Shown one piece after another: positions 1-55,851 of a DNA stretch of 55,851 nt. The stretch covers positions 1 through 55,851 of the forward strand of contig JALXFE010000304.1 of NCBI GenBank assembly GCA_027069135.1. Reading direction: 5' to 3'. Source of the DNA: Thermoanaerobaculia bacterium (GTDB taxonomy: Bacteria; Acidobacteriota; Thermoanaerobaculia; Multivoradales; JAHZIX01). A model generated the notes under the pieces. That model did no database searches, was not told the origin of the DNA, and worked only from the letters and a program-made list of their open reading frames with translations. Position 1 is the first letter of the stretch. The number at the start of each line of letters is the position of its first letter. Made by a program: the position numbers and the translations under genes.

Positions 1-2
1 GC

Positions 3-1592
3 CTGGGGGTTTGGGGTGAGCTCTGCACCTCCGGCGCGGGCCTTGCCCGAGGGTATTGGAGCCAGCCGGCGCTGACGGCGGAGCGTTTCGTACCCTCCCC
101 CTTCGGGGCGGGGGGGCGGATGTACCGAACCGGAGACGAGGTTCGTTGGGGATCGAGGGGCGCCTTGGAGTTTCGTGGTCGCCGGGACCACCAGGTGAAG
201 CTGCGGGGCTTCCGCATCGAGTTGGGGGAGATCGAGACCCACCTGGGGGAGCACGGCGGCGTGGAGCGGGCGGTGGTCACGATGCGCCGGGACGAGGCTC
301 GGGGTGCCTTCCTGACGGCCTACGTGCTCTCTTCCGGACCAGCGCCGGAGGAAGGGGAGCTGAGGGAACACCTTGCTGCCCGTCTGCCGGAGTACATGGT
401 GCCGATGGCCTGGATCTTTCTGGACGAGCTTCCTCTCACCCCCAATGGAAAAGTGGATCGCCGGGCCTTGCCGGAGCCGGACGGGGCAGGCAGGCTGCAG
501 AGGTCCAACTACGTGGCGCCACGAGACTTCATCGAATCGGCTCTCGTGGGGATCTTCGAAGATCTAACCGGCCGCTCCCCGGTGGGTGTGAAAGACAGCT
601 TTTTCACTCTCGGAGGTCACTCTTTGCTGGCGATCCAGCTTGTGGCGCGCATCGAAGGACATTTCTCATTGGCGCTGCCCCTGGCGGCAGTGTTCCAGGA
701 TCCATCTATCGAGAATCTTGCCTCCCGCATCCGGGCCCGGTCGGAATCGAAGAGCCTACCGGAGGATGATTCCGTCCTGGTTCCCCTGCGGACGGGCGGC
801 GAGGGAATTCCCATCTTCCTGGTCCACGCTGTCGGTGGCGGGGCTTTCTCCTACCTGGCCCTGAGCGCCGAGTTCGGGGACCGACAGCCCATCTATGCCT
901 TCCAGGCCCAGGGCTTGCTGAACGGCAGGGAAGCCCTGGGCGAGATCGGGAGCATGGCGAGGGACTATCTGGAGCATCTGAAGGCGGCGCGACCCGAGGG
1001 GCCCTATATTTTGGGCGGCTGGTCCATGGGCGGGCTCATCGCCCTGGAGATAGCTCGAGCCCTGCGAGACGCCGGAGAGCAGGTGTCATCGCTGATCCTC
1101 ATGGACAGCTTCGTTCGGCCCGAAGTCGAGGCGGAGACACCGCTGAGCTTCTTCCGGGGCTTCGCCGAGACCCTGGGAATTCCGGTCGAAGGCCTCCAGG
1201 TGACCGAGGAGGAGCTGGACAGCGTTGAGGAAGGAGCCCGGCTGGTCTTTCTCGAACAGAGGGCGAAGGCCGCCGGAGCTCTTCCCCAGGACTTCCCGCT
1301 AGGGCGTCTGGAGAAACTTCTGGGGGTGTACCAGGCGAACCAGGCGGCGGCACGAAATTATCGGTTTCAGCCCTATTCCGGACCGGTCACCCTATTGCAG
1401 GCCGGCGAGTCGGCGGCGGAACGAAGCCGAGAACAAGTGAAAGCCTGGCGGCGAGGGGCCAGGAATCTGAAGATCCGAAAAGTGCCGGGGGATCATTCCT
1501 CAATGATGACTCCGCCCCACGTAAAGGCCCTGGCAATAGAGTTTCGAAACGCCATAGGGGAGGCCGCCGGGAAATCCCGCCGGAGCTCATAA
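3..1592 (+). CDS. Non-ribosomal peptide synthetase, C-terminal part (A-PCP-TE), 5' truncated by window edge
   Basis: This is the last module of an NRPS, which activates one amino acid, carries it as a thioester and releases the finished peptide. The frame is open from base 3, so the N-terminus lies outside the window. Visible order: the end of an adenylation domain (motif RTGD near residue 41, then GRRDHQVKLRGFRIELGEIE, then NGKVDRRALP); a carrier domain with LGGHSL (phosphopantetheine serine near residue 207); and a type I thioesterase with GWSMGG (nucleophile near residue 341), a following LMDSF aspartate and a late GDHSS histidine. A terminal TE means this protein ends the assembly line, by hydrolysis or cyclisation. 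The exporter gene starts 29 bases downstream and is probably co-transcribed. Product and substrate cannot be read because the specificity-pocket region is missing. Confidence 0.95.
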   Translation: MGVWGELCTSGAGLARGYWSQPALTAERFVPSPFGAGGRMYRTGDEVRWGSRGALEFRGRRDHQVKLRGFRIELGEIETHLGEHGGVERAVVTMRRDEARGAFLTAYVLSSGPAPEEGELREHLAARLPEYMVPMAWIFLDELPLTPNGKVDRRALPEPDGAGRLQRSNYVAPRDFIESALVGIFEDLTGRSPVGVKDSFFTLGGHSLLAIQLVARIEGHFSLALPLAAVFQDPSIENLASRIRARSESKSLPEDDSVLVPLRTGGEGIPIFLVHAVGGGAFSYLALSAEFGDRQPIYAFQAQGLLNGREALGEIGSMARDYLEHLKAARPEGPYILGGWSMGGLIALEIARALRDAGEQVSSLILMDSFVRPEVEAETPLSFFRGFAETLGIPVEGLQVTEEELDSVEEGARLVFLEQRAKAAGALPQDFPLGRLEKLLGVYQANQAAARNYRFQPYSGPVTLLQAGESAAERSREQVKAWRRGARNLKIRKVPGDHSSMMTPPHVKALAIEFRNAIGEAAGKSRRSS

Positions 1593-1621
1593 GGATTTGT
1601 TGGTATTTATGGAGACTGCTC

Positions 1622-3274
1622 ATGAAACTTCTCTACACTTTCCTGCGTGAATCGAAGGGAATGGTCACGATCGCAGTGATCACCGCCTTCTTGAGCGGTA
1701 TTACCAGTACCGCGGTCCTCGCCGTTGTCAACACCGGTCTCAATGGAGGACTGGAAGACGTTCGTTGGGGCGCTTGGGCATTTGTCGGTCTGTGCCTGGC
1801 GGTTATTCTCACACAGCTCATTTCAGAGCTGGTCCTCTTGCGGCTCTCCGAGGGCACCGCCTTCGACTTGCTGATCAGGATGGTGGAAAGAATCCTCAAG
1901 ACCCCCTTGCGAAAGCTCGAGCAGCTAGGGCCCCATCGGCTGCTGGCGACGCTCAATAGCGATCTAAGGGCGGTGGCACAGGCAGTCACCATGGCACCTC
2001 TCCTGTGTCTGTACGGGGCCATTATCATCACTTGTTTTGGCTATATGGCTTACCTTCATTGGAAGTTGTTTCTCTGTCTTCTGGCATTTTTTGCCGTCAC
2101 CCTAGCGCTCTACCAGGGGGCAGCCATGCGGGGTGAACGGCATTTTGCCTTGTCGAGGGATGATCGAGACACACTCTTCGGTAGCTTGAGAGGGCTCACT
2201 GAAGGCACCAAGGAGTTGAAGCTCAATGCCTTTCGGCGACAGGCCTTCATTGAACATCTGCTCAAAGTCCCGGCGGAATCTGTCCGCCAGCGCAATATCG
2301 CCGGATTCTTGAGCTACCGAATCGCCGGTATCTTCGGCCGCATTGCCTTTCTAGCTATTCTGGGGCTCCTCCTCTTTGTGGCTCCCAGGTTCTTCGCCGT
2401 AGAAAGCACTGTGATCAACGGCTACATGCTGGCAATCCTCTATCTGAACATGCCTCTAACTGGCCTCCTGAACACTCTGCCGACCCTAGGCTCCGCCCGC
2501 GTAGCCATGCGAAAGATCGACGAGCTGGGCCTGAGCCTGACAGCGGATGACATCGTCGGCGAGGTTCTCGCTCTACCGGAGCCGAAGTCGACTCTGAAGT
2601 CCGTGGGAATGGCTGCCGTGACCCACAGATATCGCCGGGAAGGCGAGGCGGGAGAGTTCGTATTGGGCCCCATCGATTTGAGCGTGCATCCCGGAGAGGT
2701 TCTTTTCATCGTAGGCGGCAATGGTAGCGGCAAGACGACCTTGGCTAAGCTACTGGTTGGCCTATACCAGCCGGAGTCCGGCCACTTGCTGTGGAATGGG
2801 GAGCCCGTGGACGAGTCGGGGCTGGAGAGTTACCGTAACCATTTTTCGATGGTTTTTTCGGATTTCTATGTCTTTGACCGCCTTCTTGGCGGTGTCGGCT
2901 CGGACCTGGATGCGAGGGCACAGCGTTTCCTGGAGCTCCTCCAACTGGATCACAAAGTGAGCGTCAAGGACGGCGTGTTGTCTACCACAGCTCTTTCCCA
3001 GGGCCAGAGAAAACGTCTTGCCTTGCTCAATGCCTATTTGGAGGATCGATCGGTATACGTCTTCGACGAGTGGGCCGCAGATCAGGATCCCAGCTTCAAG
3101 AAAGCTTTCTATCACGAGCTGCTTCCGGAGTTGCGCCAGCAGGGGAAGGCGGTTGTCGTCATCAGTCACGACGACCACTACTATGACGTCGCCGATCGGA
3201 TCGTCAAGTTGGACTATGGAAAGATCGATGCGGACTCTGCTGTAGCGGCCCAGGCCTCTACCTCCGCGGGCTGA
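1622..3274 (+). CDS. Cyclic-peptide-type ABC exporter, fused membrane and ATPase domains (PvdE/SyrD family)
   Basis: This inner-membrane exporter probably carries the product or precursor of the upstream NRPS. The 550 residues are the usual size for the cyclic peptide transporter family (PvdE, SyrD). The first ~300 residues hold about six membrane helices. The ATPase domain follows with Walker A GGNGSGKTT near residue 365, a signature-like LSQGQRKRLAL, and Walker B VYVFDEW near 478. The signature departs from LSGGQ (SQGQ), as is common in this family. The ATG lies a few bases after GGAGACTGCTC, a plausible ribosome binding site. It sits between the NRPS and an orphan permease, which supports a peptide-export role; the cargo is inferred only. 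Confidence 0.92.
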   Translation: MKLLYTFLRESKGMVTIAVITAFLSGITSTAVLAVVNTGLNGGLEDVRWGAWAFVGLCLAVILTQLISELVLLRLSEGTAFDLLIRMVERILKTPLRKLEQLGPHRLLATLNSDLRAVAQAVTMAPLLCLYGAIIITCFGYMAYLHWKLFLCLLAFFAVTLALYQGAAMRGERHFALSRDDRDTLFGSLRGLTEGTKELKLNAFRRQAFIEHLLKVPAESVRQRNIAGFLSYRIAGIFGRIAFLAILGLLLFVAPRFFAVESTVINGYMLAILYLNMPLTGLLNTLPTLGSARVAMRKIDELGLSLTADDIVGEVLALPEPKSTLKSVGMAAVTHRYRREGEAGEFVLGPIDLSVHPGEVLFIVGGNGSGKTTLAKLLVGLYQPESGHLLWNGEPVDESGLESYRNHFSMVFSDFYVFDRLLGGVGSDLDARAQRFLELLQLDHKVSVKDGVLSTTALSQGQRKRLALLNAYLEDRSVYVFDEWAADQDPSFKKAFYHELLPELRQQGKAVVVISHDDHYYDVADRIVKLDYGKIDADSAVAAQASTSAG

Positions 3275-3318
3275 GTGTAAGGACGAATTGCAGCCTTTTA
3301 TGGTAGGGGGATGAAGTT

Positions 3319-5760
3319 TTGAGAGATTTTCTTCAGGAAGTGAGCAACGCCGGGAAGAAGCTGGTCCGGAATCCCGCATTCACTACCATCGCATTGGTGT
3401 CCCTGGTCTTTGGGATCGGCCTCAATGTGTTGGTTTTTAGTCTGGTCAATATGTTGCTCCTGCAGCCTCTGGAGGTGGAAAGTCCCCAGGATCTATTTCG
3501 TCTCTATAGTACTCAGGAGTCTGGCTTCCGCTATGGTGCCTCCTCCTATCCGGATCTCGAGGACTTTCGGCGGGCCGGGGAGGGGCTCGTCGAGCTCTTT
3601 GCGGAACGGTTCACGCCTCTGAGCCTCGGAAGCGAAGGCCGGGCTCAGTTGGTCTGGGGGCAGATGGTGACCGGAAACTATTTCCCAGGCCTGGGGATCC
3701 GGCCCCATCTGGGCCGGTTGCTGGAGGCCCGGGACAACTTAGATCCGGATGCTCATGCGGTGGTTGTGCTGAGTCACCAATTCTGGCAGAAGAGGTTCGG
3801 CGGCGATACCGAGGCCGTGGGCTCGTCGGTGGTGCTCAACGGTCGCAGCTACGAAGTGATCGGCGTCGCTCCCAAGACCTTCCGTGGCACGCTGGTAGGC
3901 AGCAAAGTCGATCTTTGGGCTCCGATGATGATGCAACGCCAATTGATGCCCGTGGGAGACCGCCTGAATCAGCGGGGCGCTCGCTGGATGACGGTCACAG
4001 GCCGTCTGGCTCCCGGAGTGAGCCTGGACCAGGCGCGAGGCTCGCTGGTGAGTGTCGCCCGCCAGCTGGGCACCGATTACCCGGAAACGAACGAGAACCG
4101 CATCGTCACCCTGATTCCCCTGGAAGAGGATACGGTGCCCTTCCAGGCCCAGGGGATAGCGTCCAAGGCTTCGATCCTCCTGCTCTTGGTCTGCGCCAGC
4201 GTGCTCCTGGTGGCCTGTGCCAACCTTGCCAGCGTGCTTCTCGCCCAGGCGGCGAACCGCCGGCGGGAGGTGGCCCTACGGCAGGCTCTCGGTGCCAGCC
4301 GCTGGGGCCTGGTCCGGCAGATATTCTTCGAGCTTCTTCTTCTCTGCCTTATTGCCGCAGGCCTCGCCGTCGCCTTGGCATCGATGATCGGCAAGCTGAT
4401 CCGGCGCCTGCCTCTGCCTTCGGACCTACCGGTGGATCTGAGCTTGGGGACGGATTGGAGGGTTCTGCTCTTCGCCTTTGGGATGGCCCTGCTGGTCTGC
4501 GCATTCCTCGCCTTCGGGCCGGCCCTGCGTTCCACCAAGGTGGACCTGGTCGATGCCCTTAAGGGGGGCGGTCAGGGAGCTGGCCGGGGCCGCTGGCCCT
4601 CCCTGCGAAGCTCGCTGGTGGTGCTGCAGGTGGCTCTCTCGGTCGTTCTCTTGACCGTTGCCGGTTTCTTCTTGCGCAGCATGCAGTCGACGTTGTCGAT
4701 CTCCCCCGGGTTTGCCGCCGGTAATGTCATGGTGGGAACCATGCACCTGGGCCTCCAGGGCTATGATGAAGGGCGCGCTCGGTCCTTCCTGCGTCTCCTG
4801 GAGGAGCGGGTGGAGGGCTTGCCGGAGGTCGAGGGTGCCGCTTTTGCGGAGCTCGTACCGCTGGTGCCCGGGGCCAATCAGCAGATCAGTCTCGGATTGA
4901 GTGGCCCGGGGCCCTCGACGGCTGAGAATGAGACCATCATCGACTACAACCTGGTAACCCCGGGCTATCTCGCGGTGATGGGCATTCCGCTGTTGCAGGG
5001 TCGGGATTTTTCCTCGGAAGAGGCACAGGTGCAGGTACACTCGGTCATCGTCAACCGGGAAGCGGCCCAGCGGTTCTGGTCCGGTGATGCGGTGGGTCAC
5101 CAAGTTAATGTGGGAGGCTCCGCGGGGCTAATAGTCGGTGTCGTCGGAGACAGCAAATACCGCAGCCTCGGAGAAGCACCGCAGCCTTTTCTCTACCTCT
5201 CCTTCGAGCAGCAATTCGAGCCCACCATGACTCTTCACGTGCGAACTCGGGGGGATGCGGCGTCGATGATCTCCCCGGTGTTGGATGAGATTCGGGGCCT
5301 GGACGAGAATCTACCGGTGGAGAGCCCCCGGAGCCTTCTGGAGCAAGTTCTGGCATCCAGCCTACCGGTACGTCTCGGGGCCAACGTGTTGGGTGCTTTC
5401 GGTGTCTTTGCTCTGCTCCTTGCGGCCATCGGGACCTATGGCGTTTCTCTGAACTTTGTCGCCCAGCGGCGCCGCGAAATGGGCGTTCGCTTGGCACTCG
5501 GAGCGGAGCCCGGAAACCTGCGCTCCTTGGTCTTGCGACAAGGGCTGACCCTGGCGATCATCGGAGTGGTGGTGGGTCTCGTTGTGGCCTTCCTGGCAGG
5601 CGGAGCACTGGCTTCCGTTCTCTACGGGATTCGCGGCGGTGACCCGATGGTGCTGACGGCAGTGCCAGTTCTACTGCTGTTGGTCGCGGCAGTGTCCACC
5701 CTTATCCCGGCGATGAAGGCGACCCGGGTCAATCCCGTAGAAGTTCTTCGGGCGGAATAG
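3319..5760 (+). CDS. ADOP-type duplicated orphan ABC permease (MacB/FtsX-like)
   Basis: A MacB-like permease of 813 residues with two MacB periplasmic-core plus FtsX units in one chain, the architecture called acidobacterial duplicated orphan permease. The first helix is near residues 15-40, the first FtsX block near 280-400, a second anchor near 433-455 and the last FtsX block near 690-805. The start is TTG at 3319: GGGGG ends 8 bases before it, while the nearby ATG at 3311 reads into a stop after two codons. No ATPase gene is attached. Its function is not known; with an NRPS and exporter upstream, a part in peptide export or self-protection is possible but unproven. It lies 44 bases after the exporter gene. 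Confidence 0.9.
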   Translation: MRDFLQEVSNAGKKLVRNPAFTTIALVSLVFGIGLNVLVFSLVNMLLLQPLEVESPQDLFRLYSTQESGFRYGASSYPDLEDFRRAGEGLVELFAERFTPLSLGSEGRAQLVWGQMVTGNYFPGLGIRPHLGRLLEARDNLDPDAHAVVVLSHQFWQKRFGGDTEAVGSSVVLNGRSYEVIGVAPKTFRGTLVGSKVDLWAPMMMQRQLMPVGDRLNQRGARWMTVTGRLAPGVSLDQARGSLVSVARQLGTDYPETNENRIVTLIPLEEDTVPFQAQGIASKASILLLLVCASVLLVACANLASVLLAQAANRRREVALRQALGASRWGLVRQIFFELLLLCLIAAGLAVALASMIGKLIRRLPLPSDLPVDLSLGTDWRVLLFAFGMALLVCAFLAFGPALRSTKVDLVDALKGGGQGAGRGRWPSLRSSLVVLQVALSVVLLTVAGFFLRSMQSTLSISPGFAAGNVMVGTMHLGLQGYDEGRARSFLRLLEERVEGLPEVEGAAFAELVPLVPGANQQISLGLSGPGPSTAENETIIDYNLVTPGYLAVMGIPLLQGRDFSSEEAQVQVHSVIVNREAAQRFWSGDAVGHQVNVGGSAGLIVGVVGDSKYRSLGEAPQPFLYLSFEQQFEPTMTLHVRTRGDAASMISPVLDEIRGLDENLPVESPRSLLEQVLASSLPVRLGANVLGAFGVFALLLAAIGTYGVSLNFVAQRRREMGVRLALGAEPGNLRSLVLRQGLTLAIIGVVVGLVVAFLAGGALASVLYGIRGGDPMVLTAVPVLLLLVAAVSTLIPAMKATRVNPVEVLRAE

Positions 5761-5795
5761 GGACAAGAAATCGTCGACCAAGGAAGGGGAGTGCG

Positions 5796-6800
5796 ATGAC
5801 TCAAACCAGACTGCGTCAAGAGGACCTGGCCCTGGGGCCGGACGGCGTCCTCGAGATTGACCTCCAACGGGGCGCGACCTTACGCCTCGTCGGCGGTGAC
5901 GGGGAGAGCCTTCAGGCCTTCCTGAAAGGAGGGGAACCAAACCTGGATCTCGAGATTTCGACAACGTCCGATGGTGCCAGGGTCCGGCTCCCATCGGTGG
6001 CCGGGAGCTCAACTTCCAGCGGCTTGATCGTGGAGATCCGGGGTCCTAGGCACCTTCTCGCGAAGATTCGCAGCACCGGTGGGGATCTCTCCGCCGTGGG
6101 ACTGGAGGGCCGCCTGGAGGGAACTCTCGGTGCTGGCAAGGTGAGCTTACACAATCTGTCCGGTAGCGTGGATCTGCGAACCGGAGCTGGAGCTGTGGAG
6201 CTAGAAGGCTGTTCCTTGGCCGGCAGGATCGAGACCCAGGCCGGCCGCATCCGCGTCCGGGAGGGGCGACCTTCTGCGCCGGGAAGTGGCGAATTGAGGC
6301 TCTCGAGTGGTGCAGGGAATATCGATGTTGCCGGTACGGGTCAGGGACTGAACCTGAATACGGCGTGTGGGAATATCCGGGTTACGGGGATCCCCGGTCC
6401 GTTGCAGGCGGCCACCGGTGGCGGTGATGTGGTGGTCGATGAAGTCCACGCTTCCACTGGCCTCTCCGCTGCCCGTGGCAGGGCGGAGGTCAAGCGGGTG
6501 GACCCGGCTGCCGGAACGATGAAGTTGGAAATGGATTCCGTCAATGGGGGTATCGACGTCTCCCTACCGGGGGACTTGGAAATGAAGATTGACGTTCGGC
6601 TCAGCAAGACCCAGGGCCGTTGGCTGCGGCCTAAGATCCGCAGCGATTTCGACCTCCCCGAGGCCCAGGAGAAGGGGTGGACCGATCAGGAGGGGACCCC
6701 GCGGGACTACCGGAGAATGACCGCGGTCTTCGGTGACGGTAAACACCAGATCAAGCTTCGGGCCGTCGATGGCAACGTGAGGATTCGACGATCCAAATAG
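5796..6800 (+). CDS. DUF4097-like beta-repeat protein
   Basis: A 334-residue protein built of short repeats rich in G, S and V, with recurring patterns such as GAGxVxL and GNIxVxG, as in the DUF4097/putative-adhesin beta-solenoid family. No signal peptide or membrane helix is visible, so it should be cytoplasmic unless the start is wrong. GGAAGGGGAG lies just upstream of the ATG at 5796, a good ribosome binding site. It follows the orphan permease by 35 bases and closes the plus-strand run that begins with the NRPS. Members are often found beside membrane regulators; the function here is unknown. Confidence 0.75.
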   Translation: MTQTRLRQEDLALGPDGVLEIDLQRGATLRLVGGDGESLQAFLKGGEPNLDLEISTTSDGARVRLPSVAGSSTSSGLIVEIRGPRHLLAKIRSTGGDLSAVGLEGRLEGTLGAGKVSLHNLSGSVDLRTGAGAVELEGCSLAGRIETQAGRIRVREGRPSAPGSGELRLSSGAGNIDVAGTGQGLNLNTACGNIRVTGIPGPLQAATGGGDVVVDEVHASTGLSAARGRAEVKRVDPAAGTMKLEMDSVNGGIDVSLPGDLEMKIDVRLSKTQGRWLRPKIRSDFDLPEAQEKGWTDQEGTPRDYRRMTAVFGDGKHQIKLRAVDGNVRIRRSK

Positions 6801-6810
6801 CCCGCTGAAG

Positions 6811-8724
6811 CTACTCCCCGGAAGCCACCGCCTCGAGCTCCGCCCATCGCTCATAGGCCGCTTCGAGCTCTCCCACGATTTCCTCCAGCCGCTCGTGGGC
6901 TCGCACGGCGCCTTCCGGTCCTTGGGTGTTGAAGAATTCCGGGTCGGCGAAGGCGGAGTGGAGCTCTTTTTGCTCGCTTTCCAGCGCCTCGATGCGGCCC
7001 GGGAGAGCCTCGAGATCCTTGCCTTCCCGGTAGGTTAGCTTGCGGCGTGCGGCGAGCTTTGATTTGGTTTTCTTGGAAGTCGCCGTATCGGAGGTCTGCT
7101 TGGCGGCGGCGGTCGGGGTTGTCGCCGGGCGCTGCCGGAGCCAATCCTCGTAGCCGCCGGCATATTCTCCGACCCGTCCGCTGCCTTCCATGACCAGGGT
7201 GCTGCCGACCACGTTGTCGAGGAAGGCGCGATCGTGGCTGACCAGCAGGAGGGTGCCGGCTAAGTCTACGAGGAGAGCCTCCAGGAGCTCCAAGGTCTCG
7301 ACGTCGAGGTCGTTGGTGGGTTCGTCCATGACCAGGACGTTGAAGGGACGGGTGAAGAGCCGTGCCAGCATCAATCGGTTGCGCTCGCCACCGGAGAGGG
7401 TAGAGACCGGGCTGCGGGTCTGGGTCGGGGAGAAGAGGAAGTCCTGAAGATAGCTGATGACGTGGCGGGTCTTGCCTGAGACGGTGATCTTGTCGTTGCC
7501 CCCGGCGACACAATCGGCGACGGAGAGGTTCTCTTCAAGCTGTTCGCGATGCTGGTCGAAGTAGGCGACGTCGAAGCGGGCGCCGTGGCGCACGACCCCG
7601 GAAGTCGGCTCCAGCCGACCCAGGAGGAGCTTGAGGAGGGTCGTCTTGCCGGAGCCGTTGGGGCCGAGAATTCCGACCTTGTCGCCCCGTAGGATCCGGG
7701 TCGAGAAATCCTCTATCAGCCGCTCCCCATCGTAGCCGAAGGTGAGCCCTTTGGCTTCGATGACGATCTTTCCGGAACGTTCCGCCTCCTCGACCCGGAG
7801 CCGAGCTTGACCGGTGATGGTGCGGCGCGCCCGCCGTTCCTCCCGCATCTTCTCAAGAGCCCGAACCCGGCCTTCGTTGCGGGTGCGGCGGGCCTTGATG
7901 CCCTGGCGGATCCAGGTTTCTTCCTGAGCGAGCCTCTTGTCGAAGCGGGCGTCATGGCCCGCCTCGACTTTGAGCTCATGGGCCTTTCGTTCCAGGTAGA
8001 GGTCGTAGTTTCCGGGCCAATCCGTCAGGCGGCCCCGGTCCAATTCCAGAATGCGGGTTGCGAGCCTCTTCAAGAACGAACGGTCGTGGGTGACGAAGAG
8101 CAGGGCGCCGGTGAGCTGACTCTCGGACGGCGAGCAGAGCAGCTCTTCCAACCACTCGATGGCGGGAATGTCCAGGTGATTGGTGGGTTCGTCGAGGAGC
8201 AATACGTCGGGCTCGCTGACCAGGGCCTGGGCCAGGAGGACCCGCCGCTTCATGCCCCCGGAGAGGGTCTCGAAACGTCCGGTGCTGGGGAGCTGCAGGC
8301 GTGAGATGACGGTCTCCACGCGCAGCTCCTGCTGCCAGGCGCCGGCAGCCTCGATCTCTTGTTGCACCTGTTCCAGGCGCTTGAGGCTGCCGTCGCTACC
8401 GAGATCGTGAGAGAGGCGATGGTATTCCGCCAGGAGGGCACCGCTCTCGGCCAGACCGGTGGCGACGACGTCGAAGATCTCGCCTTCGAGCTCTTGCGGA
8501 ACCTCCTGTCCCAGACGGGCGATCCGGGTTCCCGGAGAGGTGACGATTTCCCCGCCGTCCGGCTCGAGCTGGCCGGCCAGGACTTTCATCAACGTGGACT
8601 TGCCGGAGCCGTTGCGTCCCACCAGGGCGATACGCTCGCCGGCTTCGATCTGAAATCCGACCCCTTCGAGGAGGACTGAGTCCCCGTAGGCGAGGCTCAA
8701 GGTCTTGACTCCGATCAACGCCAT
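6811..8724 (-). CDS. uup: ABC-F family ATPase, Uup-like
   Basis: A soluble protein with two ATPase domains and no membrane part. ABC-F proteins act on ribosomes; Uup is also linked to DNA branch processing. Walker A motifs are GRNGSGKST near residue 40 and GPNGSGKTT near 340. Signatures are LSGGMKRR and LSGGERNR, and Walker B motifs are LLLDEPTNHLD and LVMDEPTNDLD. The C-terminus has a charged coiled coil after a K/T/A-rich linker, as in Uup. I start at ATG 8724 (637 residues). The frame stays open to 8856, but the added 44 residues come from a 15-bp tandem repeat and have no family counterpart. It converges on the DUF4097-like gene with a 10-base gap. Confidence 0.9.
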   Translation of the reverse strand: MALIGVKTLSLAYGDSVLLEGVGFQIEAGERIALVGRNGSGKSTLMKVLAGQLEPDGGEIVTSPGTRIARLGQEVPQELEGEIFDVVATGLAESGALLAEYHRLSHDLGSDGSLKRLEQVQQEIEAAGAWQQELRVETVISRLQLPSTGRFETLSGGMKRRVLLAQALVSEPDVLLLDEPTNHLDIPAIEWLEELLCSPSESQLTGALLFVTHDRSFLKRLATRILELDRGRLTDWPGNYDLYLERKAHELKVEAGHDARFDKRLAQEETWIRQGIKARRTRNEGRVRALEKMREERRARRTITGQARLRVEEAERSGKIVIEAKGLTFGYDGERLIEDFSTRILRGDKVGILGPNGSGKTTLLKLLLGRLEPTSGVVRHGARFDVAYFDQHREQLEENLSVADCVAGGNDKITVSGKTRHVISYLQDFLFSPTQTRSPVSTLSGGERNRLMLARLFTRPFNVLVMDEPTNDLDVETLELLEALLVDLAGTLLLVSHDRAFLDNVVGSTLVMEGSGRVGEYAGGYEDWLRQRPATTPTAAAKQTSDTATSKKTKSKLAARRKLTYREGKDLEALPGRIEALESEQKELHSAFADPEFFNTQGPEGAVRAHERLEEIVGELEAAYERWAELEAVASGE

Positions 8725-8765
8725 CGCGGTGTTTCTCCTGAAAGCTCCATAGGCGGGACATCCTA

Positions 8766-8820
8766 CTGCGTTTGCTAGGACTGCGTTTGCTAGGACTGCG
8801 TTTGCTAGGACTGCGTTTGC
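8766..8820. repeat. 15-bp tandem repeat, 3 full copies plus 10 bp
   Basis: The unit CTGCGTTTGCTAGGA is repeated exactly at 8766, 8781 and 8796, then a 10-base partial copy to 8820. It lies between the divergent uup-like gene (start 8724) and the CNT transporter (start 8905), so it fills the shared promoter region. In the minus-strand frame it would encode LANAV repeats, which I take as spurious. Confidence 0.95.
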
Positions 8821-8904
8821 CAGCCTCAGAGGTGGGCCTTGAGGAAGGCGGTACAATCCGGCACTCAGACCACCGCCGTTGATAGCTCGGAGGACCTAGC
8901 CGCC

Positions 8905-10203
8905 ATGGGCCCATTGAATCTCGTATCTTTACTCGGCTTCGCCTTGCTCTGCGTCGCCGCTTGGGTTTTGGGAGGCTGCAAGCGACCGGTGCCGTGGCGT
9001 ACGGTACTCGGTTCGACGGTCCTGGTCTTCGGCCTGGGAGCGGTGGTTTTCCTGGTGCCTCTCAGCCGCCGGGTGCTCCTGGTTTTCAACGACATCATCT
9101 TGGTGGCTCTGAGCAGCAGCACCCAGGGGGCCGAGTTTCTTCTGGGCCCCCTGGCTCTCAACCCGGGCCAGTCGACGGCATCGGGGGAGGCCTCGGTGGG
9201 GTTTATTCTGGCGGCCCAGGTGCTGCCGGCGGTGATTTTCTTCTCTTCCTTGATGGCGGTGTTTCATTATCTGGGTTTTGTCGAGCCGGTGGTGCGCTTT
9301 TTCGGCAGAATGTTTCACAAGACCCTGGAGCTTTCCGGCGCGGAAGCTTTGGCAGGCTCGATCCACATGTTTTTCGGAGTGGAGACGGCGGCGGCGGTGC
9401 GGCCGTACCTAGGGAAGATGACTCGCTCCGAGCTCTTGGTGGTCCTGGCTACAAATTTGGCGACCGTGGCCTCGACGGTTCTGGCGGTGTACGTGATTTT
9501 CCTGCGTCAAGCCTTTCCTCAGATCGCCGGCCATCTTCTATCGGCCTCTCTGCTCTCGATCCCCGCGGCGGTGTTGGCGGCGAAGTTGATGCTTCCGGAG
9601 ACGGAAATCCCCGAAACTCTCGGAGAAGTCCCGTCTATGGATGTGGAGGGCGGCCACGGTAGCGTGATGGCAGCCCTTTCTTCCGGCGCTTGGGATGGCC
9701 TAAAGATCGCCGCAGGTATCGCCACGATCCTCATCGCCGTCCTTGGCGTAGCAGGGCTCCTCGATGCCGGTCTGATGAAGGTCGGAGCCGTAGCAGGGCT
9801 TGGAGAGCCTCTGAGCCTGGCGAGGATCCTGGGCTGGGTCTTCACCCCAGTGGCCTGGATTCTCGGCATTGAGGCGGGGGAAATCGCGGTTGCCGGGCGG
9901 CTCCTGGGACAGCGGTTGATCTTGACAGAGGTGGTGAGCTACCGGGAATTGGGGCGGCTCGCGGTCGCTGGGGAGTTGTCTCACCGCACGCTGCTGATTC
10001 TCTCCTACGCCCTCTGCGGCTTCGCCCACGTGGCCGGCATGGGCATCGCCGTCAGCGGCTTCAGCGCTCTGGCTCGGGAACGCCTGGACGACCTCGCCGC
10101 CTTGGCCTTTAGAGCCCTCATCGCCGCCACCCTGGGAACTCTGCTGACCGGGGCTTTGGCCGGAGTCTTCTACCATGGTCAATCGGGACTGTTAGGGCTG
10201 TGA
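8905..10203 (+). CDS. Concentrative nucleoside transporter (CNT/NupC family)
   Basis: An inner-membrane ion-coupled symporter for nucleosides, 432 residues. The order matches CNT proteins: N-terminal helices, a gate region, the conserved block around FFGVETAAAVRPYLGKMTRS, and a C-terminal block ending in helices with GFAHVAGMGIAVSGF. I place the start at ATG 8905, 11 bases after CGGAGG. The frame is open back to 8839, but that extension (residues such as SGTQTTAVDSSED) is hydrophilic and unlike the family. The nucleoside range and the coupling ion cannot be told from the sequence. Confidence 0.9.
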   Translation: MGPLNLVSLLGFALLCVAAWVLGGCKRPVPWRTVLGSTVLVFGLGAVVFLVPLSRRVLLVFNDIILVALSSSTQGAEFLLGPLALNPGQSTASGEASVGFILAAQVLPAVIFFSSLMAVFHYLGFVEPVVRFFGRMFHKTLELSGAEALAGSIHMFFGVETAAAVRPYLGKMTRSELLVVLATNLATVASTVLAVYVIFLRQAFPQIAGHLLSASLLSIPAAVLAAKLMLPETEIPETLGEVPSMDVEGGHGSVMAALSSGAWDGLKIAAGIATILIAVLGVAGLLDAGLMKVGAVAGLGEPLSLARILGWVFTPVAWILGIEAGEIAVAGRLLGQRLILTEVVSYRELGRLAVAGELSHRTLLILSYALCGFAHVAGMGIAVSGFSALARERLDDLAALAFRALIAATLGTLLTGALAGVFYHGQSGLLGL

Positions 10204-10284
10204 GGAGGGGAGTCCGCACCACCCGCAATTTCTTCGGAGGATCCCGTGAAATCTCATCTTCCGGAGAGAGAAAATCCCCCCTGG

Positions 10285-10305
10285 CCCCCCTTTTCCAAAG
10301 GGGGG
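10285..10305. terminator. GC-rich hairpin, possible terminator or dispersed repeat
   Basis: CCCCCCTTT and AAAGGGGGG face each other with a three-base loop, a 9-bp perfect stem, 82 bases after the CNT transporter stop. There is no clear T-tract after it, so an intrinsic terminator is uncertain. The flanking wording (AAATCCCCCCTGG before it) resembles a dispersed repeat seen in several bacterial phyla. Confidence 0.5.
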
Positions 10306-10344
10306 AACGATGTCCCAACCAAGTGCCCGGGCCCTTAGCCCCCG

Positions 10345-10370
10345 TGTAGGGGCGTCCCTTGTGGGCGCCC
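10345..10370. repeat. 26-bp palindromic repeat, copy 1
   Basis: It begins TGTAGGGGCG, ends GCGCCC, and can fold through GGGCGTCCC/GGGCGCCC-like arms. Almost the same 26 bases occur at 41237-41262. It belongs to the family seen at 15021, 15235, 15339 and 18316. Confidence 0.85.
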
Positions 10371-10405
10371 GGGTGCGATGAGTCTCAGTCTCTTTCCTAC
10401 CCACC

Positions 10406-10570
10406 CTAGTGTCCCGATTGACAAATTCATCGCATAAATACGCGGCCCTTTCGGGCTCTAGCTGCGTTGTTCCTCCGCGCAATAGCTCTGCTATTACTTG
10501 TCCTCACGCCTTGCCAGAGTCCCGAAATGCCTCGCGATTTCTCACGCGAATTAGCCAATCGGGACACTAG
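10406..10570. mobile_element. MITE-like element, 165 bp, with terminal inverted repeats
   Basis: The element starts CTAGTGTCCCGATTG and ends with its exact reverse complement CAATCGGGACACTAG. The subterminal parts are also partly complementary, so the whole element is an imperfect palindrome, with an inner hairpin AATAGC-TCT-GCTATT near the middle. It has no coding capacity for a transposase. The same sequence begins again in reverse orientation at 55740, which shows mobility or at least dispersal. CTAG at both ends could be part of the repeat or a target duplication. Confidence 0.8.
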
Positions 10571-10628
10571 CGCTAGCTCACGAAGAACCTTCTCTTGTCG
10601 TCGAGGATCGACGACTTGGCTCAAGGGT

Positions 10629-10639
10629 GTATACTTAAG
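10629..10639 (+). promoter_or_regulatory. Candidate -10 region GTATACTTAAG
   Basis: The 11-mer GTATACTTAAG stands 51 bases before the ATG of the metallopeptidase. The same 11-mer stands 54 bases before msrA at 54223. It contains a TATACT core. Just upstream, GTCGTCGA and TCGACGAC (10597-10604 and 10608-10615) form an inverted repeat that could be an operator. No convincing -35 box is seen. Confidence 0.4.
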
Positions 10640-10689
10640 ATAAGTGTCTTCAGCAAGAGGGGTTTGATCATTCTCTCAGGAGGAAAGTC

Positions 10690-12735
10690 ATGGGGAGGAG
10701 TCTTCGTCTGTGCTTGTTCTTTACGTTGGGTGTCTTTGCCAGCCAGGTCGCCGCCGAGGACGAACGCCTGAAGGAGCTGGCTCACCGCATCGACAGGCCT
10801 CGACTAGGGGCCGTGGTCGAAGATTCCGGGCCCATCCCGGTGGGTCGGGGGGTGATCATTCCGGCGAGCCCGGTCCGCGTCCTGCTCTGCGGTGAGGAGC
10901 CCTGCGGGCTCTTCGTAGCCGGGGCGGCGGGTTTTACCTACCGCGTGGAGGATCGTTTCAGCGTCCCGGTGGCCCAGCGGAATTTCAGGACCAGCTCCTC
11001 CTTCAAGCCGGAGGCCACGAGCACGGGTCTTAAGGTTTCCACGAGGCTCAAGGGTGCCGTCGTCTGGGGATGGGGGTTGGCTACGGGCCTCCGGAGCCGG
11101 CCTGGGAGCGAGCCTTCCGAGCTTCCCGAATGGATCGGGGGGCTGCTCGATCGATCGTTTTTCGACGATCCCTGTTTTCCTTTGATCTTGGAGCGCCGGC
11201 TGCCGGGAACGGGTGTTCGCTATGCCCTTCTCCACGGAGTAGATTCCGATCTGTGGCTGTTGGTCGATCCGGTGAAAGACCGAAGCGAGACTTTGCACCG
11301 CCTCAAAGCCACCACCAAGGGCGTCTCAGTCCGGAATGCAGGGAGACACCATGCCATCGAGCTGGCAGCACAGCCCATCGACAGGGAATGGTGGCAGCAG
11401 GAGATCGCTCCGCTGGTCGCCGTACACCGGGATCTGGTGGTGGACCAGGACGGAAAACGCCACGCCACGGTGACCAGCACTACGAGAATTGAGGGCCAGC
11501 AAGGACGAATGGACCTCTGGTGGGCCCGGTTGTTCAACGCCAGGAGTAATGGCGAGAAGACCTTCTCCCTCAAGGTCCGCTCCGTGGAGGTGAACGGCAA
11601 GCCCGCCGACTATCACTTCTGGGGTGGGCTTCTGATGGTGGCTCTGGAGCCCGCTCTGGGGAAAGGCCAGCAGGCCGAAGTGAAGGTGGTCCAGGAGGGC
11701 GAGTTCGCTCTACGAAAGGACGGCCATAAATATTGGTCTCTCGGGACCTGGCCGTGGTATCCCACCGCGGACCGCAATGCCGAGCTGGCGACCATGGATC
11801 TCACGGTGCGAGTCCCCTCGGACTTGGAAGTGATCGCTTCCGGTACCACCCTCAGCAGGGAGGAGGAGGGCGGATTCACCGTGCTGAGGACCCGGCTGGA
11901 GAAACCCATGAGGTGGCCGGTGGTCGCGGTGGGAAAGTACGACGTTTTCCGGGATCGGCGGCTGAACATCGACGCCAGCGTCGCCACCTACTTCGGCAAG
12001 GACGAACGGGGAGCGAAGCGACTGCTCAACAATTTTTTTGCCGCGGTCCAGTGCTTCCAGAGATATTTCGACGTCCCCTACCCCTTCAAGGAGGTAGAGG
12101 TCGTCGAGTTGGCGGAGTGGGGTAGGGGGCAGGCACCGCCCGGGGTCATCTTCATCACTCAGGAGGCCGTGAGCACATTTCTCGACGCCCAGGATCGTTT
12201 TTTTTCCGACGGGGTCAATGCTCGATACCTCCACGAGGTCGCCCACGGTTGGTGGCCCCACGTCGCCAAGACGGACTCTCCGGAGGAGAATTGGACCTCC
12301 GAGAGCTTTGCCGAGTACACCTCCGCGGTCTGCCTCGACGCCCTTTCCGAGGGCAACGACTCCTTCCGCATGAAGTCGTCACTAGCCCGGTGGCGGGGCG
12401 AGATGAAAGGGTTGGGAGACGGTGGAAGTCTCTTTCTGGCGGAACATCTCTCGGGGGACCATCCCAAGAACCGCGAAGCTCGGAGAGATCTCCTCTACGC
12501 CAAGGGCCCCCTGGTTCTCCACGCCCTACGCCAGGAGCTAAAAAGGCAGAACGGCGCAGAGGTGGGCGAGAAGCAATTCTGGATCCTCCTGCGCTCCTAC
12601 CTCAAGAGCTTCTCCTACACTTGGGGCGGAACCTCCTATCTGGTGGCCATCCTCGACAAGATCACCGGCCAGAGCTGGCAGCCGTGGTTCGAGCTCTACG
12701 TCTACGGCACGCAGATGCCGCCGTTCAAGAGATGA
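10690..12735 (+). CDS. Exported M1-like (gluzincin) metallopeptidase
   Basis: A 681-residue protein with an N-terminal signal peptide (hydrophobic run ending near ASQVAA, residue ~23). The zinc site is HEVAH near residue 514, then 18 residues, then glutamate in SESFAEY, the HExxH-x18-E arrangement of M1 peptidases. The usual GxMEN exopeptidase motif is replaced by GRGQAPPG, so calling it an aminopeptidase would be unsafe. The first ~270 residues are not recognised. AGGAGG lies 6 bases before the ATG. It ends 2 bases from the end of the convergent ZIP gene. It should act in the periplasm or outside the cell. Confidence 0.85.
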   Translation: MGRSLRLCLFFTLGVFASQVAAEDERLKELAHRIDRPRLGAVVEDSGPIPVGRGVIIPASPVRVLLCGEEPCGLFVAGAAGFTYRVEDRFSVPVAQRNFRTSSSFKPEATSTGLKVSTRLKGAVVWGWGLATGLRSRPGSEPSELPEWIGGLLDRSFFDDPCFPLILERRLPGTGVRYALLHGVDSDLWLLVDPVKDRSETLHRLKATTKGVSVRNAGRHHAIELAAQPIDREWWQQEIAPLVAVHRDLVVDQDGKRHATVTSTTRIEGQQGRMDLWWARLFNARSNGEKTFSLKVRSVEVNGKPADYHFWGGLLMVALEPALGKGQQAEVKVVQEGEFALRKDGHKYWSLGTWPWYPTADRNAELATMDLTVRVPSDLEVIASGTTLSREEEGGFTVLRTRLEKPMRWPVVAVGKYDVFRDRRLNIDASVATYFGKDERGAKRLLNNFFAAVQCFQRYFDVPYPFKEVEVVELAEWGRGQAPPGVIFITQEAVSTFLDAQDRFFSDGVNARYLHEVAHGWWPHVAKTDSPEENWTSESFAEYTSAVCLDALSEGNDSFRMKSSLARWRGEMKGLGDGGSLFLAEHLSGDHPKNREARRDLLYAKGPLVLHALRQELKRQNGAEVGEKQFWILLRSYLKSFSYTWGGTSYLVAILDKITGQSWQPWFELYVYGTQMPPFKR

Positions 12736-12737
12736 GG

Positions 12738-13469
12738 CTAGAGATATTGCTGAAAGAGCACCATGGCCCCCAGGGCGAGAGCGGCCCAAAGGGCGACGAG
12801 GCGGGGCTTCTCGTTTTCGTAGGCTTCCGGAAGTAACTCGAGGAAGACCATCAGCACCATGGCTCCTGCGGCGAAGCCCAGGCCGTAGGGGAGGAGGGGG
12901 CGGAAGGTGTCGACGAAAATGAAGGCTGGCACCGCCATCAGCGGTTGGGGCAGGGAGGAGAAGATGCTCCAGCCGGCACAGCTCGCTACCGAGCTGCCTT
13001 GGGGGCGCATGACGGCGCTGATGGCCAAGCCTTCGGGAATGTTGTGGACGGCGATGGCGATGGTGATCAATGCCGCCAGCTTCTCACCGCCACCGAAGGC
13101 GACGCCGACCGCCACCCCTTCCGAGAAGGAGTGGAGGGTCATCACCCCTAGGATGAGCAGGATCCGCTTGGCGCCGGCCCCTTTGAGCTGTCCGAACTCG
13201 ACCTCCCGATCCTTTAGGAGCCACTCGCCCAGGAGGATGAAGGCCGCGCCGATGGCACCGCCGACCAGGGTCTCGAGGGTGCCGTAGTGGGCCCCCTCGG
13301 ACATCAGTCCGAAACTGGCGCCCAGCATCAACCCGGAAGCGACGGCGTTGGCCAGGGCCAGGGTGCGGGGGGAGACCTCCCGGAGGAAGGCGAAGGGGAT
13401 GGCCCCGAGGCCCGTGGCCAGAGCCGTGATCGAGCCATAGACGAAGACGAGAGCTACGCTGGTCCACAT
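12738..13469 (-). CDS. ZIP family divalent metal transporter (first of two adjacent paralogues)
   Basis: A 243-residue protein with about eight membrane helices. The metal-path motifs are HSFSEGVAVGVAFGG (helix 4) and HNIPEGLAIS (helix 5), the classic ZIP pair. ZIP proteins bring Zn, Fe or Mn into the cytoplasm. It starts 13 bases after the stop of the upstream ZIP paralogue (13483-14208), so the two form an operon. Substrate is not readable from sequence alone. Confidence 0.9.
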   Translation of the reverse strand: MWTSVALVFVYGSITALATGLGAIPFAFLREVSPRTLALANAVASGLMLGASFGLMSEGAHYGTLETLVGGAIGAAFILLGEWLLKDREVEFGQLKGAGAKRILLILGVMTLHSFSEGVAVGVAFGGGEKLAALITIAIAVHNIPEGLAISAVMRPQGSSVASCAGWSIFSSLPQPLMAVPAFIFVDTFRPLLPYGLGFAAGAMVLMVFLELLPEAYENEKPRLVALWAALALGAMVLFQQYL

Positions 13470-13482
13470 AGGGATCGGGGCC

Positions 13483-14208
13483 TCAGAGCAGGAGGTCTTC
13501 GAAGAAGAGCACCGCCGCGGCGCTGCCGGAAAGAAGGAGGGCGATGAGCCGGCGGGCGCCGAAGCGGTAGGCCGTCGGCACCAACTCCCCGAGCACCAGG
13601 GAAAACATGGCGCTGGCGGCGAAGCCCAGGACCGCGGCGAGCAGCTGCGGTACCGAGGTCAGAATCGCTAGGGTAGCTACCGCCAGCAATGGTTGGCTGA
13701 GCTTGGTCGCCACGGCTAGACCGGCGCATTCGCCGACCTTCATGCCACGATGGCTCAGGAATTCCGTAAGGCCCAAGGCCTCACCGACGTTGTGGACCGC
13801 CAGGACCAGGGCCAAGAAGGTACCGAAGGCCAGGCTCACCGCCATGGCGACTCCGATGGCGACACCTTCGGAGGCCGAGTGAAGGGATCCCTGAAGAAGC
13901 TGTCGATAGCCGTCGACGGGGTCTGCAGCAGCTCCCTTTTCAGTGGAGACCGCGAAGCGCTGGGTCCAGTAGATGAAAGCCACACCGATCAGAGCGCCCA
14001 GCGCCGAGCTCGGAAGGGCCTCTCGGAGTCCCTCGGTTCCGAGGAGGTACGCCGCTCCGATCATGACCCCGCTGGGCAGGGCGTAGGCACCGGCGACCCA
14101 AGCCCGAGGCGGTGACGCGCCAAAGGCGTAGGGCAAGGCACCCAGAGCCGCCATCGCCGCGGCGATGCCGGCGAGGAGAAGGGTGGTCAGCGTGGGATCG
14201 GTGGTCAT
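13483..14208 (-). CDS. ZIP family divalent metal transporter (second of two adjacent paralogues)
   Basis: A 241-residue membrane protein like its downstream neighbour. The helix-4 motif is HSASEGVAIGVAMA. The helix-5 motif is HNVGEALGL rather than HNxPEG, losing the usual proline, so its metal preference may differ. It is the first gene of the ZIP pair and diverges from the CBS gene across 170 bases holding a 16-base palindrome. The pair could work as a heteromer or as two carriers with different metals; that is inference. Confidence 0.87.
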   Translation of the reverse strand: MTTDPTLTTLLLAGIAAAMAALGALPYAFGASPPRAWVAGAYALPSGVMIGAAYLLGTEGLREALPSSALGALIGVAFIYWTQRFAVSTEKGAAADPVDGYRQLLQGSLHSASEGVAIGVAMAVSLAFGTFLALVLAVHNVGEALGLTEFLSHRGMKVGECAGLAVATKLSQPLLAVATLAILTSVPQLLAAVLGFAASAMFSLVLGELVPTAYRFGARRLIALLLSGSAAAVLFFEDLLL

Positions 14209-14281
14209 GGGAGGTGCTCTCGTAGGCCCGTGGTGCCTGAGGGAACCATAGCAGAGGCCTGCTGGCCCCGCCCCAATGCAC

Positions 14282-14297
14282 GGTAGCCTTGGCTACC
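14282..14297. promoter_or_regulatory. 16-base palindrome GGTAGCCTTGGCTACC, possible operator
   Basis: The arms GGTAGCC and GGCTACC are perfect inverted repeats around TT, between the divergent ZIP operon (start 14208) and the CBS gene (start 14379). The position fits an operator for a metal-responsive regulator, but no such regulator gene is nearby. Confidence 0.4.
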
Positions 14298-14378
14298 CCG
14301 AAACGGGTGGTAGAAGGCGGAGGATAGGCCTAGGATCGGGTCATAGCCCAACGTCAGCCAACGAAACGGAGGGAGACC

Positions 14379-14795
14379 ATGTACACGATGCGAGTTCGAG
14401 ATCTGATGACGAACCGGGTCCTGGCAGTTGGGCCTGACGACGACCTCTCTACCCTCCACGACCTCATGACCGAGCACGGCATTCGCCACATTCCCGTGGT
14501 GGATGGAGAGGGCGACCTCGCCGGTCTCGTCTCTCATCGGGATCTCCTACGCAGCTCCCTCATCGAGCAGCCCAACGTCTCTTCGTTCTTGGAGGAGGCC
14601 ATGTTGGAGCGAGTCAAGGCCGCCGAGATCATGACCGCCGGAGTCGAATCCGTCGATCCGGAAGACGATCTCCGCCAGGCCGCCCAGCTGATGCTGGAGA
14701 ATAAATACGGTTGTCTGCCGGTCACCGAAGGCGAACACCTGGTCGGCATCCTCACCGAAGCCGACTTCGTCCGCCTCCTGGCCCAAGGCACCTGA
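14379..14795 (+). CDS. Two-CBS-domain protein
   Basis: A 138-residue protein made of two CBS domains (about residues 8-65 and 75-135), with typical VRDLMT, HIPVVDGEGDLAGLVSHRDLL and GCLPVTEGEHLVGILTEADF stretches. Such stand-alone pairs bind adenine nucleotides and regulate partner proteins. GGAGGGAG lies 4 bases before the ATG, a strong ribosome binding site. It is transcribed away from the ZIP operon. The partner is unknown. Confidence 0.9.
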   Translation: MYTMRVRDLMTNRVLAVGPDDDLSTLHDLMTEHGIRHIPVVDGEGDLAGLVSHRDLLRSSLIEQPNVSSFLEEAMLERVKAAEIMTAGVESVDPEDDLRQAAQLMLENKYGCLPVTEGEHLVGILTEADFVRLLAQGT

Positions 14796-15020
14796 GCTTC
14801 CTAAGGGGCTGCCCCTACCCCCAACTCCCACCCTGCTCCTGGCTCCCCCGCTCCGGCGCGGGAGCCACGGCCGAGGGGCGTCCTTCCCCTTAATTTCCCG
14901 TCTCACTCCGGCGTCCGATATCTCGCCCGGTGCGGCCCCTATGCGGAAGGGAAGAATCCTAGAAGTATCGCGGGGGCCGTGAAGATTTCTTGTAGGGGCG
15001 CCCTTTCTTCCGCGTAGGTC

Positions 15021-15415
15021 TGTAGGGGCGAATCATTATTCGCCCCAGGGCGATGGTGAAAAGGGCCTTTTTCGTGATAGGAAAAACGCCGCCAAAAAGA
15101 AGGAACAGGCATGAAATTCCCTCGATTCGTGACGCGGGCGAATGATCATTCGCCCCTACGCGTCGAAATCGGAAGCCGACAATGCTATTCGTCCGTCGCC
15201 CCGATCCCGGAACTCCCATTCTTCCGCGTAGGTCTGTAGGGGCGAATCATCAATCGCCCCAGGGCGTCGAAATCGGAGGCCGACAATGCTATTCGTCCGT
15301 CGCCCCGATCCCGGGACTCCCATTCTTCCGCGTAGGTCTGTAGGGGCGAATCATTATTCGCCCCAGGGCGTCGAAATCGGAAGCCGGCAATGCTATTCGT
15401 CCGTCGCCCCGATCC
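15021..15415. repeat. 104-bp tandem repeat array carrying the msrA 3' end and a 26-bp palindrome
   Basis: The phrase GCGTCGAAATCGG recurs at 15160, 15264 and 15368, an exact 104-base spacing. Each unit has a copy of the last codons of msrA (reverse strand GGGGCGACGGACGAATAG), a TTCTTCCGCGTAGGTC stretch, and a palindrome TGTAGGGGCGAAT...ATTCGCCC (15235 and 15339). A first, less complete palindrome copy is at 15021-15047 and an inverted one near 15136-15160. The array replaces ordinary intergenic DNA downstream of msrA. The stretch 14796-15020 shows no gene. Confidence 0.9.
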
Positions 15416-16055
15416 CAATGGGACAGCTGACCCCGGTCCCGCCATGGCCGCAGTAGCCACCGGGATTCTTGGCCAGGTATTGCTGGTGGTAGTCCTCGGC
15501 GAAGTAGAAAGGGGGAGCGGGTAGGATCTCGGTCGTGATCTCTCCGAGCCCGGCGGCGGAAAGGTTCCCCTGATAGGTCGCACGAGAGGCCATGGCCGCC
15601 GAGAGCTGAGCTTCGGTGTGAGTGTAGATCCCCGAGCGATACTGAGTCCCCATATCGTTGCCCTGGCGCATGCCTTGGGTGGGGTCGTGGCTTTCCCAGA
15701 AGATCTTCAAGAGGGCCTCGTAGTTGATTCTGGACGGATCAAAAACGACCTGTACGACCTCGTTATGTCCCGTCCGACCGCTACAGACTTCCTCGTAGGT
15801 GGGGTTCGGCGTGGTTCCGGCGGCATATCCTACAGCCGTCGAAACGACCCCTTCCCCCTGCCAGAACACCTGCTCGGCTCCCCAAAAACAGCCGAGGCCG
15901 AAAAGGGCCAGTTGGGTGCCTTGCGGATAGGGAGGAGCCAAGGGAGCGTCGAGAACGTGGTGCTTCTGGGCTACCGGCATGGGGGTAGAGCGCCCCGGCA
16001 CGGCTTCTTCCGGAGTCGACAGAGTCAGTTTCTTATGCGCCCAAAACAAAGCCAT
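15393..16055 (-). CDS. msrA: Peptide-methionine (S)-S-oxide reductase, cytoplasmic
   Basis: This enzyme reduces methionine-S-sulfoxide in proteins. The 220 residues carry the catalytic GCFWGAE near residue 54, GTQYRSGIY, and the C-terminal resolving-cysteine region [14 protein letters not shown]. The frame is open back to 16277, but I start at ATG 16055 because AAAGGAGC precedes it at normal spacing and the family begins there. There is no signal peptide, unlike the second MsrA at 54287. The last residues (IGIGATDE) and the stop lie in the third unit of the downstream 104-bp tandem repeat. Confidence 0.93.
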
Positions 16056-16117
16056 GATCACGCTCCTTTCGCGGCGAATGATACCCGAAAGCCGCGGGCC
16101 GGAGCATGGGGAAAGAG

Positions 16118-16699
16118 CTAAACCTCGAGGATGCGTTCCCAGTCGATCTTGAGATCCGGAAGCACCCGGGGACCGTGGCAATTCCGGGCGGTACCGGTCC
16201 AGGTGTCTTCGTAATTCGAGGAGGTCTCGCCGCGGCGGAAAATAGCGAGCTGGGCGGTCTCCGTATCCAGGACCCAATATTCACGCACCCCGTGGCGCTG
16301 GTAGAGATCCCGCTTGTCGACCCGATCCCGGGCCGAGGTGGAGGGGGAAAGGATCTCGATGATCCAATCCGGCGCCCCGCGGCAGCCGGCGTCGTCGAGC
16401 TTCGAGGGATCGCAGATCACGGCGATATCCGGTTGGACGACGGTGGCGACGGCATCGTCTTTTTCATCGTCCTCGGGAAGGCGCACGTCGAAGGGCGCTG
16501 CGTAGACCTGGCAGGGACGGCCGACGAGGAAGTTGCCGATCTGGACAGCGAGCCCCATGGAAGCCTTCTGGTGCCGCCGGGAGGGGGCCGGGCTCATCAG
16601 GTAGGCTTCGCCGTCGATGAGCTCCCAGCGCTCGTCTCCCATCCAAAGGCGGTAGTCGCCGTAGGTGAATCGGGGGTTGAGGGCGGAGTTTTCAAGCAT
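16118..16699 (-). CDS. Uma2-family (DUF820) restriction-endonuclease-like protein
   Basis: 193 residues of the Uma2 family, a PD-(D/E)XK-fold group. Visible markers are the N-terminal FTYGDYRLW...[26 protein letters not shown], the core [25 protein letters not shown], and [10 protein letters not shown]. The family is abundant in cyanobacteria and some soil bacteria; its targets are not known. It stands alone, 62 bases upstream of msrA on the same strand. Confidence 0.88.
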
Positions 16700-16765
16700 G
16701 GTGATCGTTCCCTAGAAGGGGATTCTAGCACCCGCGGTCGGTGGCCGTGCCGAATCCTCCACCGC

Positions 16766-18721
16766 CTATTGGAGCCAGGTTCTCTCCTTCTCATGAAACC
16801 ATTTGCGGCTGCCCACCAGATCCCAATCCCGCGTGCCGTCTTCAATTTCCAGGCTTGCGGAGAGCTTGCGGTAGCGGCAGAAGACGAGGGCCGCCAAATC
16901 CCGGGTGGCGAGTCGGAGGTGCCCTTGGACCTCGATATGTTTACCACCGGTGAAGGCTAGGTCCCGGGCTTCGATGTATTTCGGTCGGAAACGGATCTCT
17001 CCAGTGCCGGCGACGTCCGGCACCGTGAGGAGCTTGCGCAGCCACGGCGGGCTGCCCTTGTCTTTGCGGACTAACGCCAAGAGGGGACTCGTATCTTTGA
17101 CCGTCGCTCGAAAGGTTGTTTGGAGGGCTAGAGGATTCGCCAGCGTCATCTCTCCTTGCGGCAGCTCCAGCCGGGCCCACCACCCCTCGGCCGCGGCGGC
17201 TCCGCGTTTCGACAGAACGCGGGTGCGGTCGATGCGGAGGCGGGTGCCGGAGATCTGCGTCCGGCGGGCCTCGATGCTGCCGCCGGAGAGCTTCGCTTGA
17301 AGCTCCAGGTGGGTCTCGATAGTGGTGTCCTGGATCTTCACCCGCAGCCCCTCGCCCCGGAGGACCAGGTCGCCATCCCAGGTTCCGGCCGGTGCTTGAA
17401 GCCTCATCGTCGCCGAGATCCTTCCCTTCCCACCCTCGATCGCCGCTCCGGACTCCGGTGGCAGGAAGCGATTGTAGTAGGCCAGGTTCGGGACTTCAGA
17501 GTCGGGGATCTCCACGAAGGCACGGATCTCCGGGTCCAGCTCTACAAGATCTAAGGCAGCCGAGGTCAGCTGTACCTGTGCCCCCTCACCGAACACATGA
17601 GGCTCCTCGGCGCCGTCCTGGTGTAGCTCGAAGCGCTCGAAGAAGATGTCCAGAGCTCCCTGGGCCTCGCCGGTCTCGGTCTCGGTGATGGCCCCGGCGA
17701 TCTCACCGCTGCCGCGCACCGTGTAGTCCAGATAGTCGACCTCCGAGTCCCCCTGAGCGTAGAGGGTGGTTCCCGGTTGCAGCACCCCGTGGTCGAGGCC
17801 GACGACGAGATGGGCACTGCCGTCGCCGTCGAGGTCCATGGAAGGGATCCGGCGGAACAGAAACCCGAGAGAGCTGAGCCGGGCCTCAGGAGCCGCCACC
17901 TCGAGGCGACCGGAAAGGAATCGCAGAAACCGCCGGCCTTTGCGCTCCGCCTTGGGGGCCTCATCGAGCCTCAGCTCGAGCTTCAGGAGATCGAGGTCGG
18001 CCGCAGGCTCGCCGTCGATTTCCAGAATGCCGGCCTGGAGATCGAGCTGAGCCCGGGGGACCGCAAGGGGGCCTCCCCGGGTTTGCGCGCGCAAGCTGCC
18101 GGAGAGAAGACCTTCGCCCCGATAAAGGTAGGGCCCAACCTGGACCACCCGAACCTGCCGAAGGTCCACTGAATCCAACATGATGCGCCAGGGTTTCTTA
18201 GCCGTCTGATTTCCCGGTTCAGATCCCTGGGTGTACGGGCGACCCTTGGGGTCTCCCGTGTCAAGGGCAGGCACGAGACCTGCCCCTACCTCAGCGAGCG
18301 GTTTTGTTCCAGATGTGTAGGGGCGACCCTTGTGGTCGCCCGTCTCGACCTCCGTCGCTTTGGGCGGAAGCTGTGTGCGAAAGACGAGACCGGATCCTCC
18401 CGCCGAGGAGAGCCGAAAACATCGCTTCGACAGATCCCACAGCACCACCGTTCCGCGGACCTGGTCCAGCTCGGCTTCCCAACCGCCGCGGCCGGCCTTG
18501 GCTTTCAAGGTGAGCCCTCGCAGGTGGACGACCCCGGGAATCACCGTCCAACCTCGAGACCATTGGATGTGGAATTTCTCCGGCTTGCGGTTGAGGCGCG
18601 GGGGGCCGATGCGAGGCAGCAGAAAGAGGTTACCGGCGACGAGGTAGGCTAGCTCGAGGGCGAGCCCAGCCCACAGCAGACGACGGGCCCAGCGCCGGAG
18701 CCGGGAAGTGGCGGCCCTCAA
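16766..18721 (-). CDS. AsmA/DUF748-like inner-membrane-anchored envelope protein with in-frame repeat insertions
   Basis: 651 residues with one N-terminal membrane anchor (about residues 11-33) followed by a long beta-rich periplasmic region, the plan of AsmA/TamB-like envelope proteins. The assignment is by layout and composition, not by a firm motif. The start is TTG at 18721, overlapping the stop of the upstream symporter gene (TTGA). Residues ~127-175 are encoded by dispersed palindromic repeats (GDHKGRPYT, then GAGLVPAL, then GDPKGRPYT) and look like insertions rather than family sequence. Function unknown; lipid or outer-membrane homeostasis is a guess from the family. Confidence 0.65.
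   Translation of the reverse strand: MRAATSRLRRWARRLLWAGLALELAYLVAGNLFLLPRIGPPRLNRKPEKFHIQWSRGWTVIPGVVHLRGLTLKAKAGRGGWEAELDQVRGTVVLWDLSKRCFRLSSAGGSGLVFRTQLPPKATEVETGDHKGRPYTSGTKPLAEVGAGLVPALDTGDPKGRPYTQGSEPGNQTAKKPWRIMLDSVDLRQVRVVQVGPYLYRGEGLLSGSLRAQTRGGPLAVPRAQLDLQAGILEIDGEPAADLDLLKLELRLDEAPKAERKGRRFLRFLSGRLEVAAPEARLSSLGFLFRRIPSMDLDGDGSAHLVVGLDHGVLQPGTTLYAQGDSEVDYLDYTVRGSGEIAGAITETETGEAQGALDIFFERFELHQDGAEEPHVFGEGAQVQLTSAALDLVELDPEIRAFVEIPDSEVPNLAYYNRFLPPESGAAIEGGKGRISATMRLQAPAGTWDGDLVLRGEGLRVKIQDTTIETHLELQAKLSGGSIEARRTQISGTRLRIDRTRVLSKRGAAAAEGWWARLELPQGEMTLANPLALQTTFRATVKDTSPLLALVRKDKGSPPWLRKLLTVPDVAGTGEIRFRPKYIEARDLAFTGGKHIEVQGHLRLATRDLAALVFCRYRKLSASLEIEDGTRDWDLVGSRKWFHEKERTWLQ
18232..18341. 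repeat. Palindromic repeats inside the AsmA-like gene
   Basis: Three palindromes lie in about 110 bases of coding sequence. The first (18232-18257) starts TGTACGGGCGACCC, the second (18265-18289) is GGGCAGG...CCTGCCC followed by CTAC, and the third (18316-18341) starts TGTAGGGGCGACCC and ends GGTCGCCC. The first and third belong to the same family as the intergenic copies. They keep the reading frame open and add about 45 residues. Confidence 0.85.
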
Positions 18722-20148
18722 GGCTCCCCTCTTCGGTGGCTCGAGACGAGGCTGCCGGCAATCCCGGCCCCGAAGCCGGCGACCAGGGCCCAGAAAGGGG
18801 GAAGGAAACCCAGGATCGGGAAGGCTCCCATCCAGCCGAGCACGAGAACGACGTTGCCGGCCAGCATGGACCAGAGGGCCCCGGCAGCGGTGAACCGGTT
18901 CCAGCGGACTCCCAACAGGAGAGTCGGGAAGAGGGTCAGGTAGCCCTCGAAGGCCTTGCGGGAGATGCCGAAGACGGACTCATTCCAGGTCACCGCCAGG
19001 AGGAAGACGACTCCAGCGATCAGCGCTGAGAAAAGCCTCCCGATCCAGACTTCGGAGCTTCTGTCCAACTTCTTGAGGGGCTCTAAGAAGTCCCGCAGAA
19101 CCATGGAACCGAGGGTCAGAATCTGCGCATCGAGAGTCGACATGACCGCCGAGAGAACCGCCAGGAAGCCGAGGGATCCGAGCACCGCCGGCAGGTGGGC
19201 GGCGGTCATCTTGTAGAAGATCTGATCCGAGCTCTCGAGGCCCGGGAAGGAGGCTGCCCCCCAGACACCGATGAAAACGGCGGGGATCCACAGCAGGCCC
19301 AAGGCCAAGGGGTAGTAGCGGCAGACCTGCTTGACGGCCCGTTCGTCCTTGGCGGCCATCAAGCGCACCAACATGTGGGGGAAGACGATGACCGTCAGGG
19401 CGATGACCAATCCCCAGGACGTCCAGGCGCGAGGCGCGAAGAGGCCTTGGGTGCCGACCGTGAGGAGGCCCGGGTCCACCTGCCGGACTTTCTCCATGGC
19501 GGCGCTCAATCCCCCCAGAGATCGGGACATGAAGAAGAAGGCGGCGGCCATGAAGACCATGAACACGATGCCTTGAAAGACGTTGGTCCAGGCCGTGGCC
19601 CGCATCCCTCCGAGGCTGGTGTAGAGCAAGGCGATGAGCACGACCCCGAGGGCAGCGACCCAGGGGGGAAAGGCTCCGTCGCTGGCTGAGGCCAGGATCA
19701 GGGCAGCGCTCTTGACCCCCTGGACCATGTAGGGAACGGTGTAGAGGGTGAACAGAGCGAAGAGGACAAAGCCGACGGTCTTGGAACCCAGGTGCTTGGC
19801 GTAGAGCTCCGCCGGGGTCAAGGCGCCGTGCCGCAGCGCCAGCTTATGGGCCGGAACACCGATGGCCCAGAAGGTCAGGGGGATGCCGAGAGCGACGATG
19901 GGGGCGTTCAAGCCGAAGACCCCGATTCCTAGGTTGTAGGACAGTCCCGGGATACCGATCAGGACGAAGGAGGTGTTGTTGGTGCCGAAGAGGGCCATGA
20001 AGAGCACCAAGGGCCCCAGGCTGCGCCCGGCGAGGAAGTACTCCTCCGGCGAGCTGCCGGCTCGCCGCGTCGAGATCAGACCCAAGACCAGGACGACACC
20101 GATGTAGAGCGCCAAGGCGAGAAGAAGCTGGCTCAGAGAGGCGCCCAT
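18718..20148 (-). CDS. Sodium:solute symporter (SSF family)
   Basis: An inner-membrane sodium-coupled carrier of 476 residues with about 13 helices. N-terminal SSF features are visible: EYFLAGRSLGPLVLFMALFG, then a Y-N-L-G-I-G glycine-rich stretch. I start at ATG 20148, which overlaps the stop of the small upstream gene (TGATG). The longer frame to 20214 lies wholly inside that gene. The next gene overlaps by 4 bases. Substrate cannot be assigned. The pairing with a small two-helix protein is typical of one SSF subgroup. Confidence 0.9.
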   Translation of the reverse strand: MGASLSQLLLALALYIGVVLVLGLISTRRAGSSPEEYFLAGRSLGPLVLFMALFGTNNTSFVLIGIPGLSYNLGIGVFGLNAPIVALGIPLTFWAIGVPAHKLALRHGALTPAELYAKHLGSKTVGFVLFALFTLYTVPYMVQGVKSAALILASASDGAFPPWVAALGVVLIALLYTSLGGMRATAWTNVFQGIVFMVFMAAAFFFMSRSLGGLSAAMEKVRQVDPGLLTVGTQGLFAPRAWTSWGLVIALTVIVFPHMLVRLMAAKDERAVKQVCRYYPLALGLLWIPAVFIGVWGAASFPGLESSDQIFYKMTAAHLPAVLGSLGFLAVLSAVMSTLDAQILTLGSMVLRDFLEPLKKLDRSSEVWIGRLFSALIAGVVFLLAVTWNESVFGISRKAFEGYLTLFPTLLLGVRWNRFTAAGALWSMLAGNVVLVLGWMGAFPILGFLPPFWALVAGFGAGIAGSLVSSHRRGEP

Positions 20149-20342
20149 CAATCTTCCTCCTTCCAGACGTAGCGGGTAAAAAAGAGGAGAAAGAGCCAGG
20201 CCAAGAACATCCACCCCAGGCGGTAGGCGACATCTTCCGGCAACCAGCCGAAGTAGAGCACCGCTCGCTGAGGTCGCCAGAAATCAAGGTGTAAGGCGAT
20301 CAGGACTATCAGACTAATCCAGGCGATCCATTTCGGTTTCAA
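20148..20342 (-). CDS. Small two-helix membrane protein, DUF3311-like
   Basis: 64 residues with two hydrophobic helices (about residues 4-20 and 40-58), joined by LYFGWLPEDVAYRLGW, and ending KEED. Its size, helices and direct overlap with an SSF symporter fit DUF3311-type accessory peptides. It is translationally coupled to the symporter through TGATG. Its role is unknown; stabilising the transporter is a guess. Confidence 0.8.
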   Translation of the reverse strand: MKPKWIAWISLIVLIALHLDFWRPQRAVLYFGWLPEDVAYRLGWMFLAWLFLLFFTRYVWKEED

Positions 20343-20451
20343 GGTCGGCCCCCTCCCTACTCGTCCTCGGATTGTTCTTAGAGCGGCGAGGGAAGCGTAC
20401 CTGTTTGCCTACCGGGGGGACAAGAGACAGCCCCCGAGGCCGGCCCACCTC

Positions 20452-21780
20452 CTATTCGCCTTTCCGGACCAGCCCCTTCGGCAAAAGGATCCACATCCGC
20501 CCCGGATGCTTCATACGGCCCGCCCGTTGGGCTGCCGCTTCGCCGGGGCCCCAGAAGATATCTCCACGGACCGGGCCGCGGATAGCGCCGCCGGTGTCCT
20601 GGGCGATGAAGAGACGGCGCAGGGGCTCGTCGCCGAGCTCCTGCCCTTCGGCTCCTGTCGCCAGGGTGGGCATCGTGGCATCGAGCCAGAGAGGAGCTCC
20701 TAAGGGGAGGAAGGTTCGGTCCACGGCGAGGGATCGACCGGGGGTGAGGACCACTCCCTGGCTGCCGACGGGGCCGGATCCCTCAAGGTGCCGAAAGAAG
20801 ACATAGGAGGGATTGGCAGCCATGACTTCGCGGCCCTCCTCCGGATGCGCTTCGAGCCAGCTGCGCAGGCTCTGCATCGAGACTTCGGAGAGCTCCATCG
20901 CTCCCCGAGCCACCAGTTCACGGCCGATGGCGACGTAGGGATGGCCGTTCTGGCCGGCATAACCCACCCGTTCAAAGCCCCCTTGCGCCAGCTCGACTCG
21001 ACCGGAGCCTTGAATGTGCAGAAAGAAGGCGTCCACCGGATCGTCCACCCACAGGAGCTCCAATCCCCGACCGGCGACGGCGCCGCCGTCGATGGCGTTG
21101 CGATCCGGGTAGGGTTCCAGGCGATTTCCTCGCAGACGCCCGGCGATGCGCCGCCCCCGGAGATCCTCCCGAAAGCTCCCCAGATCGACCTGCACGATGT
21201 CCTTGGGGCGCCGGTAGAGGGGGAAGAGGTAGGGGGCTTGACGGATCCGGCTACCGTGCAGGGTCGGTTCGTAATATCCCGTGAAAAGTCCTCGAGGCTG
21301 GCCGTGGTTCGAGACCGCGAAGAGGTCGAAGGAGGCTTCGAAAAAGGTTCGGATGATGGTCTCCGAGCTACCGGTTACAGCTTCTGCCGCCGTGCAGGCG
21401 CCACGCCAGTCGTCGACGGTTCCGCCGATCTCCTGGGGTTTGACCGCTGCCTTCCCTCCTCGCCGGGCCATGCGCCGACAGGACGCCAGAAAGGGAGGGA
21501 GGGCCGCCGTGACGTCGTCCTCCGACCAGCCCGGAAGCTCGGAGAACGCCGCGGGCTCGAGGACCCGAAGGTCCACTACGGGCGGTGGAGGAACCGGCGG
21601 CCAGGGAACCTCGGAGACCTGGACCGAATCCGGCCGCGTGAGCTCCCGCAAGGCCCAGAAGGCGATGGCGGATGTGGCCGTCAACAAGCAGAGGAAGACC
21701 AGGGCCAGGCGACGCCAGAGACCGCAGCGGCGCCGGGCCGCGCCGGGACGTTTCACCGGAGCTGCGATGCCTCGACTCAT
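20452..21780 (-). CDS. mltA: MltA-type lytic murein transglycosylase
   Basis: This periplasmic enzyme cleaves peptidoglycan with formation of 1,6-anhydro muropeptides. It has 442 residues, with an N-terminal membrane anchor or uncleaved signal (about residues 23-45) rather than a lipobox. MltA markers are LFTGYYEP, FFLHIQGSGRV, SYVFFR and the C-terminal QDTGGAIRG with the following GDIFWG, which holds the catalytic aspartate. The start is ATG 21780, overlapping the upstream glycosyltransferase stop (ATGA). The open frame to 22281 is antisense-like and is rejected. Confidence 0.92.
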   Translation of the reverse strand: MSRGIAAPVKRPGAARRRCGLWRRLALVFLCLLTATSAIAFWALRELTRPDSVQVSEVPWPPVPPPPVVDLRVLEPAAFSELPGWSEDDVTAALPPFLASCRRMARRGGKAAVKPQEIGGTVDDWRGACTAAEAVTGSSETIIRTFFEASFDLFAVSNHGQPRGLFTGYYEPTLHGSRIRQAPYLFPLYRRPKDIVQVDLGSFREDLRGRRIAGRLRGNRLEPYPDRNAIDGGAVAGRGLELLWVDDPVDAFFLHIQGSGRVELAQGGFERVGYAGQNGHPYVAIGRELVARGAMELSEVSMQSLRSWLEAHPEEGREVMAANPSYVFFRHLEGSGPVGSQGVVLTPGRSLAVDRTFLPLGAPLWLDATMPTLATGAEGQELGDEPLRRLFIAQDTGGAIRGPVRGDIFWGPGEAAAQRAGRMKHPGRMWILLPKGLVRKGE

Positions 21781-23564
21781 CGTGGACGAAGCTCGAAGGT
21801 GGCGCCGTCGCGGACCGCCGGATCCTCGACCGGGAGGCGAAAGTTCAAGGAGTAGAGGTAGACGTCTTTGTCGGTCCACCACATCCGGTGGCGGGCGCGA
21901 GGCTTGCGGAGCCGCAGCTGCATACGGGTAGCGCCACCGGGGGTAATAACAGTGGTACCCAAAGCCGCACCGGAGATGTCGCCCAGGCGAGCCGGGGCCG
22001 GGCTCCGGAACTCGATGTCCAATTCCTGCAGGGGCCGCGGAAAACCGATTAGAAGCTCGCCGAGGCCGTCCCCCGAATACCGTAAGGCCTTGCCGTCGGG
22101 TAGGGCCTTGATCTCGGGGCTGAGGCTCTTGACCCACACACCGTTCAGGTCGACGTCTTCTCCGCCGGAGGGTTTCAAATGGCTCTGGGTGGTTTCGTAG
22201 GGGAGCCATCGCCGAGCCACCGAAGAGACGTGCCGATACCCACCTTCGGAGGTTCGGGGGAAGCCCGCGGGGTCCGTCCACAGGGGAAGGAGGAAGGGGG
22301 CCGCTGCCAGGGCCGCGGCCAGGGCCGCTGCCAGGGACCAGACCACGGGGCGTGCCCGGGCGGCAAGAAACCAGAAAGCCGGATAGAGGGGCAGGAAGTA
22401 TCGGTTGGCCAGGGCATCACCACCGCCGTAGAAATTCGTCGGCTTGAGGAAGAGAAAGGCCGCGGCGGAGAGGGCCACGGCCAAGAGCAGGGCCCGGCGC
22501 CCTTCGCCGGGCCGAAAGGCCGCCAAACCCAGGAGCAGGGGGAGAAAGTAGACGAGAATCCCCACGTGGCGCCCGAGGAAGAAATAGACCAGGTTCCAGC
22601 CGGTCTGTCGATGATCGAAGCCCACAGCGAAGGTCTGGGCCCGAAGCCACGACGCTCCTCCCCGCTGGCGTACTTTTTCTTCGAAAGACCCTTCCGGCAG
22701 ATCGACTTTTGGAAATCCCGTGTAGGAGTAGAAACCCTGGCGATCACCGCCGTAGCTGCTCCAGGTGCCCCGCACCGCGAGATTCAGCCCGATGGCCAGG
22801 AGCAGGAGCAGCGCTCCGCCTACGGCCCAAGCGAGGAGGCCTCGCCTTCGGTTGTTGACGGGAATCGCCAGAGCCGCAGGAAGCAGGAGGGGGGCGTAGA
22901 AGGGCCGGGCCAGAACGACGACGGCAAGGAGCGTTCCGACCCCCGCCCAGCGGGCAGCGAAACGGATGGGAGGGATCGTCCGGGCGTCCTCGAAGATTTC
23001 CGTCAGCCGCACCCGATGCTGCGCTCCGCCGTAGGCCAAAGAGAAGGCGAGGGCCACCAGGCACATGAGGAAAAGATCCTGATGGGCCCAGAAGACATGG
23101 GCGAAGGTCACCGAGGCAAAGACCAGGGCCGCGATGAAGAGAGGGGCCACCGGACCGATCCGCCGGCTAAGGGTATGCGCCGCCATCAAGGCCGTCAGGG
23201 CCAGGAGGAGGGCGTTGGCAAATGGAGCTCCGCGGACCGGGGCGATTCGCAGAAAGGGTGCCAGATACAGGGAGTAGAAGACGGGTTTACCGAAGGTGAG
23301 GCCTCGGTCCGGATCCCCGCCGCGGCTTTGGAGGATCAGTCCTTCCGGCTTGCGCTTCCAATGCTTGAGAAAGCGGTCGTAGTCTCCGCGTTCGTAGAGG
23401 AGGTCCCCGTCCCAAGCCAGACTTTCCGCTTGCAGGAGGTAGGTGGCTTCGTCCCCGACCAGTCCGGGCCACTGCCCGCGGTCTACCGCTGCAGAAGCGA
23501 CGAGCAGAGCCAGAAGGAGTAGACCGAGGACGGCCCAAGGGGCGCTGGTTTTCATCCACCCCAT
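21777..23564 (-). CDS. GT-C fold membrane glycosyltransferase (GT39/ArnT-like)
   Basis: 595 residues with about ten membrane helices. After the first helix it reads GDEATYLLQAESLAWDGDLLYERGDY, the acidic loop typical of GT39/ArnT-like enzymes that use polyprenyl-phosphate sugars. The C-terminal ~150 residues are probably a periplasmic domain. Two starts are possible, 23564 and 23555; a GGGG precedes the second. It is translationally coupled to mltA. Donor and acceptor are unknown. Confidence 0.75.
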   Translation of the reverse strand: MGWMKTSAPWAVLGLLLLALLVASAAVDRGQWPGLVGDEATYLLQAESLAWDGDLLYERGDYDRFLKHWKRKPEGLILQSRGGDPDRGLTFGKPVFYSLYLAPFLRIAPVRGAPFANALLLALTALMAAHTLSRRIGPVAPLFIAALVFASVTFAHVFWAHQDLFLMCLVALAFSLAYGGAQHRVRLTEIFEDARTIPPIRFAARWAGVGTLLAVVVLARPFYAPLLLPAALAIPVNNRRRGLLAWAVGGALLLLLAIGLNLAVRGTWSSYGGDRQGFYSYTGFPKVDLPEGSFEEKVRQRGGASWLRAQTFAVGFDHRQTGWNLVYFFLGRHVGILVYFLPLLLGLAAFRPGEGRRALLLAVALSAAAFLFLKPTNFYGGGDALANRYFLPLYPAFWFLAARARPVVWSLAAALAAALAAAPFLLPLWTDPAGFPRTSEGGYRHVSSVARRWLPYETTQSHLKPSGGEDVDLNGVWVKSLSPEIKALPDGKALRYSGDGLGELLIGFPRPLQELDIEFRSPAPARLGDISGAALGTTVITPGGATRMQLRLRKPRARHRMWWTDKDVYLYSLNFRLPVEDPAVRDGATFELRPR

Positions 23565-23585
23565 TCTATCCGCTGCCGCGGACCC

Positions 23586-23939
23586 TCAGCTTTTTTGATC
23601 CACCGGGGCCAAGCCGTAACGCTGGGTGGCCCAGCCGACGATGGCACCGGTGATGCCACCGGGGAGCATGATCCGCCAGAAGTATGCGCCGGTCGAAGAG
23701 ACGACCCAATAGGCGAAGGCCAGACCGGCGACGGTGCCGACGAGGACTCCCAGGGGCACAGATTTGAATTTGCGTGCGAAGAAACCCGCCAACAAGCCGA
23801 CAGACAGGCCTTTGAAGGTGGATCCGATGACAATGCTGAGGACCTCCGGGGCGACCTCCGGGGTACCGATCGGGGCGAGGACGCCGTCGATAGCACCGAG
23901 GATGGCTCCCAACAGCAGGCCGAGTAAGGGTTTGCTCAT
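23586..23939 (-). CDS. Small glycine-rich membrane protein, unknown function
   Basis: 117 residues with about three to four hydrophobic segments built on small residues, such as LLGLLLGAILGAIDGVL and VLVGTVAGLAFAYWV. I do not recognise a named family. The ATG follows AGGAGAAGAGC, a good ribosome binding site, and codon use matches the neighbours, so the gene is likely real. It starts the group that continues into the glycosyltransferase, 21 bases downstream. Confidence 0.7.
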   Translation of the reverse strand: MSKPLLGLLLGAILGAIDGVLAPIGTPEVAPEVLSIVIGSTFKGLSVGLLAGFFARKFKSVPLGVLVGTVAGLAFAYWVVSSTGAYFWRIMLPGGITGAIVGWATQRYGLAPVDQKS

Positions 23940-24020
23940 GCTCTTCTCCTCCTAATTTTCGAGACGAGGTTACGGATCCCTCTCCTATTCAACGATGCCG
24001 GTGGTTCCATTGGGTCGGAT

Positions 24021-25031
24021 TCAAAACCCAAAATACCAGAAGGCCAGAACCCGCATAAGGAGGTAGGCGAGGACCATGAGAATGGCGGCCCGGTAGCGAC
24101 GGTAGAAACGGCCGAGGCGTTGTAGGAGGTTCTCCCGGTAGGCTTCTACCGGCCCCCCGGCGAGAAAGCGGCCGATCTCCGCCGCCAATTCGGTTGCGCT
24201 GGCGTAGCGCTCGGACGTCTCTTTCGAGCAGGCCTTCTCAGCCACCGCCCGTAGCGGGGCGGGAGCTTCTTGCGCCGAATCGCAAAGGAAGGTCAAAAGG
24301 CTCCCCAAAGCGAAGACATCGGTCCGCTCGTCGATACGGTCGACATCTCCCCGGGCCTGCTCCGGAGCCATGTAGCCGGGGGTTCCCAGGACCGTGCCGT
24401 GGGCGGTATTCGGGATCTCCCCGGCGGGGGGAGGCTCGACGGAAAACCGTGCGGTGGCAGGACTTCGGGGGTCCTCAGGCGTAAGATTCCCGACATCATC
24501 CTTAGGGGCTGCCGGGCGGAGCTTGGCGACCCCCCAATCCATCACCAGAACCTCACCGAAGGCCCCCACCATGACGTTGGCCGGCTTGAGATCCCGGTGG
24601 ATGACGCCATGGGCGTGGGCGAAGGCCACCGCCTCGCAGATTTTCTCAAAGATCCGCAGACGTTCGGGGAGAGCCGGGGAGAAGTATTCCAGATGGGAGT
24701 CGAGGCGGCGGCCCTGTACCCGCTTCATGGCGTAGTACCGACGACCGTCCGGGAGGGTTCCTACGTCATGAACGGGCACGATCCCCGGATGTTCCAGGCG
24801 CGCGAGAATTCGAGCCTCCTGTTGAATCCGGTCGAGGGCCCGACCATCCGGGGCTGGATCCGAGATCACCTTGAGGGCCACTTCCCGACCGAGCTCCAGA
24901 TCCTCGGCCCGGTAGACCGAGCCCATCCCACCGCGGCCGAGGGTCGAGAGGATCCGGTATTTCGTCTGGGAGAAATCCGGCTGCTCGGCGATCTCCCGCA
25001 GGTGATCCAAGGCAGAATCCGAGAGCCACAT
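24021..25031 (-). CDS. Serine/threonine protein kinase with C-terminal membrane helix
   Basis: A Hanks-type kinase of 336 residues. Visible subdomains are the glycine loop GRGGMGSVYRAED, the lysine in VALKVI, the catalytic loop HRDLKPANVMV, and the metal site DWGVAKL in place of DFG. GTPGYMAPEQARGDVDRIDERTDVFALG follows. An insert of ~30 residues (APKDDVGNLTPEDP...) separates DWG from the activation segment. The only membrane helix is at the extreme C-terminus, with no outer sensor domain. The start overlaps the stop of the sigma factor by one base, so the pair is translationally coupled and probably one signalling unit. Confidence 0.93.
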   Translation of the reverse strand: MWLSDSALDHLREIAEQPDFSQTKYRILSTLGRGGMGSVYRAEDLELGREVALKVISDPAPDGRALDRIQQEARILARLEHPGIVPVHDVGTLPDGRRYYAMKRVQGRRLDSHLEYFSPALPERLRIFEKICEAVAFAHAHGVIHRDLKPANVMVGAFGEVLVMDWGVAKLRPAAPKDDVGNLTPEDPRSPATARFSVEPPPAGEIPNTAHGTVLGTPGYMAPEQARGDVDRIDERTDVFALGSLLTFLCDSAQEAPAPLRAVAEKACSKETSERYASATELAAEIGRFLAGGPVEAYRENLLQRLGRFYRRYRAAILMVLAYLLMRVLAFWYFGF

Positions 25032-25789
25032 CAGGGAGGGTCGACCCCCAGGAGCGCTCGTGCCTCCTGACGGAACTCAGAGTCGTTACCGGTAATGTCT
25101 TTCAACGTATCGAGCAGGAGACGCCGAAAGTCTCGTCGGGCGGCGGCCAGAAAGTTGGTGATCTGGGTGATGGGCTGGCCGTGGCGACGGGCGAGGTCGG
25201 CGTAGGTGGGACGGCCCTCCGGTGGCGGTTCGAGGTCATAGCATCGGAAGAGCTCGAAGTGGAGCGTCTTGCCGTTCTCCTGATATTTCCTCTCCAAAGC
25301 CTCGACGGCGAGGCCGAAGAGGCTTCGCACCCACTCCCGATGAAATACCTCCTCCGGAGTCTCGCCGCCGCTGATGGGATGTTCTCGGAGCTCCCCTTCG
25401 GCATTCTCGAAGTCTAGGGACAGGAGTCTCTGCCCACCGCCCCGCTTGAGGCGCCGGGCAGCTTTGTGCTCGTTGGCGAGAAAGGCGTCCAGGCAGGTGC
25501 GCAAGTAGGTTCGAAAGCTCGCCCGAGCCCCGTCGTAGCGGCCAAAGAACTCCTTTTCCAAAGCTCGGGTGAAGAACTCCTGGGTGTGGTCCTTGGCCTC
25601 CTCGTTGGAGGATCGCCATTTGATGCGGATGTATTTGTAGACCGGTTTCCAATAGGCGGCCACAAGGGCGTCGAAGGCCCTCTCTCGAACCCCTTCCTCA
25701 CCACTTGCCACCGCTTGCACGAGGGAGTGCCGAGTCCTCGGGAAGCGCCCATCCGGGCCGCCGATCTTGGTGTCTTGGTCCATGGGCAT
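25031..25789 (-). CDS. ECF-type sigma-70 factor linked to the kinase
   Basis: 252 residues with a region-2-like part (FDALVAAYWKPVYKYIRIKW...DHTQEFFTRALEKEFFGRYD) and a C-terminal part with TYADLARRHGQPITQITNFLAAARRDFRRLL, which fits region 4. It is longer than a minimal ECF factor. It belongs to the group encoded beside Ser/Thr kinases, where phosphorylation replaces an anti-sigma factor. That mode is inferred from the coupled kinase gene. The 142 bases upstream hold no other gene. Confidence 0.85.
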   Translation of the reverse strand: MPMDQDTKIGGPDGRFPRTRHSLVQAVASGEEGVRERAFDALVAAYWKPVYKYIRIKWRSSNEEAKDHTQEFFTRALEKEFFGRYDGARASFRTYLRTCLDAFLANEHKAARRLKRGGGQRLLSLDFENAEGELREHPISGGETPEEVFHREWVRSLFGLAVEALERKYQENGKTLHFELFRCYDLEPPPEGRPTYADLARRHGQPITQITNFLAAARRDFRRLLLDTLKDITGNDSEFRQEARALLGVDPP

Positions 25790-25931
25790 GGTGGAGTGAG
25801 TCTACAGCTGTCGCGGGCGTATCGGATCCTCGAAAGTCCTTCTCGGTTGTACGCTTCACCCGATCTCGAGTTTGCCGACGGCCTTCGTTCACGACGCCGG
25901 AGGCAAGACCACTTCTGAGCCCTCTAGGCTG

Positions 25932-26327
25932 CTAGAGAGTCGGTACCAGCCCGGCGTCTAGGATCCGGGAATCTCGAGTTAGGAGCGTGGCTCCCAGCAC
26001 CCTCGCGGTAGCGACGAGGATCCGGTCCGCCGGATCCCGATGAAATCCGTCCGGTAGCTGCGCCACCTCGGCGGCGATGGCCGGTGAGATGCCGATGCGC
26101 TGAACGAGAGGAGGAGCCGTCGCCCGCTCCAGCCAATCCCGCAAAGGCAGCCGGAGCTCGATGCGGCCCAGGCTGTAGAGGGTGGCGATCTCCCAGAGCG
26201 AGATGTCGGAAACCCGAAGCGGGGAATCCGGACCAGCCTCCTGAAACACTTCCCGATGACGCCGGCTCAGGCGTCCGTTACCGTTGAGCCACCACAGAAG
26301 AATGTGGGTGTCCAACAGTGGCTTCAC
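25932..26327 (-). CDS. vapC: PIN-domain toxin (VapC-like)
   Basis: A PIN-domain ribonuclease toxin of 131 residues. The acidic site is spread over LLDTHILLWW (N-terminal Asp), SLWEIATL (Glu), HRDPADRILVATA (two Asp) and LLTRDSRI. The start is GTG at 26327, overlapping the antitoxin stop (GTGA), which is why the longer open frame to 26537 is rejected. It forms a two-gene toxin-antitoxin operon. Confidence 0.9.
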   Translation of the reverse strand: MKPLLDTHILLWWLNGNGRLSRRHREVFQEAGPDSPLRVSDISLWEIATLYSLGRIELRLPLRDWLERATAPPLVQRIGISPAIAAEVAQLPDGFHRDPADRILVATARVLGATLLTRDSRILDAGLVPTL

Positions 26328-26572
26328 TCGAGGTTCCCCTGCTCGGCTTCCCAGGCCTCCGGAGGCAACACGGGCTCTAGAACGTCGCCATGAAAGGTCA
26401 CGGTACCGCGCAGCGAGTCCTGAGGAAGAGCCGTCTCCGAGCCGGTCGGCGGAATGAGCTGCGCCACCGGCTTGCCCCGCTTGAGGATAACGATGGCCTC
26501 GCCGGTGGCCGAAACCTCGTCCAGGATCGCCAAGCACTTGGCCTTGAACTCCGATGCGTTGATCGTCTCCAT
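26324..26572 (-). CDS. vapB: Phd/YefM-type antitoxin (VapB-like)
   Basis: 82 residues. The N-terminal METINASEFKAKCLAILDEV...ILKRGKPVAQLIP is the DNA-binding fold of Phd/YefM antitoxins, and the variable acidic C-terminus (LPPEAWEAEQGNLE) would bind the toxin. The gene precedes and overlaps vapC. Such antitoxins repress their own operon, so a promoter with operator should lie within 26573-26700, but I cannot point to one. Confidence 0.9.
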   Translation of the reverse strand: METINASEFKAKCLAILDEVSATGEAIVILKRGKPVAQLIPPTGSETALPQDSLRGTVTFHGDVLEPVLPPEAWEAEQGNLE

Positions 26573-26881
26573 GTGACCAGGCTATCTGACCAGTTGCGAG
26601 AGTTCAAGGTTCTTTCGGCCTTAGGGCCCCGAGAGAAGATGCGTTTGTGGGATGTCTTCGCCAAGAGCACAGAAGCTACGGGTCGTCTGGCAGGCTTGAA
26701 AAGTGTGTCCACAGGGAATTCTTGCCGCGATTGCCGAGAGAACTGAGTAGATATTCGTCCCCAAGACCCGCGTCGGACACCCCCAGATGCCTGCGGATGG
26801 CAAGAATCCGGGAAGCGTCCGATTTTTCCGCAAGGAAGCACACTACTGGCCAGGCTCACTATTCGGCTGCGGCCTTCTCGG

Positions 26882-27004
26882 GGCGTCCGCCGTTTGTATC
26901 TATCCAAGACCCAATACCATCTGTACTATCGAGTTGCGGACGACGGTGCGATCGACGTCGTCGCGTTCTGGCATTCGAGTAGGGGTGCGATTCCCGAGGT
27001 TTGA
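26882..27004 (+). pseudogene. RelE/ParE-family toxin, C-terminal fragment
   Basis: The plus-strand frame reads GVRRLYLSKTQYHLYYRV then a variable loop, then DVVAFWHSSRG and a stop at 27002-27004. That is the C-terminal ~40 residues of a RelE/ParE-type toxin, with its conserved tyrosines and VxAFWHSxRG ending. The preceding in-frame sequence does not look like the family and no start or N-terminal half is found, so this is a remnant. Confidence 0.65.
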
Positions 27005-27013
27005 GAACACGCC

Positions 27014-27148
27014 TCATTCGGGGTCTTGCAGCGTCTGGTGAACCGCCGCGGCCCAAGCGCCGTCCTCGTCTTCTTTAAATTCCCAGGTCATGAATCCTCC
27101 GAAGCCCTGTCCGAATTTGTCGACCAAAGGCCCGAGAATTTTGGGCTC
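27014..27148 (-). pseudogene. Orphan C-terminal coding fragment, possibly of a glycosidase
   Basis: The minus-strand frame gives EPKILGPLVDKFGQG then FGGFMTWEFKEDEDGAW and ends LQDPE before TGA. The GGxMTWE pattern is like the last barrel strand of GH18-type hydrolases, but this is a short match and uncertain. Upstream the frame meets a stop at the inner edge of the inverted-repeat element at 27144, so the body of the gene is missing. Confidence 0.35.
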
Positions 27149-27389
27149 CCCTCAACATAGTGGGTACTTCGGAGCCTCCAAGGGCGCGAGAGGCCCCTGT
27201 TCTCAAAGCTTTCCGGGGCATTCGCCTTCCCGCCTCTCATGGGCACGGAAGGGAGACCACTTCCAGCCGTCGCCGACCCTGTGGGAGGGGCGATAAGACG
27301 CGGCGGTGGGCGGGGGTTTGCGGCTTTCCGCGTCTTCCATGGGGCTCTTCGGGGCCGAGAAAAGTACCCACTGCTACTTGAGGAGAGCC
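27144..27389. mobile_element. 246-bp element with ~27-bp imperfect terminal inverted repeats
   Basis: The left end reads GGCTCCCCTCAAC...AGTGGGTACTT (27144-27169). The right end reads AAGTACCCACT...TTGAGGAGAGCC (27362-27389), its reverse complement with one mismatch and a short loop difference. The interior has no credible gene. It abuts a broken coding fragment. It could be a non-autonomous transposable element. No clear target duplication is visible. Confidence 0.5.
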
Positions 27390-27413
27390 AGGATTCCCTT
27401 GCTCGGCTGAAGG

Positions 27414-27614
27414 TCAGGAGCTGACCGCTTTGCTCCGGAATGGGTGACCGGATTGGCCGGAATAGGCAGCTTGGAGAGAGGACGCCAATGTCACCGGAAT
27501 CTTTGACTGTTTGGGGCCGAGAAACAGCTTCACCTTGAATGGACCATCTTTGAGAAGCTCGACATCCTTTGGCTGGACATTCTCGAAATCAACGAGGACG
27601 AAGTTTGTTCGCAT
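27414..27614 (-). pseudogene. PIN/NYN-like protein, truncated after ~48 residues
   Basis: The N-terminus MRTNFVLVDFENVQP then LLKDGPFKVKLFLGP matches the start of a PIN/NYN-like family (acidic FVLVDFENV strand). After TLASSLQ the sequence changes to an unrelated AAYSGQSGHPFRSK tail and stops at 66 residues, while relatives should be much longer. The ATG lies 12 bases after the attC-like site on the same strand, as expected for the next gene of a cassette array. Confidence 0.55.
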
Positions 27615-27625
27615 GAGGGTAAAGA

Positions 27626-27686
27626 GCCCTAACGGCTTGGCGATCAGCGGCGGCCGAAGGCCGTCCGCTGCATAGGCTTGTTAGGC
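27626..27686 (-). other. attC-like recombination site (integron cassette type)
   Basis: On the minus strand the site begins GCCTAAC (27686-27680) and ends GTTAGGGC (27633-27626), inverted outer boxes of the attC kind. Between them CAGCGG-A-CGGCC and GGCCG-CCGCTG form a hairpin with one extra base, around TTC. The length of 61 bp is typical. The inner L boxes are poorly paired, and the last base of R' departs from the GTTRRRY consensus. It begins 13 bases after the hicA stop, the normal place for attC in a gene cassette. No integrase gene is in the window. Confidence 0.55.
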
Positions 27687-27699
27687 TCCCCGCTAATGA

Positions 27700-27927
27700 T
27701 CATAGAACCTCACGCAACTGCCCCCGTGTTACTTCACAGTCGCGCAGAATCTTGCCAAGCAGACCAGGCCCGATCGTTTCCCCGGAATGCACGGGAACGA
27801 TCGTAGTGTGGCCGCCATGATCTCTTATGAAGTGATGGCTGCCACGAACCCGGACGACTTCGAAACCGAGAGCTTCGAGTCCTGCGAGCAGCTGCTTGCC
27901 GGTGATTCGCGGCAGTCTGTCGCTCAT
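27700..27927 (-). CDS. hicA: HicA-family mRNA interferase toxin
   Basis: 75 residues of the HicA/YcfA fold: RITGKQLLAGLEALGFEVV, RGSHHFIRDHGG with the catalytic histidine in GSHH, then TTIVPVHSGETIGPGLLGKIL. It overlaps the hicB stop by four bases (ATGA). Here the antitoxin gene comes first, whereas in many hic loci the toxin does. Followed directly by an attC-like site. Confidence 0.93.
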   Translation of the reverse strand: MSDRLPRITGKQLLAGLEALGFEVVRVRGSHHFIRDHGGHTTIVPVHSGETIGPGLLGKILRDCEVTRGQLREVL

Positions 27928-28142
27928 GCGACGCGTATGCGCTGAACGCCGACGAACTCGAGGGATTCGGCCGTTGTACCCTCAACCTCAAGGTAGAGGG
28001 CAACGGCCTCCTTCACGCGTTGCATCAGCTCATCGAGAGATCTTGCCTGGGTATGGCACCCCTTCAGGGCGGGCACGGTGGCTACGAAGAACTCCTCCGA
28101 GTCCTGCTCGATGATGACGTCAAATTCCTTGTTCATGGGCAT
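27924..28142 (-). CDS. hicB: HicB-family antitoxin
   Basis: 72 residues with the partial RNase H-like HicB fold: FDVIIEQDSEEFFVATVPALKGCHTQARSLDELMQRVKEAVALYL. It is short and has no separate DNA-binding domain, so autoregulation may need another factor. It is the first gene of the hicB-hicA pair. A GAGGAGC ribosome binding site precedes the start. Confidence 0.92.
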   Translation of the reverse strand: MPMNKEFDVIIEQDSEEFFVATVPALKGCHTQARSLDELMQRVKEAVALYLEVEGTTAESLEFVGVQRIRVA

Positions 28143-28844
28143 GCTCCTCGCATCGGGATGACTGCCAGCATAACGCGACGTTGATCTCTTGTCAGCCTTC
28201 CGTGGATCTGCCCGGCGAGCCTAACTTAGATTGAATGCCGCCGTTTTTTCCCTTAGGGCTGTCCCTTTCAGGTACTTAGGCCAGATTATGCCGACTTTAG
28301 GGCGGTGTCAATTGCACCGACATGTTCATTTCGGCGATCTAGGCGTCAGATCTGTGGCATCTAGACGTTGAAGAGGCGCAGAGGAGATCGCTGGAAGTTC
28401 CAGTTCCAGAGTAGCTTGGGAGTGGGTGCCCGGGATTTGGCTTTCCATGTCTACATGCAAGGTCCTAGCCTTTGAACACCGTTGTCGGGAAGTCGCCTGT
28501 GAGCGGTAAGTTTCATAGATCCTGCAGGCTGTAGTGTCAGGGAGACGAGCGGGTTTGTGTGGATGCGGCAGGCGGCGGTCGCTGAGGCAGCCGGGGTGCC
28601 ACCGGAATGCGATTTCCCGGCGGAATTCTCGAACAGGCTGGAGAGAATCCTTTTCAACCGGTGATTCTAGAAGGGATAACTTGAGACTTGGCCCTTGTTT
28701 CCAAGGGTAGTGAGGCGGGGCCTTTTCTCGAGGGGGTATGAATCCATGGTCCGCCCCGCCCTACGTCCGGCCAGATCCCCTCGCTCTACCTGCTCAAGCT
28801 CGAAGGTGGTGGCCGGAGTCGATCTTTTCTTCTCCAGGCAGGGC
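28143..28844. other. 702-bp stretch without a supported gene
   Basis: No frame here has both a start with ribosome binding site and family resemblance. The plus-strand frame 28503-28664 stays open and ends LERILFNR before a stop, with coding-like composition, so it may be an unrecognised gene remnant. GCATAAC (28168) and GCCTAAC (28219) look like isolated attC half-sites, without matching partners. Confidence 0.5.
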
Positions 28845-29768
28845 TCATCCAAGGTGATGCTTCGTTTCGGACTCCCCATCGACTGCTCGGGAGCGGGAGA
28901 TAGGATGGAGGCCATAGGTGATCTGGCCGAGAAAGCTTTCGGGAAACTCCTCGTCGCCGGGAAATCCGAGCTCGATGTCGCGGCCTGAGTGGGGGATGTA
29001 GGCGCTCCCAAAGAGGTAGTCCCAGAGGCTCAAGGTGAGGCCGTAGTTGACGCCGTAGGGGCTCGCCGCCGGGAGGGCCTTGGCATGGTGCCAGATGTGC
29101 ATTTGGGGGTTGTTGAAGAGGTACTTCAGGGGGCCCAGGGGGAGGCGGAAGTTGGAGTGGTTGAAGTGGCCGACGACGAGGGTGAAGACATAGACGATGA
29201 AGAAGTCGTCGATGCCGAAGCCGATCATCGCCAGGGGCAGGTACTCGATGCTGCGGTAGACCACATTCTCCATCCAGTGATAGCGCAGGTGAGCGGCGAA
29301 GCCCATCTGTTTCACCGAGTGATGGACCTTGTGGAATTCCCATAGGAAGGGCACCCGATGGAGGAGGCGGTGGACGTTCCATTGGACGAAATCCCGCACC
29401 AGGAAGAGGGCCAGGAGCTGTCCCCAGGTGGGCCAGGAGCCGACTTCCAAGGCCACCAGATTGGTGATGCCGAAGAGGGCGAGAAAGTCGTTGAAGAGCT
29501 GCACTACCACGTCCGAGGCGGCGTTGTAGATGATCAGGGAGAAGAGGAAGAAGTTGAAGAACATGTAGAAGGCGTCGAGCCAGAAATCCCGCCGAAAGCG
29601 GGGCTGGTCTTTACGCCAGGGGCGCAGCAGCTCCAACGCGAAGAAAACCAGGGAGACGCCAACCAACCAGAGGACGTAGTTGCGGGGGTGGGGGACCGTC
29701 AGCTCCTCCCACAGGTAGCGCGCGTAGTCGGTGTAGCCATGAATGAAGATCTGCCAGTATGCGCCCAT
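28845..29768 (-). CDS. Sterol desaturase/fatty acid hydroxylase superfamily membrane protein
   Basis: A di-iron membrane oxygenase of 307 residues with about four to five helices. The histidine clusters are HRLLHRVPFLWEFHKVHHS (residues ~130-150), HFNHSN and HIWHHAK, the order of the ERG3/ERG25-type superfamily. The C-terminus (~55 residues) is soluble. It stands alone on the minus strand. Substrate is unknown; hopanoid, sterol, carotenoid and fatty-acid substrates are all known in the family. Confidence 0.9.
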   Translation of the reverse strand: MGAYWQIFIHGYTDYARYLWEELTVPHPRNYVLWLVGVSLVFFALELLRPWRKDQPRFRRDFWLDAFYMFFNFFLFSLIIYNAASDVVVQLFNDFLALFGITNLVALEVGSWPTWGQLLALFLVRDFVQWNVHRLLHRVPFLWEFHKVHHSVKQMGFAAHLRYHWMENVVYRSIEYLPLAMIGFGIDDFFIVYVFTLVVGHFNHSNFRLPLGPLKYLFNNPQMHIWHHAKALPAASPYGVNYGLTLSLWDYLFGSAYIPHSGRDIELGFPGDEEFPESFLGQITYGLHPISRSRAVDGESETKHHLG

Positions 29769-29881
29769 GAGAGTCCTTTCGGTGCTGGGTCCCGCTGTCT
29801 CGGCTAGAGTATCTTGTTAGGGGATCAGAGGTAACCAACCGCCGGGCATTCATGCCCGGCAGGCCCTCTAAGGAAAGAAAG

Positions 29882-30337
29882 ATGGTTCAGATCTACATCG
29901 ACGCGGACGCCTGTCCGGTCAAAGAAGAAATCTACCGGGTAGCTCTGCGCCACGGCGTCAAGGTCCACCTGGTGGCCAATACCCGGATGCGGATTCCGGC
30001 CCAGGGGCAGGTCGAGCTGGTCGTCGTGGACGGCGGATTCGATGCCGCCGACGATTGGATCGCTGAACAGGTGGAAGCCCAGGACGTCGTGATTACCGCA
30101 GACATCCCCCTGGCTGCCCGCTGCCTGGAGAAAGGCGCGCGCGTTCTGGGGCTCAAGGGACGGGCGTTTACCGAGGACTCCATCGGCGAGGCCCTGGCCA
30201 GTCGCGAGCTCAGCTCCCAACTGCGCGAGATGGGAGTCATCAGCGGCGGACCGGCTCCCTTCGGCAAGAAGGACCGCTCCCGTTTCCTGCACAGCCTGGA
30301 CGAGATGCTTCGGAAGGCTTTGCGGGGGAGGCCTTAG
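29882..30337 (+). CDS. DUF188/YaiI-YqxD family protein
   Basis: 151 residues of the YaiI/YqxD family, a PIN-like fold of unknown activity. Markers are the start [53 protein letters not shown] and [19 protein letters not shown] start at ATG 29882, just after AAGGAAAG, not at 29852. It ends 11 bases before the convergent cytochrome gene. Confidence 0.92.
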
Positions 30338-30348
30338 CCGAGACACTG

Positions 30349-31980
30349 CTAGCGGGGCACTACCCGTTTGCCGGTGGGCTCGAAGGTCCCCTTCGACAGG
30401 TCGACGGCGAGGACGTGGCCGCCCCGGGCTCCCAGGCGGCGGTTGGGGGAGAAGGCTATTTCCGGGGTGAGGCCGGTGGAGAAGTCGTAGAGGCCTTCCA
30501 GGGATTCGATGAGGCGCTCCCGGGAGAGGTTGCGGCCCGAGCGGTTGAGGCCTTCGACGAGCAGGGTGGCGGCGGAAACAGCGGCTAGTTGGGCCGCCAG
30601 GTGCTCGGTTCCGAGCCCTCGTTCCTGCGCCAGCTGCCAATAACCGGAGGCGGTGGCCGGATCCGCATCCGTCAGCAGGGCCGGGAAGGCCGCATAGAGG
30701 CGGTCTTGGAATTCGGTGGCGGCGTCCAAGAGGGTCGGCGCTGCGAGAATACCGGGGACCAGCACCGCCGGGTACCATCCCCGGGCGTCGGCAGCCTGCA
30801 AGAAAGACTGGAGATCCCGATCCCGCCCCAAGAAGAGCACGATCTCCGCGGGGACCGCCCTCGAGGCTGGAGCGGATTGCGCTTCAGCGGCAGCCACAGC
30901 CTCTCCCCTACGATGCTCGGCGAGAGTCGAGATGCGGATCTCGTCCCAAGTCCCGAGGCGGGCCTGATCCCGGGCGCTCTCGGCCCAGGAGAGTCCCGTT
31001 TCATCTCCTTCGTGGAGGATCAGAAGCCTTCCGCTTTTCAGTGAGTCCTTTCCGCCAGCAAAATCCACCAGCGTGCGGGCCAGCTCGTCGACGCCGCCGT
31101 AGAGGTAGAAGACGTAGCGATTCGGTGGAAGGGCCAACCAAGGGTTGAGAGCGGCGGGCCCTACGGTGGGTAAGATCGATTCCTCGAAGATCTGGGCCAG
31201 CTCCTGCTCCCGGCCGGTGAGGTCCGGCGCCACCAGGGCCAGGGGCGGCTCGTCTCCCAAGGATTCAAGGACCGCCGTCGCCAGGCTCTCTCCGGCGACT
31301 CCCGCGGCCGGTAGGGGCAGGACCTGGAGCTCGACCCGGCGGCCGTAGACTCCACCCCGTTCGTTGAGGTCGTCGAAGTAGATCTCCAGGGCGCCGCGGG
31401 TGGCCTTCCCTCTGGGATTGTCCGGTGACAGGAAGGTGCCGATGCGGATGGTCTCGTCGGTCAGCCCTGGATCTCGCTCGTGACCGAGGATCTCCAGATA
31501 AGCGATGAGATCTGCCGCATCCCGGCGGCTGAGACGGTACTCCGGCATGGTGCTGTTGAGTTCGTTACCGGCGGGATCCACCCCCATGGTGATGGCCCGG
31601 AGCACGGATCGTTCATCGTAAGGGGGATGCTGACGGTGGTCCGGACGGCGGGCTCCCCGAGGGTCTGTCAAGGCGGGCCAGGTGACATCCGAGGGGGCGA
31701 TGCCCCCTTCCGGCCGGCCGCGGCCATCGTGACCATGACAGCTGGCGCAGGGCACCAAGGAAGCGGCGACCTCGAAGGCTTCTTCGCCCATGGCAGCGAG
31801 GATCTCCCCCCCATCGGCGGTGACGCCACGGTGGAAGATGGCCTTGCCGCGATCCGGGTCCGGTCCCCGCGAGTCCATGACCGTGTCCGCCGCGGCGGGA
31901 GCCGCGAGGAACACAGCGAGAAACACAGCGAGAAACACAGCCCGGGCGAGCCCGGCGATCGACGCCGCCAGCGGTTTCAT
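30349..31980 (-). CDS. Exported c-type cytochrome fused to an ABC-type substrate-binding (Peripla_BP_6-like) domain
   Basis: 543 residues. The signal peptide hydrophobic core is FLAVFLAVFLAAPAAA. Residues ~35-170 are a monohaem cytochrome c: CASCH haem site near residue 78 and TMPEYRLS as the probable methionine ligand. From ~residue 175 a periplasmic-binding fold begins (IRIGTFLSPDNPRGKATRGALEIYFDDLNERGGVYGRRVEL), as in branched-chain amino-acid receptors, continuing to ~530. No permease or ATPase lies nearby, so a sensing or docking role is more likely than uptake. It overlaps the upstream SCO gene by four bases and is the last gene of the copper-oxidase locus. The combination is unusual. 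Confidence 0.85.
   Translation of the reverse strand: MKPLAASIAGLARAVFLAVFLAVFLAAPAAADTVMDSRGPDPDRGKAIFHRGVTADGGEILAAMGEEAFEVAASLVPCASCHGHDGRGRPEGGIAPSDVTWPALTDPRGARRPDHRQHPPYDERSVLRAITMGVDPAGNELNSTMPEYRLSRRDAADLIAYLEILGHERDPGLTDETIRIGTFLSPDNPRGKATRGALEIYFDDLNERGGVYGRRVELQVLPLPAAGVAGESLATAVLESLGDEPPLALVAPDLTGREQELAQIFEESILPTVGPAALNPWLALPPNRYVFYLYGGVDELARTLVDFAGGKDSLKSGRLLILHEGDETGLSWAESARDQARLGTWDEIRISTLAEHRRGEAVAAAEAQSAPASRAVPAEIVLFLGRDRDLQSFLQAADARGWYPAVLVPGILAAPTLLDAATEFQDRLYAAFPALLTDADPATASGYWQLAQERGLGTEHLAAQLAAVSAATLLVEGLNRSGRNLSRERLIESLEGLYDFSTGLTPEIAFSPNRRLGARGGHVLAVDLSKGTFEPTGKRVVPR
31911..31946. repeat. 12-bp tandem repeat in the signal peptide of the cytochrome fusion
   Basis: About three near-exact copies of AAACACAGCGAG encode the repeated VFLA/AVFL steps in the hydrophobic core of the signal peptide. 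Copy-number change would alter the core length four residues at a time without a frameshift. Confidence 0.7.
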
Positions 31981-32570
31981 CCGCGATCCTCCAGGACGCT
32001 GTTCAGAATCTGGATGAGCTCGTCAGCGTCCGCCATGCCCATGGCTTTCTTCCACAGGCCGGTAGGTTCGTTGCCCATCAGCATGAGGCTTTGATGAGCT
32101 TCCGGGTCGTCGACGTATTGTCCCAGCTTCTTCAGCGCCAGGGAGACGTTCTCTTTCTTACCGGTGAGGAAAAACCAGCCGGGCCGGGTGCGGAAGGATT
32201 CGGAGAACGACAGGAGCTTCTCCGGCGTGTCGGTGTCCGGATCGACCGAGATGGAGAGGATGTAGACATCCTTGCCGAGGCGATCGCCGAGCCAGCGCTG
32301 GATCTTGACCAGGCGGGCGGCCATGGCCGGGCAAGCACTTGAGCAGGAGGTGAACATGGAGTTGATGACCACGACCTTGTCTTTCAGCAGGTCACTGTAG
32401 AGACGGTGGTGGGTACCGTGCTGGTCCACGAGCTCGATGTCGCCGAAGTATTTCTCCGAGCCCCGCGGGGTAGTTGTCCCCTCCGCGGCGTGAATACCGG
32501 TCATGGGGAGTAGGAGCGCCAGGATCAACGATGCGGCGCCTATGGAAGGACGAATCGGCAACAAGCTCAT
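31977..32570 (-). CDS. SCO1/SenC-family copper chaperone (second SCO gene)
   Basis: A thioredoxin-fold periplasmic copper protein of 197 residues with a signal peptide ending near GIHA. The copper ligands are CSSAC (residues ~76-80) and a later histidine in DPEAHQSLML. SCO proteins load the CuA centre of haem-copper oxidases or act as thiol reductants. No CuA oxidase genes are in the window, so the nearby giant multicopper oxidase is the obvious candidate client (inference). It overlaps both neighbours by four bases. Confidence 0.92.
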   Translation of the reverse strand: MSLLPIRPSIGAASLILALLLPMTGIHAAEGTTTPRGSEKYFGDIELVDQHGTHHRLYSDLLKDKVVVINSMFTSCSSACPAMAARLVKIQRWLGDRLGKDVYILSISVDPDTDTPEKLLSFSESFRTRPGWFFLTGKKENVSLALKKLGQYVDDPEAHQSLMLMGNEPTGLWKKAMGMADADELIQILNSVLEDRG

Positions 32571-33310
32571 CGGGCGACCTCCTCAGGGTTGAGAGCTTCG
32601 GTTTGCAGTAGCTCATCGAGCATTTTGGCCAGCTTGACCGGTGGTGTGAGGCCGTTGACCCGCCGCCAGACACCGGTCCGGTCGTTGACCAATAGGGCGA
32701 TGGGGCCGTGGTCCTTGACGTCGGGAGTGAGGGCTTCCAGCTGCCGAAGCACTTGATCGACATCGGTCTTGAGGCCAGTGACGAAGGTCCAGGCTTCGGT
32801 CGCCGAGAATTTCTCGCCCCAAGCTTTGAGGCGTTCCGGCGTGTCCGTCGTCGGATCGATAGAGATGGAGATCAATTGCACATCCCGGCCCAGGCGTTCG
32901 CCGAGCTCGTCCTGAAGACGGCTGAAATTGGCACCCATAGGCGGGCAGACGGTGGTGCAGGTGGTGAAGATGAAGTTCATCGCCACGACCTTGTCCTTGA
33001 CCAAGTCGCTGTAAAAGGAGATGGCCTCGCCCTCCTGGTTCATCAGGCGCATATCCGGAATCCGCAGGCCGCCGGTCTGCGCCGAAGATTGGGCCGGGGC
33101 TGCGGATCTTTTCATCATCGCGGCGTGGTCATGGCCGGTGTGTACTTCGACGCCATCCGCGGTTCCCGGCGCCGTGTGGCAGGAGGGCAGCGAGCCGTCT
33201 TCCTGACCGAAGGCGGCGGCGGGCAGACCTAGGATGCCCCCGACGGCGGCCAGGGCAGCGAGGTAACCAAGAGATTTGAGATGGCTTGAGACAGATGCTT
33301 GTTTCTTCAT
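32567..33310 (-). CDS. SCO1/SenC-family copper chaperone with histidine-rich N-terminus (first SCO gene)
   Basis: 247 residues, signal peptide ending near AAAFGQ. The copper site is CTTVC (~residue 119) plus the histidine in VKDHGPIALLV. Between signal and fold there is a short H/M-rich segment, VHTGHDHAAMMK, that could bind extra copper. It shares only the family fold with the next gene, so the two are not a recent duplication. It follows the propeller gene by 34 bases with AGAGGAAC as ribosome binding site. Confidence 0.92.
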   Translation of the reverse strand: MKKQASVSSHLKSLGYLAALAAVGGILGLPAAAFGQEDGSLPSCHTAPGTADGVEVHTGHDHAAMMKRSAAPAQSSAQTGGLRIPDMRLMNQEGEAISFYSDLVKDKVVAMNFIFTTCTTVCPPMGANFSRLQDELGERLGRDVQLISISIDPTTDTPERLKAWGEKFSATEAWTFVTGLKTDVDQVLRQLEALTPDVKDHGPIALLVNDRTGVWRRVNGLTPPVKLAKMLDELLQTEALNPEEVAR

Positions 33311-33344
33311 GAGAAAGTTCCTCTGTATGGCTCAACAGGAGGGC

Positions 33345-35393
33345 TCAATGAGCGCTCGCCCGAGTGGATTCTGTCTTGGAAGAGGGCCCCGTCGCCGGGC
33401 TCGCTTCGATGATCACATAGCTCGACTGGCGGATCTGCAAGCCGAGGGATTGGGAGCTGAGGAAGACGTAGTAGAGACCTTCTTCCGGCGGGGTGAAGAC
33501 CATGCTGTACACACCGCCGCCCTCGTTGTTGGCGAGGGTTCGCTGCTGCCAGCGGCCGGGACCTTCGAAGGCCAGGACTTTGAGATCTTTGAGCTCGTCT
33601 AAGGGAGTGCCAAGTTTCGGATCTGAAAGGCGAAAGCGCAACTCGACGGGGATACCGACGGTCACTTGACGATTCGCCTGGAGGGTTTCGATCTTGACCC
33701 TTGGCTTGGCCGCCTGCCGGATCTGCTCCTGTTTCGGATCCGCGGCCACGTCCATTTTGAAGCAATGGATCAGCCGCGGCGAGTCGAGGTAGAAGGCGAC
33801 ATCGTAGTTCCCCGGGCGACGCAAGGTGACGGTGGTCTCATACTCGCCGGGGCGTCGTTCTTCGAGGCTGCGGTCCACCACCAGGACTGCCCGGGGCTGA
33901 CGGCTGTAGTTTTGGAAGCTCCCCATGGGGGCCGCCATGCCTTCTTTGTAGAAGTAGATGATTTTGTCTGCCGGATTGGCGACCAGAACGGCGGGGGCCC
34001 CGGGAGCCTGGACGATGGTGGGCGCACGGCTTGGGTTGGCTCCACCGCCGGAGGGGTGCCGACCTCCGGGAAAGTCGACGACGGGAATCGGTGCATTCTC
34101 CTTGCCGAGTTCCAACAAGGGGACCATCAGGACCAACTCGTTTCCCCGGTGGCGGATGTAGGCCAGCTCGTCGGTGAAGGTGACCTGGTCCGGCCCTTCC
34201 TCAACCGTGCCGCTCTGGATGATCCGCTGACGGGCGGCGTCGATCACGTAGATGTAGTCGTTTAGAGGGTTGACCATCACGCCATAGCGGCCCTCCGGAG
34301 CGAAACGAAGCATGCCGAGGCCGGGAGGGGCTTCGATTTTGGCCACGGCGCGGCGGGCCTCACCGTCGACGACGGTGACCGTGCCGTCGATGTCGTCCAC
34401 CACGTAGGCAGCGCGACCGGTGGAGGAGAAGTCGATGAAGCTGGGGTGGGAGCCGGTGGGCAGATCCGCCAGTTTGGTCAGGCCCCGGGCGTCGAGGATG
34501 GAAACCGTACCGGCTTGGGCGTTGGTGACGAAGGCATGGAGCTCGTCGCTGCCGAGAACCATGTCGTGGGCCCCGGCCCCGGTGGCGATACGGGCTTCAA
34601 GATTGAGAGTTTCGGTGTCGATGACCACCACCCCGGAGGCGTCACCTTTGCCGTCGTCGGTGACCCAGAGATGTCGACCGTCGGCGGTGAGAACCAGCCT
34701 GGAGGGGCGTGATCCGGTCTCCACTTGGGCAGCGACTTTCCAGGTGTCCGTATTGACCACGGTGACCTTGCCGGTGTCCGGAACCGAGACGTAGAGGCTT
34801 CGCTCATCCGGGGAGAGGACCCAATCTTCGCCGTTGGCCTCCAACTCGACGAGGGCCAGGAGCTTGGTGGTGCCGAACCCGAAAAGCGGATCGACGATGG
34901 TGATCGAGGCGTCGTCGTTGAGCGCGATGACGTAGTAGGCATTGAGATTGACCTCTGCCTGAGAGAAGAGGCTACCGCCGAGGAAAGTGCTCACCTTCTG
35001 GCTGCAAGGTTCCTGTTCCATCAGCACGCCCCGGGGGATTCGGTCCATCCAGGCTGCGGGATAGAGACTGGACATGGGGGCTCCGGAGGCGGTGTCGGCG
35101 ATCTTGAAGCGGACGAGGACGGTATCCCCTTCTCTCAAGGGACCGTCTTGGCCTGTGAGCCGCTCGAGCTCCATGCCCACGGAGATGCCCTCTTTTTCGG
35201 TTTCGGCGGCGTCATTTTTCTTGACCTCGGCGGGTTGCGAGGTCGCCACGGCCTGGGAGGTGGCCTCCGGCAGGGTTATTACGGTCTCGGGAACGGACGC
35301 CTCGAGGGCCTGGGATCCCGGTGCGCTCGTGAGCACCATGGCTGCCAAGAGGAGGCAGGCCGGAGGACGGAGAGAGGGGTTCAGGTAGCTCAT
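33345..35393 (-). CDS. Exported YVTN-type beta-propeller protein
   Basis: 682 residues with a signal peptide (to ~residue 29). An N-terminal Ig-like stretch (~residues 45-110) is followed by repeated blades with YVTN-like steps (SLYVSVPDTGKVTVVNTDTWKV, HAFVTNAQAGTVSILDARGL, AAYVVDDIDGTVTVVDGEARRAV) across ~140-450. A C-terminal Ig/YtkA-like domain ends the protein. Similar propellers occur in cytochrome-d1-like and metal-respiration proteins, but no haem-binding motif is seen here. It starts the operon that continues into both SCO genes and the cytochrome fusion. Role unknown; a docking or electron-shuttle scaffold is a guess. Confidence 0.85.
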   Translation of the reverse strand: MSYLNPSLRPPACLLLAAMVLTSAPGSQALEASVPETVITLPEATSQAVATSQPAEVKKNDAAETEKEGISVGMELERLTGQDGPLREGDTVLVRFKIADTASGAPMSSLYPAAWMDRIPRGVLMEQEPCSQKVSTFLGGSLFSQAEVNLNAYYVIALNDDASITIVDPLFGFGTTKLLALVELEANGEDWVLSPDERSLYVSVPDTGKVTVVNTDTWKVAAQVETGSRPSRLVLTADGRHLWVTDDGKGDASGVVVIDTETLNLEARIATGAGAHDMVLGSDELHAFVTNAQAGTVSILDARGLTKLADLPTGSHPSFIDFSSTGRAAYVVDDIDGTVTVVDGEARRAVAKIEAPPGLGMLRFAPEGRYGVMVNPLNDYIYVIDAARQRIIQSGTVEEGPDQVTFTDELAYIRHRGNELVLMVPLLELGKENAPIPVVDFPGGRHPSGGGANPSRAPTIVQAPGAPAVLVANPADKIIYFYKEGMAAPMGSFQNYSRQPRAVLVVDRSLEERRPGEYETTVTLRRPGNYDVAFYLDSPRLIHCFKMDVAADPKQEQIRQAAKPRVKIETLQANRQVTVGIPVELRFRLSDPKLGTPLDELKDLKVLAFEGPGRWQQRTLANNEGGGVYSMVFTPPEEGLYYVFLSSQSLGLQIRQSSYVIIEASPATGPSSKTESTRASAH

Positions 35394-35471
35394 CGTTGCA
35401 CCTCAAGAGGAGAGTCATTCGAAAAAAAACGGTCGTTCCAACAAAGTCTGTCTTCTAGAAAAGAAGAGAAA

Positions 35472-35501
35472 CGCCGGGGCCGATGTGGCCCGACCCCGGC
35501 G
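35472..35501 (-). terminator. Intrinsic terminator after the giant oxidase
   Basis: On the minus strand CGCCGGGG pairs with CCCCGGCG across a 14-base loop, followed at once by the pyrimidine tract TTTCTCTTCTTTT. It stands 10 bases after the oxidase stop. It implies that the oxidase transcript usually ends here and that the propeller operon has its own promoter, or depends on read-through. Confidence 0.75.
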
Positions 35502-35511
35502 TTAGGGGTCG

Positions 35512-38500
35512 TTACTCGACCCTAAAGACACCCCAGAGGCCGTTGACCAGGTACCACGGAGCGTAGTCGCCGTAGTGGTAGTCCCCGGTCACCCTAAAGG
35601 GGCCTCCGGCGCCGCCCTTGAGCACGGCGTCGAAGTGGTTGCTCGCACCGTGGCCCGAGCGGGCACCGATCCACGGCGAGGTCGGATTGGACCCGATCAC
35701 CGTGGAGTTAAGGACGTAGGGCGTCGTCTCCCAAACATGTCCGCTGAGATTCCAGACATGGTTCTGGGTGTGGCCGCCGGGATGAACCACCCGGAAGCGC
35801 GCGGGAGTTCCCGCATCGGCAGTGAACACCGGAGTCACCGGATCCAGGCCGCCGATGTAGGCGTTGTTGAAGACCTGGTCGAAGTCGGTGATCAGGCGGG
35901 TCTGGGTCGGGTCGCTTTCCGGCTTGTAACCGTGGCGAAACCACACGGGCTCGGTCCGGTAGTTAAAGGCCTTCTGTCCCGTCTCCTGGGCATCCTCGTT
36001 GACCCTCATGCTCATGACCGGTTCCGGATCTCCCCGACTGGTGCGATCGTCCGTGTAACGCAGGTTGACGTCATTCTGGAAGATTACGGCGAATTCCCGG
36101 AAGGAAGTGCCGTCCGGCTTGGTGATGGTGCCGGAAGCCCGGGTGCGCCGATCGTAGGGCTCACCCCCGTAGTTAGCGGTATTGGTGAGATTCCACGTCG
36201 AACCCTGCGGCTCGATGATCAGAGCGCCCACCGCTCCTTTGTTGGTGTGTTTGATGGGATCCGAGGAAGTGAGGCCGATGGCCCCGAACTCCACCGGTGT
36301 GGCGATGATGCCAGCATTGGTCGCTTCGACGCGGCCGGCGTACCAGTAGTAGGCGATCTTCTGTCCAGGAGAGACCGTCTGTTTTTGGTATTGGGCCGGG
36401 TTGAGGCCGACGTTGGCACCGTCACCCTGGCGAACGTCGAAGAACACCAGCTGCGGGTGGAGGCCCACTTCCAGCGAAGGATCGACGTCGTTTGCGTTGA
36501 AGTGCTCGATGACCGGCGTCATGCCACTCCAACCGTCCATGTCCCGGTAGCTCGTGGCACCGAAGCCGTAGTTGGTCGGCAGGTCGTTGCGCAGGACTAC
36601 CTCGATGCAGTCGCCGGCATTGGCCCGCAGCACCAGGGGCTCCACCGGAGCCATCGGGTTGAGGGTTGGCCGGAGAGTGGTCGAGTTGTAGATCAGGTCC
36701 GAGCTTTCGACGAAGAGGATCGCCGTCGGATCGTGCAGCGGGCCCTGGGCAATCTTGCTCGAAGGCAGATTCACCGGGTGCGCTGGGTCGTCCAAACGGG
36801 TCACCGTTGTAGCACGCCAGTTGTAGGTAAGGGTGTTGTTGGGCAGCACTTCCTTGGCCGCTACCGCGGTAATGTCGTACTGCACCAGATTCGCTCCCGC
36901 TGGACAGGCCACCGGGATCGGAATCGCCGCAGCACCCTGGGTGCTTGCCAGCTTGCCTCCGACGGTGGTGGTGGTTTCGTCGATGGTACCGGGTTTCGTG
37001 CGGGTCGGATCCGCCGTGCGGTAGCCGGTGTCAGCGTCGGAACCGTCCGCCCCGGTGCCGTAACGGCCGTCCAGGTTGGTGTTCAGGGCCTTCAGAGGAT
37101 CCACTCCGCCGACGCTACTGCGTCCACGGTAGAGCCTCAGCAAGCCCCACAGACCTTCCCACTGCCATTCCGAGGCGGAGCTCGGTTTGTAGAGGAAGTC
37201 CAGGAACCGGCCCTGGTCGAAGCCGGGCATGCGCCCGATTTCCAGGTCGAAGAACTCAGAGATACCCATGGCCTGGGAATTGCGCCACCCGGAGTTGGGA
37301 TTGGCCGGTTCCGCCAGCCAGGAAACTCCGTGCATGGAGAAGTTGTGCTCCTCCTCGTGGGCTCCCACCAGGGTGCGGATCTTGACGATATCCCCTTCGT
37401 GGGCCCGCATCACCGGCGTGTACGGGTCGCCCCGGACGACGCCGCGGGTGAGCGCCGGATAAGGTTGAACCTCCGGCAGGCCGGGGAATTTGTTGTAATC
37501 CGGATCCGCCCGGTCGGTACGGGTCTCGTAGGCGAAGGAAAGGTCCCCGGGCTGTGCAAGGCCTGGCGTATGAGACGCCTGACTATTGCTGAGGGGATCC
37601 CGCACCCGCATGGCGATCGGCTCATTGCGGTAGTTGACCACCGAAGTTCCGACATTGTCCGCCGAGATCGCTTCAGCGCACGGTCGGGGCAGGCCGGAAA
37701 TGGGGCAGGTCGCCGGGTTCTTGTAGATTTCGTGGACTACATGGGACTCGCGTCCTGGCGGGTTGATCGCAAAACGCCAGTTGGCCAGACCGGTGTCAGG
37801 GTCCGGGCAAACCGGATTCCACTCGTCGGTGTAGGCATGCTGGAAATCCGCGAATTCCAGGAGGAACTCACGATAGCTGTCCGTTTCGGTTTCGATCACC
37901 GCTTGCCAACTGGTCGGGCCGCCGTCCTTGCGGGCGCCGGCACCCAATAGCACACCGGTCTCGTTGTGAGCCCAAGTGCTCCCCGCCGGCTCGATCACCA
38001 GGCCCGCGTAGAGACCCACCTGCTGATGGGTGGACGGACCGAAGTGGTCGTGGGTAAAAACCGTGCGTAAGGTCTGGTCATAACCATTGGACGTCAAGAC
38101 CGGATCGGCCCACCAGCGCTGTACCGTCGTCTGCGCACCCAGATAATCCGGGTAGCCGTTGCAGTTGACGTCAGGGCCGGATCCGAATCGCGGATGGGGT
38201 CGGGCTTCCGGGCATGTGAAGCTCACAGCCGGGTCGGTGGTACCCGTGTCGCAACGGTTCTCGGTACGGATCGCTTCGATGCGGACCTGGACCTCTTCCG
38301 GGCTGAAGGTGCCATCCTCGTAGTTGAATCCGTTGCCACCACCATCAGAGGAAGTGACGTCGAACTTCACCAAATGAATGTGTTGACCGAGGATGTCCGT
38401 CGGTGTGCGCACTTGGAAGTCATCCAGTTGGTACTCAGCGGGTACCAGGTTGGTGGACTCGAATTGGATGCACTCACCGCTATTGGCGCGGAAGAAGAAC

Positions 38501-40878
38501 GGCTCCGGTGGCCGGGTACCGGCCATGGTCGGCAGCACGTCGTCCAGCAGAGTGATGATCCGCTGCTGCGGAAAATGCCAGCCGGATTTGTTGAATACCA
38601 CGTCCAGTTGGATATCCGCTGCCTGGTAAAGCCGGACCTCAGCGTCCGGGATGGTTGTCCCGTCGTCGCGGATACAGGGATCGGCGTAGGGGGCTCCGGG
38701 CTGGGGCGCTCCCCTGTTCAACTTGAACGTTGCCGTAGCGGTGGAACCGTTGGGCAAGGGTTGGGCATAGCCAGCCGGATTGTTGTGGAAGTCCATGGCC
38801 AGACGTTCCACGGGCTCACCGTTCTCGTCCCGCGGCGCCACCGGCATGGAGAGGATGTGCTTATGGAAGTCGAGGCGGGTCTCCGAACTACTCGCCAGCC
38901 CCGGACCGGTTACCACGTGGCGGGCGAGGCCGCCGTCGTCTAAGGTGTCCAAGGGCGGGTGCGGCGGCCTATGACCGGCGACCCCGGGAATGTAGAAGGG
39001 GTACCCCGGAAAAGAGTGGTCCTTCTGGCCCGCATCCAGGCGAGCCTGCAGGGTCGGAATCGGATCGACAATCTTCACCTGGCCATTGACGATCTGCACC
39101 GGTGCCGGCAGTACTGCCATGGGCTGATTCGGCAGCGGCACCAGGGCCGGGATGGGCGTACCGACCAAGATTTCGTTGTCCGGCAGAGCCCGAGAACCGA
39201 TCGCCGGCCGGCCCTTGCCGTCCAGCTCGGTACCCAACTCCAAAACGTCATGGGTGCGCCACATGGACCACATGCCCTGGGCGAAGTGGGGGTAGAAGTG
39301 GCAGTGGAAGATTGAGTCGCCGGGGGTCTTGTTGCGGTTACCGCTACCCTCATAGGCGATCTCGTAGGTGAACGTGCTCCCCTGACCTATGGTCTGGCTG
39401 TCCAGGTAGGTGGAATCCGGCTCCTTGGGGGAGCGCATCCACTGGTGGGCATGGAGGTGAAATACATGATGATCGTCCGAGCCCGCATGAAGATTGCGGA
39501 ATTTGACGTGATCGTTCAAGTAGGAGTGATAGACGTTGGACGGATCGTCCGGGTAGTAGGCAATGGTCGCCTTGGGCCCTTGGATCGGTTGGCATACGGG
39601 TATGCCGGAACTCGGGTCCGGATCGAGGGAGTCCTTGTCACAGGGATGGTTGGCGGGTTTGTCGACGATCATCGCCGGGTCTCCCACCGCCCAAGCGGTC
39701 AGGAAGAACTCCTCGTAGAGGCATTCGACGCATTCATGCACCGGGCCGACTTTCAGCCGGTTGGCGAGGATCTCGGCGCCGATACCGCCAGTGCCGTAGT
39801 TGATGGCAAAGGCATCCCGAACGCTATGTAGTGTGAATTCGGTCTCATCGTCATAGAATTGCGGGAAGGCCTGGAGCGCGGCGATCTCATCATGGAAAAT
39901 GATAGTGAACTCCCGGAACGGCTCTTTGCGGTTTGGATAGACAGCAGTGTTGCCCGGGTATCTGTTTCCGAAATTGCCGCGGTTCCGGCCTGTAATCATG
40001 GCCGTCAAATCCGAATGAACAATCTGGTTGGTTTCCGGATCGAGCATCCTCAGCTTCGGAAAATTCTGCCGCAGGCAGTCTTCCGTGGGCTTGTACTCGG
40101 CGGTGTAGTTGATGGTCGGGTATCCCGCCGGATTGGTGTCGATGCGGGTGCCTCTCAGAATGCTCTCAGTGACCTGGGAGCGATACCACTCGGCGCCGAA
40201 GGGCTCGACGGTGACCGCACCGAAAAGACCCGTGGAGATGGAGCCGGCATCGCCCTCGCCGCCAATCTGCGCTCCTAGGCTATGGGCCATGAAAGTACCT
40301 TCATGGGCGGCATAGTAGGTGTAGGTGACGCTCTGACCGGGTTGAACGATGCCGTTGTCGGCAGAGGTGTTCCGGCCGACGTCAGCCCCTGCGTCCTTGA
40401 TCGTGTTGACCAGCTGCAAGCCGACGATATGGAAGGAAGCTCCCCGGGTGTGGGGCTGCTCGTCGTCCGTCGGGGTACTGTCCAGGAGGTTCGTGAAGTT
40501 GATCCTCAGGCAATCGCCTTCGTTGACCCGAAGGACTATCGGCCTCGGCCTCTTGTCCCGCCGCAACTTCACGTTGCCGTATCGCAGGCTACTGGTAAAG
40601 CAACTTCCAGGGTCCTTCGGGTTCCAGCTCGATGGCACCACGTCGTGGCGCAGGGCGTACATCTGGCCCTGGGGTTCCATAGCGCCGTAGCGGTTCCACA
40701 TCCAGGGTTGATCCAGGGCCACGACGTTTGCCGTGACCGTGTTGAGGCAGGACACCGGTAGAGGCTCCGCCGGCACTTCGATTTGCGCCGTGGCCGGTAT
40801 GGCAGTCCATGCCGTCAGTGTGAGGAAGAGTGCTGCTGCAAAAAAGAGCGGCAGCTTCGAATACCCGAGTTGTCTCAT
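35512..40878 (-). CDS. Giant exported multicopper oxidase, 1788 residues
   Basis: A copper oxidase of exceptional length; common laccases have ~500 residues and Bacillus MnxG about 1,200. The signal peptide ends near PATAQ (residue ~32). I start at ATG 40878, after GGAGAGGG; the open frame to 41034 adds hydrophilic residues before the signal. Copper-site motifs: HVFHLHAHQW near residue 467 and HCHFYPHFAQGMW near 523, the latter combining the type 1 cysteine with trinuclear-site histidines. Further histidine groups lie at HIHLVKFD (~832), THDHFGPSTHQQVGLYAG (~945), HEEEHNFSMHG (~1175) and HTQNHVWNLSGHVW (~1705). Cupredoxin-like repeats (VTVEPFGAEW, VIEPAGSTW, IIEPQGSTW) recur at least three times. 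Only one HCH motif is seen, so one full catalytic site is likely. Manganese or other metal oxidation is possible but unproven. Confidence 0.88.
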   Translation of the reverse strand: MRQLGYSKLPLFFAAALFLTLTAWTAIPATAQIEVPAEPLPVSCLNTVTANVVALDQPWMWNRYGAMEPQGQMYALRHDVVPSSWNPKDPGSCFTSSLRYGNVKLRRDKRPRPIVLRVNEGDCLRINFTNLLDSTPTDDEQPHTRGASFHIVGLQLVNTIKDAGADVGRNTSADNGIVQPGQSVTYTYYAAHEGTFMAHSLGAQIGGEGDAGSISTGLFGAVTVEPFGAEWYRSQVTESILRGTRIDTNPAGYPTINYTAEYKPTEDCLRQNFPKLRMLDPETNQIVHSDLTAMITGRNRGNFGNRYPGNTAVYPNRKEPFREFTIIFHDEIAALQAFPQFYDDETEFTLHSVRDAFAINYGTGGIGAEILANRLKVGPVHECVECLYEEFFLTAWAVGDPAMIVDKPANHPCDKDSLDPDPSSGIPVCQPIQGPKATIAYYPDDPSNVYHSYLNDHVKFRNLHAGSDDHHVFHLHAHQWMRSPKEPDSTYLDSQTIGQGSTFTYEIAYEGSGNRNKTPGDSIFHCHFYPHFAQGMWSMWRTHDVLELGTELDGKGRPAIGSRALPDNEILVGTPIPALVPLPNQPMAVLPAPVQIVNGQVKIVDPIPTLQARLDAGQKDHSFPGYPFYIPGVAGHRPPHPPLDTLDDGGLARHVVTGPGLASSSETRLDFHKHILSMPVAPRDENGEPVERLAMDFHNNPAGYAQPLPNGSTATATFKLNRGAPQPGAPYADPCIRDDGTTIPDAEVRLYQAADIQLDVVFNKSGWHFPQQRIITLLDDVLPTMAGTRPPEPFFFRANSGECIQFESTNLVPAEYQLDDFQVRTPTDILGQHIHLVKFDVTSSDGGGNGFNYEDGTFSPEEVQVRIEAIRTENRCDTGTTDPAVSFTCPEARPHPRFGSGPDVNCNGYPDYLGAQTTVQRWWADPVLTSNGYDQTLRTVFTHDHFGPSTHQQVGLYAGLVIEPAGSTWAHNETGVLLGAGARKDGGPTSWQAVIETETDSYREFLLEFADFQHAYTDEWNPVCPDPDTGLANWRFAINPPGRESHVVHEIYKNPATCPISGLPRPCAEAISADNVGTSVVNYRNEPIAMRVRDPLSNSQASHTPGLAQPGDLSFAYETRTDRADPDYNKFPGLPEVQPYPALTRGVVRGDPYTPVMRAHEGDIVKIRTLVGAHEEEHNFSMHGVSWLAEPANPNSGWRNSQAMGISEFFDLEIGRMPGFDQGRFLDFLYKPSSASEWQWEGLWGLLRLYRGRSSVGGVDPLKALNTNLDGRYGTGADGSDADTGYRTADPTRTKPGTIDETTTTVGGKLASTQGAAAIPIPVACPAGANLVQYDITAVAAKEVLPNNTLTYNWRATTVTRLDDPAHPVNLPSSKIAQGPLHDPTAILFVESSDLIYNSTTLRPTLNPMAPVEPLVLRANAGDCIEVVLRNDLPTNYGFGATSYRDMDGWSGMTPVIEHFNANDVDPSLEVGLHPQLVFFDVRQGDGANVGLNPAQYQKQTVSPGQKIAYYWYAGRVEATNAGIIATPVEFGAIGLTSSDPIKHTNKGAVGALIIEPQGSTWNLTNTANYGGEPYDRRTRASGTITKPDGTSFREFAVIFQNDVNLRYTDDRTSRGDPEPVMSMRVNEDAQETGQKAFNYRTEPVWFRHGYKPESDPTQTRLITDFDQVFNNAYIGGLDPVTPVFTADAGTPARFRVVHPGGHTQNHVWNLSGHVWETTPYVLNSTVIGSNPTSPWIGARSGHGASNHFDAVLKGGAGGPFRVTGDYHYGDYAPWYLVNGLWGVFRVE

Positions 40879-41352
40879 AGAGACCCTCTCCTTCTGTGGG
40901 CGATGACGGGTCGTCCGTCCCGAGAGCATCACCGCCAGCTCGAGGACCTTACTTAAGGGTCTCAGGAGCGGGGGGCTGACTCCGTTGAAATGAAGGCTGG
41001 CGAAAAGGTCGTGAAGAGCTTTCCAGCAGCGCATTACAGCTTACTGAGGAGGAAGATAATGAGGCCGAGATGACACGGTTATGAATTAGGATATTTGCCG
41101 ATGGCCATGCGGAATACTGATGGGGGAGACCGGAAGGCTGAAGGCTTTGTCCCGGGAGAACCGGAATGTATCCCTAGACGAAATCGTGGTCCACGAATTC
41201 GGAGACAGGCACGCCCTATGACTGAATGAAGGAGATTGTAGGGGCGTCCCTTGTGGGCGCCCAATGAAGCGTAGAAAGCGGGATAGCTCCCACCGCACCA
41301 GGGGAGGCTCAAGGAGGCTCCCTAGGTAATTCCCGGGATCCGTGCGGCCGTG
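40879..41352. other. 474-bp leader and gap upstream of the giant oxidase
   Basis: No gene is supported. Short minus-strand frames here (for example residues GAHKGRPYNL) are translations of the palindromic repeat at 41237-41262. The promoter of the oxidase should lie here. AT-rich sequence near 41080-41100 (ATGAATTAGGATATTTGCC) is the most promoter-like part, but no pair of boxes is convincing. Confidence 0.5.
41237..41262. repeat. 26-bp palindromic repeat, copy matching 10345
   Basis: It begins TGTAGGGGCGTCCC and ends GGGCGCCC, identical over 26 bases to the copy at 10345-10370, 30 kb away, and lies between the oxidase and the cohesin-like gene. Confidence 0.9.
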
Positions 41353-42378
41353 CTAGGGGGTCTGGGAGCTCCAGGCGGAAAGGGTGCCGGACTCGAACCC
41401 GTCGCTGAATAGGGGGGTGAGCTCGCCAAAGGTGACGACATCCTCGAACAAGGTCAGAGGCACCGGCTGCCCCTGCAGGTCCCTCAGGGTGGTCAGTGCC
41501 GGATCCAGGGACACTGGCGAGAGGGTGCCCAAGGGGATCGTCGGCGAAGTCGGTAGCAGGATCGATACAAGCTGCCCGGGGATCTCGTTCAAGGAGCCGT
41601 CCGCCGAGACCAACGAAGCGAGGATCAATCCCGGGGTCGAGAGGTCCAAGTCAAGGGTCGCGGTACCGTATCGATCCTCATGGGTCACCTGGGGCGGTCC
41701 GGTGGCGATCTCGGGATCGTAGCGAAAGGCGAGCTCCGCTGAGGACAACGGGAAGATCTCGGAAGTCTCCACTGCCAGGAGCGCCACGTCGCCCGGGAGA
41801 AGCTCATCGCCGTCGGCGGTGAGGCTCAGGGGCGCTGCCGCGGGCAGAACGGTCAAGATGCCGTCCCGCAAGCGGAGGGGGACCGGCTGTCCGGCGTCGT
41901 CGATGAGGAAGGTGTTGGCCGGATCCAGCACCAGCTCGATGGTCGCTCCCGGCGGGGTATCGGCGGCAAGGGTCAGGAAGACGGACGCCATGGGGCCGTC
42001 GGCCCAGTTGACACGGCCGGTGGCTGAGTTGAATTCGAGAATCGCCGTCTGGGTCTGGCCGTCGGATTCAAAAGTCGTCAGGGTCAGGGCATCGTCGAAT
42101 TCGCTGAACACGACGGCATCTTCCAGGGAATCGAAAGGCAGGGCCCCACCCTGGTGGGCCTGATTCAGACAGGCGATGAAGCAGATCTGCCCCTGCTTGA
42201 TGGGCCGGGCGGCATAGGTCCGCAGGACCAGGGCAACCTGGCCCCCGGGCCGCGCTTCGGCGTCACTGAGCCTCAAGGCGAGGTCGGCGGCAGCCAGAGG
42301 CCGTTCGGCCGGAACCGTTCCGAGCATGAGCAAGAAGAGGACGGAAGGTGCGAAGAATTGACGGCGAATAGAAATCAT
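41353..42378 (-). CDS. Exported protein with two cohesin-like beta domains and C-terminal DGFESG motif
   Basis: 341 residues. Signal peptide ends near LAAA (~residue 30). Two related beta-sandwich units (residues ~32-165 and ~175-315) follow the cohesin-like pattern: a start such as LSDAEARPGGQVALVL, then AxLxFxYDP or ILEFNSATG, then AxxPPGATIEL. The end reads LFSDGFESGTLSAWS, a motif found at the C-terminus of many exported proteins of this bacterial group and perhaps a sorting tag. I start at ATG 42378; the frame to 42480 overlaps the previous gene. It is last in the signalling operon. Confidence 0.7.
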   Translation of the reverse strand: MISIRRQFFAPSVLFLLMLGTVPAERPLAAADLALRLSDAEARPGGQVALVLRTYAARPIKQGQICFIACLNQAHQGGALPFDSLEDAVVFSEFDDALTLTTFESDGQTQTAILEFNSATGRVNWADGPMASVFLTLAADTPPGATIELVLDPANTFLIDDAGQPVPLRLRDGILTVLPAAAPLSLTADGDELLPGDVALLAVETSEIFPLSSAELAFRYDPEIATGPPQVTHEDRYGTATLDLDLSTPGLILASLVSADGSLNEIPGQLVSILLPTSPTIPLGTLSPVSLDPALTTLRDLQGQPVPLTLFEDVVTFGELTPLFSDGFESGTLSAWSSQTP

Positions 42379-42389
42379 GGCAATGCCCT

Positions 42390-43289
42390 TCAATAGCGAG
42401 TCTGTCCAATGCCCGCGACGCCATAACCCGAATTTCCCGAGACCGCAGTGTTCGCCGGTTTGACGAGGAAACGGATCCATTCCGAGGCGGCGACCACCCT
42501 TTCTTCCGTGTCGAGGGCTTCAACTTTCCAGGAGTATACAACTCCGCGATGCAGGAGGGAGAGAGGCTCATCAAGCATTGGCAGGTCTGCGCGGGAGGTG
42601 ACGCCGTCCCAGAGGGGAGTCTTGTCCACTCCGCGCAACTCAACACGGTAGGAGCTGGCCTCCGAAACCTCCTGCCATCGAAAGGCTGTCGGCAAGTCTT
42701 CCAGGGAGCCCTTTGGAGCGTGGCCTTCGAGGATCGTGCCCCTTCGGGCCGATGAGGTCGGAGGCTGCGGCAGCCCCGGTGCCCTGGAAATGAAGTGCCA
42801 CGAGGCTCCGCTGATCACGGCGATGAAGGCAGCAGCAGTGAGCCAGCTACGATGCCACCGTCTCGGCGAGGTATAGGGGTCGGAAGTCCCGGGGGGGCCC
42901 GATTCGGGCAGGTTTACCGGCAGATCTCGAGCTAGTCTCGCTGCGGCGAGGCGGTTGGCCAGATCCTCCGCCGAAAACGGCTTGCGAAGAAACAGCACCC
43001 GGCCTTGTTCGACGAGGTTCTGAAGGATCGGATCTCCCCGGGAGGCAGAGTAGGCGACCAGCGCGAGATCTGTATCTCGGGCGAGGAGATGGAGGAGGAT
43101 CTGTGTTCCGCTCATTCCAGGCAAGCGGAGATCCGTGACCAGAGCCTCGAAGGCGGGAGTTTGGTTCTCGAGGGTTCGAAGTGCTTGGCCTCCGGTCGCG
43201 GCCGTCACCACCTCGTGCCCGAGGCTTTCTAGGAGCTCCTGAGTCGCCACGCGTACTTCCGAAATGTCTTCGACCAGAAGAATTTTCAT
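42390..43289 (-). CDS. Receiver domain fused through a membrane helix to an extracytoplasmic domain
   Basis: 299 residues. Residues 1-125 form a response-regulator receiver: acidic pair in LLVEDIS, phospho-acceptor D53 in VTDLRLPGMSG, and the lysine in LFLRKPFS. After a proline-rich linker there is one membrane helix (WLTAAAFIAVISGASW, ~149-168), then a ~120-residue fibronectin-like domain (FRWQEVSEASSYRVELRG). A receiver carried on a membrane protein with an outer domain is rare; it might pass a phosphorylation signal outwards. It lies 154 bases after the histidine kinase and 11 bases before the cohesin-like gene. Confidence 0.8.
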   Translation of the reverse strand: MKILLVEDISEVRVATQELLESLGHEVVTAATGGQALRTLENQTPAFEALVTDLRLPGMSGTQILLHLLARDTDLALVAYSASRGDPILQNLVEQGRVLFLRKPFSAEDLANRLAAARLARDLPVNLPESGPPGTSDPYTSPRRWHRSWLTAAAFIAVISGASWHFISRAPGLPQPPTSSARRGTILEGHAPKGSLEDLPTAFRWQEVSEASSYRVELRGVDKTPLWDGVTSRADLPMLDEPLSLLHRGVVYSWKVEALDTEERVVAASEWIRFLVKPANTAVSGNSGYGVAGIGQTRY

Positions 43290-43443
43290 AGTTTTTCATG
43301 CCCTCGGGCCAGGGTGTCCCCGAGCTTCGCGAACCTCTCGGCTTCCCGAAACTCGATCTCTCAGCGAGCGTAGCTCTTGCAACATGAACGCAAAATGACA
43401 GCCGGTCATCCAGGCCTTGTCGCGGCTACCAGGACTGAGGGGC

Positions 43444-45303
43444 TCATCCGCCGGGATCCGTACTCGTTTCCTGGGAGGGTGTCAGGCGCTCGCCATCCAG
43501 AAGCTCACGAACGACCCGGGCCATGCTGCGGCCGGAGAAGAGCTTCTTCAAGAAATGGACCTCCCCGCGGACGACCCCGGCACGGACCGTCATGTTATCC
43601 GTGTGACCGGACAGCAGCAGGGCTTTGACGTCGCGCCGTTCCCGGATTCGCGCGAGGACCTCCGGGCCGCTCATCCCGTGCATCACGACATCGGTCATGA
43701 CCAATTCGATCTCGTCCTCGTGGCGGTCGAAGACCTCCAGGGCTTCCTGGCCACTGGTGGCGCAGAGGACTCGATAGCCGAGGGCCCCGAGAAGGCTGCG
43801 GGTCGATTCCCGGAACTCGTCGTTGTCGTCCACCAGGAGGATGCATTCGCTGCCTTGGAGACCCTCGTCCTGAAGATCGTTGGGGACTTCGGAGACGGTC
43901 AGGGTTTCAGCGCAGCGAGGAAAATAGGCGCGGAACGTCGTTCCGGCCCCTTCCTCGCTCTCCACCACCAGGCGTCCTCGGTGTTGCTCCACGATGCTGT
44001 AGACGATCGCCAGACCTAACCCCCGGCGGCCGTCCTGCCCCTTGGTGGACATGAAAGGCTCGAAGATCTTGTCTTTCAGCTCTTTGGGGATACCCGTGCC
44101 GGTATCGGAGACCTCCAGGAGGACCTCTTCCTGTTCCGGCGGAGAGCTCCCGGCGTTGGCGGTGCGGATCCGCAGCAAGCCACCGTCCGGCATCGCCTCC
44201 TGGGCGTTGAGGACGAAGTTGACCAGGACCTGTTCGATCTGGGTGGGGTCGATACGGATATTCCACAGGCCCTCGGGCAGGTCGCTCTGCAGGTGAATAT
44301 TCTCCCCGACGGAGGGGGCCATGACCTTCTCCAGGCCGGCGACCACGGTGTTGAGGCTGAGTACCTCTAGCTGCAAGGGTTGTTTGCGGCTGAAGGTCTG
44401 GAGCCGATCGATGAGCACCGAGGCCTTGTTGACCACCCGAATCGCAGCATCCATTTTGCCGCCGATCCAGGTGTCGGTTCCATGGCGCATGGTCACCAGC
44501 TCGCACTGCCCCCGGACCGCCGCCAGGTAGTTGTTGAGATCGTGGGCCAAGCCGCCAGCGAGGCGGCCGACCGCGTCCATCTTCTGGGATTGAGTCAGTT
44601 GATACTGGCTTTCTTGGAGCGCGGCTTCCATTTGGCGCCGACGTCGTTCCCGGGTCCACAAACCAAAGGTTGCGACACCGATGAGGACACACCAGGCGAC
44701 CAGGATTCCCCGGAAGAGGAGCCGGGACAATTCTCGGCTGGCCTGCATTTGAGCGTCCAGAGATTCCTCCAAGGCTTCGGCGTCCTCAAGCAGGCCTGCG
44801 AAGACAGCGTCGTAGCGAACGTCCATGGCGGAGCCGATGCCGACCGGCAGTCCCTGGTCAAAACCGGCCTGGCGTTCGAAGGAGATCTTGCGGAATTCAC
44901 CGATGTTGGAGGAAAGGGAATTCGCCCGGCGCAGCATCGCCTCATCCTCGAGAGCGGGGGTTCGCGGCCTTCCGGACGGCCTCCCCGGCGGCCCTTCCTG
45001 ACCGATCATGTCCAGAGCTCGCCGCTCCGCCCGATCCAACCGCTCGTAGATGTCGAGCACGTCCACCTGATCGCCGGTGACGTATTCCTCTAACCACAAA
45101 TGGGAAATGGCGGCGTCTTCCTGGATCTCGCCGATCGCCTTGAGGAGCTCCAGGTCCCGAACGATGGAGCGTTGGCGCAGTTGGTCGGTCAGGAGCAGCA
45201 GAATGACGGAAAGGATTCCCAGGCCCAGGACCCCCAGGGGCATCCAGGAACGCGTGGGGAGATAATGTTCTCGTCGATCCATCGGGGGGCTGCCTTGGAT
45301 CAT
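43444..45303 (-). CDS. Hybrid sensor histidine kinase with C-terminal receiver
   Basis: 619 residues. Two membrane helices (~22-41 and ~200-220) bracket a ~155-residue periplasmic helical sensor. The H-box is GGLAHDLNNYLAAVRG (~residue 262), the HWE-unlike PAS-free type. ATP-site motifs are NFVLNAQEAM, DTGTGIP and GRRGLGLAIVYSIV. A receiver follows from ~490 (ILLVDDNDEF, VMTDVVMHGMSG). AGGAGG lies 6 bases before ATG 45303, so the longer start is kept. It follows the OmpR-type regulator by 26 bases. Confidence 0.92.
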   Translation of the reverse strand: MIQGSPPMDRREHYLPTRSWMPLGVLGLGILSVILLLLTDQLRQRSIVRDLELLKAIGEIQEDAAISHLWLEEYVTGDQVDVLDIYERLDRAERRALDMIGQEGPPGRPSGRPRTPALEDEAMLRRANSLSSNIGEFRKISFERQAGFDQGLPVGIGSAMDVRYDAVFAGLLEDAEALEESLDAQMQASRELSRLLFRGILVAWCVLIGVATFGLWTRERRRRQMEAALQESQYQLTQSQKMDAVGRLAGGLAHDLNNYLAAVRGQCELVTMRHGTDTWIGGKMDAAIRVVNKASVLIDRLQTFSRKQPLQLEVLSLNTVVAGLEKVMAPSVGENIHLQSDLPEGLWNIRIDPTQIEQVLVNFVLNAQEAMPDGGLLRIRTANAGSSPPEQEEVLLEVSDTGTGIPKELKDKIFEPFMSTKGQDGRRGLGLAIVYSIVEQHRGRLVVESEEGAGTTFRAYFPRCAETLTVSEVPNDLQDEGLQGSECILLVDDNDEFRESTRSLLGALGYRVLCATSGQEALEVFDRHEDEIELVMTDVVMHGMSGPEVLARIRERRDVKALLLSGHTDNMTVRAGVVRGEVHFLKKLFSGRSMARVVRELLDGERLTPSQETSTDPGG

Positions 45304-45329
45304 TCAGATCCTCCTGCTGTGCTCTCTCC

Positions 45330-46004
45330 TCAAGTTCGTTCCGTTCTCAACACATAGCCGACACCTTTGACCGTATGGAGGAGGCTCTTGTCTCGGCCGC
45401 CGTCGATTTTCTTTCGAAGCCGGTAGATGGTGACGTCGATGACATTGCTGAAGCCGTCGTAGCTATCATCCCAGGCATGTTCCACCAAATCGGTGCGGGT
45501 CACGACTTCGTCCGGGCGGGTGAGCAGATACTCCAGGACGCCGAATTCCTTGGGGGTGAACTCGACGATCTTGCCGGCGACCGTGACCGTGCGGGATGGG
45601 CGATCCAATTCCAGGTCGCCGGCCTCGAGGTGCTGAATCTCGCGGCCTCGACGGCGCAAGAGGGTGCGGACCCGGGCCAAGAGCTCGCGAAAAGAAAAGG
45701 GTTTAGTGAGGTAGTCGTCAGCACCGGTATCGAGGCCTACCACTCGGGCCTCGACCTCGGTCTTTCCGGTCAGCATCAGAACCGGAATATCCTTGCCGGC
45801 GCCGCGCCACCGACGGAGGAGCTCGACTCCGTCCGGCTCCGGAATGGTCCAATCCAAGACCACCAGATCGTAGTCATTGACCGCCATTGCTTCATCCGCC
45901 GACTCTCCGTCGGTCGCCAAGTCTGCGGCGTAGCACTCCTCTTCTAGGATTTCGACGATGACCTGGGCCAGCTCAGGCTCGTCTTCGACCACGAGTATTT
46001 TCAT
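45330..46004 (-). CDS. OmpR/PhoB-type response regulator
   Basis: 224 residues: receiver domain (ILVVEDEPEL, phospho-acceptor in LVVLDWTIPEPDG, KPFSFRELLARV) and winged-helix DNA-binding domain (EFTPKEFGVLEYLLTRPDEVVTR...VIDVTIYRLRKKI). The start is ATG 46004; the frame to 46082 overlaps the divergent CHAT gene's leader and has no family match. First gene of the operon regulator, hybrid kinase, receiver fusion, cohesin-like protein. Its target promoters could include the 90-base divergent region. Confidence 0.93.
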   Translation of the reverse strand: MKILVVEDEPELAQVIVEILEEECYAADLATDGESADEAMAVNDYDLVVLDWTIPEPDGVELLRRWRGAGKDIPVLMLTGKTEVEARVVGLDTGADDYLTKPFSFRELLARVRTLLRRRGREIQHLEAGDLELDRPSRTVTVAGKIVEFTPKEFGVLEYLLTRPDEVVTRTDLVEHAWDDSYDGFSNVIDVTIYRLRKKIDGGRDKSLLHTVKGVGYVLRTERT

Positions 46005-46094
46005 AGCTGGCGGCGATTCTATCCCATGATTGTCGGTTTCGCAGGGGAGGGGCGGGGCACTGATAGGATGCTGAGAGTGCACCCCCTGTTCGAG

Positions 46095-48650
46095 ATGCGT
46101 GGTTTGCGGCTCCCTCGCCGGACCCTCCTTTTGGTTTGGCTCGTTGCCCTATGGTCGTCCGCGGCGAGAGCGGCGGAGAGTCCGAACTACCTGGAGCAGG
46201 CTCGCGAGCACCACCGCCGAGGGGAATTGACCCAGGCCATCAGCGCCTATCGGGTTGTTCTCGAGAATCCCGCAACCACTGCAGAACAGGCCGTCGCCCG
46301 CAACAACCTCTGCCTCCTCTTCGAGTCGCTGGGGGACAACTCGGCGGCCTTGCCGGAGTGTCGCCAGGCGGTGGACCTGCGGCGGTCGGAGCAAGGTACC
46401 CCGGGAGCGGCGCTCGCCCGGGCGCTGAACAATCTCTCCATCGTGCTGCAAAATCTCGGTGAATTCGCAGAGGCGGAGTCCCTGCTGGTGGAGGCCCTGG
46501 AGCTGAATCGCCGTCTGTCCCTGGACGGAGCCCAGGCCGTCAACCTTGGAAATCTGGGCACTCTGACCCTGGAGACGGGCGACTTCGACCGGTCCATGGA
46601 TTTCTTCCAGCAGGCGGAGAAGCTGGCGCAAGAGCGTATCGACGAGCCCTGGGCGGCTTCGCAGAAGGCCCTGGCGAGCTTGAATCAGGCGGTGGTCTTG
46701 GAGAACGTCGGCGCTTTCCGGGAATCCCTGGCCCTGCTCAAGAAAGTGGGGACTTCCGGGGACCTGCCTCCCGAATATCGGACTTCGTACGAGATAAGAA
46801 TGGGCGTCGTTCTCCGCAATCTCGGGGATCCGGTCCGGGCGATCGAAGCCTTCGAAGAGGCCTTGAGAGACTTCCGGGCTCTAGGCGACATCGTCGGTCA
46901 GGCCAATGCGTGGCTCAACCTGGGAATCGCTCGCCATTTCAACTTGGGGCAGCTGACGGAGGCTCGCGCCAGCTACCGAGAAGCCCTGACTCTCGCGCGG
47001 GAGAGCAGAGACCGTGGTGGAGAGATCCAGGCGCTCTATTACCTTGGACGACTCCACCTCGATCAAGGAAATACAGGCTCCGCCGAAGCCTCTTTCCGAG
47101 AGTGTCTGCATCTCGCCCAGGAAAGCGGGATCCAGGAGGGGGAGTGGTCTGCCTACGAGGGGTTGGGCCGGTGCAGCCGACGGCAGGGAGATCTCGAGCG
47201 GGCGGCGGAGCTATTGGAGCGGGCCATTGAGATTCTCGAGGGCCAGCGGGCTCGTTTTCGCCGAACGGAGCTCCGGGAAGGATATTTCGGAGACCGGCGT
47301 TCGCCGTACTCCGCCGCCGTCGAGGCCTATGCGGTGCTCGAGAGGAAAGCTCGAGGCCAAGGGGCGGCTCGCCGTGCCCTGGAGTTGGTCCAACAAGCTA
47401 AGGCGAGGGAGCTTCTCGAAAACCTGGGCTCAGCCAGATCCCGGCCACATCCTATGACCGCGGATCAAATCGTCGCGGCGGTCGGTGATGGCCGGTTGCT
47501 GGAGCTCTTCGTGGCGGAAGGCCGGGTTTTCGGTTGGTGGGTCGAGGGGGGAGGCATCGAGCTTTTTGACCTCGGCGATTGGGAGACGATTCAAGCAGCG
47601 GTAGCCGAGGTCCATGGCGATCTGGCCTCAAATCGGCCGCTGTCCGAGACATCCGTCGAGGTCCTGTCGACGCATCTCGTGGACCCTCTGCCCACGGGAT
47701 CCCTCGTTGGAGGGAAGCTCTGGATCTCCCCGGATCGGAGTCTCCATTACCTTCCCTTCGAGCTCCTGGAGTCGAGGGGCGGGAGCCCGGCGCGCCAGAG
47801 ATGGGTCGAAAGGGCCACTATCGCCTATCTTCCTAGCGCCTCCGGTTTGGGGTGGCTACGCCAACGTGAGCCCACCGGAGCGGAGATTCGATTCGTCGGT
47901 TTCGCCTTGCCCACGGGCAGTGCCGGTGGAAGGCCTCAGGGCTTGTCCGCCAGCCTCCTGATGGAAACAGAAGTCTTTTCTTCCCTTCCGGCGGCCGAAG
48001 GAGAGTTGATTTCCAGCTCGAAGAAAGTCGGAGGGGCCCATCGGCTCTTCCTTGGGAACCAGGCCTCGGAAGCGAGCTTTCGGGAGGCGTCTACCGAGGG
48101 GAGCCGTATCGTTCATCTGGCAACCCATACGGTGATTCGGGAGGTCGGAGGAGACACCGCCGCCGTACTCTTGTCTCCTTCCGGCGAAGACGACGGCCTC
48201 CTGTTTCCGGCGGAGATCGCCGCCCTAGATCTACAGATTGACTTGAGCGTTCTCGCTTCCTGTCGAACGGCGCTGGGGGCCGGAGAGGAAGCCCGCGCGC
48301 TGTCTTCTCTCAGCGGTTCGTTTTTGGCGGCGGGATCCCGCGCCGTGCTCGCCACTCTGTGGGATGTCGGGGACGAAGCGACGGCCGCCTTCATGGAACA
48401 GTTCTATCACCAGCTCCGTCGTGGCCTACCTCCGGCGGCAGCGCTACGCAATGCCAAATTGCGATTCCTGGCAGATCCTGATTGGTCCGACCCGTCGCTG
48501 TGGGCAGCCTATGTTCTCATCGGTGACCCGCCGGCGATCCTGCCTCGCTCCCCGCTTCGGCGCCGGCTCGGGGTTGGGCTGTTCGTCCTTCTCTTCCTGT
48601 TTGGGATCTCCCGGTTGTGGCGCCTAGCCGACCGGGTCAAACCTCTCTGA
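46095..48650 (+). CDS. CHAT-domain caspase-like protein with TPR repeats, exported
   Basis: 851 residues. A signal peptide (LLLVWLVALWSSAARA) directs it across the membrane. Residues ~30-400 are TPR repeats. A CHAT domain fills ~540-810: catalytic histidine in HLATHTV and cysteine in SVLASCRTALGAGE, with GSFLAAGSRAVLATLWDVGD between sites and end. A last helix (LGVGLFVLLFLFGISRLW) probably anchors it, so the protease would face the periplasm. Starts at 46026, 46068 and 46095 are possible; I use 46095 as the compact signal peptide. It diverges from the OmpR-type regulator gene. Confidence 0.88.
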   Translation: MRGLRLPRRTLLLVWLVALWSSAARAAESPNYLEQAREHHRRGELTQAISAYRVVLENPATTAEQAVARNNLCLLFESLGDNSAALPECRQAVDLRRSEQGTPGAALARALNNLSIVLQNLGEFAEAESLLVEALELNRRLSLDGAQAVNLGNLGTLTLETGDFDRSMDFFQQAEKLAQERIDEPWAASQKALASLNQAVVLENVGAFRESLALLKKVGTSGDLPPEYRTSYEIRMGVVLRNLGDPVRAIEAFEEALRDFRALGDIVGQANAWLNLGIARHFNLGQLTEARASYREALTLARESRDRGGEIQALYYLGRLHLDQGNTGSAEASFRECLHLAQESGIQEGEWSAYEGLGRCSRRQGDLERAAELLERAIEILEGQRARFRRTELREGYFGDRRSPYSAAVEAYAVLERKARGQGAARRALELVQQAKARELLENLGSARSRPHPMTADQIVAAVGDGRLLELFVAEGRVFGWWVEGGGIELFDLGDWETIQAAVAEVHGDLASNRPLSETSVEVLSTHLVDPLPTGSLVGGKLWISPDRSLHYLPFELLESRGGSPARQRWVERATIAYLPSASGLGWLRQREPTGAEIRFVGFALPTGSAGGRPQGLSASLLMETEVFSSLPAAEGELISSSKKVGGAHRLFLGNQASEASFREASTEGSRIVHLATHTVIREVGGDTAAVLLSPSGEDDGLLFPAEIAALDLQIDLSVLASCRTALGAGEEARALSSLSGSFLAAGSRAVLATLWDVGDEATAAFMEQFYHQLRRGLPPAAALRNAKLRFLADPDWSDPSLWAAYVLIGDPPAILPRSPLRRRLGVGLFVLLFLFGISRLWRLADRVKPL

Positions 48651-48789
48651 AAACAAGCCGCTTTTTCCGGAAGGGCATGAACGGCCAGACTTGCCTCGAG
48701 GATTCCTTTATTGTCTTGAGAATATCCTTTATGTTCACGAAGTCACTCTTCGAGAATCTATAAGAAGCAGAGTTTCATCTCGAGGGAGC

Positions 48790-49077
48790 CTATTGGCGGA
48801 AGGTCCCCCCTCCTTGTTCGCAGGCATGATAGTCCGTCGAGCCCACCATACTCGGGTCCTGACAACAGGGAGTGTCTTTGTGCTCCCCGCTGGTCAGCTC
48901 CCACTCGGTACACACTTGACCCTCTGGGCAACCTTGGGCGTTGGACAATACCCAGCGGCCCGTGACGACGGAGGTTGTCGGCGCGAAGGCGGCACCCGCG
49001 ATGGTGGCGATGGCGAGAATGGGTAGAAGCGCAAGGATGAATCTCCAGGAACCTCGGGAATTTTTCTTGTCGATCAT
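48790..49077 (-). CDS. Small exported cysteine-rich protein, unknown
   Basis: 95 residues: a basic start (MIDKKNSRGSWR), one hydrophobic signal segment ending near GAAFA (~residue 32), then a mature part of ~63 residues with five cysteines (GCPEGQVC, CC, and HAC). GAGAGG precedes the ATG at normal spacing, and AATATATATATT lies ~20 bases further upstream. The family is not recognised. The cysteines and size suit a disulfide-bonded secreted peptide or a RiPP precursor, but no modification enzyme is adjacent. The nearest genes are the CHAT gene (convergent side) and kinase operon. Confidence 0.65.
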   Translation of the reverse strand: MIDKKNSRGSWRFILALLPILAIATIAGAAFAPTTSVVTGRWVLSNAQGCPEGQVCTEWELTSGEHKDTPCCQDPSMVGSTDYHACEQGGGTFRQ

Positions 49078-49376
49078 AAGGTTTTTTCCTCTCTGTGAAA
49101 ATATATATATTCTGGGTTTTCTATGTCGAAGTCTTTCTCTCCAAGAATCGAGAATCCCTTGGAAAGCCTCGATTTCTGAGCCCCTCTATCTAGCTTACGC
49201 GGATTTCGAAGCCGGGACTTATCAATCGTCGAGAGAAAAGTTCTCAGGGACCTATTCTAAAGAGTAAGGCCGTTTCCCTTAGGAGGTTTGGAGAGGCACA
49301 AGGTCGTGGTTGCACGGTGAGAGTCGGGGTCTCGAGAGTCGGGGGTCTCGAAATTCGGGGTCTGGACGGGGGAATC
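49078..49376. other. 299-bp AT-richer gap with a 15-bp degenerate triplicate
   Basis: No gene is supported. It is less GC-rich than its surroundings. At 49323-49367 GTCGGGGTCTCGAGA is followed by GTCGGGGGTCTCGAAA and TTCGGGGTCTGGAC, three degenerate direct copies just past the end of the kinase gene. The promoter of the small cysteine-rich gene lies in the left part. Confidence 0.6.
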
Positions 49377-51923
49377 TCAAGTCCCTTGAAGGCCTCGGTA
49401 CTTCTGGGCCAGGTCGGCTTTTCCCCAACGCTCGTAGAGATTCACCAAGCGTTCGAGGGCCCGCCGGGTTCTTGGGAAAGCATCGCCCCGGAGCTCTTTC
49501 AAACCCTCGTATCCGGTCTCCAAGAGGGGCTCGGCTTCTTGAAATCTGCCTTGGGCCTCGAGACATTCTCCGAGCAAGCTGCGGGCGAAAGCCAGGAACC
49601 AGGAACCTTCGAGATTCTCCTGCCAGAGGGGAAGCCTCCTGCGCAACAGGCTCTCGGCGTCTTCGGCCTCACCTTTCTTGATCAAGGCCCGCGCCAGGCC
49701 TCCGGTGGTCACGACGGTGCTGTAATGGCCCGGACCATGGACGTCTTCAACGATGCCTACGGCTTCCCGGTAGGAGCTCTCGGCTTCTTCGTACTCGGCC
49801 CGGTCCAGGAGGAGGGAACCTAAGTTGTTCAGGGTCTGAGCGACGGAGGAGCTGTCGTCTCCGAAGAGCCGGCGTTGGAGCGCGAGGGTCTTTCGGTAGA
49901 GCTCCTCCGCGCTTGCCGCATCCCCTTGCCGGTGGGTGGTGTAGGCGAGATTGTTGAGGACCGCAGCGATCTGGGGGTGCTCTTCGCCGAGGGTGCGCCG
50001 GTAGAGCTCTAAGGCCTGGCGGTAGAGTCGGGCGGCAGAGTCGTGGTCACCCTTTCTTCCCAACAACAGGGCCCGATGGGTGAGAGCGGAACCGAGCTCG
50101 AGACGATCTTTCGGCAGGAGTTTCCGGGCCAGCTCCAGGGCTTCGAGGGCGAGCTCTTGAGCCGTATCGTCGTTGTCGCCCCTGATGCAAAGAACATTCA
50201 CCAGGTTGTTCATCGGGGTGATGACTCCCGGGTCGCGAGGCCCCAAGCGGTCCCGGTAGATGGTGAGGGCCTCCCGGGCTCGAGCCTCGCCGTCGTCGAA
50301 TTTTCCGTTGTAGGTCAGGGCCACGCCGAGAGAGCTGAGGCTTTCAGCGACTTCCGGACTACCTTCCAGCCCTTGGGAGCGGCGCAGCTCCACGGCTCGT
50401 TCGAGTTGCTCCTGGGCCCGGGGAGTGGCCCCCAGATTCAGATAGATCTGTCCCAGAGTGTTGCGCAAGGTCGCCTGGACGGCAGGTTGTTCTACGAGCT
50501 TGTGTTCCAGGAGTGCGGCGCTACGGTCCACGGCCTGTTTGACGCTCAGCTGTTCCCCTTCTCCGGCGACGTTGAAGACGTCAACCACGAAGGACACCAC
50601 TTCCCGGAGCTGATCCCGCTCCAGGCGAATGCTGGCGGATTGGAGGGCCAGGGCGATGGTCGCACCGGTCAGCAGCACAACGAAGAGCGCTGCTGTGGCC
50701 ACCGGCAACCAGTTGCGGACGAGGAATTTGCCGACCCGGTACCCTAGGGTGTCCGGGCGAGCCAGAACCGGGAACCCTTCGAGATAGCGGCGCACGTCGT
50801 TGGAGAGCTGTTCCGCCGAGCTGAAGCGCCGTACCGGGTCGCGGTGCATGGCTTTGAGAACGATGGTGTCCAGGTCTCCGGCCAGAAGCCGTTGCAATTG
50901 TTCCGGCCGGATGCCGCGGGCCGCGCTGATCTGCAGGACCTCATTGGCGGCCCATTCTGCAGTGTGGCCCTCCTCCGGCTCCGGGACCAAGCGCGAGCTC
51001 GGCGGAGCCGTGTCCCTCTTCGTCACCATGCGCTCGAGCTCCGAGAGAGAACGGCTCTGTCCACGGTGCGGCAACCTGCCCGCCAGGAGCTTGTAGAGCA
51101 GGACGCCCAGGGAATAGACGTCGCTGGCGGTGGTGACCTTCTCCCCCAAGATCTGTTCCGGGCTCGCGTAATCGGGGGTCATGAGCCGCATCCAGGCGAC
51201 CGTGGGCTCCGCGTCGCCCTCGGCTTCCGGATCGAGGAGCTTGGCGATCCCGAAATCCAGGAGCTTCGGTTCCCCCTCCTCGGTGATCAGGATATTGCTC
51301 GGTTTGATGTCCCGGTGGACCACCAGGTGTTGGTGGGCGTAGCGGACCGCGCCGCAGATCTTGCGAAACAGCTCCAATCGACCCTTCACGGAAAGTTGAT
51401 GGCGGTCACAGAACTCATCGATGGGGGAACCTTCCACCAACTCCATGACGAAATAGGGCAGGCCGGCATCGGTCATCCCGCCGTCGTAGAGGCGGGCGAT
51501 ATTCGGGTGCTCCAGGCCGGCCAGAATCTGACGCTCGGCGCGCAGGCGCCGCCGGGTCTCGGCGTTTTCCATGCCCTGGCGAATGAGCTTGATGGCGACT
51601 TTGCGACGGATCGTCCCTTCCTGCTCCGCCCGATACACGGTGCTCATGCCCCCTTCACCAACCTCTTCGAGGAGGCGGTAGGGGCCGATCCGTCGCTCTC
51701 CGGCGGGGGCCGGGGAGGCCATAGGCGACGGGTCCGGATCCGCCAGGGGGCCGGCCATGAAGGCGACGGTCCCCTGATCGGATTCGAGAAGGGAGACGAC
51801 GGCGTCGTAGAGCTCGGTGTCGTCGGCGCATTCCTGCCGAAGAAAGGCCTCTCGCGCATCTTCCGGAAGCTGCGTCGCCCGGCCGAAGAGGTCCTCCATC
51901 CGTTGCCAGAGATCAGACCCCAT
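49377..51923 (-). CDS. Serine/threonine protein kinase with C-terminal TPR repeats
   Basis: 848 residues. A short N-terminal helical part is followed by a Hanks-type kinase (~75-350): GEGGMSTVYRAE, KLIRQ lysine region, HRDIKPSNILI, DFGIAKLL, MTPDYASPEQILGE. A membrane helix (WLPVATAALFVVLLTGATIAL, ~408-430) leads to a periplasmic region of TPR repeats (~490-830; e.g. ALELYRRTLGEEHPQIAAVLNNLA). The start overlaps the sigma factor's end by 11 bases. Kinase-TPR genes next to ECF factors recur in acidobacteria and planctomycetes. The signal sensed by the TPR part is unknown. Confidence 0.94.
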   Translation of the reverse strand: MGSDLWQRMEDLFGRATQLPEDAREAFLRQECADDTELYDAVVSLLESDQGTVAFMAGPLADPDPSPMASPAPAGERRIGPYRLLEEVGEGGMSTVYRAEQEGTIRRKVAIKLIRQGMENAETRRRLRAERQILAGLEHPNIARLYDGGMTDAGLPYFVMELVEGSPIDEFCDRHQLSVKGRLELFRKICGAVRYAHQHLVVHRDIKPSNILITEEGEPKLLDFGIAKLLDPEAEGDAEPTVAWMRLMTPDYASPEQILGEKVTTASDVYSLGVLLYKLLAGRLPHRGQSRSLSELERMVTKRDTAPPSSRLVPEPEEGHTAEWAANEVLQISAARGIRPEQLQRLLAGDLDTIVLKAMHRDPVRRFSSAEQLSNDVRRYLEGFPVLARPDTLGYRVGKFLVRNWLPVATAALFVVLLTGATIALALQSASIRLERDQLREVVSFVVDVFNVAGEGEQLSVKQAVDRSAALLEHKLVEQPAVQATLRNTLGQIYLNLGATPRAQEQLERAVELRRSQGLEGSPEVAESLSSLGVALTYNGKFDDGEARAREALTIYRDRLGPRDPGVITPMNNLVNVLCIRGDNDDTAQELALEALELARKLLPKDRLELGSALTHRALLLGRKGDHDSAARLYRQALELYRRTLGEEHPQIAAVLNNLAYTTHRQGDAASAEELYRKTLALQRRLFGDDSSSVAQTLNNLGSLLLDRAEYEEAESSYREAVGIVEDVHGPGHYSTVVTTGGLARALIKKGEAEDAESLLRRRLPLWQENLEGSWFLAFARSLLGECLEAQGRFQEAEPLLETGYEGLKELRGDAFPRTRRALERLVNLYERWGKADLAQKYRGLQGT

Positions 51924-52512
51924 GGCGTTCTCCCTTCACCAAATAGGTGTGGAGCCAGGCCCGGATCATCCTCCAGCGCCGAGCCACCGTCGCGGTGGAG
52001 ATCTCAAGGACTTCGGCCAGCTCGTTCTTGGTGAGGCCGCCGAAATAGCGCAGCTCCACTAGCTTGGCCCCCTCCGGATCCAGGAGCGCCAAGCTGGTTA
52101 GAGCGTCATCCAGCTCCAGAAGATCGGGAGCCCTCTGCAAGGCGATGGAGTCGGTATCGTCGAGGGAGATTCGTTGGGCCAGCCCCCCCCGTTTTTCGGC
52201 GGCCTTCTCGCGCGCATGGTCGACGAGGATGCGTCGCATGATCTGGCTGGAAATGGCGAAGAAATGAGCTCGATCCCGCCAGCGTACGCGGTTTTGATCG
52301 ATGAGCCGGAGATACGCCTCGTTGACCAGACCGGAGGTCTCCAAGGTGTGGCCGGAGCGCTCCCGGCGTAGATAGCGCTTGGCGATCGCCTGGAGTTGTG
52401 TGTAGACCAGCGGCAGAAGATCTTCTTCCACGTTCCGGTCCCCGCTGCTCCAGGCGAGGAGCAGTCGGGTGATCTCAGGCTTCGCTCGGAGCTCTTTGGC
52501 TTCGCTTTCCAT
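51913..52512 (-). CDS. ECF sigma factor (Ser/Thr-kinase-linked group)
   Basis: 199 residues: region 2 (DLLPLVYTQLQAIAKRYLRRERSGHTL...LVNEAYLRLIDQN) and region 4 (LVELRYFGGLTKNELAEVLEISTATVARRW). It matches the ECF subfamily found with protein kinases and lacks any linked anti-sigma gene. It overlaps the kinase gene by 11 bases. The RNA helicase gene diverges from it. A long frame on the opposite strand from 52469 overlaps it and is not used. Confidence 0.92.
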   Translation of the reverse strand: MESEAKELRAKPEITRLLLAWSSGDRNVEEDLLPLVYTQLQAIAKRYLRRERSGHTLETSGLVNEAYLRLIDQNRVRWRDRAHFFAISSQIMRRILVDHAREKAAEKRGGLAQRISLDDTDSIALQRAPDLLELDDALTSLALLDPEGAKLVELRYFGGLTKNELAEVLEISTATVARRWRMIRAWLHTYLVKGERHGV

Positions 52513-52813
52513 GGGCTTGGACCATCCTCGGTGTCGTGCGGATCGAGGCGTTCATTCTATTCGCTCGGCACTTCCCGATCGTAGAAGGTGGCTATTTTCG
52601 CCCATCTGTGGGACTATCGGTACGTCACAAGCGGATGCCACGCAGGCGATGTCCTGCCCGGCCCGCAATTCATCGGGCCATCCGGCCCAAGCGGCGGCCT
52701 CCCGGCTAGTCCCCGTTCCTTCCCGTTTTTTCTTCCAACAGCCGGAAAAGATTCACGCTCCGATGCAGGAGAATTGCTACCTGCAGGAGCCAAAGAAAGC
52801 CTGTATTTACACA

Positions 52814-54187
52814 ATGAAGACTATGTCTACCCCTGCGTCCACCTCAGCGTCCACCCCGACGTCCACCCCGACGTCGACCTCCGGGTTCCTCGACTCCCGC
52901 CTTCTGCGCGCCCTCGACGACCTCGGCTTTACCGAGCCCACTCCGATTCAGCAAGAGGCCGTCCCACCGGCCCTCGAGGGGCGAGATCTACTGGCCTGCG
53001 CCATGACCGGAAGCGGTAAGACCGCCGCCTTTCTCCTGCCCATCCTGCAACGCTTACTGGCGGCTCGACCCGGTACCACCCGGGCCTTGATTCTCACGCC
53101 CACCCGCGAGCTTGCGGCGCAGATCGTCGACCATTTCCGGGACCTCGCCCGGCACACGCGACTCAAGGCAGCCGCCGTTTACGGCGGTGTGGGTATGGAA
53201 CCCCAGAAGCGGGCCTTTCGGCAGGGAGTCGATGTCATCGTCGCTTGCCCGGGTCGCCTGTTGGATCATTTCCAATACGACCATGCCCAGCTGCGAGGCC
53301 TCGAAGTCTTGGTCCTAGACGAAGCGGACCGGATGCTCGATATGGGCTTCTTGCCGGACATCCGTCGAGTGCTCAAGCATTTGCCGCCCCGCCAGCAAAC
53401 CTTGCTCTTCTCGGCGACGATGCCGAAGCAGATCATTACTCTTTCGAGAGATCTCCTACAGAACCCGGTTCACATCAATGCCGAGCGCCCGGCGGCACCG
53501 GCGACCGGTGTCAGCCAGGCGATCTTTCCCGTCCGCCAGGATCTCAAGTCGAGGCTTCTCCTCGAGATGCTACGCCGGGAAGAGATCCGCAACGTCCTGG
53601 TATTTACCCGCACCAAGCATCGGGCGGATCGGTTGGCGAAGTTCCTGGATCGTCACGGTGTCGCGAGCGATCGTATTCATGGGAACCGTAGCCAGGCACA
53701 GCGCACGAAGGCCTTGGCGGCTTTCAAGAAGGGAACGAGCCGGGTACTGGTGGCCACGGATATCGCCGCCCGGGGCATCGACGTCGAAGCCCTCTCCCAT
53801 GTCGTGAACTTCGACGTGCCGAATATCCCCGAGGATTACATCCACCGGGTGGGACGTACGGCTCGCGCCGGGGCGACCGGTGAGGCCTATACCTTCGTCT
53901 CCCCGCAGGAGCAGGGAGATCTGCGGGCGATCGAAAGAGCGGTAGGAAAGCCCATCGAACGCCGCCGCCTCGAAGGCTTCGATGCCAGCGGTCCCGGGGA
54001 ACAGCTGGAAATTCCCCTCAAAGAACGCATCGCTGCCATTCGGGCGAAAAAGGCCGAGGATCGTGCGAGATCGCGGGCCAAAGCGCAGCACCGGGCGCAG
54101 CAAACGGGTGTCGAGGCGGTGTCGAGCGGTGCTCCTCCTTCGAGCCGCCGCCGTCGTCGTCGTCGGCCGCGGCGAGTGGCTCAGTAG
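52814..54187 (+). CDS. rhlE: DEAD-box RNA helicase, RhlE-like
   Basis: 457 residues. After a low-complexity T/S/P-rich start (STPAST...SGFLDSRLL) the helicase motifs run in order: FTEPTPIQQEAVP, AMTGSGKTAA, PTRELAAQ, DEAD in VLVLDEADRML, SATMP, VFTRTKHRAD, ATDIAARGID, YIHRVGRTARAG. The tail is basic (SSRRRRRRRPRRVAQ), as in RhlE. I start at ATG 52814; 52823 is an alternative, and the frame open to 52469 overlaps the divergent sigma gene. The long leader (52513-52813) holds a GCAGG...CCTGC hairpin at ~52764-52785 and may control translation. Confidence 0.93.
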   Translation: MKTMSTPASTSASTPTSTPTSTSGFLDSRLLRALDDLGFTEPTPIQQEAVPPALEGRDLLACAMTGSGKTAAFLLPILQRLLAARPGTTRALILTPTRELAAQIVDHFRDLARHTRLKAAAVYGGVGMEPQKRAFRQGVDVIVACPGRLLDHFQYDHAQLRGLEVLVLDEADRMLDMGFLPDIRRVLKHLPPRQQTLLFSATMPKQIITLSRDLLQNPVHINAERPAAPATGVSQAIFPVRQDLKSRLLLEMLRREEIRNVLVFTRTKHRADRLAKFLDRHGVASDRIHGNRSQAQRTKALAAFKKGTSRVLVATDIAARGIDVEALSHVVNFDVPNIPEDYIHRVGRTARAGATGEAYTFVSPQEQGDLRAIERAVGKPIERRRLEGFDASGPGEQLEIPLKERIAAIRAKKAEDRARSRAKAQHRAQQTGVEAVSSGAPPSSRRRRRRRPRRVAQ

Positions 54188-54222
54188 CCCTTGATTGAGA
54201 ATCCATCAACTTCGCCTCCGGC

Positions 54223-54233
54223 GTATACTTAAG
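54223..54233 (+). promoter_or_regulatory. Candidate -10 region GTATACTTAAG upstream of msrAB
   Basis: Same 11-mer as at 10629, here 54 bases before the TTG start of msrA and 35 bases after the helicase stop. Shared position relative to the start in both genes supports a promoter element. Confidence 0.4.
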
Positions 54234-54286
54234 GGCGTGCGCTGGCGGGCTCCGTCAGCATGAAATGAACTTCCAGGAGACGTGCT

Positions 54287-54952
54287 TTGAACGAAAATGA
54301 GTCGGCTAGAGCTGCTCGCGGACTTTTGAGCTATCTGGCGGCAGCCGTTGTGCTGCTGGGATGTTCCGGCACCGCTCGGGCTGGGGGGGAGGCTGAAATC
54401 AAGGCCGCTGGCCCCAAGCCCGAGGTCACCGAAACAGCGGTCTTCGCCGGTGGCTGTTTCTGGTGCTCAGAATCAGATTTCGAAAAGGTCGACGGTGTGG
54501 TCGAGGTGGTTTCCGGCTACATCGGAGGCCACGTAGACAACCCCACCTACCGGCAGGTTTCCGGCGGCGGCACCGGTCATGCGGAGGCGGTAGAAGTCGA
54601 GTACGACCCCGCCGTCATCGGCTACGAGGAATTGTTGGAGATTTTCTGGCGCACTATCGATCCGACGGTCGAGGATCGTCAATTCTGTGATTGGGGTAGC
54701 CAATACCGTACCGGGATCTTCTTTCGAGGGGAATCCCAGGAGGAGGCCGCACGGGCCTCCCTGAAGGCCTTGGAAGCCTCCAAGCCCTTCGCTGAACCGA
54801 TCGTCACCGAGATCACCGAAGCCTCGACGTTCTTCCCGGCAGAGACATACCATCAGGACTACGCCAAGAAAAATCCGGGCCACTACCACCGATACCGCAG
54901 CGGCTGCGGGCGGGATCGGCGGCTGCAGGAGCTTTGGGGGGAATCCAAATGA
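54287..54952 (+). CDS. msrA: MsrA lipoprotein, periplasmic peptide-methionine (S)-S-oxide reductase
   Basis: 221 residues. The start is TTG, placed 6 bases after AGGAGA. The N-terminus has a lipobox, VVLLGC with cysteine at residue 26, so it should be a lipid-anchored periplasmic enzyme. The MsrA site GGCFWCSE lies near residue 57, with [21 protein letters not shown] and [14 protein letters not shown] following. The second cysteine of GCFWC is a family variant. It overlaps msrB by four bases. It repairs oxidised methionines in exported proteins. Confidence 0.93.
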
Positions 54953-55590
54953 GCCGTCAAATTCAACACCCGTCCGATTCCCGCAGGGACTTCCGGGGAA
55001 AGGTACCGATGGTCCTTTTCGCAGTCTTGGGTTTCGCTTTGGTCGCCCTGGCCGGGAGTGTGCTTCTGGCCTATCCCGGAGACAAGGCATCGGAAGCGAC
55101 TCCTCAAGCAGCGAACAGCGACGAGGAAGCTCGTTGGGCCGTGAAGGTTTCGAAAGACGAGCTGCGTCAAAGTCTGACCCAGAAGCAGTATTACGTCACC
55201 CAGGAAGAAGGGACCGAACGGCCCTTCGGCAACGAGTTCTGGGACAACAAGAAGCCCGGGATCTACGTCGACATCGTCTCCGGGGAGCCCCTCTTCAGCT
55301 CCACTCATAAATTCAAGTCCGGGACCGGATGGCCGAGCTTCTACCAGCCTCTGGAAGCGGACCACATCATCGAGAAGAAGGACCTGAAATTCGGCACGGT
55401 ACGGACGGAAGTACGCTCCAAGCACGGGGATTCCCATCTCGGGCATCTCTTCAACGATGGTCCCAACCCCACCGGCTTGCGCTACTGCATCAACTCCGCG
55501 TCGCTGCGATTCGTTCCCAAAGACGATCTGGAGAAAGAGGGGTACGGCGAGTACCTGGGCCTTTTTGAGAAAGAGTCCGCGAAGCATTGA
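54949..55590 (+). CDS. msrB: MsrB, membrane-anchored peptide-methionine (R)-S-oxide reductase
   Basis: 213 residues with an N-terminal membrane helix (~19-42) and a periplasmic SelR/MsrB domain: [50 protein letters not shown], and the catalytic cysteine in [12 protein letters not shown]. The CxxC pairs that bind structural zinc in many MsrB enzymes are absent. Start ATG 54949 is coupled to the msrA stop (ATGA); the in-frame 54934 start is not used. With msrA it forms an envelope methionine-repair operon. Confidence 0.93.
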
Positions 55591-55676
55591 CGATTCAAGG
55601 GGCTTAGCAGCCCGTGGCAAAAGTCGAATCGCACTCCGAGCGGTTCTATTCGGCCGACTCTTCGTTGTCAAACCTC

Positions 55677-55695
55677 GATGATTCTAAGAATCATC
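55677..55695. promoter_or_regulatory. 19-base perfect palindrome GATGATTCTAAGAATCATC
   Basis: Arms GATGATTCT and AGAATCATC are exact inverted repeats around a central A, 87 bases after the msrB stop. It could be an operator of a gene beyond the window, or a structure at the end of the msr transcript. No T-tract follows. Confidence 0.4.
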
Positions 55696-55739
55696 TGCGG
55701 TTTTCCGCCTTGATTCGGCTCGAATACTCCTCGCTCTCG

Positions 55740-55851
55740 CTAGTGTCCCGATTGGCTAATTCGCGTGAGAAATCGCGAGGCATTTCGGGACTCTGGTAAG
55801 GCGTGAGGACAAGTAATAGCAGAGCTATTGCGCGGAGGAACAACGCAGCTA
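55740..55851. mobile_element. MITE-like element, second copy (reverse orientation), cut by the window end
   Basis: It starts CTAGTGTCCCGATTG and continues GCTAATTCGCGTGAGAAATC, matching the reverse complement of the element at 10406-10570 over the visible part. The remaining ~50 bases, including the other terminal repeat, lie outside the window. Confidence 0.85.

Follow-up and report, generated by a model that had tools for sequence, protein, structure and literature searches.

What does a row of five genes for exported proteins, headed by a giant multicopper oxidase, do in a member of the Thermoanaerobaculia? The row lies in a stretch of 55,851 nucleotides (the whole of which is called the window here) on contig JALXFE010000304.1 of assembly GCA_027069135.1. 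All five genes are encoded in the same direction on the minus strand, between positions 30349 and 40878. The first encodes the oxidase (35512 to 40878; 1788 aa; Pfam Cu-oxidase_2 and NCBIfam NF041487), its length being counted from the ATG at 40878, while the longest ORF starts at 41034. The second encodes a YVTN/YncE-type beta-propeller with a C-terminal extension (33345 to 35393; 682 aa; Pfam YncE-like, YNCE). The third and fourth encode SCO1/SenC copper chaperones (32567 to 33310 and 31977 to 32570; 247 and 197 aa; both Pfam SCO1-SenC), with the CxxxC cysteines C118/C122 and C76/C80 and the histidines H201 and H159, respectively. The fifth encodes a fusion of a mono-haem cytochrome c and a class I periplasmic binding protein of the LivJ type (30349 to 31980; 543 aa; Pfam Cytochrom_C and Peripla_BP_6). 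An N-terminal hydrophobic stretch resembling a Sec signal was recognised by eye in each of the five proteins. The oxidase and propeller genes are separated by 118 bp and the propeller and first SCO genes by 34 bp, while the two SCO genes overlap by 4 bp (32567 to 32570), as do the second SCO and cytochrome genes (31977 to 31980). The next gene beyond the row, YaiI/DUF188, lies on the opposite strand. The strand, sizes, positions and four-base overlaps given in an earlier note on this DNA agreed with the ORF coordinates, and the Pfam domains agreed with its naming of the proteins.

The oxidase matched NF041487 (copper_ox_MnxG, manganese-oxidizing multicopper oxidase MnxG) with 1349.9 bits over three stretches, but did not reach the curated equivalog cut-off of this profile, a whole-protein score of 3100 bits. 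Judged by sequence, it is a divergent relative of MnxG and not an equivalog. The ligand motifs of the broad Mnx-type family, HxxHxH, HCHxxxHxxxxM, HxH and HxH, were all present. By motif, the type 1 copper ligands are H471, C526, H531 and M536, and the trinuclear ligands are H474, H476, H525, H527, H833, H835, H943 and H945. All twelve were invariant in 92 of 92 homologues in an alignment that included Pseudomonadaceae, and the trinuclear site, whose completeness the earlier note had left to be checked, was complete in its ligands at this level. The only close solved relative found by a sequence search of the PDB was 9bxa, Bacillus MnxG, with an E value of 3.2e-93 for the single sequence and 9.4e-150 for a ten-sequence profile; two-domain laccases came next with the profile, at 7.6e-9. 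A structure model of the 971-residue core (mean pLDDT 71.8) also matched 9bxa best (Z 14.1, 562 residues, 3.5 Å, 30% identity), followed by ceruloplasmin (Z 10.4). The 9bxa chain has an alanine at the position of the second type 1 histidine of the window oxidase, because 9bxa is, by its title, the H340A variant.

Another giant multicopper oxidase, of 1756 aa, is encoded in the same genome, on the minus strand of a different contig (C254, 747 to 6017). It is about 24% identical to the window oxidase, keeps all 12 copper ligands, has a membrane-anchor-like segment at its start and is followed by a sulfatase-modifying-factor-domain protein; neither an SCO nor a propeller gene lies beside it.

The earlier note treated the row as a module without a known counterpart, but the Pseudomonas mnxG operon is such a counterpart. 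Dissolved manganese is turned into mineral oxides by the soil bacterium P. putida with the help of this operon. The mnxG operon of P. putida GB-1 encodes, in order, MnxG, a YVTN propeller, two SCO1/SenC proteins, an ABC substrate-binding protein with a cytochrome c domain, and SurA (PMC11409713 Table 4). Pseudomonas sp. OF001 has a similar operon (PMC8218464), and P. putida MnxG is a genetically proven manganese oxidase (PMC11930936). The window carries genes one to five of these six in the same order and on one strand, but not surA. SurA homologues near mnxG were found only in Pseudomonadaceae loci and in one other gammaproteobacterial locus. Scores over the MnxG cut-off were reached in 31 of the 248 genomes of one family, which we take to be the Pseudomonadaceae from a genus-type 16S signature, and with which these scores agree. 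The four partners follow mnxG in the GB-1 order in six of the eight over-cut-off genomes fetched, and a SurA-domain protein follows the partners in the one examined in full. Identities between the window and Pseudomonadaceae proteins were 38 to 40% for the oxidase, 35 to 37% for the propeller, up to about 40% for each SCO and 33 to 36% for the cytochrome fusion, the best values in gene order being about 40, 37, 40, 40 and 36%. Each Pseudomonas SCO scored higher with the profile of the window SCO at the corresponding place in the row, first with first and second with second. Complete copper ligands are common to both operons, but the hosts belong to different phyla, the proteins are only 33 to 40% identical, and the window oxidase falls under the equivalog cut-off. 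Methylobacter luteus and three Pseudomonadaceae genomes each carry two full-length mnxG genes in tandem.

Other manganese oxidase systems resemble the row in part. MnxG of Bacillus sp. PL-12 (PDB 9bxa, H340A complex) is also a giant oxidase of several cupredoxin domains, and its motifs come in the same order as in the window oxidase, but it has about 1220 aa against 1788 aa. The Bacillus enzyme needs MnxE/MnxF, and an SCO/cytochrome cassette such as that of the window is not mentioned for it in PMC5622069. The mofABC operon of Leptothrix discophora likewise combines a large multicopper oxidase with a c-type cytochrome, and a copper metallochaperone occurs in Rubrivivax (PMC8218464). By description, mofB encodes a mip-type protein, and a propeller and an SCO pair are not reported for mof in the same paper.

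A scan of named genomes yielded 80 loci, from Acidobacteriota, Pseudomonadota, Myxococcota, Bacteroidota, Nitrospirota, Planctomycetota, Chloroflexota, Gemmatimonadota, Thermodesulfobacteriota, the archaeon Methanoperedens and others. Among the 65 informative loci, those with at least 6.5 kb downstream, a propeller was found in 55, an SCO in 40 and the cytochrome fusion in 38. All three partners were present in 35, and their order was identical in 35 of 35. Several loci had mnxG and the propeller but no cytochrome. Within the order of the host, several further genomes carry the complete cassette and others only the oxidase and propeller genes. The gene row is more than chance, given that its order was found again in 35 of the 65 informative loci, which belong to other genomes and many phyla. 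This co-occurrence, which the earlier note had proposed to look for, together with the complete ligands supports its view of one extracytoplasmic copper-oxidase module. In a tree of 52 oxidases, which came from a quick, short search and has many open forks, Pseudomonas MnxG fell inside a set of 32 sequences that also holds the window protein (SH-aLRT 98); the nearest neighbours of the latter were a same-genus relative and other Acidobacteriota.

We therefore interpret the locus, with a probability of roughly three in four, as a divergent manganese-oxidase operon of the MnxG type, and Mn(II) oxidation as its best-supported function, given the homology and synteny to P. putida, whose oxidase is genetically proven. 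Gene order, homology and ligand conservation are observed. The earlier note had called the substrate unknown and metal oxidation one possibility among others, but Mn(II) would now be the leading substrate, as the five genes are those of the Pseudomonas mnxG operon minus surA. The giant oxidase, exported and with a complete type 1 and trinuclear copper site, would use O2 outside the inner membrane to oxidise Mn(II), probably as far as Mn(III)/(IV) oxide. The two SCO proteins would deliver copper to it and/or keep the copper cysteine reduced. For the other two proteins we infer partner roles, the propeller as a structural or assembly partner and the cytochrome/binding-protein fusion as an electron-transfer or maturation partner. 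Counted against this manganese-oxidase reading were the score under the MnxG cut-off, the absence of surA, the lack of a sigma-54 site in the upstream region scanned, and the presence of homologues in anaerobe lineages.

The same operon architecture might serve another substrate, with an extracytoplasmic oxidase of Fe(II), Cu(I) or phenolics that has only fold and partners in common with MnxG. As the oxidase lies under the MnxG equivalog cut-off (1350 of 3100 bits), an identity of about 39% to Pseudomonas MnxG does not guarantee that the substrate is the same; moreover, the next structural match is ceruloplasmin, a ferroxidase, and relatives occur in anaerobic hosts. However, a proven manganese operon has all five genes in this order, the Pseudomonas enzyme is nested in the same clade, and laccase-like matches were far weaker than the match to MnxG. 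A different substrate is accordingly unlikely in our estimation.

MnxG homologues with intact copper ligands were present in L051 and L091 (Methanoperedens), L056 (Jettenia), L073 (Pelobacter), L074 (Geobacter) and L087 (Desulfobacterales), all lineages known as anaerobes. At some of these loci the propeller was the only partner beside mnxG. An O2-dependent oxidase in such lineages is puzzling and suggests that some family members do something else. Two further loci, L040 and L041, encode larger paralogues of about 2140 to 2260 aa. These are preceded by an SCO gene and followed by a homologue of the cytochrome fusion that is short (about 340 to 350 aa), which is a second cassette architecture.

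The haem site of the fusion protein is C78-x-x-C81-H82 with the axial ligand M145, and CxxCH and the axial methionine were invariant in 41 of 41 relatives. In a model with a pLDDT of 90.2, a small cytochrome c precedes the LivJ-type periplasmic binding protein; Foldseek gave LivJ-type matches to this model (E 5.6e-19 to 4n03), and the sequence profile matched Leu/Ile/Val-binding proteins. In P. putida, mutants in cytochrome c maturation (ccm) no longer oxidise Mn(II), as cited in PMC9634551, where an energy role is proposed as well. The fusion, as a cytochrome encoded within the operon itself, is an obvious candidate for the cytochrome lost in these mutants; the literature passages on manganese oxidation that were consulted contained no statement linking the two. 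We tentatively propose that the fusion may be the c-type cytochrome whose loss stops Mn(II) oxidation in the ccm mutants, and an ancient, dedicated partner of MnxG across many phyla. It might shuttle electrons to or from the oxidase or reduce copper or the SCO proteins, while its binding domain might sense or present a ligand.

The constant haem-binding cytochrome of the fusion and the ccm phenotype could also be taken to mean that electrons from Mn(II) pass through the fusion into a respiratory chain, besides reaching O2 at the trinuclear site. We regard such Mn(II) respiration as improbable, as the complete trinuclear site already passes electrons to O2, the cassette encodes no membrane partner, and the cytochrome is absent from several loci with mnxG and the propeller. 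A new respiration module, also considered, was dropped, as these five genes stand in this order in the mnxG operon of P. putida, and nothing was found in support of the energy-conserving role that the earlier note had allowed for.

In both SCO proteins, CxxxC and the histidine were conserved in 100% of the relatives aligned, and in 15 related loci the two are replaced by a single polypeptide in which both of the two SCO domains have CxxxC. No haem-copper oxidase was detected among the window ORFs scanned, which agrees with the earlier observation that none adjoins the SCO genes. Other contigs of the host genome contain additional SCO matches as well as four COX1 matches, and two of these contigs (C133 and C31) carry both, so that the SCO proteins of the operon are not needed to explain the assembly of cytochrome oxidase. 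That they serve a cytochrome c oxidase encoded elsewhere and lie here by chance is very improbable: SCO proteins classically serve CuA and the genome has the four COX1 matches, but other SCO genes accompany COX1 on these two contigs, and the operon SCO genes occupy the same place after the propeller across phyla, with the pair fused in 15 loci. Most plausibly, as synteny and fusion suggest and as had been supposed before, the pair loads copper into the multicopper oxidase. The propeller is about 36% identical to that adjoining Pseudomonas mnxG, and its C130 and C544 were conserved in about 95% of relatives; it is likely a scaffold or partner of the oxidase.

The 118-bp gap between the oxidase and propeller genes contains a strong, GC-rich hairpin of 14 pairs with a U-rich tail (35470 to 35503, minus strand), just 3' of the oxidase stop codon, which the earlier note does not mention. 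Hairpins of unrelated sequence occupy this position in the three nearest relatives, and a hairpin after mnxG was also found in some Pseudomonadaceae. Among the 38 mnxG genes with a gap of 40 to 1500 nt before the next cassette gene (gap sizes from longest ORFs), the 70 nt after mnxG gave a fold z below -3.5, against mononucleotide shuffles, in 19, compared with 1 of 10 after the propeller gene. Where mnxG is separated from the next gene by a gap, about half of the homologues keep the position of the hairpin but not its sequence (L028, L033, L034, L151, L154 and others). The hairpin is a candidate intercistronic terminator or mRNA stabiliser, and partial termination or protection of the message would give more oxidase than accessory protein.

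Upstream of the oxidase, at 41353 to 45303, lie genes for a hybrid histidine kinase, a response regulator and an exported protein of 375 aa (orf375). Pseudomonas mnxG is regulated by the two-component proteins MnxS1/MnxS2/MnxR. The trio recurs near the cassette in one distant locus (L038:12198-15986), and a kinase homologue adjoins mnxG in another (L031). The trio was rejected as a dedicated regulator, as many genomes that lack mnxG also have full-length homologues of the kinase, and a same-genus genome has the kinase on another contig. Pseudomonas mnxG has an IHF/sigma-54 promoter upstream. In the window no sigma-54 -24/-12 site with two or fewer mismatches was found on the minus strand at 40879 to 41352, in a scan whose site count in the window was about that of chance. 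A sigma-70 scan gave one weak site, on the other strand. Elsewhere in the window, a pair of neighbouring genes for ZIP-family metal transporters, of which the second matches below the Pfam cut-off, lies at 12738 to 14208, about 16 kb from the operon, and a 15-bp unit (TAGGACTGCGTTTGC) is present in three head-to-tail copies at an ORF boundary (8776 to 8820).

This kind of operon is already known; what is added is its recurrence across many phyla, usually with the haem protein. The accessory genes of P. putida are not local oddities, since their order is kept across these phyla, and manganese oxidation is predicted for this Acidobacteriota lineage. The cytochrome/binding-protein fusion is the least understood part of the cassette, and it is a candidate answer to the old puzzle of why manganese oxidation by a copper enzyme needs cytochrome c maturation.
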